From: a virus | Reading direction: 5' to 3' (one strand) | Length of the DNA: 38,356 nt | IMG/VR virus record: IMGVR_UViG_3300035669_000004 | Span: 1 to 38,356 of that record | Shown here: positions 1 to 38,356 of the stretch, one piece after another | How the letters are laid out: the number at the start of each line of letters is the position of its first letter | Numbering within the stretch: the first letter of the stretch is position 1 | The notes under the pieces: model-generated | What the model was told of the DNA's origin: nothing | What the model saw: the letters and a program-made list of their open reading frames with translations, nothing else | Databases searched by the model: none | Position numbers and translations under genes: made by a program

Positions 1-191
1 GACCCGGGGCCGGCTGCAGGCGGAGGCGCAGGAAGCCTTTAACGCCTACATCCGCTACCGGGACATGGGCCTGCCCTGCATCGACTGCGGACAGCCCTTT
101 GAGCCCGGTCGCCCTGGTGGGTCGGTCGATGCCGGCCACTACCTTGCCCGCAGCGTGGCGCCGAACCTTCGCTTTCACGAAGACAACGTAC
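1..191. repeat. terminal direct repeat, left copy (circular overlap)
   Basis: These 191 bases match 38166-38356 except at two positions: G78 is A at 38243 and C137 is A at 38302. Because the repeat lies inside one continuous reading frame (ninG), it is best explained as the overlap of a circular or circularly permuted genome that was cut at an arbitrary point. A true fixed terminal repeat would more usually lie next to the terminase or between genes. Confidence 0.85.
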
Positions 192-391
192 ACGCCCAGC
201 GCAAGAACTGCAACCGGCCAGGGGGAACCACGCGCGCCGACTTTCGGGCTGGTCTGGTGGCTCGGATCGGTGAGGAGCGGGTGCAGGCGCTGGAGGCAGA
301 CCACACCCCACGCAAGTACACACAGGACGACTTCCGCTCGGTCAGGGACACCTACCGCGCCAAGTTGAAAGAACTCAAGGAGAAGACATGA
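2..391 (+). CDS. ninG: NinG-family recombination protein, C-terminal part
   Basis: This is the C-terminal 129 residues of a NinG (lambda Rap-type) protein, a family linked to phage recombination and Holliday-junction processing. The frame is open from the left edge; the N-terminus is at 37990-38356, giving about 189 residues once the circle is closed. It carries the zinc-knuckle pattern seen in the family: CIDCG, then AGHY, then a conserved stretch ending RKNCNR. Its stop overlaps the next start (ATGA at 388-391). It lies directly after ninB, the lambda order. The copy at the right edge differs at the Cys and the His of this motif. Family assignment is by recognition of the motif pattern and gene order. 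Confidence 0.85.
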   Translation, partial: TRGRLQAEAQEAFNAYIRYRDMGLPCIDCGQPFEPGRPGGSVDAGHYLARSVAPNLRFHEDNVHAQRKNCNRPGGTTRADFRAGLVARIGEERVQALEADHTPRKYTQDDFRSVRDTYRAKLKELKEKT

Positions 392-753
392 AGGAATACA
401 ACCCAACGAAGGGAAAGATCGTCCCGCTGCTCGCTCTGATGAAGGAAGACCCCATGCGTGAGTTCTCCGTCGCGGAGGCCGCCGAGGTCATGCGGTGCAG
501 CACCAAGTCTGTGAGCCCGCTGGCCGCTTGGGCGTGCAAGTCCGGCGTGATGTTCCGCCGCACGGTGGAGCGCCGACTGTTCCTGCGCGGCTCGCCGTAC
601 CCCGAGGCCGAGCAAAAGGTCATGGCGCGCAAACACCCTGAGCGCGTGGTCATCCGCGACGGCTGGGCGACGGACCCAGATGACCCGCGCATCGGCAAGG
701 TGGTGCCCGGTTGGACGCCGCCCAAGATGGTCTGCGTGAGGTTGGAAGCATGA
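388..753 (+). CDS. conserved phage protein with winged-helix-like N-terminal half
   Basis: The 121-residue product starts with an ATGA overlap with ninG, so it is probably translationally coupled. Residues about 24-60 (FSVAEAAEVM followed by STKSVSPLAAWACKSG) read like a helix-turn-helix with a wing: a short helix, a recognition-type helix and a hydrophobic tail. The C-terminal third is rich in Pro, Asp and Arg with no motif I recognise. The position in the nin-like region of a lambdoid phage suggests a small DNA-binding accessory protein; no specific function can be given. Confidence 0.6.
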   Translation: MKEYNPTKGKIVPLLALMKEDPMREFSVAEAAEVMRCSTKSVSPLAAWACKSGVMFRRTVERRLFLRGSPYPEAEQKVMARKHPERVVIRDGWATDPDDPRIGKVVPGWTPPKMVCVRLEA

Positions 754-1247
754 AGATCACGGAAGACTGGATCGCACAGCGGTGCGATGACGACTGCGGA
801 TGCCTGATCTGGACAAAGCAGGTCAGCCGAGACGGTGCTCCTGTCGCATGGACTCAGTTGGATGAGAACGGCAAGCGCTTCAAGTTTCAGGTGCGCAGGG
901 CTGTGTGGGAAATGCGAAATGGCCCGATCCCGGATGACATGCGCGTGACCTACAAATGCAACAACCCGAGGTGCCTGACATGCCTGGCACTGGCTTCTCC
1001 TGGCGAAATCAACTCCCGAACATGGTCACGCCCCGACTTGCGGGCCAAGAAGGTCGCAGCTCTGACCAAGGCGTCCAGGGCGCGCGGAAAGCTGGACATG
1101 GACAAGGCCCGCCGCATCCGCGAGAGCACGGAAACGCTCAAGAAGATTTCCCACGAGATGGGAATCAGCATGACCCTGGCGTCGCAAGTACGGCGCGGGA
1201 TGGCGTGGAAAGAGGGCGCCAATCCGTGGGCTGGTCTGGGAGCCTGA
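750..1247 (+). CDS. HNH-like protein with degenerate active site and C-terminal HTH
   Basis: The 165-residue product overlaps the previous gene by ATGA. Its N-terminal half follows the plan of common phage HNH endonucleases: CGCLIW, then RAVWEMRNGPIP, then the Cys-rich segment KCNNPRCL. The residues that are normally His in this family (before KC, and after NP.C in the NPxHL position) are Tyr and Cys/Leu here, so nuclease activity is doubtful. The C-terminus (about 115-155) holds a helix-turn-helix resembling the DNA-binding tail of homing endonucleases (ISHEMGISMTLASQVRRG). It may be a decayed homing endonuclease kept as a DNA-binding protein. Family by similarity of pattern; loss of activity is inference. 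Confidence 0.6.
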   Translation: MKITEDWIAQRCDDDCGCLIWTKQVSRDGAPVAWTQLDENGKRFKFQVRRAVWEMRNGPIPDDMRVTYKCNNPRCLTCLALASPGEINSRTWSRPDLRAKKVAALTKASRARGKLDMDKARRIRESTETLKKISHEMGISMTLASQVRRGMAWKEGANPWAGLGA

Positions 1248-1249
1248 CG

Positions 1250-1714
1250 ATGAGAAAGCACACCCGCCGCAAGGTCTGGCCGCTGGTCAACACCCTCACG
1301 CACGCAATCGCCGGAGCGGCCATCACAGATACGGTCAGTCTCGACAAGCTGCGCCTTCGTGAGCTGTCCGCCATCGAGGCATTCCGCACCGGGAACGCCG
1401 GCAAGCAGGAATGGCTGGACATCGCTGATCTCCTCAACATCTGCGAGACGCTATCCACGGACGGCATCGGCCCGGAAGCACTGGAGCCCTGCCAAAAGGC
1501 ACAGGAGGCGCTACAGGCCGCCCACGCCCGGTACTTCGGCAAGGCCAAGACGCTGACCCTGACCGGCCCCGAGCTTCAGGCACTGAGGGACAGCTACGAA
1601 TTCCACGACCTGCAGCGGCAGTCGATCAGCCGCAGCCGGTACGAGCAGGCAATCCAGAAGACGGCCAACAGGATCAGGTCCAGCCACCCGAGCCTGCGGG
1701 TTTGCATGGCGTAG
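1250..1714 (+). CDS. conserved phage protein of unknown function
   Basis: The product is 154 residues; the ATG at 1250 follows the previous stop (1245-1247) by two bases. It begins MRKHTRRKVWPLVN and contains LRELSAIEAFRTG and LRDSYEFHDLQRQSISRSRYE. I recognise this as a protein widely shared by phages of Burkholderiales and Pseudomonas-type hosts, always near the late-control region, but no biochemical role is known to me. It is basic at the N-terminus and mostly helical with no membrane segment. Co-location with the Q-like gene downstream suggests a role in the early-to-late switch; that is inference. Confidence 0.65.
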   Translation: MRKHTRRKVWPLVNTLTHAIAGAAITDTVSLDKLRLRELSAIEAFRTGNAGKQEWLDIADLLNICETLSTDGIGPEALEPCQKAQEALQAAHARYFGKAKTLTLTGPELQALRDSYEFHDLQRQSISRSRYEQAIQKTANRIRSSHPSLRVCMA

Positions 1715-1742
1715 CTGACACAACCACAACGAGGAGCGAGGG

Positions 1743-2120
1743 ATGCGAAGGGAAGAACACGTTGACTACCACCTGGTCCCTGACCATCACCTTGCCATCC
1801 ATGCGAGGCTGGAGGCTTGGGCGCGCTGGGTACGCGTGCGCCCCACCGGCTGGCAGACGGCCCCGATGTTCCGGCAGTACCGCTCCAAGGCTTGGCAGTG
1901 GGAAACCCCGGTCCTCAAGGAGGAAATGAACGTGCTGGAGGCCGTGGAGATGGAAAAGGCAGTCTCCCAGCTCCCCGAAAAGCACCGGGAGGCCATCCGC
2001 TTTTGCTACGTCTGGTGCAACGGGCCGCAAGCAACGGCTAGGCGGCTGGGGGTGACGAAGCAGGGCCTGCTGGAGTTGATCCAGACGGGCAGGGCGATGT
2101 TGAAGAACAGGGGCGCGTGA
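1743..2120 (+). CDS. Q-like late-gene regulator candidate (sigma-region-4-type HTH)
   Basis: The 125-residue product has an N-terminal segment typical of small phage regulators (ARLEAWARWVRVRPTGW) and a C-terminal sigma70-region-4-like helix-turn-helix: AVSQLPEKHREAIRF, then ATARRLGVTKQGLLELI. It is the last regulatory gene before the candidate late promoter at 2569-2598, the place where lambdoid phages encode Q, the antiterminator that lets RNA polymerase pass the terminator upstream of the late genes. A distance of about 450 bases to that promoter, and a terminator at 3079-3105, fit the scheme. It could instead be an ordinary transcription activator. Function inferred from fold pattern and position. 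Confidence 0.5.
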   Translation: MRREEHVDYHLVPDHHLAIHARLEAWARWVRVRPTGWQTAPMFRQYRSKAWQWETPVLKEEMNVLEAVEMEKAVSQLPEKHREAIRFCYVWCNGPQATARRLGVTKQGLLELIQTGRAMLKNRGA

Positions 2121-2314
2121 TGGGTGAAATCGAGCAACTGAGGAAAGAGGTCAATGAGCTGCGGGAGCGACTGGCGAAACTTGAGCAGCGCGGACAGGTC
2201 TTGCCGGGGCTCCCATATTCGCCGCCTATGTGGACCGTCCCGATGCAGTACGTGCCAGTCGAGGTCCCGCACGGAACGCCGCCGGGCGTGTGGTGCCAGA
2301 AGGAGGGTGCGTGA
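2120..2314 (+). CDS. small coiled-coil protein
   Basis: The 64-residue product is a heptad-type coiled coil over residues 2-27 (IEQLRKEVNELRERLAKLEQ) followed by a Pro-rich tail. The start is either GTG at 2117 (GTGA overlap with the previous stop) or ATG at 2120; the second is given. No family is recognised. Small coiled-coil proteins are common in phage early operons and usually unassigned. Confidence 0.55.
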   Translation: MGEIEQLRKEVNELRERLAKLEQRGQVLPGLPYSPPMWTVPMQYVPVEVPHGTPPGVWCQKEGA

Positions 2315-2568
2315 TGGGCGATCATCTTGCGATGACAACCGAACTAAAGCCATGTCCGCTGTGTGGAGGGAAGCCTAGATTGGTTGACCTCGCCGGCTGG
2401 GAAATCCACTGCGACTGCGGCTTGCAGCTATGGCATGAGTTGCCAGACAAGGAACCACTGATAGATCGCTGGAACACCAGAGTTGGAGCATCTTTGCGCG
2501 ATAGGGCGATAGCCATGATCCCTGGCGCGGCAGAAGTGTTGTCCAAGCAACAGGGCGACAAAAGGTAG
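2314..2568 (+). CDS. Lar-like zinc-ribbon protein (restriction alleviation family)
   Basis: The 84-residue product has the signature of the Lar restriction-alleviation family: CPLCGG near the N-terminus, a second pair HCDCG, and WNTR before the helical tail. Lar of the Rac prophage lessens host type I restriction; most phage members are untested. The ATG at 2314 is preceded by a good ribosome site (AAGGAGG about 8 bases upstream); a second Met six codons in is an alternative. It is the last gene of the rightward early operon. Family assignment is fairly firm, the anti-restriction role is inferred. Confidence 0.6.
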   Translation: MGDHLAMTTELKPCPLCGGKPRLVDLAGWEIHCDCGLQLWHELPDKEPLIDRWNTRVGASLRDRAIAMIPGAAEVLSKQQGDKR

Positions 2569-2598
2569 TTGCGGTCGCGTTCGGACCTGTGCTAGACT
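2569..2598 (+). promoter_or_regulatory. candidate late promoter (pR'-like)
   Basis: TTGCGG (2569-2574), an 18-base spacer, then TAGACT (2593-2598) with an upstream TG giving the extended form TGCTAGACT. It starts right at the stop codon of the Lar-like gene and points toward the gene-free segment and the terminase. Its position between a Q-like gene and the late genes is that of lambda pR'. Confidence 0.45.
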
Positions 2599-2604
2599 CG
2601 CGCA

Positions 2605-3105
2605 ATTCGAGCGCGGGCATCCGCAGTGAGTCGATATTCCTTGCGGGGGCAAAGGTGCCAGCAGGGAGCAAGCGCATGGTGATTGGTCCGCCCCGGTCGA
2701 GAAGGCGGGTAAATGGCGAGGCTATCGTTACACGGCCAGCCAGTCGCCAGCCGTTTGCTCTGTCAGAACCGCCAGGAGTCACGGGGCGAATAGAGACTCT
2801 GGACGATGCGCGGTCGTGGCCAGGGGAAAACACAGGTTATGGGCACCGCGCAAAGTGCCTGCTACTGTGAAACCAGCCCGAGTGGTGCCCGGGCCGGCAG
2901 AGCAAAACCATTCAAAGGCTCGCCAAGTGCGGGCCTGTCTCGTTTTTGGCTCACGCCATCCCCAGCATGGGGTCAGCAGCAAGTCACCGTGAGGCACCGC
3001 CGCTCGCTGAGCACAGGGCGCCACCTAGACACATCGCTGCCCCGGCACTTCTTCATGCCAGGTCTCCTGACCTTTCACAGCCCGCCCTAAACCAGCGGGC
3101 TTTTT
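2605..3105 (+). ncRNA. candidate long structured non-coding RNA or late leader
   Basis: About 590 bases between the Lar-like gene and the small terminase hold no convincing gene: the open frames there lack ribosome sites and recognisable protein character. The stretch is bounded by a promoter-like element and an intrinsic terminator, so a transcript of about 500 bases is expected. Local hairpins seen: CCGCC/GGCGG (2688-2708), an 8-bp bulged stem at 2772-2802, ACGA/TCGT inside CTGG/CCAG (2799-2823, exclusive with the previous one), GGGCAC/GTGCCT (2841-2860), CCCC/GGGG (2960-2972), GGCA/TGCC (3044-3059), AGGTC-TCCT-GACCT (3060-3073). It may also hold the pac or cos site. Functional identity unknown. 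Confidence 0.45.
3079..3105 (+). terminator. intrinsic terminator before the terminase genes
   Basis: A 7-bp stem AGCCCGC (3079-3085) and GCGGGCT (3095-3101) with a 9-base loop is followed by a run of T (3101-3105). It lies between the candidate late promoter and the first late gene, so antitermination would be needed for late expression, as at lambda tR'. Confidence 0.75.
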
Positions 3106-3156
3106 CTATTCCCCGACCGGACGGATTCCGGGTCGCCACATCGTGAGGCGCAAATC

Positions 3157-3474
3157 ATGACGCAACGCAGCAAAGTAGAGCCAACTACAGCCAAGAGGAA
3201 GCCTCCGAACGCAGGCAAGGGGCGGAAGGCGGGGGTGCCGAACAAGGCGACTGCCAACGCACGCGAAGCCATTGCCCGCTTCGTGGACGGCAACGCTGAC
3301 CGGCTGACGCAATGGCTGGACGAGATCTATGCGGCTGACGGGGCGAGGGCGGCGTTCAACTGCTTCACGGACCTGATCGAGTACCACGTACCCAAGCTGG
3401 CTCGCCATGAGCACACCGGCAAGGATGGCGGCCCGATGGTGGTGAGCGCAACGCCCACAGACGCATCCCTGTGA
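3157..3474 (+). CDS. probable terminase small subunit
   Basis: The 105-residue basic protein is encoded immediately before, and overlapping by GTGA, the large terminase. The N-terminus is Lys/Arg/Pro-rich (KRKPPNAGKGRKAGVPNK), followed by a helical segment ending in IEYHVPKLARHEHTG. Small terminase subunits recognise the packaging site and load the large subunit. Sequence alone gives only a weak family match; position directly upstream of terL is the main evidence. Confidence 0.7.
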   Translation: MTQRSKVEPTTAKRKPPNAGKGRKAGVPNKATANAREAIARFVDGNADRLTQWLDEIYAADGARAAFNCFTDLIEYHVPKLARHEHTGKDGGPMVVSATPTDASL

Positions 3475-4811
3475 AGTTCACCCCCAGGCAGTTGCAGGCG
3501 CAGTCGGTCCTTGCCGGCAGCGCCACGCACAACATGCTCTTTGGTGGCTCCCGCAGTGGCAAGACTTTTCTGCTGGTGCGCAACACGGTCATGAGGGCAG
3601 TCAAGGCGCCGGGGAGCAGGCACGCGGTGCTGCGGTTCCGCTTCAACGCGGTCAAAGCGGCGGTGGTGCTCGACACGTTCCCCAAGGTGATGCAGATCGC
3701 TTTCCCGGGCGTGAAGTACGACCTGAGCAAGTCCGACTGGTTCGCCGAGTACGAGAACGGCTCACAAATCTGGTTTGGCGGGCTGGACGACAAGGAGCGC
3801 ACCGAGAAGATCCTTGGACAGGAGTACGCAACGATCTACTTGAACGAGGCGAGTCAGATCAGTTGGGAGGCGCGGAACATGGCGCTCACCCGCTTGGCGC
3901 AAAGGGTGGACCAGGTGATTGACGGCCAGCACTCGCTGCTGCAGCCGCGCATGTATTACGACTGCAACCCGCCGAGCAAGGCGCATTGGGCTTACCGCCT
4001 GTTCGTGGAGAAGCTGGACCCCGAGACGCGGATTGCGCTGCCGCACCCGGACGACTACGCGCACTTCCAGATCAACCCGCAGGACAACGCGGAGAACATC
4101 AGCGCTGGCTACATCGAGACGCTCAAGGGCATGTCCGCCAGGTTTCAGCGCCGGTTCTTGCGTGGCGAATGGGCTGACGCGAACCCCAACGCGTTGTTTC
4201 AAGAGGCGGATATCGACAAGTGGCGCGTCTCTGACGGTGTGCTGCCTGAGATGGTGCGGATTGTGGTGGGCGTTGACCCGAGCGGCTCGGATGACGAGGA
4301 CAACGCTGACAACGACGAGATTGGCATCACGGTAGGCGGCCTTGGTGTGGATGGCAACGCGTACTTGTTGGAAGACTTGACGCTCAAGGCTGGCCCGGCA
4401 ACGTGGGCCCGTGTGGCAACCAGCGCCTATGACCGGCACGAAGCGGACTGCATCGTGGGCGAGATGAACTACGGCGGCGCGATGGTCAAACACACGATCC
4501 AGACCGCTAGGCCGCGCACGCCGTTCAAGATGGTCACGGCCACGCGCGGCAAGCATGTCCGCGCAGAGCCATTCAGTGCGCTCTATGAGCAAGGCAAGGT
4601 GCGGCACGCCGGCTCGTTCGTGAAGCTGGAGGACGAGCTTTGCGGCATGTCAACAGTGGGCTACACAGGGCAGGGAAGCCCGAACCGTGCCGATTCGTGG
4701 GTTTGGGTGCTCTCCGAGCTGTTCCCGGGCCTCGTTCGGTCAAAGAAGGAAAAGAAGGAGCGCCCCGAGCAGTCTGGACACGGCGGCGGCGCTCAAAGTT
4801 GGATGGGATGA
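3471..4811 (+). CDS. terL: terminase large subunit (ATPase and nuclease)
   Basis: The 446-residue product starts with GTG in a GTGA overlap. The ATPase half has Walker A GGSRSGKT (25-32) and a Walker B with catalytic acid TIYLNEA (121-127). The nuclease half begins near residue 265 with the acidic strand VVGVDPSG (Asp269) followed by a very acidic loop (DDEDNADND). This is the motor that cuts concatemeric DNA and pumps it into the prohead. The acidic loop after the first nuclease Asp is longer than I would expect for the family. Length and motif order are normal for the P22-like terminase group. Confidence 0.93.
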   Translation: MKFTPRQLQAQSVLAGSATHNMLFGGSRSGKTFLLVRNTVMRAVKAPGSRHAVLRFRFNAVKAAVVLDTFPKVMQIAFPGVKYDLSKSDWFAEYENGSQIWFGGLDDKERTEKILGQEYATIYLNEASQISWEARNMALTRLAQRVDQVIDGQHSLLQPRMYYDCNPPSKAHWAYRLFVEKLDPETRIALPHPDDYAHFQINPQDNAENISAGYIETLKGMSARFQRRFLRGEWADANPNALFQEADIDKWRVSDGVLPEMVRIVVGVDPSGSDDEDNADNDEIGITVGGLGVDGNAYLLEDLTLKAGPATWARVATSAYDRHEADCIVGEMNYGGAMVKHTIQTARPRTPFKMVTATRGKHVRAEPFSALYEQGKVRHAGSFVKLEDELCGMSTVGYTGQGSPNRADSWVWVLSELFPGLVRSKKEKKERPEQSGHGGGAQSWMG

Positions 4812-4812
4812 C

Positions 4813-5184
4813 ATGAAACCAGGCATTCGCCAACACGGCCCGGCCACGCTGAAGCTGTCCTTCAACAAGACCATCCCCGCCCATCTGCGCGGGAACATCC
4901 TGGAAGTGACGCACCTGCTGACGCCCGACCAGCATCGCGGGCAGGGCTACGCAAGCCTGCTGATGCAAAAGCTGTGCGCCGAGGCCGATGAAGCCGGCAA
5001 GGTGCTGCTGCTCATGCCCAAGCCCTACGACGATGCGCCGATGGACCGCGAGGCCCTGGTGAGCTTCTATCAGCGCTTTGGCTTCGAGGTGATCCAGGAG
5101 CACCCTGTCCTGATGGCTCGCCCGCCCGGCGCCGCTGCAACCGTGACGATCAAACCGCTGGCATACGCAATGGGGATGCACTGA
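4813..5184 (+). CDS. GNAT-family N-acetyltransferase inside the packaging operon
   Basis: The 123-residue product has the GNAT acetyl-CoA-binding signature HRGQGYASLLMQKLC (about residues 37-51) and the later motif FYQRFGFEVI near residue 85. It sits between terL and the portal gene, 1 base after terL and with an ATGA overlap to the portal, so it is made with the virion proteins. The acetylated target is unknown; candidates are a virion protein, a host factor or DNA-packaging component. Related podoviruses are known to me to carry a GNAT gene at this place, which argues for a real role and not a chance insertion. Confidence 0.85.
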   Translation: MKPGIRQHGPATLKLSFNKTIPAHLRGNILEVTHLLTPDQHRGQGYASLLMQKLCAEADEAGKVLLLMPKPYDDAPMDREALVSFYQRFGFEVIQEHPVLMARPPGAAATVTIKPLAYAMGMH

Positions 5185-7442
5185 TGGCAGACCAAGCCCA
5201 AGACGCCGACGACAAGAAGCCGAGCAAGGGCAAGGACATCGTTGCGGAAGCACAGGAACGCTTTGAAAAGGCCAAGGACGCCTTTGGCGCCAATCGTGCG
5301 CTTGCCATCCAGGACACCAAATTCGTACTGGGCGATTCGGATAACGGCTGGCAGTGGCCGGAAGACATCTTCCGCCAGCGCTCCACGGTGGAAAAGCGCC
5401 CGTGCCTGACGGTCAATATCACCGCTCAGCACTGCAACCAGATCATCAACAACATCCGACAGAACCGGCCGCAGTGCAAGGTTCTGCCGGGCGATGCGCG
5501 CGCAGCCAAGAAGGCGGCGGAAATCTACGCCGGGATGATCCGGGGCATCCAGGCGGCCAGCCACGCCGATGTGGCGCACGACACCGCTGCGGAGCACGCG
5601 ATCTACGGGGGCGAGGGCTATTGGGTCATCTCCACCGACTACGAGAGCCCAACGAGCTTCAACCAATCCATCTGCATCCTGCCGGTGGAGAACCCGCAGC
5701 TTGTGCTGATCGACCCGTTTTGCGGGATGAACAAGCTGAAGGCTCAGTGGGGCTTTCTGTTCGAGGAAATCAGCAAGGAAGAAGCAAAGCGGCTGTACGG
5801 CAAGGACGGGGTAGACCCTTCGACCTGGGCCAACGAGAGCACCAGCGGCTGGTACAGCGACAAGACGGTCCGGGTCGCGAAGTATTACTACAGCGAGCAG
5901 GTCGAGGACACGCTTTACCTGTTGCCTGACGGCACGACCGCGCTTGCATCCGAGTTGAAGGCCAAGGCCGGCGATGATGCGGTCAAGCAGGCCGAGGCCG
6001 TGGCAGCGGCCATTGAGCAGCAAACTGGCGGCAAGGCCAAGAGAACGACCACGCGCACGGCGTGGAAGTATTGCAAGCTGGTGGGCGGACACGACGAGCC
6101 GCTGGAGCAAAAGGACTGGCCTGGCTCCTACTTGCCGATCATTCAAGTGGTCGGCAAAGAGGTGAACGTCAACGGCGAGATTGTGCGAAAGGGCGTTGTT
6201 CGGGACATCAAAGACCCGGCGCGCATGGTGAACTACAGCTATTCCGGCGCCGTGGAGACGGTGGCGCTGCAGAACAAAATCCCGTACATCGCGGCGGCTG
6301 AAGCCATCGAGGGGTATGAGGATCAGTGGGGCGTGGCGAACCAATCGACCGCCTCTTACCTGCCGTACAACCAATTTGACGAGCAGGGCAACAAGCTGGA
6401 TCGTCCGGCGCGGCAAGAGCCCGCCGTCATGCCGGCCGCTCAGGTGCAGATGCTGCAGCTCTCGACCGAGCAGATGCGCGCAGCCTCGGGCCAGCAAAAC
6501 AGCAATTTCGGCATCAAGAGCGAAGCCGCCTCCGGTGTTGGCATCCAGCGCCTGAAGGTGCAGGGTGAGACGGCAACGTTCCACTTCCCGGACAACCTGG
6601 CTCGCGCGCTGCATGACGAAGCGGTCATCCTGATCGACCTGATTCCCAAGGTCTACGACACCAGGCGCGTCGTTCAACTCCTTGGCATCGACGGCAAGGA
6701 TGACAAGGCGGTGCTCGACCCGGACATGGACGGCGCCTACGCCGAGTACACCGGCCAGGACGTGAAGGTCGCCTTCAACCCGCTGGTGGGCAAGTATGAC
6801 GTAGCAATCGACACCGGCCCGAGCTACCAGACCCAGCGTCAGGAGGGCTCCGACCGGATGATGGAACTGACCGCTCGCAATCCGCAGATGATGCAGATCG
6901 CGGGAGACCTCGTGATGCAGGCGATGGACTTCCCCTACGCCGACAAGCTGGCCGAGCGGTTCAAGAAGACACTTCCGCCTGCCCTGCAGGACCACGAAGG
7001 CCAGCCGCAGATTCCGCCCGAGGTGCAGGCACACCTGCAGCAGGCGGATCAACTCATTCAGCAGATGCACGCCGAACTCGCGCAGCTTCACCAGGAGTTG
7101 GCGCAGGCCAAGTCGGGCGAGGCGCAGAAGTTCAACGAAGTGCTGGTCAAGGCATACGCCGCCGAGACCGACCGCGCCGTCGCTTTCGCGGGGGCAATGA
7201 CGCCCGAGCAGGTTCACGCACTGGCGACACAAGCCGCACTGCAAGCCATGGCGCAGCAGTCGCCAGTGCAGCCTCCGGGGAACATGCCGATGCCGCCCGA
7301 TCCAGGGCTCATGCAGCAACAACCACAGCAAGCGCCTCCGGGCGCTTTTTCTTTGCCCGATCACCCGCCAGCAATGGCCGCTACCGGAGCGTATCCGGGT
7401 CCTGGCACTCCGCCAGTCCTTCCTGAAGGAACCACCCAGTGA
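5184..7442 (+). CDS. portal protein (P22 gp1-like)
   Basis: The 752-residue product has the length and plan of P22-type portals: an N-terminal region with RPCLTVNITAQHCNQIINNI, a central wing/stem domain with YSGAVETVALQNK, and a long helical C-terminal barrel rich in Gln (about 610-720). The dodecameric portal is the DNA channel at the capsid vertex and the docking site for terminase and tail. The start is ATG in an ATGA overlap with the GNAT gene. The tail is Pro/Met-rich and low complexity. The next gene overlaps by GTGA. Confidence 0.88.
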   Translation: MADQAQDADDKKPSKGKDIVAEAQERFEKAKDAFGANRALAIQDTKFVLGDSDNGWQWPEDIFRQRSTVEKRPCLTVNITAQHCNQIINNIRQNRPQCKVLPGDARAAKKAAEIYAGMIRGIQAASHADVAHDTAAEHAIYGGEGYWVISTDYESPTSFNQSICILPVENPQLVLIDPFCGMNKLKAQWGFLFEEISKEEAKRLYGKDGVDPSTWANESTSGWYSDKTVRVAKYYYSEQVEDTLYLLPDGTTALASELKAKAGDDAVKQAEAVAAAIEQQTGGKAKRTTTRTAWKYCKLVGGHDEPLEQKDWPGSYLPIIQVVGKEVNVNGEIVRKGVVRDIKDPARMVNYSYSGAVETVALQNKIPYIAAAEAIEGYEDQWGVANQSTASYLPYNQFDEQGNKLDRPARQEPAVMPAAQVQMLQLSTEQMRAASGQQNSNFGIKSEAASGVGIQRLKVQGETATFHFPDNLARALHDEAVILIDLIPKVYDTRRVVQLLGIDGKDDKAVLDPDMDGAYAEYTGQDVKVAFNPLVGKYDVAIDTGPSYQTQRQEGSDRMMELTARNPQMMQIAGDLVMQAMDFPYADKLAERFKKTLPPALQDHEGQPQIPPEVQAHLQQADQLIQQMHAELAQLHQELAQAKSGEAQKFNEVLVKAYAAETDRAVAFAGAMTPEQVHALATQAALQAMAQQSPVQPPGNMPMPPDPGLMQQQPQQAPPGAFSLPDHPPAMAATGAYPGPGTPPVLPEGTTQ

Positions 7443-8239
7443 GCACTGAAGCACTGAACGGCGGCGCGCCGGCTCTTGCGAGCGAACCCGCAAACCCTGG
7501 AGCTGCACAGGAACACGCAGCGACGACCAACCCGCTCACGGACAGCGGCGAAGGTGGCGAAGGCAGTCCGGCTGCGCCCAAGACGTTCACTCAAGACGAG
7601 TTGAACGACATCGTGCGCAAGGAGAAGGCCCGGGCGGAAGCCAAGGCCGAGAGAAGGGTTCTGAGGACGCTGGAAAAGCTGCAGCCGCAGCAACAGGCGC
7701 AACCCAGGCAAGCCGAAAGCGACGACGGGAAACCCCGGCGCGATCAGTTCGCCTCCGAGGATGCGTGGCTGGATGCCCGCGACCATTGGCGTGACAGCCA
7801 GCGGGACGCAAGGGCGCGCAACGAGTCGCAAGTACAGGCAACGCAGAAGGTCTGGAAGGAAGCTTTGGCTACTCCAGGGTTCGATGCGGACGCCTTTACC
7901 GAACTCACCGAATCCATGCAGCCTTCGCAGGCCAAGGGATTGGTGGAGGCGGTGCTTGAACTCGATGCGGCCGGCAAGGTTCTGGCGCACCTGACGAACA
8001 ACCCCGACGAAGCCCAGCGCATCGCCGCTCTCTCGCCCTACAAGCGGGCCGCAGAACTGGGGAAGTTGGAAGCAAGGCTTCCCACCGCCCCGAAGACCTC
8101 CAAAACCCCCGACCCCATCGGAGACCCGACGGCGCGGGGAAACACCACCGTCCAAACGTCCGACCTGTCAAAGCTGCCGATGGACAAGTACATCGAAGCA
8201 CGCAAGAAGCAGGGCGCTCGTTGGGCACGCAATCACTGA
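7439..8239 (+). CDS. scaffolding protein
   Basis: The 266-residue product lies between portal and coat genes. It starts at GTG (GTGA overlap). It is highly charged and rich in Ala, Gln, Glu and Lys, with a helical stretch at about 55-85 (TQDELNDIVRKEKARAEAKAERR) and no Cys-rich or membrane region. The C-terminus is short and basic (ARKKQGARWARNH), as in P22 scaffold where a basic helix-turn-helix tail binds the coat protein. Scaffold directs prohead assembly and leaves before packaging. Assigned by composition and position. Confidence 0.8.
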   Translation: MSTEALNGGAPALASEPANPGAAQEHAATTNPLTDSGEGGEGSPAAPKTFTQDELNDIVRKEKARAEAKAERRVLRTLEKLQPQQQAQPRQAESDDGKPRRDQFASEDAWLDARDHWRDSQRDARARNESQVQATQKVWKEALATPGFDADAFTELTESMQPSQAKGLVEAVLELDAAGKVLAHLTNNPDEAQRIAALSPYKRAAELGKLEARLPTAPKTSKTPDPIGDPTARGNTTVQTSDLSKLPMDKYIEARKKQGARWARNH

Positions 8240-8262
8240 TTCCCACTTTCTGAGAGCACGAA

Positions 8263-9477
8263 ATGTCCAACACCTACGCAACCTGTTCCATCATCGCGAA
8301 GGAAGCCCTTCCGATCCTGGAAAACATGCTGACCTTCGCGTCGGCGGCCAACCGCGATTGGGAAGACGAGTTCACGGGCAACATGGCCCGTGGCTACGCT
8401 CCCGGCGCGACCATCAACATCAAGAAGCCCCCGCGCTACACGTACCGTGCCGGCCGCGTCGCGGTGCCGCAAGCGACCACGGAAGGCACCGTTCCGCTGA
8501 CCGTCTCGCAAGGCGGTTGCGACCTGTATTTCACCTCCGCTGAGCGCACGCTGTCGCTCACCAAGCTGGAGGCGAAGATCCAGGCCGCCATGGCTCCGGT
8601 CGCCAACGAAATCGACCGCCAGGGCTTGCAGCTTGCGCACTACAGCACGTTCAACTGCATCGGCACGCCCGGCACGCTGCCCAACACGCAGGCGCTCGCC
8701 CTGCAAGCGGTGCTGGCTGCCAACCAGCGCCTGGATGAAATGGGCGCCCCCCGCAAGGACGGCAACCGCGCATTCATCATGAACCCGGCCCTGAACGCTG
8801 CTGCGGTGCAGGGCTTCGCCGGCATGTTCAATGCCCAGAGCACGCTGTCCAAGCAGTTCTCCAGCGGCATGATGGTCGACAGCCTGGGCCTGTCCTACGC
8901 GATGGACCAGAACGTGGACGTTCACACGAACGGCTCGCAAGCCGTCACCGGCACCAACATCAACGGTGCTGGTCAGACCGGCTCCTCGATCACGGTCGTT
9001 GGTCTGGCTGGCAACATCACCAAGGGTACGGTCATCACCCTGCCTGGCGTGTTCGCTGTCAACCCGCAATCGCGCACCTCCACCGGCACGCTGGCGCAGT
9101 TCGTGGTGACGGCGGATGTGGCTGCTGCTGCAACCCAGATCCCCATCAGCCCGGCTATCGTGACTTCCGGCGCCTTCCAGAACGTGACCGCCTCGCCCAC
9201 GACCGGCTCGCCGTTCACGATCTTCGGTACGGCTTCCTCGGCCTACAACACCAACATCGCGTTCCACAAGGACGCCTTCACGCTGGCGATGGTGCCGATG
9301 TGGGCACCCCCGGGCGGCAAGGGCGTCATCGACGTGGCGCAGGAGTCCTACAAGGGCTTCACGATCAAGGTTACCGAGTACTACGACGGCGTGAACGACA
9401 CGGCCAACATCCGCCTGGATGTGCTGTTCGGCTGGGCCTCGCCTTATCCCGAACTGAGCGTGAAGTACGCGACCTGA
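8263..9477 (+). CDS. major capsid protein (P22 coat-like)
   Basis: The 404-residue product follows scaffold and resembles the P22 coat family: an N-terminal arm with EALPILENMLTFA, a P-domain with PPRYTYRAGRVAVPQATTEG, a telokin-like insertion in the middle (about 220-320, rich in Thr, Gly and Val), and the C-terminal strand YKGFTIKVTEYYDG. It forms the HK97-fold shell. A GC hairpin follows the gene (9486-9509), which is usual after the most abundant virion transcript. Confidence 0.92.
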   Translation: MSNTYATCSIIAKEALPILENMLTFASAANRDWEDEFTGNMARGYAPGATINIKKPPRYTYRAGRVAVPQATTEGTVPLTVSQGGCDLYFTSAERTLSLTKLEAKIQAAMAPVANEIDRQGLQLAHYSTFNCIGTPGTLPNTQALALQAVLAANQRLDEMGAPRKDGNRAFIMNPALNAAAVQGFAGMFNAQSTLSKQFSSGMMVDSLGLSYAMDQNVDVHTNGSQAVTGTNINGAGQTGSSITVVGLAGNITKGTVITLPGVFAVNPQSRTSTGTLAQFVVTADVAAAATQIPISPAIVTSGAFQNVTASPTTGSPFTIFGTASSAYNTNIAFHKDAFTLAMVPMWAPPGGKGVIDVAQESYKGFTIKVTEYYDGVNDTANIRLDVLFGWASPYPELSVKYAT

Positions 9478-9485
9478 TCGCGCCA

Positions 9486-9509
9486 GCGGGGGCCTTGCGC
9501 CCCCTCTTT
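9486..9509 (+). terminator. GC-rich hairpin after the coat gene
   Basis: GGGGG (9488-9492) can pair with CCCCC (9500-9504) across a short loop and is followed by TCTTT. The T-run is short, so this may attenuate rather than stop transcription, giving more coat mRNA than downstream mRNA. Confidence 0.35.
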
Positions 9510-9538
9510 CCCTCCATCCCATTTCCTGAAAGGCCATC

Positions 9539-9943
9539 ATGGTCCTCCTTTCCCGCTCCTATGCCGGCTACGCTGCCGGAACCATCGTGCAGCTCTCGAC
9601 CAACGAGGAAGCCGCACTCGTCTCGCAGGGCATTGCCACCACCAGCGCAGGCCCTGTCACCCCGGGCGCCGTCACCACCACGAAAACCATGGGTCGCGCG
9701 GGCGTGGCCGCCGCTGGCACCTCGGTGGTCGTCAGCAACCCAGCGTTCGACGCCAACAGCAAGTTCGTGGCGTACCTGTCCAACGCTGCGGCCGACGGCA
9801 CGGCGGTCAGCATTACGCGCATCACCCCGGCTGCCGGTTCGGTGACCTTCACGCTCAACGCTGCTGCGACGGCTGCAGTCGCCATCGATTGGGCGCTGCT
9901 GCTCGTGTCGGGCGAACTGACCCCGACCAACTCCACGCTGTAA
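9539..9943 (+). CDS. small Thr/Ala-rich virion protein candidate (decoration-type)
   Basis: The 134-residue product is separated from neighbours by hairpins on both sides. The N-terminus (LLSRSYAGYAAGTIVQLSTNEEAALVSQGIA) has the look of a small beta domain found in phage head proteins; the rest is Ala/Thr/Val-rich and predicted beta (ITPAAGSVTFTLNAAAT). No Cys, no signal peptide. Position just after the coat gene is typical of a head decoration or stabilising protein. No specific family is claimed. Confidence 0.6.
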   Translation: MVLLSRSYAGYAAGTIVQLSTNEEAALVSQGIATTSAGPVTPGAVTTTKTMGRAGVAAAGTSVVVSNPAFDANSKFVAYLSNAAADGTAVSITRITPAAGSVTFTLNAAATAAVAIDWALLLVSGELTPTNSTL

Positions 9944-9946
9944 ACA

Positions 9947-9975
9947 AGGGGGCCCTTCGGGGTCCTCTCTCTTTG
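9947..9975 (+). terminator. UUCG-capped hairpin between head genes
   Basis: A 9-bp stem runs from AGGGGGCCC (9947-9955) through a TTCG loop (9956-9959) to GGGTCCTCT (9960-9968), followed by CTCTTT. The stable tetraloop is real; the T-run is poor. Probably a weak terminator or mRNA-stabilising stem. Confidence 0.45.
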
Positions 9976-9983
9976 GAGAGCAC

Positions 9984-10217
9984 ATGACCTATCCCAAGTG
10001 GATTCAGCGCACACCGGACCTCGGCCCGATCCTTGCCACCAGCGAGGAAGAAGAAGCATTGTTCTCCGGCATGGGTGTCGATGCCGAAGCGGAGGCGGCG
10101 GGAACGGATGCCGCCGAGACCATCCACACGCTGCGCGCGGCGCTGGATGACGCTGGAATCTCCTATGACAAGCGCCTGGGCGTGGATCGCCTGCGCGCGC
10201 TGCTGCCGGCCAACTGA
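9984..10217 (+). CDS. small acidic head protein candidate
   Basis: The 77-residue acidic product has a ribosome site (GGAGAG) ahead of the ATG. The C-terminal half (TLRAALDDAGISYDKRLGVDRLRALLP) resembles a short helix-extended-loop-helix (HeH/SAP-type) fold often found as a small domain in phage head genes. It lies just before the head-completion gene. The role is unknown. Confidence 0.55.
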   Translation: MTYPKWIQRTPDLGPILATSEEEEALFSGMGVDAEAEAAGTDAAETIHTLRAALDDAGISYDKRLGVDRLRALLPAN

Positions 10218-10219
10218 AC

Positions 10220-10909
10220 ATGACCACGGCGCTTGACCTCATCTCACGCTCGCTGCGGATGCTGGGCGTCTACGCGGCCGGCGAAAACCCGAGCGCCGAG
10301 GAATCGCAGGATTCCCTGTCCGTGCTGAATGCCCTGCTTGCAGAGGCCAGCAATGGGGCCATGGTGTCCGTCAAGACGCTCGACACCATCGCCCTATCCG
10401 CCAACGTGTCGAGCATCACCGTGGGACCGTCTGGCACCACCATCACCGCGCGCCCGGTCAACGTGCTGCCTGACTCCTACATCGACATTGCAGGAACGAG
10501 CTACCAACTGGAGTTGTTCGACCTGCAGAACTACAGCAGCATCGGCAACAAGGGTGACATCGGCATTCCCCAGGGCATTTTCGTGCTGCCGAACATGCCT
10601 AACGTCTCCGTGACGCTCTGGCCGGTGCCGTCGCAGGCGATGACTCTGAACCTGTGGTCGGACAAGCTGGTTGCATCCTTCCCGACGCTCACCACTGTCA
10701 TGGGTCTTCCGCCAGGCTATGAGAACGCGCTGGCGAACATGCTTGCAGTGGAAGTCGCGCCCGAATACGAGGTGCAACCACCACCCGCAGTGCTCGCTGC
10801 CGCCGCACGCGGCCGGCGCGTTCTCAAGCGCTCAAACGTGCAAGTCCCCAAGCTCGCGCTCGACGTTCCTGGCTTGAACGGTGTTGCCGACTGGCGCGCG
10901 GGGGGCTGA
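10220..10909 (+). CDS. head completion / tail accessory factor (P22 gp4-like)
   Basis: The 229-residue product matches the P22 gp4 plan: helical N-terminus ALDLISRSLRMLG, an ESxxxLxxLNxLL segment, a central beta region, the mark YxLPPGYENALANMLAVEVAPEY, and a basic C-terminal stretch (AARGRRVLKRSN). This protein binds the portal after packaging, starting the tail, and in P22 has peptidoglycan-cutting activity; no catalytic residue can be identified here. The next start overlaps the stop (TGATG). Confidence 0.82.
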   Translation: MTTALDLISRSLRMLGVYAAGENPSAEESQDSLSVLNALLAEASNGAMVSVKTLDTIALSANVSSITVGPSGTTITARPVNVLPDSYIDIAGTSYQLELFDLQNYSSIGNKGDIGIPQGIFVLPNMPNVSVTLWPVPSQAMTLNLWSDKLVASFPTLTTVMGLPPGYENALANMLAVEVAPEYEVQPPPAVLAAAARGRRVLKRSNVQVPKLALDVPGLNGVADWRAGG

Positions 10910-12318
10910 TGCTGCAGCCGATCCCACTCTTTGGCCTCGGAAACGTAGGCCGGTCGGTCAACGCCTCCGCTCAGGAGCGCGTGAACCTCTACGCCGAAGT
11001 CTCGACCGATGGGGAAGCAGGAAACAACCTCACGCTCTACCCGACGCCTGGGCTCACCCGCTTCGTGGACATGGGCGCGACCCCCGCACGCGGGATGTAC
11101 CCCTACGAGACGGGTAACGTCATTTTCGAGGTGGTTGGCTCCACGCTGTGGGAGATTGCTGCGGACGGCACGCAGACCAACCGAGGCACGCTGCAGCCCA
11201 CTTCGGGTCGTGTGGACATGGTTGACAACGGCCTGCAACTGCTGATCGTGGATGGCAGCTTCGGCTACATCTACACCTTTGCCTCACAAGTGTTCGCGCG
11301 GATCACAGACCCGGACTTCCCTGCCAGTGAGACAGCGGCTTTCGCTGACGGCTACTTCATCGTCCAGAAGGTCAACACGGCGCAGTTCTACATCTCTGCG
11401 GTCTATGACGGCACGAGCTGGAATCCACTGGATTTCGCCACGGCGGAGAGCGACCCAGACAACCTCGTGCGCGTGTTCGTGGATGCAGGGGTTTTGCTGC
11501 TGTTTGGCACCAAGACGACGGAGTTTTGGGGTGCATCTGGCGCCACGTCATTCCCTTTCGCGCGCATCGGCTCCGCAGCCATCGAGTGGGGGCTCGCGGC
11601 GCGCTGGTCGTTGTGCAAGTTCGACGGCTCGCTAATTTTCCTGCGCAAAAACAGGCTCGGTGCGGTGCAGGTGTGCGTACTGGCCGGGACGCAGGCGATT
11701 CCCGTGTCCAACCCGGACATGAGCTACCAGTTCTCCACCTACAGCACGGTGAGCAACGCCACGGGCTTCAGCTACATGGTGGCGGGCCACCCGTTCTATC
11801 AGATCAACTTTCCATCAGCCAATGTGAGCTGGCTCTATGACGGTCTGACCAAGGATTGGAGCAAGGTGCAGTACGGCAACGGCGGGCGGCATCGCGCAGA
11901 GATTCAAGTCAACTTCAACAACCGCAACTACGTGAGCGACTACGCCAACGGAAAACTGTATCTGCTCGATCAGAACGCCTATACCGATGACGGAACGATG
12001 ATCGTGCGGCAGTTCACCGGCCGGCACCAGAAGGCCGGCAGCTTCACGCGCATTCCGCAACTGTGGCTAGACATGGAGGCCGGCGTGGGCCTGGCGAGCG
12101 GGCAGGGCAGCAATCCCCAAGTGGCGCTGACCATCAGCCGGGATGGGGGCAAGACCTTCGGTGCGGAGATTCCGCGCAGTTTCGGAGCTATTGGCAACAA
12201 CCGCGCGCGGGCGGTGTGGAACCGACTCGGGCGGGCGCGCGATTGGGTCATGCGCTTTCGGGTCACCGACCCGGTCAAGACGGTCTTTGTCGCGGCCTGG
12301 GGCCGTGTGGAGCAGTAA
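10909..12318 (+). CDS. packaged-DNA stabilisation / tail plug protein (P22 gp10-like)
   Basis: The 469-residue product begins with a family-like N-terminus: QERVNLYAEV, then LTLYPTPGLTRFVDMG. It is predicted to be nearly all beta (propeller-like), with repeated strands such as MYPYETGNVIFEVVG and LQLLIVDGSFGYIYTF. P22 gp10 forms part of the tail tube below gp4 and keeps DNA inside. Start is ATG overlapping the gp4-like stop. Confidence 0.8.
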   Translation: MLQPIPLFGLGNVGRSVNASAQERVNLYAEVSTDGEAGNNLTLYPTPGLTRFVDMGATPARGMYPYETGNVIFEVVGSTLWEIAADGTQTNRGTLQPTSGRVDMVDNGLQLLIVDGSFGYIYTFASQVFARITDPDFPASETAAFADGYFIVQKVNTAQFYISAVYDGTSWNPLDFATAESDPDNLVRVFVDAGVLLLFGTKTTEFWGASGATSFPFARIGSAAIEWGLAARWSLCKFDGSLIFLRKNRLGAVQVCVLAGTQAIPVSNPDMSYQFSTYSTVSNATGFSYMVAGHPFYQINFPSANVSWLYDGLTKDWSKVQYGNGGRHRAEIQVNFNNRNYVSDYANGKLYLLDQNAYTDDGTMIVRQFTGRHQKAGSFTRIPQLWLDMEAGVGLASGQGSNPQVALTISRDGGKTFGAEIPRSFGAIGNNRARAVWNRLGRARDWVMRFRVTDPVKTVFVAAWGRVEQ

Positions 12319-12572
12319 TGCCGGGCTTCGACTTTCCCGGTGGCTCTCCGCTTATTGGAGACGACCTCGCGCCCACCATGCCGTGGCTTCAGGTGTTCAC
12401 GCGCTGGCAGCGGGTCATCGTCGCCGCGCAGGAGTCGGGGACGACCGCGAATCGTCCAACAAAGCTGCTTTGGGTGGGTCGTCCGTACTTCGACACGACC
12501 ATCGGCAAGCCCGTGTGGGTCAAGACGGCATCCCCTGTCGTCTGGGTGGATGCGACGGGGGCTGCCGTATGA
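12318..12572 (+). CDS. small tail-module protein
   Basis: The 84-residue product starts in a TAATG overlap. It carries the stretch RPTKLLWVGRPYFDTTIGKP and ends in WVKTASPVVWVDATG, which resembles a short beta module found at the ends of fibre and tail proteins. It may be a small tail or fibre-attachment component. It ends in an ATGA overlap with the next gene. Confidence 0.55.
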   Translation: MPGFDFPGGSPLIGDDLAPTMPWLQVFTRWQRVIVAAQESGTTANRPTKLLWVGRPYFDTTIGKPVWVKTASPVVWVDATGAAV

Positions 12573-13033
12573 CCGCCATCAGCGATCAGTGCTCCATGCG
12601 GGATCGGGTGGAACGGCTGGAATCCATCATTGAACAAGCTCCGCAAGTGGATTGCCCGGTGCAAAACTTCTTTGCTCCCGGCGTCTACCTTCGAGTCATG
12701 ACGATTCCCGCTGGCGTGATGCTGACCGGCGCAGTCCACAAGACCAAGCATCTGAACATCGTCCTGCGCGGACACATCGCGGCGAGCACTGACCACGACG
12801 TTGCCGAGCGCAGGGGGGGCGACATCTTCGTCAGCGGCCCTGGTCTCAAGCGCGCTGGCTTGGCGCTGGAAGAAACGGTCTGGATCACTGTTCACGAGAA
12901 CCCGACCAACGAGACCGACATGGACAAGCTGGTGCCCATGCTCGTAGAGGCTACGAACGCGCAGCTTCTCAGCGGCCCACAGAACAAGCAATTGAAGGCG
13001 CAGGGTGCGCAAGAACTGGAGGACAAGCAATGA
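12569..13033 (+). CDS. cupin-like protein in the tail module
   Basis: The 154-residue product has a helical head and a beta-barrel centre that reads like a cupin: NFFAPGVYLRVMTIPAGVM, KTKHLNIVLRGHI, then RRGGDIFVSGPGLKRAGLA and ETVWITVHENP. The two His of a metal-binding cupin are only partly present (H in KTKH and in RGH). It is coupled to genes on both sides by 4-base overlaps and could be structural or act on a small ligand. The cupin fold is inferred from the pattern of short strands and glycines. Confidence 0.55.
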   Translation: MTAISDQCSMRDRVERLESIIEQAPQVDCPVQNFFAPGVYLRVMTIPAGVMLTGAVHKTKHLNIVLRGHIAASTDHDVAERRGGDIFVSGPGLKRAGLALEETVWITVHENPTNETDMDKLVPMLVEATNAQLLSGPQNKQLKAQGAQELEDKQ

Positions 13034-14676
13034 CGTTCGGACTTTCCGCCGCTGCCATCGGCGGCATTGCTGCGGGCGCAGGAGCCATCGGCGGCGCGAT
13101 CATCTCCTCCAAGGGTGCCAAGAGCGCGGCCAACACGCAGGCCCAAGCAGAGCAGAACGCGAACGCCACGAACAAGGAAATGTTCGATGAACAGTTGGCG
13201 CTGCAAGCTCCTTTCCGCGAGAACGGCCTGGCGGCGAACAACCGGCTTGCCTTCTTGCTCGGGCTCACCCCCAGCCCGACTGCGCAATCGGCGTCTCCCA
13301 GCCCGTTCGGCGCACTCCCGCAGGTGCCGAATATGCCCCTTCTGGATCAGCGCATCCCCGGCTTTCATGCGGCCACGCAAATCCTCTCACAAGGCTCTGA
13401 TGGGGTGTTTTCGCCCCCGCAAGCAGAAAGCGCTGACGCGATCCGCGCACGTCTTGCAGGGCAGTTCACCACGAACACCGGCACGCACAAGGAGACGTTC
13501 TCTATCCACGGTGACAACGGGGACACCACGGAGCTGCGCGATGTGCCCAACGGCCCAACTGTGAACCAGGCCGCACTCGACGCGGCGGTGCAGCAGGAGG
13601 TTCAGCGCCAGCAGCAGGCCGCGCAGCAGGCCGGGCGGCAGCAGCAAGCACCAGCAACCAATGTGGCTGGCACCCCCTCAGCGCCTGCGGCAAACAACCT
13701 GGACGGCTTCGGCTCGCTCGCGCATTCGTTCTCGCAGGCGGACTACGCTGCAGACGGCGCCCCTAAGTTCGCTGCATTCAATCAGGCGGTGCCCGGGGCG
13801 CCGCAGCTTGGGGCTTTCCAGGACAACACGAACCTGGCTCAGTTTCAGGACAGCACGAACCTCGCGCAGTTCCAGGACATGCCGGCCTTCAAGCCGGACA
13901 TGCTCAAGGACGACCCGGGCTATCAGTTCCGCCTGGAGCAGGGCACCAAGGGGCTAGCGAGCCAGTACGCCGGCAAGGGTAGCTTCTTCTCCGGCGCGGC
14001 CATGAAGGGCATCGACCAATACAACCAGGACTACGCCTCCGGGGAGTACGGCAACGCCTTCAACCGCTACCAGACGCAGCGCGGCAACAACCTGCAGGAC
14101 TACCTGACCAACCAGAACACGCAACAGGCCAATCGGTCCAACGCGTTGCAGGACTACACGACGAACATCGGCACCCAGCAAGCCAACCGCGCCAATGCAC
14201 TGCAGGACTACCAAACCAACCTGGGAACGCAGCAACAGAACTTCCAGAACCAGAACACGGCGTACAACACGGGCCTGAATCAGTACAGCCTGAACCGCGC
14301 GAACGCGCTGCAGGACTACCAGACCGCCTACGACCGTTTCCAGACCAACCGGGCGAACGTCATCAACCCGCTGCTATCCCTGTCCGGTGCTGGCCAGCAG
14401 GCGACCAACCAGCAAAGCAACGCGGCGCAGAACTTCGGCGCGCAGTCGACGGCGGCGATCACCGGGGCTGGCAACGCCATTGCAGCGGGCCAGGTGGGCA
14501 GCGCCAACGCCATCGGTGGGGCGTTCGGCAGTGCAGCCAATAACTTCCAGCAAAACCAACTGATGAACCTGCTCTTGTCTCGCAACGGCGGTGGGTCATC
14601 GTTCGCGCCAAGCACATTCGCCAATTCGCCAATGTCATCATCCATCCTGTATAGCAACGGCAGCCTCGGAGACTAA
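13030..14676 (+). CDS. DNA ejection protein with tandem Gln/Asn repeats
   Basis: The 548-residue product opens with a Gly/Ala-rich hydrophobic segment (ISAAAIGGIAAGAGAIGG-like, residues 3-27) that could insert in membrane, followed by Ala/Gln-rich linkers. The family marker DMLKDDPGYQFRLEQG (about 295-310) is seen in many podovirus ejection (DNA transfer) proteins. Two repeat zones occur: a 9-residue FQDxTNLAQ repeat near 263-283, and an 18-residue NALQDYxTNxGTQQANRA repeat near 337-445. Ejection proteins leave the virion and form a conduit across the host envelope. Assigned by motif, repeats and position. Confidence 0.78.
   Translation: MTFGLSAAAIGGIAAGAGAIGGAIISSKGAKSAANTQAQAEQNANATNKEMFDEQLALQAPFRENGLAANNRLAFLLGLTPSPTAQSASPSPFGALPQVPNMPLLDQRIPGFHAATQILSQGSDGVFSPPQAESADAIRARLAGQFTTNTGTHKETFSIHGDNGDTTELRDVPNGPTVNQAALDAAVQQEVQRQQQAAQQAGRQQQAPATNVAGTPSAPAANNLDGFGSLAHSFSQADYAADGAPKFAAFNQAVPGAPQLGAFQDNTNLAQFQDSTNLAQFQDMPAFKPDMLKDDPGYQFRLEQGTKGLASQYAGKGSFFSGAAMKGIDQYNQDYASGEYGNAFNRYQTQRGNNLQDYLTNQNTQQANRSNALQDYTTNIGTQQANRANALQDYQTNLGTQQQNFQNQNTAYNTGLNQYSLNRANALQDYQTAYDRFQTNRANVINPLLSLSGAGQQATNQQSNAAQNFGAQSTAAITGAGNAIAAGQVGSANAIGGAFGSAANNFQQNQLMNLLLSRNGGGSSFAPSTFANSPMSSSILYSNGSLGD
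13815..13878 (+). repeat. 9-codon tandem repeat in the ejection protein
   Basis: The coding unit for FQD-N/S-TNLAQ occurs twice in exact 27-base register, followed by a partial third unit (FQDMPAF). The encoded segment lies just before the conserved DDPGYQFRLEQG mark. Confidence 0.7.
14039..14362 (+). repeat. 18-codon tandem repeat in the ejection protein
   Basis: The core TGCAGGACTA falls at 14093, 14147, 14201 and 14309: exact 54-base steps, with one degenerate unit in between at 14255. Encoded units read NALQDY-x-TN-x-GTQQANRA. Nucleotide identity is less strict than protein identity, so this is an old repeat under protein selection. Confidence 0.8.
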
Positions 14677-14679
14677 GAC

Positions 14680-16137
14680 ATGCCCATCGATCCGAGCATT
14701 CCCCTGAGCGTCAAGCAACCGCAGATCGAAGACCCGACCAATGCGCTGATGCGGGTGCTTCAGATTCAAGGGCTGCAGGACGCCCGCACGAGAGAACAGC
14801 GCGCCCTGGATCAGCAAACGGCGATGAACGACGCCTATAGCGGAGCGCTGGGGGCGGACGGCAAGCTTGACGAAAACAAGCTGTATTCCCTGCTCTCCGG
14901 CAAGGGCCAAGGCTCGCAGATTCCTGGCGTGCAAAAGTCACTGGCGGAAGTGGGCAAGATCAAGTCCGAGACGGACAAGAACAGCGCCACGGCGACCAAG
15001 GACACGGCCGAGGCCGAGAACAAGACTATTGCGATGTACCGGGACGCATCGACTGCGATCACTGACCCTGCATCGGCGGTGGAGTTTGTGAAGCACATGC
15101 ACACCGACCCGCGCCTTGCCAATTCGGCCATCGCACGGGTTCCGCTGGATCAGGCCATTGCGCAGATTCCGCAAGACCCGGCGCAGCTTGCCGCGTGGAA
15201 GCAGCAATTCGCCCTTGGGGCGGCGAAGTTCATGGAATTGAACAAGCCGACGACCAACGTGGTTGCGGCAGGAGGCACGAGCCAGATTCTGCAGACGCCT
15301 GGGCTGGGTGGTACGCCGCAGACGGTTGCCACTGTGGCTCACACGCAAAGCCCGGACAACGCGGCGACCATTGCCGGAGAGAACAAGCGCTCTGCCGACA
15401 CGCTCCGAAAGGACTACGTTGTTGCCGGCTTCAGCCCGGATGGAGCCCCCACAGGTGACATCGAGACGACCGCGCAGGCCATTGCAAGGGGGCAACTCCC
15501 CCCGCCTTCCGGAATGGCGCTGACCAACCCGAAGAACCAGCGGATTCTGTCGCGGGTCATGGAGATCAACCCGGAGTACGACTACACGACGGTTACGGCC
15601 AAGAAGGCTGCAGCGACGGGGTTTACCTCGGGGGCGCAAGGCAATCAACTGCGCTCGTTCCAGGTCGCCGGTCAGCACTTGGACCAGCTAGGCCAACTGA
15701 TCGACGCGCTGCACAACAACGACCTGCCAATGGTGAACAAGTTGGGGAACATGTTCTCCCAGCAGACCGGCAGCCCAATCGTGACCAACTTCGACGCGGC
15801 CAAGGATGTCGTGTCCAAGGAGGTGATGAAGGCAATCGTCGCTGGTGGCGGTGGCGAGGGCGAGCGTGCTGCTCTGAAGAACTCTCTGGACGCTGCCAAG
15901 AGCCCGGCGCAGCTGAAAGGGGTGGTCCAGCAGTACCGCAACCTCATGAGCGCACAAGCGGATGCCCTGATGGAGCAGCGGCGCGCGGCGGGCTTGCCAG
16001 ACTCCACCCTTCCCAAGTACGGCACGCCTGCGGGAGGAGCGGCACCCGCTCGCGTCACCAGCGCTGCCGACTACGCCAACGTCCCCAAGGGGGCGCAGTA
16101 CATCGCCCCTGACGGAACCACGCGGACGAAACAGTAA
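14680..16137 (+). CDS. DNA ejection (internal virion) protein
   Basis: The 485-residue soluble product is Ala/Gln/Thr-rich and mostly helical, with a glycine cluster (AIVAGGGGEGERAALK, about 388-403). It lies between the repeat-bearing ejection protein and the transglycosylase, where P22-like phages keep three ejection genes in a row. It overlaps the next gene (TAATG). No enzymatic motif is seen. It most likely follows the DNA into the cell. Confidence 0.65.
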   Translation: MPIDPSIPLSVKQPQIEDPTNALMRVLQIQGLQDARTREQRALDQQTAMNDAYSGALGADGKLDENKLYSLLSGKGQGSQIPGVQKSLAEVGKIKSETDKNSATATKDTAEAENKTIAMYRDASTAITDPASAVEFVKHMHTDPRLANSAIARVPLDQAIAQIPQDPAQLAAWKQQFALGAAKFMELNKPTTNVVAAGGTSQILQTPGLGGTPQTVATVAHTQSPDNAATIAGENKRSADTLRKDYVVAGFSPDGAPTGDIETTAQAIARGQLPPPSGMALTNPKNQRILSRVMEINPEYDYTTVTAKKAAATGFTSGAQGNQLRSFQVAGQHLDQLGQLIDALHNNDLPMVNKLGNMFSQQTGSPIVTNFDAAKDVVSKEVMKAIVAGGGGEGERAALKNSLDAAKSPAQLKGVVQQYRNLMSAQADALMEQRRAAGLPDSTLPKYGTPAGGAAPARVTSAADYANVPKGAQYIAPDGTTRTKQ

Positions 16138-18212
16138 TGGCAAACCCTTGGGACAATGACCCGGTGGTGGCTCCCTTTGATCTGAAGGGCGCGCTGTCTC
16201 AGACCGACAAGATGCTCGGCCTGCCTGACGGATTTTCCGCAGCGCAGATCAAGGTTGAATCTGGAGGCAACCCGCAAGCGGTGTCGCCTGCCGGCGCGCT
16301 TGGTCTTGCGCAAGTGATGCGGGCGACGCTCAAGGCGGTCTCGCAGCGCCTCGGGCGTGAGCTTGACCCGATGAACCCGGCCGATGCGGTGCAGATTCAC
16401 CGCGAGGTGATGCGCGAAAACCTGCAGAAGTTCGGCACGCCAGACAAAGCCCTCATGGCCTACAACGGCGGGTGGGACCAGGCCAGGTGGAACAACCCGG
16501 AGACGCGGGCCTACGTCGGCAAGGTGAGCGCAGCTATGAAGGCGCAGGACCAGAACCCGGTAATGGCGGCTGTTGGCAAGGTGGTTAACGCTGTCATGCC
16601 GTCTGCACAGGCTGCCAGCGCGCAGCCGTGGGCCAATGACCCGGTGGTGACAAAGGGCGCAGGCAATCCGTGGGACAGCGATCCGGTCGTGAAGCCAAAC
16701 GCAGCCTCTCAAATCGCCAATGATGCGATCACGCAGGGCGCGAAGAACTTCACCAACGACATGCCACTCGGCGCGCTCGGTCGCGGTGCGGCTGGTGCCG
16801 GTATGGCGCTGACGAACCTTGTCCGTGGCGCTGGTCAGTTGATCCCCGGATTAGTGAGCCGGCAGGACGTGGCGGAATCGCGCAAGCTGGACGCGCCCCT
16901 CCTGGCGACGACGGCCGGCAAGGTCGGCAACTTCGCTGGCACGGCGGTCCCATTGGCTGCCACCGCACTGATCCCGGGTGCAAACACCTTAGCAGGAAGC
17001 GCGGCCATCGGCTCTCTCACCGGCCTGTTGCAGCCATCCACCAGCACGGGAGAGACGCTAACAAACATCGGACTTGGAGGTGTGGGCGGCGCTGCCGGTC
17101 AGGCGGTCGCCAACTTCGCCGGTCGGGCTGTGGCGGGTCAGGTGGCTAACAATGCCGCTACGGTCGCCAAGAACGCACAGAAGACGACGGCCGCGCGCAA
17201 TGCCAGCGACGCGGGCTACGTCATCCCACCGGAAGACCTTGGCGAGGGCGGCGGGCTGGTGACGAAGATTCTGTCCGGAGTGGGTGGCAAGATCAAGACC
17301 GCACAAGAGGCAAGCCAGCGCAATCAGGGTGTGACCAACGACCTGGCAAAGAAGGCGCTAGGCCTGCAGCCCACGGATACGCTCGATGCATCCGCACTGG
17401 CGAGCATTCGGGACAAGGCAGGGCAGGCTTACGATGTGGTCAAGAACAGCGGCACCATCACCGCAGACCCAGCCTACGTGCAGGCGCTGGACAGCATCGG
17501 TGCGCAGTCCGCCAGTGCGGCCAAGGCTTTCCCCGGTGCCGTGAAGTCGGACATCCCCGACCTCATTGCAGCGCTGAAGCAACCGAGCTTCGACGCTGAC
17601 GGCGCGGTGGAGATGACCAAGGTTCTGCGCAAGGGCTCCGACAAGGCGTTCGCCTCTGGTGACAAAGACCTTGGTGCAGCGATGCGCAAGGCGTCCGATG
17701 CCCTGGAGGGGATGATGGAGCGCCACCTTCAGGCCTCCGGCAACCCCGATGCCCTCAAGGCATTCCAAGATGCCCGCCAGTTGATCGCCAAGACATACAG
17801 CGTGCAAAAAGGCCTGAATGGCACGACCGGGGATGTAGCGGCAGGCGCGCTGGCAAAGCAGTTGGAAAAGGGCAAGCCCCTGTCGGGCGACCTCAGAACG
17901 ATTGCCGAAGCATCGCAGGGCTTTCCCAAGGCCACGCAGGCACTCAAGGAAGCGCCCAAGAGTCTGAGCCCGTTGGACATGGCGCTTGCCGTCATCCAGC
18001 GCGACCCTATGGGGCTGCTCACGCTCGGCGCCCGGCCGGCGGCTCGGTCCTTGATGCTGTCACGGCCCATGCAGAACTCGGCACTGAACGCGGCCAGCAC
18101 ACCGCAAAACGCCAACGCCCTGCTGCGGGCGCTGTCGCAGGAGCAGTTGACGCTACCGGCTGGTCTGGCCGGCTCGAACGCGCTTGCGGCCTATCTCGCG
18201 CAGCAGCAGTGA
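16137..18212 (+). CDS. ejection protein with lytic transglycosylase domain
   Basis: The 691-residue product has an SLT-type domain at residues about 25-125: KVESGGNPQAVSPAGALGLAQVM with catalytic Glu41, then LMAYNGGWDQARW. Such virion enzymes cut peptidoglycan so DNA can pass. A short motif NPWDxDPVV is repeated near residues 3-11 and twice near 160-185. A hydrophobic Gly/Ala region (about 200-335) could form membrane-active helices; the rest is helical. The last 60 bases overlap a minus-strand gene. Confidence 0.85.
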   Translation: MANPWDNDPVVAPFDLKGALSQTDKMLGLPDGFSAAQIKVESGGNPQAVSPAGALGLAQVMRATLKAVSQRLGRELDPMNPADAVQIHREVMRENLQKFGTPDKALMAYNGGWDQARWNNPETRAYVGKVSAAMKAQDQNPVMAAVGKVVNAVMPSAQAASAQPWANDPVVTKGAGNPWDSDPVVKPNAASQIANDAITQGAKNFTNDMPLGALGRGAAGAGMALTNLVRGAGQLIPGLVSRQDVAESRKLDAPLLATTAGKVGNFAGTAVPLAATALIPGANTLAGSAAIGSLTGLLQPSTSTGETLTNIGLGGVGGAAGQAVANFAGRAVAGQVANNAATVAKNAQKTTAARNASDAGYVIPPEDLGEGGGLVTKILSGVGGKIKTAQEASQRNQGVTNDLAKKALGLQPTDTLDASALASIRDKAGQAYDVVKNSGTITADPAYVQALDSIGAQSASAAKAFPGAVKSDIPDLIAALKQPSFDADGAVEMTKVLRKGSDKAFASGDKDLGAAMRKASDALEGMMERHLQASGNPDALKAFQDARQLIAKTYSVQKGLNGTTGDVAAGALAKQLEKGKPLSGDLRTIAEASQGFPKATQALKEAPKSLSPLDMALAVIQRDPMGLLTLGARPAARSLMLSRPMQNSALNAASTPQNANALLRALSQEQLTLPAGLAGSNALAAYLAQQQ

Positions 18213-18332
18213 GCGGATTCGACCAGGCGGCACCCATTTCTGAACCGCCAGCCTGACCGGCAGGCAGATCAGGCCAAACAGGATTAACGCCCCAAGAGGG
18301 CGCAGCACGACGGCGATAAGCCAAGGTTCCAT
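18153..18332 (-). CDS. small membrane protein antisense to the late operon
   Basis: The 59-residue product starts at ATG 18332 and reads MEPWLIAVVLRPLGALILFG, then LICLPVRLAVQKWVPPGR: one hydrophobic segment with a basic C-terminal tail (RSLLLREIGRKRVR). I recognise this kind of short protein as recurrent in phages next to tail genes. It is coded against the late operon and overlaps the 3' end of the transglycosylase gene by 60 bases. It may be expressed in the lysogen as a conversion or exclusion factor; that is inference. The chance that it is only a shadow frame is moderate, since the overlap is only partial and the rest lies in a gap. Confidence 0.5.
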   Translation of the reverse strand: MEPWLIAVVLRPLGALILFGLICLPVRLAVQKWVPPGRIRSLLLREIGRKRVRAGQTSR

Positions 18333-18343
18333 CAACTCATTCT

Positions 18344-18377
18344 AAGAGCCGCCCACTTTAAGGCGGCTCTTCCTTTT
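18344..18377 (+). terminator. intrinsic terminator after the ejection genes
   Basis: A perfect 10-bp stem AAGAGCCGCC (18344-18353) and GGCGGCTCTT (18362-18371) with an 8-base loop, then CCTTTT. It separates the head/ejection block from the fibre and lysis block. Confidence 0.8.
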
Positions 18378-18386
18378 GGAGGATGC

Positions 18387-19613
18387 ATGTCGGCATATTT
18401 GTCGCCCCTGTTCAACGAGCCGCAAAGCGACGCGAACGGAAACCCGCTGTCCGGTGGGAAATTGTTCACCTACCTGGCCGGCAGTACCAGCACGCCTGCG
18501 ACCACGTACACGAGCAGCACGGGGGCGGTCCCCCAAGCCAACCCAATCATCCTCAACGCCCGTGGCGTGCCGGACAACCCCCTCTGGCTCACGGGTGGGG
18601 TGGCCTACAAGTTCGTCCTGCAAGACGCCAACGGTAACACCCTGGCGCCCACCTTCGACAACGTGCAGGGCATCAATGACCCCGCTGCCGTGTCGTCCAC
18701 GCAAAGCGAGTGGGTAACACTCTCTGCAACCCCGACTTTTCTGTCGGCAACGTCCTTCTCCGTTCCTGGTGACCAGACCGGCAGTCTGCAAGTTTCGCGA
18801 CGGCTGCTCACGGCCAACGCCGGGGGCATTGTCTATTCCACCATCGCTACATCCACGTTTGGCTCTGGTGTCACGACGGTAACGGTCGTCAATGACTCTG
18901 GCTCTTTCGACGCCGGCCTATCTGCGGTGAGCTTCGGCCTGTTGGCGGCGGTTCACGATTCCGTGCCGAGAAACGTCGGGACGCTGAGGAATGTGCAACG
19001 CATGGCCTCAAGTGGCACCTACACGCCAACCCCAGGGACAACCAGCGTCGTCGTGGAACTCGTTGGTGGCGGCGGTGCTGGCGGGGGCTGTGCAGCGACG
19101 GGGGCAGGGCAGATAAACGCTGGCAGTGGAGGGGGCGCTGGAGGCTACGCCAAGAGCCGCCTGACCACCGGATTTTCTGGAGTTCCCGTAACCATCGGCG
19201 CGGCCGGCGCTGGTGCGGTTGGGGCGGCTGGCGGAAACGGAGGCACAACATCCTTTGGCGCTCTTCTCAGTGCGACTGGCGGATCAGGTGGTAGTCAGAT
19301 TGCAGCCCAGGCCGCTTCGTTTGTTGGCGCCCTTTCCGGCGCAGCCGGCGGAGCGGGAACTTCTGGAAACGTCCTAAGTGCGAACGGTCAGGCTGGCGGG
19401 CTCGCCCTATTCATAGGCGGCGTTAGTTTCGGCGGGGACGGTGGCACCAGTGCGTTCGGTGCGGGCGGGCCACGTTCGTCTGGAACCTCCCCGGGTACGG
19501 CGTCAGGATCGCTAGGAGCCGGTGGCGGTGGTGCTTCTCTGAGCGCTAGTTCGGCGGCCAATGCCGGCGGAAATGGCACCCAAGGCATCTGCATCGTCTG
19601 GGAGTACGCATGA
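18387..19613 (+). CDS. tail fibre / receptor-binding protein with polyglycine tip
   Basis: The 408-residue product has a ribosome site (GGAGG at 18378-18382) upstream of ATG 18387. The N-terminal 110 residues (SPLFNEPQSDANGNPLSGGKLFTYLAGS) form the virion-attachment domain seen in many phage fibres. After a beta linker comes a long Gly/Ala/Ser-rich domain (about 215-400) with runs such as VELVGGGGAGGGC and ending GICIVWEYA. This layout resembles phage adhesins whose tip is packed polyglycine helices. The loops between glycine runs would contact the receptor. No diversity-generating reverse transcriptase or variable-repeat template is present. Confidence 0.8.
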   Translation: MSAYLSPLFNEPQSDANGNPLSGGKLFTYLAGSTSTPATTYTSSTGAVPQANPIILNARGVPDNPLWLTGGVAYKFVLQDANGNTLAPTFDNVQGINDPAAVSSTQSEWVTLSATPTFLSATSFSVPGDQTGSLQVSRRLLTANAGGIVYSTIATSTFGSGVTTVTVVNDSGSFDAGLSAVSFGLLAAVHDSVPRNVGTLRNVQRMASSGTYTPTPGTTSVVVELVGGGGAGGGCAATGAGQINAGSGGGAGGYAKSRLTTGFSGVPVTIGAAGAGAVGAAGGNGGTTSFGALLSATGGSGGSQIAAQAASFVGALSGAAGGAGTSGNVLSANGQAGGLALFIGGVSFGGDGGTSAFGAGGPRSSGTSPGTASGSLGAGGGGASLSASSAANAGGNGTQGICIVWEYA

Positions 19614-20068
19614 CGCGCTACGCCCGCATCGAATCGGGAGCCGTCGCGGAGCTGTTCGACACGGCCGAGAACATTTCAACGCTGTTCCCTCCGGAGCTTG
19701 TATGGGTTCCTGCAACCACCGACGTCCAACATGGCTGGACCTATGACGGCGTGACCTTCACGGCTCCGGTTGTCCCGCCCTTTCATCCGCAGGATGCCTT
19801 GCCCGAGCTTCGCGCCCGTCGTGATCGCCTGCTGGAAGTGATTTCCGGAATGCAGGCCGACTACATCACCAGCTCTGACATGACCAACGCAGGCCTGTGC
19901 CGGGACGTGAAGGCTCAACTGAAGGTCATCGACAACGACCCGACGATTCTCGCCGCCACATCCAGAACTGCATTCAATTCCGCCGTCCTCACCCGGTGGA
20001 AAGCCATCGCCAGTACCGCATCCCCCGAGGTGCGCGCCGAGTTTGCACGTTACGCGACTGCCGCGTGA
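19610..20068 (+). CDS. probable fibre-associated or fibre-assembly protein
   Basis: The 152-residue product overlaps the fibre gene by ATGA. It starts like many tail accessory proteins (RYARIESGAVAELFDT, then WTYDGVTFTAP), with a C-terminal helical half (LPELRARRDRLLEVISGMQADY) reminiscent of tail-fibre assembly chaperones. It likely helps fold or attach the fibre. No catalytic motif. Confidence 0.6.
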   Translation: MTRYARIESGAVAELFDTAENISTLFPPELVWVPATTDVQHGWTYDGVTFTAPVVPPFHPQDALPELRARRDRLLEVISGMQADYITSSDMTNAGLCRDVKAQLKVIDNDPTILAATSRTAFNSAVLTRWKAIASTASPEVRAEFARYATAA

Positions 20069-20081
20069 AAGGAGAGAGGGG

Positions 20082-20420
20082 ATGGGATGGGTTGCTATGT
20101 ATCTCGGAGTGTCGCTGTACCTCGCGTGCGCGACGTTCCTGTTCTATGTGGTGGTCATGCACTTCAAGAAGGTTGAACAGGTCATCTCAAGTGACCTCGT
20201 GACCGTGGGGCACCTGGTGCTGGTGGTTGGGATGGTCCACAACTTCCTGCTCAATGTGCTGGTGGCGTCGGTGGTGTTCCTCGACGCGCCGCGCGAGTTC
20301 ACCACCACCGGCCGGTTGGATCGGTACTGGCAACCCGAGGGCGACTCCTGGCGCAAGAGGCTTGCCCTGTTCATCCGCCACCGGCTCGACCCGTTCGACC
20401 CGCGCGGCATCCATTCCTGA
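20082..20420 (+). CDS. membrane protein at the head of the lysis cassette
   Basis: The 112-residue product follows a strong ribosome site (GGAGAGAGGG). Two hydrophobic segments are clear: residues 3-24 (WVAMYLGVSLYLACATFLFYVVV) and about 37-64 (VTVGHLVLVVGMVHNFLLNVLVASVV). The C-terminus is basic and soluble (RKRLALFIRHRLDPF). It could be a holin partner, an antiholin or an unrelated phage inner-membrane protein. It is placed just before two holin-type genes. Confidence 0.6.
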   Translation: MGWVAMYLGVSLYLACATFLFYVVVMHFKKVEQVISSDLVTVGHLVLVVGMVHNFLLNVLVASVVFLDAPREFTTTGRLDRYWQPEGDSWRKRLALFIRHRLDPFDPRGIHS

Positions 20421-20478
20421 TTCAGTCGTCAACCGCGCGCCTGACTGCCTGTCGGGCCGCCGCCTAGAGAGGCCACAA

Positions 20479-20676
20479 ATGATCGAGAAAAGCAGTACGG
20501 CCGCTTGGGTCGGGGGAAGCGTGGGGGCAACCGTGTTTGGACTAACACCCAGCCAATGGAGCGTCGTTGGAATCATCGCGGGCATCGTCATCGGTGCTGC
20601 CGGCCTGATCGCCAACATCTATTTCCAGAACCGCCGCTTGCAGATCGCGATGCGGAACAACTACCCGGAGGACTGA
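20479..20676 (+). CDS. holin (HP1/phage_holin_2_3-like)
   Basis: The 65-residue product has an AT-poor N-terminus with GGSVGATVFGLTPSQW, one clear transmembrane stretch (VVGIIAGIVIGAAGLIANIYF, about 29-49) and a basic tail (QNRRLQIAMRN). This is the pattern of the small holin family exemplified by phage HP1. Holins form lesions in the inner membrane at the set time to let the endolysin out. It ends 1 base before the next holin-like gene. Confidence 0.72.
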   Translation: MIEKSSTAAWVGGSVGATVFGLTPSQWSVVGIIAGIVIGAAGLIANIYFQNRRLQIAMRNNYPED

Positions 20677-20677
20677 T

Positions 20678-20902
20678 ATGCGACTGATCGAAGACTGCAA
20701 AGGGGCGTGGCGGCACTACTCCACGCAGGCGCTGGCCATCGCTGCAAGCATCGGCGTGACGTGGCACAGCCTGCCCGATTGGGTCACCGCTCAACTGCCG
20801 GCATGGACTGGCAAGGCTGCGGCGTGGTCCATGACGGTCGCTGCCGTCGGTGGGCTGGTGGGCAAGTTCGTTGACCAGAGCAAGCCCGATGACGCCGCGT
20901 GA
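20678..20902 (+). CDS. second holin-like membrane protein
   Basis: The 74-residue product begins MRLIEDCKGAWRHYSTQALA and has hydrophobic segments at about 16-30 and 47-64 (AAWSMTVAAVGGLVGKFV). Similar proteins stand beside endolysin genes in many phages and are called holins or antiholins. It overlaps the endolysin by 14 bases. Confidence 0.65.
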   Translation: MRLIEDCKGAWRHYSTQALAIAASIGVTWHSLPDWVTAQLPAWTGKAAAWSMTVAAVGGLVGKFVDQSKPDDAA

Positions 20903-21419
20903 ATTGGCCGAAGTGACCGGCGCCAGGATCGACCGGGCCCAGACCTTCCTACCGTTCCTTGAGGACGCGATGCACGAATTCAGCATCAACACCCCCGAGC
21001 GGCAGGCAGCGTTCCTTGCACAGGTGGCGCACGAGTCGGGCGGGCTGCACTGGCTCGTTGAGATTTGGGGGCCGACCGCCGCGCAATCCCGCTACGAGAC
21101 CCGCTACGACCTGGGCAACTGCCGGCCCGGTGACGGCTACAAGTACCGGGGCAGGGGCCTCATCCAGATCACCGGCCGGGACAACTACAAGAAGGCTGGG
21201 GACGCCCTAGGCGCGAACCTGATCGACCAGCCGGAACTGCTTGGCGAGCCCGCGTTGTCCTGCCGGTCGGCCGCGTGGTTCTGGAAGACGCACGGCTGCA
21301 ACGAGCTGGCGGACGCGGGGAATTTCGAGGCGATCACGCGCCGTATCAATGGCGGACTGAACGGGTACGCCGAGCGGCTTGGGTTCTGGATGAAGGCCAA
21401 GGCGGTGCTCGCATGCTAG
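20889..21419 (+). CDS. endolysin, glycoside hydrolase family 19 (chitinase/lysozyme-like)
   Basis: The 176-residue product has GH19 marks: AFLAQVAHESGGLHWLVE with the catalytic Glu49, and YKYRGRGLIQITGRDNY (about 84-100). These phage enzymes hydrolyse peptidoglycan at lysis. No signal peptide or N-terminal membrane anchor is seen, so release depends on the holin. The start at ATG 20889 (MTPRELAEV) overlaps the preceding gene; the longer upstream frame reads through another gene and is not credible. Confidence 0.9.
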   Translation: MTPRELAEVTGARIDRAQTFLPFLEDAMHEFSINTPERQAAFLAQVAHESGGLHWLVEIWGPTAAQSRYETRYDLGNCRPGDGYKYRGRGLIQITGRDNYKKAGDALGANLIDQPELLGEPALSCRSAAWFWKTHGCNELADAGNFEAITRRINGGLNGYAERLGFWMKAKAVLAC

Positions 21420-21805
21420 CCCTCCTGAACTGGCGCGTCTGGGCCGCCATCGGCCTCGCCGTCATCCTCGCCTTCTCCCACCTCACTGCCTATCGCCACG
21501 GCAAGCAGTCCGTGCAAGAGAAGTGGGACGCCGCCAAGGTCGCCACGGAGCGCGCCGTCCAAGAGCAGGCGCAAGCCAACCGCGATCTACAGCGCCAGGC
21601 CGAACTGAAATATGTCGTGCGCCGGGATGCGCAGGACAGGTTCCTCGTTACCACCGTGAAGGAAATTGAGCATGCCGCTGCGCCCATGGCTTCTTGCCCC
21701 GTGCCTCCTGACGTTGTGCGCCTGCTCAACGCTGCAAACGACTGCGCCGGCTCAGATTCCCCCGCCTCCTGCGGCGCTGATGGGCAAGTGCCCGAAACCC
21801 GCTGA
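21413..21805 (+). CDS. i-spanin (Rz-like)
   Basis: The 130-residue product overlaps the endolysin stop. It has a single N-terminal transmembrane helix (WAAIGLAVILAFSHLTA, residues 10-26) and then a coiled periplasmic region rich in Ala, Glu, Gln and Arg. It is the inner-membrane half of the spanin pair that disrupts the outer membrane. The +1 frame of its 3' half encodes Rz1. Confidence 0.85.
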   Translation: MLALLNWRVWAAIGLAVILAFSHLTAYRHGKQSVQEKWDAAKVATERAVQEQAQANRDLQRQAELKYVVRRDAQDRFLVTTVKEIEHAAAPMASCPVPPDVVRLLNAANDCAGSDSPASCGADGQVPETR

Positions 21806-21920
21806 TCTGCCGGACTCGGCAACGGCCAACGAGCTTGCCGAGTTCGCCGCTGGTGCGCTGAAGTTCGCCGCCTGCGAGCGGTCTAGGAGCATCGGACTGC
21901 TGGAATCCTGGCCCCGGTAG
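21672..21920 (+). CDS. o-spanin lipoprotein (Rz1-like), nested in Rz
   Basis: The 82-residue lipoprotein starts at ATG 21672 after GAAGGAAA and lies in a different frame within Rz, running 115 bases past its end. The signal peptide MPLRPWLLAPCLLTLCAC has a lipobox at LCA-C (Cys18) or LTL-C (Cys16); the first has the more typical Ala at -1. The mature part is Pro-rich (PAQIPPPPA), as usual for Rz1, and longer than lambda Rz1 by a helical C-terminus. Confidence 0.82.
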   Translation: MPLRPWLLAPCLLTLCACSTLQTTAPAQIPPPPAALMGKCPKPADLPDSATANELAEFAAGALKFAACERSRSIGLLESWPR

Positions 21921-21921
21921 C

Positions 21922-22137
21922 CTAAAGCGAACCCAGCCGCGCCCTGCCGCGTTCTTCGCGAAACCACTCCTCCCAAGGCTGCGGCGGTGGCGATCCGTGG
22001 CGCAGCCAATAGTGATTCACGGCCCGATCCAGCTCCTTGCGGTATGCCTCGGCCTTCCTGTCGGCGTCGAAGCACTCCTGCATCAACGCCCGGAACTGAG
22101 CGACGGTCAGGTCTGAAATCTTGGCTTGTTCGTCCAT
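21922..22137 (-). CDS. small hypothetical protein, convergent with the spanins
   Basis: The 71-residue product starts at ATG 22137 (a GTG one codon earlier is possible) after GGAGAGAG. It is helical and charged: LTVAQFRALMQECFDADRKAEAYRKELD, then NHYWLRHGSPPPQPWEEWFREERGR. It faces the late operon and is divergent from the gene at 22175. No family is recognised. Being outside both main operons, it may be expressed independently, for instance in the lysogen. Confidence 0.55.
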   Translation of the reverse strand: MDEQAKISDLTVAQFRALMQECFDADRKAEAYRKELDRAVNHYWLRHGSPPPQPWEEWFREERGRARLGSL

Positions 22138-22158
22138 CACTCTCTCCTCTAACTAGCT

Positions 22159-22167
22159 TGCCATAAT
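22159..22167 (+). promoter_or_regulatory. possible extended -10 promoter for the gene at 22175
   Basis: TGCCATAAT fits an extended -10 element (TG-N-TATAAT with one mismatch). A start of transcription about 7 bases downstream would fall at the ATG (22175), giving a nearly leaderless message. No good -35 is seen. Confidence 0.35.
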
Positions 22168-22174
22168 CGCGGCC

Positions 22175-22477
22175 ATGACAAAGCCGCTGAAACTCGCCAT
22201 CGGTATCGCCCTCTGGGCGGGGTTCATGTTCGTCAGCTTCCACCCGGAGACGGTGTTCACCAAGCAGCAACCGGGGCTCATGCCGGCTGGCTGGGGAACG
22301 GATCGCCTGTGTTTCCGTTGGTCGCCAGATACGTGCTACCAGCATTGGATCGCGCTGTGGCCCGGGCCTGCGTACCCGCGCGGCTACACGGGGCCACCGC
22401 CTGAGACGCCTCTTTGCAGGTACGGGCAGGCAGGGAACTCGCCACGGTGCGATGTGAGGTTTAGCCAGACCCGCTAG
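22175..22477 (+). CDS. small secreted or membrane-anchored protein (possible moron)
   Basis: The 100-residue product has a basic N-terminus and one hydrophobic segment (LKLAIGIALWAGFMFVSF, residues 5-22), then a Cys/Pro/Trp-rich exposed region with four Cys (RLCFRW, DTCYQHW, PLCRYG, SPRCDVR) that could form two disulfides in the periplasm. It is divergent from the gene at 22137, may have its own promoter, and lies outside the main lytic operon. A role in lysogenic conversion or superinfection exclusion is possible but is inference from position and topology. Confidence 0.55.
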   Translation: MTKPLKLAIGIALWAGFMFVSFHPETVFTKQQPGLMPAGWGTDRLCFRWSPDTCYQHWIALWPGPAYPRGYTGPPPETPLCRYGQAGNSPRCDVRFSQTR

Positions 22478-22657
22478 CTATGCGGGCTCCTTGGGGAGGG
22501 GAGGGGGAGGCGATCTACCACGCTCTCTCTTAATGGCGCGGTAGATCGTGGACAAGGCGATCCCCGTCGCCTTGGCGGCTGCGTATGGCGTCCACCCCTT
22601 GAGAACGAGAGCGAGCGCCCTTTCCGTAGCTGCGCTGATTGGCTGATGCTTGGTCAT
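22478..22657 (-). CDS. small helix-turn-helix protein
   Basis: The 59-residue product from ATG 22657 contains a resolvase-type HTH: ALALVLKGWTPYAAAKATGI followed by ALSTIYRAIKRERG. The Pro-rich tail PPPPLPKEPA is short. An upstream Met (22723) would add an unrelated stretch. It lies beside attP and convergent with 22175. It may be a small regulator or a remnant of a recombination-linked protein. I know similar short HTH proteins at the ends of prophages. Confidence 0.6.
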   Translation of the reverse strand: MTKHQPISAATERALALVLKGWTPYAAAKATGIALSTIYRAIKRERGRSPPPPLPKEPA

Positions 22658-23088
22658 AAGAGGATGGAGGCTGGCTTCAACGCCTACTGACAGACCTTGT
22701 TTCGGGCTCGTTGTCGGCAACATGGGCCTGGGGGCGTTGGCCCTTACTCCACTACACCGAACCGCGTCACCGTCCCCGTACTTGAACCCCTTACTGGATT
22801 AACCAGCCCTACTCAATTCGGGCGTCTAGAGGTTCGTTCTGATACCGGACTGCGCGTCCCGTCTTCCTGTCTGCGGCCGGCTCAACCAGCCTCCAAGGCT
22901 TGGAGTATATAGCACACTGCACCATAGTCAAGCCCTCTCACTCTCCTCAAGTAGTCCGCCGAACGCTCGGCGGGGAAGCTGCAAAAGCTTCTAACGCGAA
23001 TTGTCCTTCCCTCTGGAAAACACGGCAATTCTGCCCTGCCACGGTTAGAAGGAATCGCCGTAAGCCTTTGATCTAGTTGACCCTCAAA
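22658..23088. other. gene-free stretch beside attP with two perfect hairpins
   Basis: No credible gene is seen in this 430 bases. It contains CTCCAAG-G-CTTGGAG (22891-22905), directly followed by TATATAG, and CCGCCGA-ACGC-TCGGCGG (22956-22973), neither followed by a T-run on either strand. One leftmost integrase arm-type repeat (22988-22996) and an inverted one (23041-23051) lie near the end. It is probably the P arm of attP, with sites for accessory factors. Confidence 0.5.
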
Positions 23089-23173
23089 GCTGCCTTCTAA
23101 GCAGCAGGTCGGGGGTTCGAGTCCCTCCGGGCAGGCCAATTCAGCTTCTAACGGAACCCAATTCTTCTAACGG
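22988..23173. promoter_or_regulatory. integrase arm-type repeats around attP (consensus CTTCTAACGG)
   Basis: Four copies: CTTCTAACG at 22988-22996 (+), CTTCTAACCG on the minus strand at 23042-23051, CTTCTAACGG at 23145-23154 (+) and CTTCTAACGG at 23164-23173 (+). The last two are 19 bases apart, close to two helical turns. They flank the tRNA-like core on both sides, as lambda arm sites do. The core itself contains the related CCTTCTAAGC. The two right-hand copies lie inside the last codons of the gene at 23141-23563. Confidence 0.65.
23089..23138 (+). other. attP: attP core: 3' part of tRNA-Arg(UCU)
   Basis: Bases fold as the 3' half of a tRNA: anticodon arm GCTGC-CTTCTAA-GCAGC (anticodon TCT, Arg) at 23089-23103, a 5-base variable loop, T arm GGGGG-TTCGAGT-CCCTC, the 3' acceptor strand CGGGCAG, discriminator G and CCA. 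The D arm and 5' acceptor strand are absent, so it is not a working tRNA gene. Integrating here would restore the host gene. This is the classic attP type for tyrosine integrases, and the integrase gene lies about 420 bases away. Confidence 0.88.
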
Positions 23174-23563
23174 CACCGGGATGTCCTCGGTCCAATTCCC
23201 GTAGCCTTCCTTCGGCTTTAGCACCCAGGCTTCGGTGTCGAGGTCGAGTTCGTGCTTTTGCGGCAGGATGCCTCGCGCCGAGAACCCGGAGCCTCGGCAG
23301 GTAGCATCGACCGCCTCGACCACCGCCTCCAGCAGAAGTCCCTGAGGGTCATAGTCGCAGTCGGTGCGCACAAAGGGCGGCATCGTGCCGTTGCCGTCTT
23401 CGCGACCGTGCCAGCTCCAGTAATACTCGCCCCGCAGAGACTGCTCGACGCGCCTTGCGACGGCGGCAGCAAAGGCCTCTCGCTTGTCGGCGTGTTGGTC
23501 GTTTAGCCGGTCTGCCCACCACTTGCCCATCATGGCAGCTGCGTTCTGGATTCGTTCGCTCAT
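23141..23563 (-). CDS. hypothetical protein, last gene of the leftward operon
   Basis: The 140-residue product overlaps the integrase stop by 4 bases. It has a helical N-terminus (KWWADRLNDQHADKREAFAAAV) and a later mixed region with FVRTDCDYDPQGLL and TEAWVLKPKEGYGNW. Similar proteins are common in prophages next to early genes; function unknown. Its last codons lie over two integrase arm-type repeats, so its sequence is constrained by two functions. Confidence 0.6.
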   Translation of the reverse strand: MSERIQNAAAMMGKWWADRLNDQHADKREAFAAAVARRVEQSLRGEYYWSWHGREDGNGTMPPFVRTDCDYDPQGLLLEAVVEAVDATCRGSGFSARGILPQKHELDLDTEAWVLKPKEGYGNWTEDIPVPLEELGSVRS

Positions 23564-24630
23564 CTCGTAGCCTCCGTTTTCTGTGCCTTCCTGTGGCGCA
23601 CATAGACCGCTGTCTGTGCCTCGGTGCTGTGCGCGCCCTTGCGACGGGCTGCCTGCATGCCGAGGCTTTCTTCCGTGTCCGTGATCGCCTTGGCGCGGAT
23701 GTCGTGGAAGTGGCAGTCATGCACTCCGGCCCGCTCCTTGGCCCGATCCCACGCCGACGCGAACCCGTCATAGGTGTACGGCTGGGCGTCCTGCTTGATG
23801 AACACCCAGCGCACGTTGCGCCGGCCGATGCCATGAATCCTCTTGACCAGCTCGCGCAGCTTCGGCGTCCAGCCAATGAGCACCTTCGCGCCCGTGGTGC
23901 CGGCCGTCTTGTCCGGCTGGAAGTAGATGCCGTCCTCGCTGATGTACGGCGCTACCACCTCGCCCTTGGCGTCGGTCGCCATCTTCTTGGACCACCGCAG
24001 TTGCAGCAGGTCGCCAATGCGCTGGCCGGTCAGGTAGGCCATGTCGATGATGGCGCAGATCGTCGGGCCGGAAGGCGTGCGCAGGCCATCCCTGCCAATC
24101 AAGGCGCCATGCTTGATCCGGCGTAGCTCGCTGTCGGTGATGTACTTCCTGCGCGGGGAGGTGCGCATCTGCGCAATGGCCGTGACCGGGTTGCTGCCGG
24201 CCGGCCGGTACCCCTTCAACTCCGCAAGGCGCATGAGGCCCAGCAGACCGGTTCGCATCAGGTTGTGCGTGCGCGGCCGGTCGCGGTAGTCCTTGAGGAA
24301 CTCAACGCAGTCCGGCGTGCTCACCTGGCTGGCGCGGAACTCCGCGAAGGCTTCCGAGATGGCGCGCATGGTGCGCTCATCCCCCAACTGCGTCTTTGCC
24401 GCGTGCGTGGGTTGAACCTCGTCCTGCCAGAGCGCGATCAAGGCCGGCATACGGTCGGGCGCCACATCGTCAGCGGCGATGTCGGCGAGCTTGCGGTACA
24501 GCGCCGGCAGCCCGTCGTGGATGAGCGTGAGCTTCGTCCAGACGCGCTTCTTGTCCTGTGCGGTGACGAGGTAGTACCACCGCCCCTTCGGGAAGACGCG
24601 GTGCGGCAGTTCGGGATTCTGGCGGGTCAT
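23560..24630 (-). CDS. int: tyrosine-type integrase
   Basis: The 356-residue product has the complete catalytic set: Arg204 in YLTGQRIGDLLQLRW, Lys241 (beta-hairpin), His309-x-x-Arg312 in FHDIRAK, His334 and the nucleophile Tyr343 in AVYVRHR. The N-terminal 90 residues would bind arm sites and residues about 85-180 the core. It integrates and, with an excisionase, excises the genome at attP (23089-23138). It is coupled by 4-base overlap to the DUF4224 gene before it. Confidence 0.94.
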   Translation of the reverse strand: MTRQNPELPHRVFPKGRWYYLVTAQDKKRVWTKLTLIHDGLPALYRKLADIAADDVAPDRMPALIALWQDEVQPTHAAKTQLGDERTMRAISEAFAEFRASQVSTPDCVEFLKDYRDRPRTHNLMRTGLLGLMRLAELKGYRPAGSNPVTAIAQMRTSPRRKYITDSELRRIKHGALIGRDGLRTPSGPTICAIIDMAYLTGQRIGDLLQLRWSKKMATDAKGEVVAPYISEDGIYFQPDKTAGTTGAKVLIGWTPKLRELVKRIHGIGRRNVRWVFIKQDAQPYTYDGFASAWDRAKERAGVHDCHFHDIRAKAITDTEESLGMQAARRKGAHSTEAQTAVYVRHRKAQKTEATR

Positions 24631-24854
24631 CGCTTGGGCTTGCGCAGCTTGGGCCGGTCGGCATCGTTGGCAGCACCACCGGCACCCTGGCAGACCGCAT
24701 CGTAATGCGGACGCTCCAGCACGACCTGTCCCGTCACCTTGCTGCGGTAGGCCCGGTAAAAGCCGCGAGCGTGCAGGGCGCGCAACTGATCCGCCGGGCG
24801 CTGATACCCGCCCGATGCTGCCTCGACCTCAGCAGGCGACAGGATGACGCTCAT
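24627..24854 (-). CDS. DUF4224-family protein, excisionase candidate
   Basis: The 75-residue basic product has the DUF4224 pattern: LSPAEVEAASGGYQRPADQLRALHARGF and RAYRSKVTGQVVLERPHYD. Members lie directly upstream of integrase genes and fold like a small winged helix, so they may direct excision or regulate int. It overlaps int by 4 bases. No separate xis gene is seen, which makes this the best candidate. Confidence 0.65.
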   Translation of the reverse strand: MSVILSPAEVEAASGGYQRPADQLRALHARGFYRAYRSKVTGQVVLERPHYDAVCQGAGGAANDADRPKLRKPKR

Positions 24855-25081
24855 CGCCCCTGTTCCTCTTGCGGGGTGGCGGGTTCGCGCTTTGCGTACT
24901 CTGCGTAAGCTTTCAGAAGCTCAACGCACCGGCCGTGCGCCTTCATGTTCTTGGCGATGTCGCGCCTACTCATCCAAAGCCAGTTGTCGTCGTCGCCCTG
25001 GTCTTCGCGGACGGAGACGCGAGCGGCCTCGACACCTCGCAGCCAGCGCCGGTCGTTGAACTCGATGAAGCGGAAGATCAT
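24851..25081 (-). CDS. hypothetical early protein
   Basis: The 76-residue product begins MIFRFIEFNDRRWLRGVEAARV and has a very acidic patch (REDQGDDDNWLW) followed by a helical basic part (RRDIAKNMKAHGRCVELLKAYAEY). ATGA overlaps on both sides. Not recognised beyond being a typical small phage early protein. Confidence 0.55.
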   Translation of the reverse strand: MIFRFIEFNDRRWLRGVEAARVSVREDQGDDDNWLWMSRRDIAKNMKAHGRCVELLKAYAEYAKREPATPQEEQGR

Positions 25082-25434
25082 CTCTCTCCCCCTTGGTCTT
25101 GCGGGGTGGCGGCAGGATCGGGCTGCTCAGGGAACACCTTCAAGAGCGCGTCCACCATGGCGCGGGCCGATGCTTCGCCGATGGCCTCGACGACAGCCTC
25201 CGCTTGCGGCTCATACTTCTGCCACGCATCTCCCCAAGGCTCGGGGACAGCGCCGCCGCACCAGATCAGGTGATGCGGGTCGCCATCGTTGCCGTCGAGG
25301 CGCATCAGCAGCACCGACAGCCGGTACATCATCACGCCGTGAGCCTCGGCTTCGGCTCGCTCCTCCTCGGTCAACGGGTCTTCTGCTCCCCGCTCGTTCA
25401 TCCAGTTCTCGTAGCTCTGTGCATCGCTGATCAC
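25078..25434 (-). CDS. hypothetical acidic early protein
   Basis: The 118-residue product is acidic and helical (EEERAEAEAHGVMMYRLSVLLMRLDG), with IWCGGAVPEPWGDAWQKYEPQAEAV in the middle. It is coupled to both neighbours by ATGA overlaps. No motif is recognised. Confidence 0.55.
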   Translation of the reverse strand: MISDAQSYENWMNERGAEDPLTEEERAEAEAHGVMMYRLSVLLMRLDGNDGDPHHLIWCGGAVPEPWGDAWQKYEPQAEAVVEAIGEASARAMVDALLKVFPEQPDPAATPQDQGGER

Positions 25435-25682
25435 TGCTCACCTCCATCGCGGTCGCAAGGCATGGCGGGATGACCGGGAAGAGGATTGGCGGACGAGGCG
25501 ACTGCATTGCGCAGCTCGGCCACTTCTAGCCGCACCTCCTCTGGAATGTTCGACAGGAACTCCAGCGAGCATTCAGGCGATGCGCCGGAGCCGTTGCCCA
25601 ATGCCTTCAGCACCTCGCACAGCAGCATGCGAAGCCGATGGTTCTCGCGCACGAGTTGTGCGGTCACTTCGTCATATGCCAT
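25431..25682 (-). CDS. hypothetical early protein with coiled-coil start
   Basis: The 83-residue product is taken from ATG 25682, which overlaps the stop of the previous small gene; a longer upstream frame reads through that gene. The N-terminus (QLVRENHRLRMLLCEVLKAL) is leucine-spaced and helical. No family is recognised. Confidence 0.5.
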   Translation of the reverse strand: MAYDEVTAQLVRENHRLRMLLCEVLKALGNGSGASPECSLEFLSNIPEEVRLEVAELRNAVASSANPLPGHPAMPCDRDGGEQ

Positions 25683-25770
25683 TGCTGCTCTCCTTCCCGC
25701 CATCGGCGGTTGTCTGCGCTTTCGTCTCGCCGGCAGGGGACGGTAGGCCACGGGTATCGTTGTGCTTCAT
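25672..25770 (-). CDS. 32-residue hydrophilic early peptide
   Basis: The frame runs from ATG 25770, in an ATGA overlap with the methyltransferase-like gene, to the stop at 25672-25674, and overlaps the next start. The product is Thr/Ser/Gly-rich, beginning MKHNDTRGLPSPAGETK. It is supported mainly by the coupling pattern; function unknown. Confidence 0.4.
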   Translation of the reverse strand: MKHNDTRGLPSPAGETKAQTTADGGKESSNGI

Positions 25771-26465
25771 GCTGCCTCCTGCAGACCGTCTAGCTGGTCA
25801 AAGAACGGCGCCTTGCGCACGTGTGGAGCATTCGCTGCGAACACGGCGCGAGCAAAGCCCATAGGCGTCTGGCTGCGGAAGTTGTGGCGATTCGGCCCCG
25901 GTGGCGCCTTGTGGATGCGGTCGTCGGGCTGCATCCCGATCAGTTCGGGCAGCGCGTTCGGCTCGGGCATCCTGAAGCCGCCGCCCGCCCAGAGGCAGGT
26001 CATCTTGGTGTAGTGGTCTTCCCGGTGCCAGCCGGTGTACTGGTGCGGGTGAAACGTGAAGTCTGGCTTGCGCCAGTAGGTCGAGATCGTGCTGGCCGGG
26101 TTCTCGATCCCGTAGGGTGCGCCGGTCCATTCGCAGAACTCGGCGGCGGTCGCGAACAGCTCGATGCTTCGTGCCAGGTGTCGCAAGCCCTTTCCCCTGA
26201 ACCAGCGGGCGCCGCTCACGGCCATGTGGTCGCACGGCGGGAAGGCAAACGCGAACGCGATGCGCTCACGCGGGATCGGGCACAGCCACGGCTTCGTGAG
26301 GTCGTGATGCACCTTGTGCAGCCGTCCCTCTGTGGTCACGCCTCCGGTGCCGTAGGCTGGGGGGTGCTGGATGTCGAGCGTCCAGCATTGGTAGCCGGCG
26401 TCGAGCCACGGCTGCGCCATCACCCCGGAAACGTCGAACAGGAAGATGGCGGTATCACGCTCCAC
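25767..26465 (-). CDS. DNA cytosine-methyltransferase-like protein
   Basis: The 232-residue product has features of a C5-type methyltransferase fold: an N-terminal SAM-site-like strand and turn (FLFDVSGVMAQPWLDAGY), FPPCDHMAVSG with Pro-Pro-Cys at 76-78 in the catalytic position, and GIENPAS (ENP 121-123) in place of the usual ENV. It lacks a clear FxGxG motif I and is shorter than bacterial enzymes, so activity is uncertain. The start is GTG 26465 with a good ribosome site (GGGGAGG); Met codons at 26480 and 26486 are alternatives. A modification or anti-restriction role is inferred. Confidence 0.55.
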   Translation of the reverse strand: MERDTAIFLFDVSGVMAQPWLDAGYQCWTLDIQHPPAYGTGGVTTEGRLHKVHHDLTKPWLCPIPRERIAFAFAFPPCDHMAVSGARWFRGKGLRHLARSIELFATAAEFCEWTGAPYGIENPASTISTYWRKPDFTFHPHQYTGWHREDHYTKMTCLWAGGGFRMPEPNALPELIGMQPDDRIHKAPPGPNRHNFRSQTPMGFARAVFAANAPHVRKAPFFDQLDGLQEAA

Positions 26466-26787
26466 GCTGACCCTCCCCATGAGCATCCACCCCATCGGCG
26501 GTTGTCTGACCGGGTAACGCAGGGAGGGGGGACGGCACGCCAAGGGTGTAGAGCTTGGTGCCCTTGGGCGGGATCGGCCCGGAGAACTGGATCGCTCCGA
26601 AGTTCTCGGTGCCGGCAACGACCTCGGCCACCGGCTCGGCGCCGAGTCGCACGGCCGCCGCTTCCAGCAGCGTGCGCGCGTGGCCACCGATGCCGTGCGG
26701 CACCAGCGCGCCCTTGGCATCCAGACTCAGTAAGGCCTCGATGCAGCGAATCAGGTGTGGCGTGTCGCCGTTGAAGTTGTCAGCCAT
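26455..26787 (-). CDS. hypothetical early protein
   Basis: The 110-residue product from ATG 26787 has a helical first half (HLIRCIEALLSLDAKGALVPHGIGGHARTLLEAAAVRLG-type, in several helices) and a Pro-rich second half. It overlaps the next gene by about 10 bases. No family is recognised. Confidence 0.5.
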   Translation of the reverse strand: MADNFNGDTPHLIRCIEALLSLDAKGALVPHGIGGHARTLLEAAAVRLGAEPVAEVVAGTENFGAIQFSGPIPPKGTKLYTLGVPSPLPALPGQTTADGVDAHGEGQRGA

Positions 26788-26902
26788 TGCGGCGTTCCTT
26801 TCGTGCACGAAGCCAGTCCGCGATCTGCGCTACACCCATGCCGATAGCGCAGACGGCGGCGGCGAAACCGGCCGCGATCAGGATTGCGTGAATAGGCCTC
26901 AT
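26780..26902 (-). CDS. 40-residue single-pass membrane peptide
   Basis: The frame from ATG 26902 (ATGA overlap) to 26780 gives a product starting MRPIHAILIAAGFAAAVCAI: a hydrophobic segment over residues 4-26, then a basic tail with WLRARKERR. Supported by coupling to genes on both sides. Function unknown. Confidence 0.5.
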   Translation of the reverse strand: MRPIHAILIAAGFAAAVCAIGMGVAQIADWLRARKERRNG

Positions 26903-27432
26903 CGCTGACCCTCCCCGCCCGTTACCACCCCATCACCCCCTGTCCTTTCGTTCGCATGGGTGCTGGGAGCGGCAGGAAGCGGCATCCAGTGCGTGACGTT
27001 CTCGTACTCGCCCGTCTCCCAGCCTTCGCCGACGCAGATCGTCTTGCTGCTGAAAGAGACCGGAGCCTCCCACCAATCGCACCACTTGTTGATGGTCACG
27101 CTGTCGGCGCTGGAGTCGTAGGTCAGCACTTCCTCGTCCTTGGCGGGGATTCGTTCGCTCGTTGGAATCCACCCGCTCCCCGCCTCCTGCTGCCGCGTGG
27201 TGGAGGGAGAGGCGGCGTCCTCTCTCGTTCTCCAGCCGTCACGGTCTAGGTACTCTTCTTCGTCGCGCGGATCGCCCTTGCCATAGCGCCATGCCTTCCG
27301 GCAGGCATCCCAGCCAACCATCCAATCGCGCGTAACCGCCATGTTGTGCTTTTGCGCGTAGAGTTTCGCGGGTTCCGGCTCGCTCGGCACCTCCTGCTGC
27401 TGGAGGGCGGGAGGTTCGTGTCGCTCGCTCAT
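26899..27432 (-). CDS. DUF551-containing early protein
   Basis: The 177-residue product from ATG 27432 has an N-terminal region (AKLYAQKHNMAVTRDWMVGWD) and a C-terminal DUF551 domain: GWIPTSERIPAKDEEVLTYD, then ENVTHWMPLPAAP. DUF551 is a short phage domain of unknown function, common in lambdoid early operons. Coupled by ATGA overlaps on both sides. Confidence 0.65.
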   Translation of the reverse strand: MSERHEPPALQQQEVPSEPEPAKLYAQKHNMAVTRDWMVGWDACRKAWRYGKGDPRDEEEYLDRDGWRTREDAASPSTTRQQEAGSGWIPTSERIPAKDEEVLTYDSSADSVTINKWCDWWEAPVSFSSKTICVGEGWETGEYENVTHWMPLPAAPSTHANERTGGDGVVTGGEGQR

Positions 27433-28058
27433 GCGCTGCTCCTTGTGTTGATCGGCGCCGTCAGGGCGCGTTCGATCGTCCATCCTTTGCGCAACCTGCC
27501 GCCCAGGACGCTAGGGGCGATGCCGGCCTCGCGCGCCCAGTCCGTGAGGATCATTCGACGGCCCGCGAACTCAACGAACACATTCCGGCGGGTGTTCCGC
27601 GCTTGCTCCGCTGGGGTCGCCCACCGGCAGTTCCCGGGCTCGTAGTTGCCGTCGTTGTTGATCCGATCCAGCGTCTTGCCGGAGGGCTTATCTCCCATGT
27701 CGGCGTAGAAATTGGCGAACTCATGCCACCGTTCGCACACACTGATGCCGCGCCCACCGTAACGTGGATAGCTGCGGTCCTTCAGGTCTTCGCAGCGCGA
27801 GAGCATGCCTTGCCAGATGTTGTAGATAGAGGTATTGCTCTTGCCGTGGATTCGCGTTTCGGGCCCTACTTCTCGCTGCCGACAGTTGCAGGAAACGGCC
27901 TCGCCCTTGCGCAGCGTGGTTCCGTGACGGACGGCAACGTTGCCGCAGTCACACTGACAAACCCAGCGCACGGTGCGGTCGCTGGGGCTTCTCTCCGGGT
28001 GCTGTCTCAGCACGACCAGCCGTCCAAAGCGCTGCCCGGTCATGTCCTTTATCGGCAT
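27429..28058 (-). CDS. free-standing HNH-type endonuclease
   Basis: The 209-residue product has an N-terminal zinc-binding part (WVCQCDCGN and SCNCRQREVG), a central domain with SIYNIWQGMLSRCED, RYGGRGISVCERW and TLDRINNDGNYEPGNCRW (the catalytic HNH-like core in this phage family), and a C-terminal HTH (WAREAGIAPSVLGGRLRKGWTIERAL). Such genes are mobile single-gene inserts. Unlike its neighbours it is not joined to the upstream gene by a 4-base overlap; the gap holds a 17-codon reading frame that ends early, as if the insert broke a gene. Confidence 0.75.
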   Translation of the reverse strand: MPIKDMTGQRFGRLVVLRQHPERSPSDRTVRWVCQCDCGNVAVRHGTTLRKGEAVSCNCRQREVGPETRIHGKSNTSIYNIWQGMLSRCEDLKDRSYPRYGGRGISVCERWHEFANFYADMGDKPSGKTLDRINNDGNYEPGNCRWATPAEQARNTRRNVFVEFAGRRMILTDWAREAGIAPSVLGGRLRKGWTIERALTAPINTRSSA

Positions 28059-28102
28059 GCCGCCTCCACTGCCTGCTGCGCTGCCTGATGCAATTGGGTC
28101 AC
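28049..28102 (-). pseudogene. 17-codon remnant coupled to the gene upstream
   Basis: A GTG at 28102 overlaps the stop of the gene at 28099 in the usual GTGA way, but the frame stops after MTQLHQAAQQAVEAACR at 28049-28051, inside the start of the HNH gene. It may be the leftover start of a gene split by the HNH insertion, or only a chance frame. Confidence 0.3.
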
Positions 28103-28326
28103 GGTTGCTCCTTCCACTTCAAGAGCTGGTGAACAGCGCCGTTCTCGTCGCCGTGCAGCTTGTGCAGCTTCATGAACTCGCGCGCGTCGTCTTCCATGCG
28201 AGCGAACCACGCGCCATCGGGCGCGTCGTCATCGTCGTAGCCCTCCTGCATGTAGCCGATGAACTCGTCACGCAGGCGATCGGGGATCGGCTCATGAAAG
28301 AGCCGATATGCAGCTTTGGGGCTCAC
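28099..28326 (-). CDS. hypothetical early protein
   Basis: The 75-residue product starts at GTG 28326 in a GTGA overlap; the longer frame reads back over the previous gene. It is acidic with MQEGYDDDDAPDGAWFARMEDDAREFMKLHKL-type helices and ends HQLLKWKEQP. Unrecognised. Confidence 0.5.
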   Translation of the reverse strand: MSPKAAYRLFHEPIPDRLRDEFIGYMQEGYDDDDAPDGAWFARMEDDAREFMKLHKLHGDENGAVHQLLKWKEQP

Positions 28327-28610
28327 GGTTGCTCCTGGTGGGGGTGGGTGGGGAGAGGGGTGGCAGCACGCGACAGCCACACGCAGCGCGGGCTGCACGA
28401 GCGTTCCGGCCACACGCCGTAGTCCACCGCTTGCTGGCATTCCTGCGCGCAGTCCGGGTGCTTCGGCATCTCTCCTGCCTGCACATGCTCATGCACTTGG
28501 CGAGGGGACATCTGCCCCGATTGCGCGCACTGGCGCAAAAGCTCGGCATACGCTTGGCAGGTTTCGTCGCAGCGACGCTCGGTCTGGCATTGGGAGCAGG
28601 GAGGCATCAC
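28323..28610 (-). CDS. Cys-rich probable zinc-binding early protein
   Basis: The 95-residue product has ten Cys in pairs: CSQCQTERRCDETC near the N-terminus, then HPDCAQEC, and SCSPRCVW. The pairs could bind zinc. It overlaps the ERF gene by ATGA. Family not recognised. Confidence 0.55.
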   Translation of the reverse strand: MMPPCSQCQTERRCDETCQAYAELLRQCAQSGQMSPRQVHEHVQAGEMPKHPDCAQECQQAVDYGVWPERSCSPRCVWLSRAATPLPTHPHQEQP

Positions 28611-29269
28611 GCGACCTCGGCCTCGCGCAACTCCTGCGCGTGCTTCTTGATGAACGCGCGCAGGGCGGATTCGCTCTTGAGCACCTGCCAGAGGAACACC
28701 TTTTCGTCGGCGTCGGTAATCCCCGAGATTTCCTCGTAGGCGCCGATCTGATCGCCCTTCTTGAACTTCACGACAGCAGCGGAAGCGGCCAGGCGGATGA
28801 CGGTTTCCCGCTCTGCATCGAGCTTCACGACTTCATCGGTCGGGGTGTGCTTGAGCGATCCGCCCTTGGCGATGTCCTGCCTGACAGGTTCTTGGCGCCT
28901 GCTGGCTGCGTTGCCGTCATCGTCCTCGGGCGCGATGCCGCAAGCGGCCATGAGGCTGTATCGCCTTGCGTAAGTCAGCGCGGAGCCGTAGCCCTGCGCG
29001 TCCTGCTTGGCAGCGGGAACATGCAGCTTGCCGGCGCTGATCTGCTCGCCCGATTCGTGGATGAAAATCGTCTCCACCATGACGCCGTTTTCGCACTCGT
29101 GCGTGGGCTGCATCAGGTAGATTCCGTTATCGTTCAGCGACTCGATCACAGCCTCGACGCAGGCGGACAGGTCGGCGTACTTGCTGCGAAAGTGCGGGTT
29201 GTTCGCGGTCTTGAGTGCCGGCCCGAAAGCCTTTTGCGCCTTGACCAGAGCGGATGCGATCTTTTGCAT
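28607..29269 (-). CDS. erf: ERF-family single-strand annealing recombinase
   Basis: The 220-residue product from ATG 29269 (ribosome site GAGGAAA) has the ERF domain: MQKIASALVKAQKAFGPALK, NPHFRSKYADLSACVEAV, then VETIFIHESGEQ and GSALTYARRYSLMAACGI. P22 Erf anneals single strands and circularises the incoming genome; the family substitutes for lambda Red beta. No partner exonuclease is seen in the window. The C-terminal part is charged and helical. Confidence 0.88.
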   Translation of the reverse strand: MQKIASALVKAQKAFGPALKTANNPHFRSKYADLSACVEAVIESLNDNGIYLMQPTHECENGVMVETIFIHESGEQISAGKLHVPAAKQDAQGYGSALTYARRYSLMAACGIAPEDDDGNAASRRQEPVRQDIAKGGSLKHTPTDEVVKLDAERETVIRLAASAAVVKFKKGDQIGAYEEISGITDADEKVFLWQVLKSESALRAFIKKHAQELREAEVA

Positions 29270-29277
29270 GGTTTTCC

Positions 29278-29376
29278 TCAGAACGGCAGGTTGATGGAGT
29301 CGCGGCGAGCCTTGAGCCAGGACTGGCGGCGCCACTCGCGCAGGAAGGCTTGCAGAGATGCGAGCAGGCGATTCAT
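29278..29376 (-). CDS. 32-residue basic peptide upstream of erf
   Basis: The frame from ATG 29376 (ATGA overlap) reads MNRLLASLQAFLREWRRQSW and ends in SINLPF, 8 bases before the erf start. It is amphipathic and basic. It may be a real small protein or a translated leader for erf. Confidence 0.45.
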   Translation of the reverse strand: MNRLLASLQAFLREWRRQSWLKARRDSINLPF

Positions 29377-29672
29377 GCATGCTCCTTCATCGGCAGCGCC
29401 GATTGCACGGTGATTTCCTTGGCCTGCAACTGCGCGATCAGTTCGCGCTCCATCGCGGCCAGACCCTGCATGACGGTCCCGTAGGTGAGATGGTGGGTGT
29501 GCGCGATGGGGGATTGCTTGTAGGGTGTCTTTCGCAACACTTCCACGAAGAAGTCGCCGCCTCCCGCCTCGAATTCGTCGTGCAGGTCGCACATGGCGCG
29601 CTGCACGTTTTGGACTTGCTCCAGCAGGTCTGCCACCGGCTGCAGGTCTTCTGTCGATAGGACTGCGCTCAT
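29373..29672 (-). CDS. hypothetical early protein
   Basis: The 99-residue product from ATG 29672 is acidic and helical at the start (EDLQPVADLLEQVQNVQRAM) with a middle FEAGGGDFFVEVLRKTPY and later THHLTYGTVMQGLAAMERE. The longer open frame upstream reads through the neighbouring gene. Unrecognised; helical pattern suggests a small oligomer. Confidence 0.55.
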   Translation of the reverse strand: MSAVLSTEDLQPVADLLEQVQNVQRAMCDLHDEFEAGGGDFFVEVLRKTPYKQSPIAHTHHLTYGTVMQGLAAMERELIAQLQAKEITVQSALPMKEHA

Positions 29673-29686
29673 GGGTTGTCTCCAGT

Positions 29687-29986
29687 TCAGAAAAGAGGGT
29701 GGCAACGCAGCGCGCCACGCAAGGACTGCCAGCGCCCAACACCCTTGCGGCGGTGGACCCGGTACAGCGCGATCAAGTCGCTGTCTCTCCATGCGTCTGC
29801 GATGCGCAGGCAAAGCAGGGCGAGCGCAGCGGCCAGGTAGTCGGTGATCCCCGGGGGACGCGGCTGGTGAAGCAGAACCTGCTGGATGCGTTCGGCCTGC
29901 GCGCCAAGGCAGGCAGGAGGCGGCGTCCAGGCGCCACCAATGACGATCCCGGTTCTGGTTTTGGTCAGGCGTGCGGCGCGGGTCAT
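29687..29986 (-). CDS. hypothetical basic early protein
   Basis: The 99-residue product is basic and overlaps its upstream neighbour by ATGA. It has a hydrophobic helix DYLAAALALLCLRIADAW (about 49-66) and an Arg-rich end (YRVHRRKGVGRW). It might be membrane-associated. Unrecognised. Confidence 0.5.
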   Translation of the reverse strand: MTRAARLTKTRTGIVIGGAWTPPPACLGAQAERIQQVLLHQPRPPGITDYLAAALALLCLRIADAWRDSDLIALYRVHRRKGVGRWQSLRGALRCHPLF

Positions 29987-30204
29987 GCGATTTCCTTAAG
30001 CACACGGGCAGCGCGCGCCTTCTGTCGCGGCGAGTAACTGCGCATCTGGCGAAGTACGCGCCGCGCGAACCGGTGATTTCCACCAGGCGACAGCAGGTGA
30101 TAACCGAGGTCGCAGCAGTTCACGGCAACGGGCACATAGCCCACGCCAACATCGACGTACTCATAGGGGCAGTGCTTGCAGAATGGGCAGCGTTCGTCAG
30201 TCAT
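29983..30204 (-). CDS. small Cys-rich protein
   Basis: The 73-residue product from ATG 30204 starts MTDERCPFCKHCPYEYVD and later has VNCCDLGYH, so four or five Cys and a His could bind zinc. The C-terminus is basic and helical (RRVLRQMRSYSPRQKARAAR). Both ends have ATGA overlaps. Confidence 0.5.
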   Translation of the reverse strand: MTDERCPFCKHCPYEYVDVGVGYVPVAVNCCDLGYHLLSPGGNHRFARRVLRQMRSYSPRQKARAARVLKEIA

Positions 30205-30284
30205 GCAAGTCTCCAGAGCTGCTGTCCGATGACGGTCAGCGACAAGGCGATGGACAGCAGGTAATGAAGGGGGATGTTCTTCAC
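30201..30284 (-). CDS. 27-residue membrane peptide
   Basis: The frame starts at GTG 30284 in a GTGA overlap and ends in an ATGA overlap. The product reads MKNIPLHYLLSIALSLTVIG and ends QQLWRLA, so almost all of it is one hydrophobic helix. It fills exactly the gap between two coupled genes, which supports it as real. Confidence 0.5.
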   Translation of the reverse strand: MKNIPLHYLLSIALSLTVIGQQLWRLA

Positions 30285-30496
30285 TTCGGCTGCTCCGCAA
30301 GCCCGCGCCATTGACGGGGTGCGATAAGCCCCAAGTTCGGCTGGCTGAAGTCGTCCATGAACGACCAGTGCGAGCCATCCCAGTAGCGGAACACCCCGTC
30401 ATGCTTCAAATCAACTGAGCGAGTGAGGTAAATGCCCGCGTATGCGGGCTTCACGCTCGGGGGAAACCAACGAGTCAGCTTTTGCTTGTTCTTCAT
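30281..30496 (-). CDS. hypothetical early protein
   Basis: The 71-residue product from ATG 30496 has a pattern of aromatic residues: RWFPPSVKPAYAGIYLTRS and GVFRYWDGSHWSFM, then RQWRGLAEQPK. This looks like a small beta domain common in phage early regions (a substrate-like YWDG fold resembling DUF551). No function. Confidence 0.5.
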   Translation of the reverse strand: MKNKQKLTRWFPPSVKPAYAGIYLTRSVDLKHDGVFRYWDGSHWSFMDDFSQPNLGLIAPRQWRGLAEQPK

Positions 30497-30633
30497 GCAA
30501 CCACCATGTAATAAGCGCCAAGAGCAAGGGCCACGGTCAGGACCAGAATCACCCACGCAGCGACTGCGCAGGCAAAGGAGTCCTTGGCTTCGTCTTCCTC
30601 GCGCCAGGTCTTGAAGGGATCGGGGTCAGTCAT
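30493..30633 (-). CDS. 46-residue single-pass membrane protein
   Basis: The frame from ATG 30633 to 30493 gives MTDPDPFKTWREEDEAKDSF followed by a transmembrane helix AAWVILVLTVALALGAYYMV. It overlaps the genes on both sides. An acidic cytoplasmic head with a C-terminal anchor. Function unknown. Confidence 0.5.
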   Translation of the reverse strand: MTDPDPFKTWREEDEAKDSFACAVAAWVILVLTVALALGAYYMVVA

Positions 30634-30748
30634 CGCAGCACTCCAACGCCGTCTCGGGCGCGGGCTGGACCGGCTCGCGGTGAACGATCCCGTCCTTGTC
30701 CGTGTACAGGCGCCAGACTTGGCCGTCTGCTTCGTAGAGAAAGCTCAT
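30626..30748 (-). CDS. 40-residue small early protein
   Basis: From ATG 30748 (ATGA overlap): begins MSFLYEADGQVWRLYTDKDG and ends ETALECCDD. It may be a short beta hairpin protein. The longer open frame upstream reads through another gene. Confidence 0.45.
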   Translation of the reverse strand: MSFLYEADGQVWRLYTDKDGIVHREPVQPAPETALECCDD

Positions 30749-30918
30749 CCCTCGCCCTCCTCGTTTTCTTCGGGAGGCTCGTAGCAGGGAGAGCCTCTGC
30801 CCGTGCGGCCCATGCAATCAGGGCACCAGTGCCACCTGCGAGCGCGTGCCCAGCGCTCGGCGTGAACCTCGTCCAACACTTCGCGCGGAGGCTCGGGGTC
30901 GTAGTCGTAGTCGGTCAC
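30745..30918 (-). CDS. small Cys-containing early protein
   Basis: The 57-residue product starts at GTG 30918 (GTGA overlap). It is acidic at both ends, with WHWCPDCMGRTGRGSPCYEP in the middle, resembling a zinc ribbon with three Cys. The upstream extension of the frame overlaps the next gene and is rejected. Confidence 0.5.
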   Translation of the reverse strand: MTDYDYDPEPPREVLDEVHAERWARARRWHWCPDCMGRTGRGSPCYEPPEENEEGEG

Positions 30919-31217
30919 GAGGCGTTCCCCGTCGCCTTGGCGATGGCAGCGCGCAGTTCTCGCTCGCCCATGGCGCCGCAGCCTTGCGCGTCGTCCAGAA
31001 ACACTTTCGCGGCAGCGAGGAGTTCCGGTGCAGCCAAGATCAAAGCCGCATTGGCCTCGGCTTCCTCTGGCGACATGTAGAGATGGCTGTAGACGCGGCA
31101 AACGGAGCCAGTGATGGAGCCCACGCCTTCATCTGGAAACTGCGCGGTGATCCACATACCAGAGGGCTCGCTGCTGCCCGCCATCCACGGCCCCGGGGTG
31201 TGCTTGGCCGCGCTCAC
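30915..31217 (-). CDS. conserved HTPGPW-type phage protein
   Basis: The 100-residue product starts KHTPGPWMAGSSEPS, a start shared by many small phage early proteins. The middle has CRVYSHLYMSPEEAEANAALILAAPELLAAAKVFL, in separate helices. Role unknown. Coupled by ATGA to the first gene of the operon. Confidence 0.6.
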   Translation of the reverse strand: MSAAKHTPGPWMAGSSEPSGMWITAQFPDEGVGSITGSVCRVYSHLYMSPEEAEANAALILAAPELLAAAKVFLDDAQGCGAMGERELRAAIAKATGNAS

Positions 31218-31429
31218 AGCCCCGCTCCCCGGATCGCATCAAGGAATGCCTGCTGCTCGATGTACCCCGCGTCTGCTTGACTCGCGCGACTGACGTTCGA
31301 GTTAAGCCAGTCGTCGTCTCCGAACTCCGGCTCGTCGTTGGAAGCTACGAGGTGATTGCCGCCAGCGATCCGCCCGGCAACGCCTTCCCGCTTGATCTGC
31401 CTCGCCTCTCGGCGGCTCGTGTGCGCCAT
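31214..31429 (-). CDS. first gene of the leftward operon; Arg-rich, possible N-like antiterminator
   Basis: The 71-residue product has an Arg-rich N-terminus (TSRREARQIKREG) like the RNA-binding arm of lambdoid N proteins, and then an acidic middle (SNDEPEFGDDDW). It is the first gene after the candidate PL promoter and has a ribosome site GGAGACGAG. A hairpin CTGCTT-CACACC-AAGCAG lies in the leader. N-like antitermination would let RNA polymerase run through the very long operon. The match is by composition and place only. Confidence 0.45.
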   Translation of the reverse strand: MAHTSRREARQIKREGVAGRIAGGNHLVASNDEPEFGDDDWLNSNVSRASQADAGYIEQQAFLDAIRGAGL

Positions 31430-31441
31430 CTCTCGTCTCCT

Positions 31442-31459
31442 TCTGCTTGGTGTGAAGCA
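31442..31459 (-). promoter_or_regulatory. leader hairpin before the first leftward gene
   Basis: CTGCTT and AAGCAG (read on the minus strand) form a 6-bp stem with a 6-base loop CACACC, between the promoter and the start of the Arg-rich gene. Place and size resemble a nut boxB, but the loop differs from lambda and P22, and no boxA is clear. Confidence 0.35.
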
Positions 31460-31467
31460 GTGGGAGA

Positions 31468-31495
31468 AGTTTAGCGCACTAAATCAGAAAAGCAA
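31468..31495 (-). promoter_or_regulatory. candidate leftward early promoter PL
   Basis: On the minus strand TTGCTT (31495-31490), a 16-base spacer and TAAACT (31473-31468). The operator at 31470-31483 covers the -10 element, the arrangement also seen at the candidate PR. The leader to the first gene would be about 30 bases. Confidence 0.5.
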
Positions 31496-31528
31496 GCAAG
31501 CTAAACAGAGACCCTTTAGTGTGCTAAG
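31470..31528. promoter_or_regulatory. left operator array (three sites)
   Basis: Sites TTTAGCGCACTAAA (31470-31483), a half-conserved GCAAGCAAGCTAAA (31492-31505) and TTTAGTGTGCTAAG (31515-31528). Centre spacings are 22 and 23 bases, about two helical turns. The two outer sites are near-perfect palindromes and match the site next to cro. This is the layout of a lambdoid OL. Confidence 0.7.
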
Positions 31529-31540
31529 GATTGCCGACGC

Positions 31541-31566
31541 AAAAAAGCCCGCACGCGGCGGGCTTG
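31541..31566 (-). terminator. terminator of the cI-moron transcript
   Basis: Read on the minus strand: AAGCCCGC, short loop, GCGGGCTT followed by TTTTTTG. Stem of 8 bp. It ends the transcript of cI and the secreted-protein gene before the left operator, keeping it separate from the leftward early operon. Confidence 0.82.
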
Positions 31567-31585
31567 AGGGCCGGGTGCGCTTAGG

Positions 31586-31885
31586 TTAGTAGCGCGGGTA
31601 TCGCGGCAACTGTGGCAGCTGCGGGAGTTGCGGCAACTGCGGCGTGTACTGCGGGTGCGGGTAGCTCGGCGCTTGAGGCGCGTAGGGGTTCACCGTACCT
31701 GCTTGGCCGGTGTACGGGTTCACGTTGCCCTGCGAGCTGTAGTTGTTGGCGCGCGAGTGGTCGGGGTTGCTCTGGTGGTGCCCCTGCACATAAGTGCCGT
31801 CGCTGCGGTAGTACGGGCTGACGTAGTGATCCTGGGCGATGGCCGACACGGCGACCAGCGCCAGGAGCGCGGCGAATTTCTTCAT
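31586..31885 (-). CDS. small secreted protein downstream of cI (lysogeny-expressed moron candidate)
   Basis: The 99-residue product has a signal peptide (MKKFAALLALVAVSAIA, cut before Gln), then DHYVSPYYRSDGTYVQGHHQ and a Pro/Gln/Tyr-rich tail with LPQLPQLPQLP repeats. Proteins beginning this way are familiar from betaproteobacterial genomes and their phages, and are small periplasmic proteins of unknown function. A strong ribosome site (AAGGAGAT) precedes the ATG. It is 44 bases downstream of cI, same strand, before a terminator, so it is probably made in the lysogen like lambda rex genes. Confidence 0.7.
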   Translation of the reverse strand: MKKFAALLALVAVSAIAQDHYVSPYYRSDGTYVQGHHQSNPDHSRANNYSSQGNVNPYTGQAGTVNPYAPQAPSYPHPQYTPQLPQLPQLPQLPRYPRY

Positions 31886-31929
31886 GCTATCTCCTTAGCG
31901 GTGCCCGCGATCCGCACGGGCGCGGACTG

Positions 31930-32595
31930 CTATTCTGGCTTCCACTTGCTGGGCGGCACGACTGCGGCGACGGCCTGCAAGCTCTCCAGCTCCTCCGCAT
32001 AGATGGTCGTCCGCTGGCCGTTGTTGACGGATAGAACCTCGACGCTGTCGCGGCGCTGGTACATCAGCTCCTTGACCATCTTGCGCCCATCCCTGAGCTT
32101 CACCAGCACGTACTCGCCGACCGCTGGGGCTGAATTCGGCTCGATCAGCACGTACCAGCCATCGCGGATAGCTGGCGACATGCTGTTGCCACGCACCCGC
32201 AACCCGTAGGCATCAGGATCCCCGGTGGCCATGTCCACATGCCCGTCACCCGCGCCAGGGATCGAGCTGATTTCTTCGTAATACCCGTGTTCGCCCATTT
32301 TCGCCGTGCCAACGATCGGGATCGAACGGACCCCGCTTCTCCTGCCAGCGTACACGGGGGAAGGGTCTTGCGGCTGAGTTGATTCAACTCGTTTCGGCCC
32401 TTTTCCGGAAATGAGCCAATTCGCACGGTATCCGGTCGCCCGCTCGACCAGAACGGCCTTTTCGCCCTTGATGCTCTTGGTGGTTCCGTTTAACCAAAAA
32501 GTAACAGTTGCCGGAGTTGCGTCCACGGCGCGCGCTAGTTCGGCTGGGCTCATTTTGCCCATCGCTTCCCTGATCCGCTCGCTCAAGCCACTCAT
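31930..32595 (-). CDS. cI: CI-type repressor with S24 peptidase domain
   Basis: The 221-residue product from ATG 32595 has an N-terminal HTH (ELARAVDATPATVTFWLNG, about 19-37) and a C-terminal LexA-like domain with Ser138 in VRGNSMSP and Lys175 in GRKMVKEL; the 37-residue spacing equals that of E. coli LexA. It represses both early promoters in the lysogen. An upstream Met (32640) would put the operator sites inside the gene, so the inner start is preferred, though neither start has a good ribosome site. A canonical Ala-Gly cut site is not obvious; the region near IVGTAKMGEHG is where cleavage would be expected. Confidence 0.88.
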   Translation of the reverse strand: MSGLSERIREAMGKMSPAELARAVDATPATVTFWLNGTTKSIKGEKAVLVERATGYRANWLISGKGPKRVESTQPQDPSPVYAGRRSGVRSIPIVGTAKMGEHGYYEEISSIPGAGDGHVDMATGDPDAYGLRVRGNSMSPAIRDGWYVLIEPNSAPAVGEYVLVKLRDGRKMVKELMYQRRDSVEVLSVNNGQRTTIYAEELESLQAVAAVVPPSKWKPE

Positions 32596-32603
32596 GTCGT
32601 GAA

Positions 32604-32657
32604 TTGAGCCAGCTAAATCGTTAAGTGTGCTTGCGGTCATTGCTTTAGTGTGCTAAA
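32604..32657. promoter_or_regulatory. right operator region between cI and cro
   Basis: TTTAGTGTGCTAAA (32644-32657) is a near-palindrome identical in its core to the outer left sites. A degenerate copy TTAAGTGTGCTTGC (32621-32634) is 23 bases away, and a half site TTGAGCCAGCTAAA (32604-32617) 17 bases further. Together they look like OR with one strong and two weaker sites. Confidence 0.65.
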
Positions 32658-32659
32658 AC
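32631..32659 (+). promoter_or_regulatory. candidate rightward early promoter PR
   Basis: TTGCGG (32631-32636), a 17-base spacer, then TAAAAC (32654-32659). The strong operator overlaps the -10. Transcription would begin at about 32666, only one or two bases before the cro ATG at 32668, so the cro message would be almost leaderless. Confidence 0.45.
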
Positions 32660-32667
32660 ATAGCCCC

Positions 32668-32853
32668 ATGAAGACTGAAACCGCCATCGCTCACGCCGGC
32701 AGCCCGAAGGCGCTCGCCGAACTCCTTGGCATCACGCCAAGCGCGATCTCTCAGTGGGGCGAGGACATGCCAGAGGGGCGCATGTGGCAGTTGCGCGTTC
32801 TGCGCCCCGAGTGGTTCGAGGGAGCCCCAGTCGAAGAACGCAAGGCCGCCTAA
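32668..32853 (+). CDS. cro: Cro repressor (P22-type)
   Basis: The 61-residue product has the small Cro fold pattern: AHAGSPKALAELLGITPSAI followed by SQWGEDMPEGRMWQLRVLRPEWF. It binds the same operators as CI and promotes the lytic path. The ATG at 32668 is chosen over a GTG at 32650, which lies inside the operator. No Shine-Dalgarno sequence precedes it, consistent with a near-leaderless message. Confidence 0.82.
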   Translation: MKTETAIAHAGSPKALAELLGITPSAISQWGEDMPEGRMWQLRVLRPEWFEGAPVEERKAA

Positions 32854-32913
32854 CAACGAATCGGCAAGCAGTACGCCGAACCATTCCCCAACACACGCTA
32901 GAGGAAGAAGTAG

Positions 32914-33138
32914 ATGTACGCCGACCCATCCCTGATCCGGAAACACACCGTGAAGCTGAGCCTGAACGACAACGAGGCTGCCCTTGTTGACGCCCTGGTC
33001 CGCTACACGGGCGAGGAGAAGGCCGCTTTCATTCGCTCGCTGGTTCTGGATCGGGCGATGGAGGTTCTGCATACGAACGATTCTTCCTCTGGTTCGTTCG
33101 CAACGCGAGGGGCGCAGTCGGCCCTCTTTTCCGCCTAA
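32914..33138 (+). CDS. ribbon-helix-helix-like small regulator
   Basis: The 74-residue product, after a GAGGAAGAAG ribosome site, shows HTVKLSLNDNEAALVDALVR and GEEKAAFIRSLVLDRAMEVL: a beta strand followed by two helices, as in Arc/MetJ-type repressors. It is in the cII position of a lambdoid map but does not look like CII. Probably a DNA-binding early regulator. The C-terminal 20 residues are Ser-rich and unstructured. Confidence 0.55.
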   Translation: MYADPSLIRKHTVKLSLNDNEAALVDALVRYTGEEKAAFIRSLVLDRAMEVLHTNDSSSGSFATRGAQSALFSA

Positions 33139-33192
33139 ACCTTTCCTGATAGGCCGCTTTGTTGGCCATTCAAGGTAACCGAAGAAGCACCA

Positions 33193-33378
33193 ATGCGAAC
33201 CGAGCAGACAGCACTGAGCGAGAAGGAACGCCAAGCCGTGGAACAGGTGGCCGCTCAGCGCGGGCTGACCTTCGATGAAGCGGTGGAGGCGATGGCCAAG
33301 GAAGGACTTGCGAGCCGGGTTCGCCGCAGGACGGGGCGACTGCCGGCCAAGGTCTATGACATGAGGAGAAAGCCTTGA
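33193..33378 (+). CDS. conserved small phage protein
   Basis: The 61-residue product reads LSEKERQAVEQVAAQRGLTF then EAVEAMAKEGLASRVRRRTGR with a basic C-terminus. Two helices and a basic tail suggest a DNA- or RNA-binding protein. I recognise it as recurrent at this early position in related phages, function unknown. Ends in a TTGA overlap. Confidence 0.6.
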   Translation: MRTEQTALSEKERQAVEQVAAQRGLTFDEAVEAMAKEGLASRVRRRTGRLPAKVYDMRRKP

Positions 33379-33614
33379 GCAGCATTCTTTCGCCCTTCCG
33401 CTGGAAGGAAACCCCGCGTCCGTCGATCTTCGCTGGAGATACGAAGTTCACGGGTCTGGGCCGAGGCGCCAAGACGCAAAGCCAGATCAGCTCGGAGGCA
33501 GCGGATGCCTACCAGCGCAAGCACGGAAGGTCGTTGGGAACGGTTCACGGCATCTCCGAGGCAGCTGACAAGGGCACTGCTGAACGCTCCTTTGCTCGCA
33601 GGAGGAAGGCATGA
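33375..33614 (+). CDS. hypothetical basic early protein
   Basis: The 79-residue product starts at TTG 33375 (TTGA overlap, ribosome site GAGGAGAA upstream). It is basic and polar with DTKFTGLGRGAKTQSQISSE in the middle and RSFARRRKA at the end. Not recognised. Confidence 0.5.
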   Translation: MSSILSPFRWKETPRPSIFAGDTKFTGLGRGAKTQSQISSEAADAYQRKHGRSLGTVHGISEAADKGTAERSFARRRKA

Positions 33615-33763
33615 ACGACTTCTTCTTCGTGGGCGTGTGCGCGTGGTGCGGCGGCATGTCTCTCGCGTTCGCACTGGTCAAGTGGCGCGACGAGCTTCCT
33701 TGGCGCACCGATGCGGTCAACGCCGTCTTCGGCCTGCTGATGGCCGTGCTGGGGGCGGTATGA
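33611..33763 (+). CDS. 50-residue two-helix membrane protein
   Basis: From ATG 33611 (ATGA overlap) to 33763: starts MNDFFFVGVCAWCGGMSLAF, ends AVFGLLMAVLGAV. Two hydrophobic helices separated by a charged loop KWRDELPWRTD. It has a ribosome site GGAGGAAGG and ends in an ATGA overlap. Possibly an early inner-membrane protein; function unknown. Confidence 0.55.
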   Translation: MNDFFFVGVCAWCGGMSLAFALVKWRDELPWRTDAVNAVFGLLMAVLGAV

Positions 33764-33951
33764 GCGACACCAGCATCCGCCGCGTGAGCATTTCCGATCA
33801 GGCCCGAGCCGCCGCCTGGCGCTTCGTGCAGACGGGAGAGCCGCAAGAAAACCCTCATGCAGGAACGCCAGAAGCTCAAGTCTGGCGCAGCGCCTATGAG
33901 GTGCAAATCCTCGCCCTCAGTGCGGGCGTTGCACTGGAGGTGCAGGCATGA
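33760..33951 (+). CDS. hypothetical early protein
   Basis: The 63-residue product from ATG 33760 has RRVSISDQARAAAWRFVQTG and WRSAYEVQILALSAGVALEV. Short helical protein, coupled on both sides by 4-base overlaps. Unrecognised. Confidence 0.5.
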   Translation: MSDTSIRRVSISDQARAAAWRFVQTGEPQENPHAGTPEAQVWRSAYEVQILALSAGVALEVQA

Positions 33952-34622
33952 CCCGTAAGGAAGTGATCGGAGACGCGACGCTCTATCTGGGTGATTGCCG
34001 CGACATCCTGCCGACCCTGCCGAAGGTGGATGCGGTCATTACGGACCCTCCGTATGGGATCAACTATGCCGCGGCGCCGCTTCCGGTCTATCACGGCGGC
34101 AAGCGAAGTGTTAATCACGGCGCAAGCACGTGGGACGGTCGCCCCGTTGAAGGGCTGGATCACCTTCTTGCACTGGGTAAGACTCAGATTGTTTGGGGCG
34201 GTAACTACTACCCATTGCCGCCGACTCGCGGGTGGTTAACTTGGTTCAAGCCGGATGCCCCGCCGAGTATGGCGAGCCTTGAGCTGGCGTGGACAAACAT
34301 GGACCGGAATGCGCGGCAGTTCACATGGTCTATCGGCGCGACAAACGCCGAGCGTGTTGGACACCCCACCCAAAAGCCGCTTGCGTTGATGCGCTGGTGT
34401 ATTGAGCAGGCAGGCGGCCCCTCGTCAATTTTCGACCCGTTCATGGGTAGTGGCACCACGGGAGTTGCGGCGGCACAAATGGGACTGTCCTTCATAGGCA
34501 TCGAGCGCGAGCCCAATTACTTCGACATCACCTGCCGCCGCATCGAGCAAGCCTACAAGCAGCGCCCCTTATTCGAGCCAGAGCAGGTGAAGACGCCGCA
34601 GCAGATCGGCCTGGAGGTCTAA
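33948..34622 (+). CDS. beta-class DNA methyltransferase (N4-cytosine or N6-adenine)
   Basis: The 224-residue product has motif IV DPPYG (33-37) before motif X-type HPTQKP (139-144) and motif I DPFMGSGTTG (163-172); this order defines the beta class. Motif I and the catalytic DPPY are complete, so it is probably active. It has no partner nuclease, so it is an orphan enzyme protecting phage DNA from restriction or tuning gene expression. The region between the motifs, which holds the target-recognition part, is short. Confidence 0.88.
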   Translation: MTRKEVIGDATLYLGDCRDILPTLPKVDAVITDPPYGINYAAAPLPVYHGGKRSVNHGASTWDGRPVEGLDHLLALGKTQIVWGGNYYPLPPTRGWLTWFKPDAPPSMASLELAWTNMDRNARQFTWSIGATNAERVGHPTQKPLALMRWCIEQAGGPSSIFDPFMGSGTTGVAAAQMGLSFIGIEREPNYFDITCRRIEQAYKQRPLFEPEQVKTPQQIGLEV

Positions 34623-34626
34623 GCAC

Positions 34627-35031
34627 ATGCACACAGCAGCCCCCAATACCTCCATCGACCGCTCCGACAGCCAAACTGCCCCATGTCAGACAGTATCTGA
34701 CTCGCCGTGTGGTGACATCTGTCAGTCGGGGGAGACTCTTGCTGTCAGAAACAGCAGACACAGCAGTAGCGACGACCTGCGCCGAGAGCTTGCCATCCAG
34801 CAGCTCGGGCGCGAAATCGAGGGCTACATGGCTGCGGTGGCGGCGATCAACAACCGCGATCCCCACACCTTTGCCGACTTCGCAGACGCCGCCATGCAAA
34901 GGGGACAGGCCGAACTGGCCCGCCTGGAGATGGAGCGCCTCATTCGCGGCAGAAGCCCAGAGCAGCGGGCTCGGATGCTGGCGGCGCAACGTGCTCGCAT
35001 GGAGCGTGAGCCCGGAGCCGAAAGAAGCTGA
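34627..35031 (+). CDS. hypothetical protein ahead of the replication initiator
   Basis: The 134-residue product has a low-complexity polar N-terminus (DRSDSQTAPCQTVSDSPCGD) and a helical, Arg/Glu-rich C-terminus (QAELARLEMERLIRG, MLAAQRARMERE). Its stop overlaps the next ATG. The DNA for the N-terminus contains small inverted repeats (34685-34755), so the first part may be constrained at the DNA or RNA level. Confidence 0.5.
   Translation: MHTAAPNTSIDRSDSQTAPCQTVSDSPCGDICQSGETLAVRNSRHSSSDDLRRELAIQQLGREIEGYMAAVAAINNRDPHTFADFADAAMQRGQAELARLEMERLIRGRSPEQRARMLAAQRARMEREPGAERS
34685..34755. repeat. cluster of short inverted repeats
   Basis: GTCAGA-CAGTA-TCTGAC (34685-34701), GACA-TC-TGTC (34714-34723) and GCTGT-CAGAA-ACAGC (34741-34755) share CTGTC/GACAG words. 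They may be protein-binding sites near the start of the replication genes, or only chance. Confidence 0.4.
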
Positions 35032-35735
35032 TGGCTGGCGACTGGCTAAAGATGAGCGTGAACCTTCCGGACAAGCCGGAGGTATGGCAGATCGCCGGGA
35101 TGCTGGGGATCGAAGCAGATTCCGTCGTTGGGAAGCTGCTGCGGGTGTGGGCCTGGTTCGATGCTCACACCGAGGATGGTAACGCTGTCGGCGTTACATA
35201 CCCGTTAGTGGATCGTGTCGCTGGTGTTACTGGATTCGCTGAAGCGATGGTGCTGGCCGGGTGGCTGCATCAGAACGGCTCTGTGATGACGGTCCCTCAC
35301 TTTGAGCGTCACAACGGAAAAACCGCGAAGAATCGCGCACTTACGAACGAACGCGTTGCAAAACACCGGAAAAGTAACGATCAAAGTAACGGTGGAAGTA
35401 ACGCTGGCACCGTTACCAAAACCGTTACCAGAGAAGAGAAGAGAAGAGAAGATATAGATACCGGCGGGGCTGACCTTTTCGAGCGTTTCTACGACGCCTA
35501 TCCGAGGAAGGTCGGCAGGGACGCAGCCCGCAAGGCGTTTGCCAAACGCCAAGTCACCGAGGCGCTTCTTGTGACCATGCTCGCTGCCATCAAGCGGCAG
35601 GGGCTGAAGGACCGCTGCGCCAAGGGCGAGTCTCAGTACGTCCCTCATCCTGCGACATGGCTCAACGAAGGCCGCTGGCAGGACGAGGACGGCCAGGTCG
35701 ATGACGACCCCTTTGGCCTGCGGAGGGCGCTGTGA
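35031..35735 (+). CDS. replication initiator (lambda O-like), containing the origin
   Basis: The 234-residue product has an N-terminal winged-helix region (WLKMSVNLPDKPEVWQIAGM, then VVGKLLRVWAWFDAH and LVDRVAGVTGFAEAMVLAGW) typical of phage replication proteins, a linker (about 100-145) and a C-terminal domain with FERFYDAYPRKVGRDAARKAF and YVPHPATWLNEGRW, seen in O-like proteins that contact helicase. The linker is encoded by the iteron and purine-rich segment at 35372-35450, so the origin lies inside the gene as in lambda. Confidence 0.78.
   Translation: MAGDWLKMSVNLPDKPEVWQIAGMLGIEADSVVGKLLRVWAWFDAHTEDGNAVGVTYPLVDRVAGVTGFAEAMVLAGWLHQNGSVMTVPHFERHNGKTAKNRALTNERVAKHRKSNDQSNGGSNAGTVTKTVTREEKRREDIDTGGADLFERFYDAYPRKVGRDAARKAFAKRQVTEALLVTMLAAIKRQGLKDRCAKGESQYVPHPATWLNEGRWQDEDGQVDDDPFGLRRAL
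35372..35455 (+). other. ori: predicted replication origin: iterons plus purine-rich tract
   Basis: AAGTAACG occurs at 35372, 35384 and 35396 (exact 12-base steps), and the inverted CGTTACC at 35411 and 35423 (also 12 bases). Right after comes a tract of GAGAA/GAAGA repeats and GATATAGATA (35431-35460), all purines at first, like the strand-asymmetric unwinding element next to lambda's iterons. Further GGTAACG (35178) and CGTTAC (35192) copies lie upstream in the gene. Confidence 0.68.
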
Positions 35736-36136
35736 TCGAACAGCTTCTCTCGCGTCTGGAGAAGGTCCGTGGCCGCAACGGCTCATGGACTGCCTGCTGC
35801 CCGGCCCACGCCGACAAATCCCCGTCTCTGGCCATCCGTGATGACGGCGGAAAGATCCTGCTTCGCTGCTTTGCCGGCTGCGAGGTTTCCAACATCGTCT
35901 CTGCCATCGGGATGGACATGACCGACCTCTTTCCTCCCAGCGAGCCGAAGTACCCACCAGCGCCCAAGGTCAAGCTCTTTGCCTCTGACCTCCTGCGGGT
36001 GCTCCACATGGAGGCTCAGATCGTCATGGTTGCTGCCTACGACATGGCCAAGGGCAAAGCCCTGTCCGAAGCCGACACGGCCCGCCTGAAGCTCGCGTTT
36101 GAGCGCATCGGCTCTGCGATGGAGGCTGCATCGTGA
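35732..36136 (+). CDS. primase-type zinc-finger protein
   Basis: The 134-residue product starts at GTG (GTGA overlap). Residues about 20-55 show the primase CHC2-type zinc site: CCPAHADKSPSLAI, then LLRCFAGCEVSNIVSAIG. No catalytic primase (TOPRIM) domain follows; the rest is helical. It probably acts with the DnaB-like helicase downstream to recruit or shape primer synthesis. It could be the first half of a primase split between genes. Confidence 0.75.
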   Translation: MIEQLLSRLEKVRGRNGSWTACCPAHADKSPSLAIRDDGGKILLRCFAGCEVSNIVSAIGMDMTDLFPPSEPKYPPAPKVKLFASDLLRVLHMEAQIVMVAAYDMAKGKALSEADTARLKLAFERIGSAMEAAS

Positions 36137-37095
36137 GCCTGACATCCATTGAAAAAGCTGCGGTGCAACTCGATGAGTTCCGCAAGACCCGCCTGAAAGA
36201 GCGCCCCGTCGATTTCGAGGCGTACATGGCCGCCCGTGAGCAGGACGCCGCCCTGGTCAAGTCCGCTCCGGACTTTCGCGAACAGCTCCACGCGGAATTC
36301 GAGGGTGGAGCGGAGGCCCAAGGTCTGCGCTTGCCGTGGAACAAAGTCAGCGACAAGTGGCGCATCCGCCCTGGTGAGCTGACGATCTGGTCCGGCTACA
36401 ACGGCCACCGCAAGTCCATGGTCTCGGGATTCGTCCTTCTGGACCTCCTGAAGCAGGGGCAAAAGGGCTGCGTCCTCTCGTTCGAGATGATGCCCACCAA
36501 GACCTTGCGCCGCATGGCTTCGCAGGCCCTGGCCACCGGCAAGCCCACGCCGGCCTACGTTGACAAGTTCCTGGACTTCCTGGCCGGCAAGCTGTGGCTG
36601 TACGACCAGCAGGGCACCGTGACCCCGGAGCGGGTCTATGCGGTCATCACCTACTGCGCCGAGCAGTTGGGCATCAACCAGTTCCTGGTGGATTCGATGA
36701 TGAAGGTCGTTCCTGGCGAGGATGACTACAACCTCCAAAAGCAGTTTGCCGGCAAGTTGCAAGACCTCGCCCGCGATCTGACCAAGCGCGGTTTTCCGAC
36801 GCACATCCACCTCATCACGCACGCCAAGAAGACGGGCGACGAGACCCGCCGACCTGGCAAGCAGGACAACCGTGGCTCGGGGACCATCGTGGACCAGACG
36901 GACAACTTCGCCGTCATGTTCCGCCTGCCCGAGTTGAAGGAAGGCGACACCGGCCCGGATCACTGCCTGTACCTAGACAAGCAGCGCAACGCGCATGACG
37001 GGTGGGAGGGGGCTGTCGCCCTGTGGTTTGACGAGCGCACGTTGCAGTTCCACGAGAGCGGGTTCGAGAAGAACTGCCCGAGGGCCTATGTCTAA
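36133..37095 (+). CDS. DnaB-like replicative helicase
   Basis: The 320-residue product starts at GTG (GTGA overlap). It has the RecA-fold helicase core without the usual N-terminal DnaB domain: Walker A SGYNGHRKS (87-95), then CVLSFEMMP, LFLVDSMMKV-like Walker B (FLVDSMMKV), LITHAKK, and a terminal EKNCPRAYV. Phage genes of this kind unwind DNA at the fork with the zinc-finger protein as partner. The short N-terminal region (residues 1-80) is charged and helical. Confidence 0.85.
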   Translation: MSLTSIEKAAVQLDEFRKTRLKERPVDFEAYMAAREQDAALVKSAPDFREQLHAEFEGGAEAQGLRLPWNKVSDKWRIRPGELTIWSGYNGHRKSMVSGFVLLDLLKQGQKGCVLSFEMMPTKTLRRMASQALATGKPTPAYVDKFLDFLAGKLWLYDQQGTVTPERVYAVITYCAEQLGINQFLVDSMMKVVPGEDDYNLQKQFAGKLQDLARDLTKRGFPTHIHLITHAKKTGDETRRPGKQDNRGSGTIVDQTDNFAVMFRLPELKEGDTGPDHCLYLDKQRNAHDGWEGAVALWFDERTLQFHESGFEKNCPRAYV

Positions 37096-37288
37096 GGACG
37101 ACCTGCGCCGGCAGATGCCCACGGTCGCCGCCATCGTGGACGAATTCCGCCACCTCATGGCCAACGGCGGAAAGGTGATCTACGCCAGCGAGAACGGTCA
37201 TGTGATCGACCGCCGAGAGCCCGAGTCCAACGTCTTCGACATCCCCAAGAACTACTGCCAACCCATGCAGGCCAAGGTGAAGAAATGA
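37088..37288 (+). CDS. small conserved early protein
   Basis: The 66-residue product from ATG 37088 contains MPTVAAIVDEFRHLMANGGK and DRREPESNVFDIPKNYC. It overlaps the helicase by 8 bases and the next gene by ATGA. It is a familiar type of nin-region protein, function unknown. Confidence 0.55.
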   Translation: MSKDDLRRQMPTVAAIVDEFRHLMANGGKVIYASENGHVIDRREPESNVFDIPKNYCQPMQAKVKK

Positions 37289-37455
37289 ATGAAACGCTGA
37301 TTGTTCTCCGCGTGAAACACAAAGACCCTCTGCCTGCGGACGCGACCGATGTTGTCGCCCAGCGGTTCTACGGGTGGGCTCTGAACAAGGGCGTTGCCGT
37401 GGATGTGACTGCCACGCTTGCCACGATTCCAAAGCAGCCGGGGGAGGCTGAGTGA
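37285..37455 (+). CDS. 56-residue hypothetical protein
   Basis: From ATG 37285 to 37455: begins MNETLIVLRVKHKDPLPADA and ends PKQPGEAE. Small mixed alpha/beta product, coupled by 4-base overlaps on both sides. Not recognised. Confidence 0.5.
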   Translation: MNETLIVLRVKHKDPLPADATDVVAQRFYGWALNKGVAVDVTATLATIPKQPGEAE

Positions 37456-37604
37456 AACCGCGCATCAGCGTCAGGGGTGGGCTGGGCAAGGTTCGCATCT
37501 GGGCGTGCGTGAGCGTGGACAACTCGGTGCCGTTCATGACCGGCCTTCGTATTGGGTACGGCTACACCCCCGCCCAAGCCTATGCGGAGTGGGAGGGATC
37601 GTGA
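37452..37604 (+). CDS. 50-residue hypothetical protein
   Basis: GTG start in a GTGA overlap, ending in another. The product begins MKPRISVRGGLGKVRIWACV and ends YTPAQAYAEWEGS. A beta-rich small protein; this AxAYxxW ending is shared by many small phage proteins. No function. Confidence 0.5.
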   Translation: MKPRISVRGGLGKVRIWACVSVDNSVPFMTGLRIGYGYTPAQAYAEWEGS

Positions 37605-37993
37605 CCAAGCGCGTCCTCCACCTGGTCAACCCTCAGGTACGCCAGAGGGCTCTGGAAGCCGTCCGGGAGGCCGCTGACGGTTGGACGGTGACGATTGCGG
37701 AGCCGACCCGCACCCTTGAGGCCAACGCCAAGCTATGGGCGCTGCTGACCGACATCTCGGAACAGGTCGAGTGGTACGGAAAGCGCCTGACGCCGGAGGA
37801 CTGGAAGCACGTTTTTTCAGCCAGCCTGCGCAAGCTGACCGTGGTTCCGAACCTTGACGGCTCCGGATTCGTGGCGCTGGGCATGTCCACCAGCCGCATG
37901 TCAAAGCGCGAGTTCTCCGACCTGCTGGAGCTGATTCAAGCCTTCGGAGCCGAGCGCGGGGTGGAGTGGTCGGATGAGGCGGTGGCCGCATGA
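37601..37993 (+). CDS. ninB: NinB-family recombination protein
   Basis: The 130-residue product starts at GTG 37601 (GTGA overlap). It has the NinB pattern: RVLHLVNPQVRQRALEAVRE, WALLTDISEQVEWYGKRLTP, FSASLRKLTVVPNLDGSGF, and MSTSRMSKREFSDLLELI. Lambda NinB (Orf) binds single-stranded DNA and assists recombination. It is directly followed by ninG, as in lambda. The longer upstream frame is not used. Confidence 0.9.
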   Translation: MTKRVLHLVNPQVRQRALEAVREAADGWTVTIAEPTRTLEANAKLWALLTDISEQVEWYGKRLTPEDWKHVFSASLRKLTVVPNLDGSGFVALGMSTSRMSKREFSDLLELIQAFGAERGVEWSDEAVAA

Positions 37994-38356
37994 ACACCAC
38001 CCCCAAGCCCCGTCCCTGCGCCCACTGCAAGCGGGAGTTCCTGCCGGCTCGCCCCATGCAGGCGGTGTGCTCCCAGCGTTGCGCTACCCGCAAGGTGAAG
38101 GCCGACCGGGACAACAAGGTCAAGGAAGAGCGCGCCAAGACCCGTGCCCAGCGCGAAGCACTCAAGACCCGGGGCCGGCTGCAGGCGGAGGCGCAGGAAG
38201 CCTTTAACGCCTACATCCGCTACCGGGACATGGGCCTGCCCTACATCGACTGCGGACAGCCCTTTGAGCCCGGTCGCCCTGGTGGGTCGGTCGATGCCGG
38301 CAACTACCTTGCCCGCAGCGTGGCGCCGAACCTTCGCTTTCACGAAGACAACGTAC
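37990..38356 (+). CDS. ninG: NinG-family protein, N-terminal part (continues at base 2)
   Basis: The first 122 residues: an N-terminal zinc site CAHCKREFLPARPMQAVCSQRC, a basic helical region (KVKADRDNKVKEERAKTRAQ), then the start of the second zinc motif. The frame runs off the right edge and continues at the left edge. In this copy the second motif reads YIDCGQ and AGNY instead of CIDCGQ and AGHY, two changes at residues expected to hold zinc. A continuous gene is obtained with the left-edge version. Confidence 0.85.
   Translation, partial: MNTTPKPRPCAHCKREFLPARPMQAVCSQRCATRKVKADRDNKVKEERAKTRAQREALKTRGRLQAEAQEAFNAYIRYRDMGLPYIDCGQPFEPGRPGGSVDAGNYLARSVAPNLRFHEDNV
38166..38356. repeat. terminal direct repeat, right copy
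   Basis: Repeats 1-191 with A instead of G at 38243 and A instead of C at 38302. Both differences change a conserved amino acid of NinG, which favours sequencing error or a damaged minority variant in this copy. Confidence 0.85.

Follow-up and report, generated by a model that had tools for sequence, protein, structure and literature searches.

The window, by which we mean the whole stretch of 38,356 nt of viral DNA analysed here (positions 1 to 38,356 of IMG/VR record IMGVR_UViG_3300035669_000004), contains between 2569 and 3156 a region for which the ORF listing gives short overlapping ORFs only and no credible gene; all features of the window described below are on the plus strand. The last early gene ahead of this region (2314-2568) encodes a Lar-like restriction-alleviation protein (phrog_599, E=1.9e-11; PF14354, E=1.3e-7), and further upstream 1743-2120 encodes a 125-aa protein with a sigma-70 region-4-like helix-turn-helix at its C-terminus (NCBIfam SigZ, E=4.6e-6, residues 67-122). 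The region is followed by a probable terminase small subunit (TerS, 3157-3474), which matches a family of unknown function (phrog_15261, E=1e-9) and is named for its position preceding the terminase large subunit (TerL, 3471-4811; phrog_979, E=4.9e-70). The absence of genes claimed in a preliminary description of this DNA is borne out: the longest plus strand ORFs within the region, of 93, 94 and 64 aa, overlap one another in different frames, a conserved block in the related locus L229 sits in another frame than in the window, and in locus L069 the frame equivalent to the window ORF ends in a stop within 9 codons. In the wider RNA family described below, the ORFs overlapping 251 modules are scattered across both strands with no coding signal, and the median length of the gene-free gap that holds a module is ~650 nt (both among the matches listed).

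The region begins with a predicted extended -10 promoter (2569-2598; TTGCGG-18-(TGC)TAGACT) that has an 18-nt spacer and a TG one base ahead of the -10 box TAGACT, as had been described. Similar boxes stand in the same place in L006, L010, L019 and L069, in the last of these as TTGACC-18-TAAGAT, and L229 has TGTGCTA(G/C)ACTCGCGC in common with the window. The window promoter is too far from consensus to be picked up by a 9/12 promoter-consensus scan, and enrichment of promoters across all loci is modest (25% vs 14% in shuffled sequence, among the matches listed). At the expected transcription start lies a palindrome, CGCGCAATTCGAGCGCG (2599-2615), which is kept in L069 and L542 and retains its shape in L229, and it is followed by GTCGAT (2630-2635), conserved in L069 and L542. 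The palindrome is conserved along with the sigma-4-like gene in the window, L069 and L542, and could be a DNA site of the encoded protein. The hairpin H2 (2638-2667), TCCTTGC/GCAGGGA around GGCA-nnnn-TGCC, is conserved as pairing with changed bases, being formed by CCCCTAG/CTAGGGG in L069 and by AATCCCC/GGGGATT in L542, where the inner part differs from that of the window.

Two predicted terminators close the region. T1 (2916-2943) has an 8-bp stem with a T-run that begins 6-7 nt past it, and similar sequence is found after the RNA in L069 and L204, whilst T2 (3079-3105; AGCCCGC-9 nt-GCGGGCT-TTTTT), the terminator already noted, has a 7-bp stem, a 9-nt loop and five T residues and is the stronger of the two. 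A transcript of ~340 nt, ending at the terminator at 2943, is more likely than the ~500 bases initially proposed. Terminators were detected in 20 of 159 loci among the matches listed, 8 of them on the reverse strand. Between T1 and T2 lies block C, CCGCTCGCTGAGCACAGGGCGCCACCTA (3000-3027), conserved in L069 and L542 only; the order along the window is palindrome, H2, domain A, a hairpin at 2876-2894, strand D, T1, block C and T2.

The region had been called hairpin-rich, with at least seven local hairpins, but its folding energy alone does not stand out: on the plus strand z=-2.05, with 4 of 100 shuffles equally stable, and on the minus strand z=-1.69. As this is barely beyond shuffled sequence, the number of hairpins alone is no evidence, and a claim of structure resting on the window by itself would be weak; the comparative evidence for pairing is, in contrast, strong. 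It centres on domain A (2663-2763), which consists of an outer stem, P1 (2665-2674/2752-2761), an internal loop CAU/AGC (2675-2677/2749-2751; CAU/AGY in the family), an inner stem, P2 (2678-2685/2741-2748), and a variable tip (2686-2740). The window has the internal loop in the family form and both stems paired, with all pairs standard. P1 covaries, and P2 in the family takes the form G-NN-GAUU/AGUC-NN-C. A long helix is formed by the block pair AGCAAGCGCATGGTGATTG / CAGTCGCCAGCCGTTTGCT, common to the window and L069. What is conserved in domain A is paired and internal-loop bases, not an exposed seed. The stretch between domain A and the hairpin at 2876-2894 is without clear comparative support, and for 2765-2897 and 2946-2999 it is possible that the hairpins are due to chance. 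The two mutually exclusive hairpins proposed at 2772-2802 and 2799-2823 are conserved in neither L069 nor L229.

Relatives were sought in IMG/VR loci with the 80 closest TerL and the 80 closest TerS proteins. Within this set the gene-free stretch of L069 has blocks of window 2594-2685, 2741-2764 and 3000-3027, and a descriptor search found L019, L010 and L006, in which stem bases differ and pairing is retained; L229 and L204 were located through pattern scans. Scanning IMG/VR with the pattern CGCATGNNGATT...AGTCNNCAGYCG in two gap ranges, each of which gave at least 120 contigs, yielded at least 260 matches in at least 236 contigs. Both N positions and 5 or 6 of the 6 flanking bases are paired in 243 of the 260 matches listed, with 11 different NN combinations among these 243. 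After filtering there are at least 250 well-paired copies of domain A in at least ~230 contigs, with 1-3 per contig; of the 220 distinct loci among the matches listed, 188 carry a single copy, 30 carry two and 2 carry three. The pattern used to collect the 250 copies fixed CGCATG, GATT, AGTC and CAGYCG, which are therefore invariant by construction, and evidence comes from the free positions only, that is P1, the NN pairs and the pair inside GATT/AGTC; it is these free positions that covary. The more divergent model matches L040 and L026 depart from the collecting pattern and also count as evidence.

In an alignment of 67 copies 96.4% of cells are paired, two-sided changes number 98 (19 in shuffles), and the covariation score is 0.349 (0.112 shuffled); when the partner is slid by 1-3 columns the score is at most 0.099. 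With the window and its nearest relatives left out, a set of 46 copies gives 96.2% paired, 91 two-sided changes vs 21.5, and a score of 0.411 vs 0.119 shuffled. Covarying base pairs, which the preliminary description had suggested looking for in related phages, are present (91-98 two-sided changes vs 19-22 in shuffles). A covariance model of these 46 copies, R2, has a single match in the 38-kb window, at exactly 2663-2763 (40 bits, E=4.2e-11), and it also detects L229, L006, L019, L010, L069 and the more divergent L040 and L026, whereas across about 760 kb of other contigs L229 alone is above noise. The long structured phage RNA that had been suspected is upheld by strong covariation across independent phages and by a model that had not seen the window; we have very little doubt of either the structured RNA or the family to which it belongs, both being well supported.

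Searches against known sequences returned little. Rfam 15, likewise suggested at the outset, has no match to the window and ten homologous loci at the gathering score, and relaxing to E<=5 brings up nothing of relevance in window 2560-3160, L370 150-870 or phiPLPE; a hit to Betaproteobacteria_toxic_sRNA in the window reached 22.9 of 50 bits, comprised only the T2 terminator and was rejected. Blastn of the window RNA against annotated phages gave nothing useful. In bacterial genomes the short seed GCATGGTGA..TYRCCAGCYGTT gave 61 chance matches inside genes, none convincing, and model R1 applied to five bacterial genomes found no domain A among the 150 of ~1000 candidates that were scored. The exact pattern has one match in 300 Burkholderiales and none in 369 Pseudomonas-class genomes (1/669 in total), and so the RNA is mostly viral. 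Domain A is present at 5-7 of the 80 related-TerL loci and absent from all 80 TerS loci searched; inheritance with the terminase was therefore rejected, and the RNA is not simply part of this terminase cassette. No description of domain A was found in the open-access literature, subscription papers lying beyond that search; absent from Rfam 15, it is a previously uncatalogued RNA family.

The 3' strand of P1 belongs to a shared strand, S (2754-2764), that can pair upstream in P1 or downstream with strand D, CAGAGCAAAAC (2898-2908), which complements S and nearly repeats the P1 5' strand. In the window 2754-2760 can pair with 2666-2672 or with 2900-2906 (GAGCAAA), and in many copies the P1 3' strand is complementary both to the P1 5' strand and to a strand 50-240 nt downstream. 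Of 57 loci in which P1 is not of the commonest type, 11 have a downstream strand that pairs perfectly over 7 nt, where 1.5 are expected and the maximum in 500 permutations is 7; in loci with the commonest P1 a downstream partner is found in 68 of 127, vs 6 (among the matches listed). As they overlap in S, the P1 helix and the S/D helix exclude each other, and the sharing of 2754-2761 between them is a conserved candidate switch, judged from sequence complementarity, in place of the exclusive hairpins first proposed. With one strand common to two exclusive helices, the RNA may have a change of fold built in. There is no sign of an attenuator mechanism, since the S/D pairing and T1 do not overlap.

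Domain A is often followed by a second module, domain B, which is closed by the downstream strand complementary to S. It consists of G-n-GUG-AAU, a hairpin with loop GRCUGA, a variable part, the hairpin GCCGG-aGAUCAGYa-CCGGC and then CAC, and it is present in isolated phages of E. coli (Bas77-80, IME11), Klebsiella, Salmonella, Yersinia and Iodobacter. A model, R3, that takes in E. coli Bas77 and IME11 and Iodobacter phiPLPE independently detects domain B in L229, L010, L358, L512, L528, PY54 (Yersinia), STGO-35-1 (Salmonella) and Madison (Klebsiella). Domain B covaries; the set was selected for the closing helix and the last stem, and in the first hairpin, which alone is free of selection, 98.5% is paired with two-sided changes in 5 of 5 pairs. 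Domain B is not recognised by R3 in window 2600-3156 with filters off (best 0.6 bits). The hairpin at 2876-2894, GCCCG-AGTGGTGCC-CGGGC, has the stem of 5 and loop of 9 and the place of the last domain B hairpin with a different loop, and is possibly its equivalent. Locus L542 has the start-site element, H2, block C and domain B without domain A, which makes the RNA modular. The sequences GGGTTAGCGCC and CTGCTTTATG occur near domain A in 28 and 30 of 176 loci respectively (for example in L344 at about 7590-8300), are rare elsewhere in the same contigs, and are probably further modules of the same RNA.

Other features were observed around domain B in isolated phages. Four of these phages, Bas77 (L533 2149-2196), IME11 (L534 2304-2351), STGO-35-1 (L536 2264-2311) and Madison (L537 2274-2321), have ahead of domain B, at a distance of 200-350 nt, a frame resembling a tmRNA tag, GCAAACGATGATGTTGTTCTGATGGCGGCGTAATAG (ANDDVVLMAA, two stops), with one synonymous change, in Madison; matches to Rfam tmRNA models are weak and below cut-off, and ARAGORN detects no tmRNA. 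In Madison 3.2 kb without annotated genes (L537 1438-4650) contains the tag, domain B, an STnc100 match (3839-4053) and then tRNA-Met, and reads like a cluster of structured RNAs. In IME11 2.1 kb without annotated genes (L534 1472-3558) contains domain B and two tRNAs with a terminator at its end, and in phiPLPE an 811-nt stretch without annotated genes (L529 1-811), unmentioned in a comparative paper on that phage group, contains domain B and several further hairpins.

The genomic setting of the family was surveyed among the matches listed. The first downstream gene is most often a terminase subunit, from several unrelated families, and the first upstream genes are often recombination genes (HNH, RusA, Erf) and also single-strand-binding proteins; in some loci the terminase lies upstream of the RNA, not downstream. 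Large ORFs within 2.5 kb show a marked orientation, with the downstream ORF on the strand of the RNA in 124 of 137 loci and flanking ORFs divergent in 44 vs convergent in 7. A tRNA lies within 1 kb of the RNA in 21 of 230 loci; some loci, such as L344 and L370, have repeated modules as well as tRNAs. The RNAs of phiPLPE, STGO-35-1 and L229 lie away from terminase genes; in L229 a convergent ligase gene follows and there is no co-oriented gene after the RNA, and in STGO-35-1 the domain B RNA and tRNA-Met are oriented against the structural genes on either side.

The RNA of the closest relatives is preceded by a sigma-region-4-like gene and followed by late genes. In ~14 loci a homologue of the 1743-2120 protein is encoded on the strand of domain A, 47-1006 nt ahead of it, and L542 has a 71% identical copy. 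The window protein has an AlphaFold model with a pLDDT of 79, whose best Foldseek hits are to sigma region 4 domains, with no E-value under 0.001. By analogy of position and fold it is a candidate late regulator that would be Q-like. It has no Q match in Pfam, PHROG or NCBIfam, and its identification as lambda Q was rejected (hhalign against HK022 Q, probability 0.1%).

The order candidate regulator, promoter, RNA, terminators and terminase is established, and the late-leader layout it represents is fairly well supported and in our view probable, position and co-orientation both favouring a leader. The explanation we prefer, that the window holds a late-leader RNA gene bearing a member of a new modular family of structured phage RNAs, seems to us evenly balanced between right and wrong, and counted against it are the modest promoter enrichment, the few terminators and the loci in which the terminase is upstream. 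The mechanism is proposed by inference, and we would not be surprised by either outcome. Host polymerase would start near 2605, transcribe the RNA and mostly stop at T1 (~340 nt) or T2 (~500 nt), so that folded RNA would accumulate, and polymerase modified by the sigma-4-like protein, a putative antiterminator, would read on past the terminators into the terminase operon. The functional product would be the RNA that is released, in which domain A, whose covarying stems hold an invariant internal loop, would most likely act in trans by binding a protein, whilst during transcription S would first close P1 and may later move to D, switching the fold. Modular A/B units, one to three per transcript and joined by a two-way strand, may then form an early-to-late RNA device, either a late antiterminator or a protein-binding scaffold, which we put forward only tentatively. 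The RNA is probably trans-acting, and a free-standing product is consistent with the terminators after the RNA, the tandem copies, the convergent ligase of L229 and, in STGO-35-1, the domain B RNA that lies with tRNA-Met opposite to its neighbours.

The main rival is a put-like role in cis, as an RNA antiterminator or polymerase-modifying leader resembling HK022 put or the RNA part of a Q-type site, whereby nascent domain A, or domain A with the S/D exchange, would let the same polymerase ignore T1 and T2. The RNA has a promoter before it and tandem terminators after it, with late genes beyond, the sigma-4-like gene adjoins, the co-orientation bias fits a purely cis-acting leader too, and HK022 putRNA provides a precedent of nascent RNA that alone can cause terminator read-through (PMC9378689). 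However, a purely cis role is disfavoured by L229, with no co-oriented gene after the RNA, and by domain B RNAs opposite to their neighbours; the RNA follows the terminase in some loci, and the HK022 late region (30000-40751, a stretch outside which the put sites lie) has no domain A match, so that we consider this role unlikely. Less likely again is a small RNA like STnc100 or PasD, made from a phage late region and regulating by base pairing. STnc100 (RF02076) is phage-borne, has a fold closed by GGUGAAU ... CACC and similar to domain B, occurs with domain B in the one gene-free region of Madison, and has been reported to be related to PasD (PMC13192938), but the window has no STnc100 match, Madison alone among eight records is above cut-off, R3 matches neither the window nor Madison's STnc100 copy, and an exposed seed is not what domain A conserves.

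It would seem very unlikely that the element is an RNA or DNA site for packaging, as had also been suggested, a reading without direct support: the RNA is beside terminase genes, on either side, in many loci, yet these terminases come from unrelated families, most relatives of this terminase type are without it, the covariation is of the RNA kind, and three RNAs noted above are away from terminase genes altogether. That the leader has no RNA function and its hairpins are due to chance would agree with a folding energy only weakly beyond shuffles, but is scarcely credible when hundreds of copies show compensatory changes and an independent model detects the RNA, and for domain A it is contradicted. 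The original observation is confirmed and its first interpretation partly supported. The RNA family is common in environmental phages and usually placed at the switch to making new particles; given where it sits, between early and late genes, one can test whether it takes part in assembly or in the control of late genes, and the related domain B module is open to direct tests in Bas77-80 and IME11, isolated phages of laboratory E. coli.

To our knowledge there are few large structured phage RNAs, GOLLD and ROOL among them, which are often found beside tRNA genes. The RNA described here is like them in being a large structured phage RNA with repeated modules and tRNAs at some loci, and differs in its conserved elements, in the small proportion of loci with nearby tRNAs and in having no Rfam match, so that the comparison with GOLLD and ROOL first drawn does not extend to membership. 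STnc100 shares with domain B a GGUG/CACC closing helix, an AAU-hairpin and a final stem-AG..GCA-stem hairpin, whereas domain A is absent from its consensus and the window has no canonical domain B; this resemblance and the adjacency in Madison are a lead, not membership. HK022 put is also a structured RNA near a phage promoter and ahead of terminators, and differs in being ~70 nt with two hairpins and located in early operons (PMC9378689). Closest in layout is the lambda pR'-tR' leader (6S RNA) with Q, which has in common an upstream regulator, a promoter, a short terminated transcript and late genes past an intrinsic terminator. Unlike lambda, the window has two terminators, a covarying module common to hundreds of phages that is absent from the lambda and HK022 late regions searched, and terminase rather than lysis genes next. 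Of the Q-responsive leader originally suggested, the known-family Q gene directly upstream is lacking, the profile of the upstream protein showing no similarity to HK022 Q, which is of the lambda type, whilst the position, with a sigma-4-like gene upstream and the terminase downstream, stands, and by position only the window would fit a Q-pR'-tR'-like layout.
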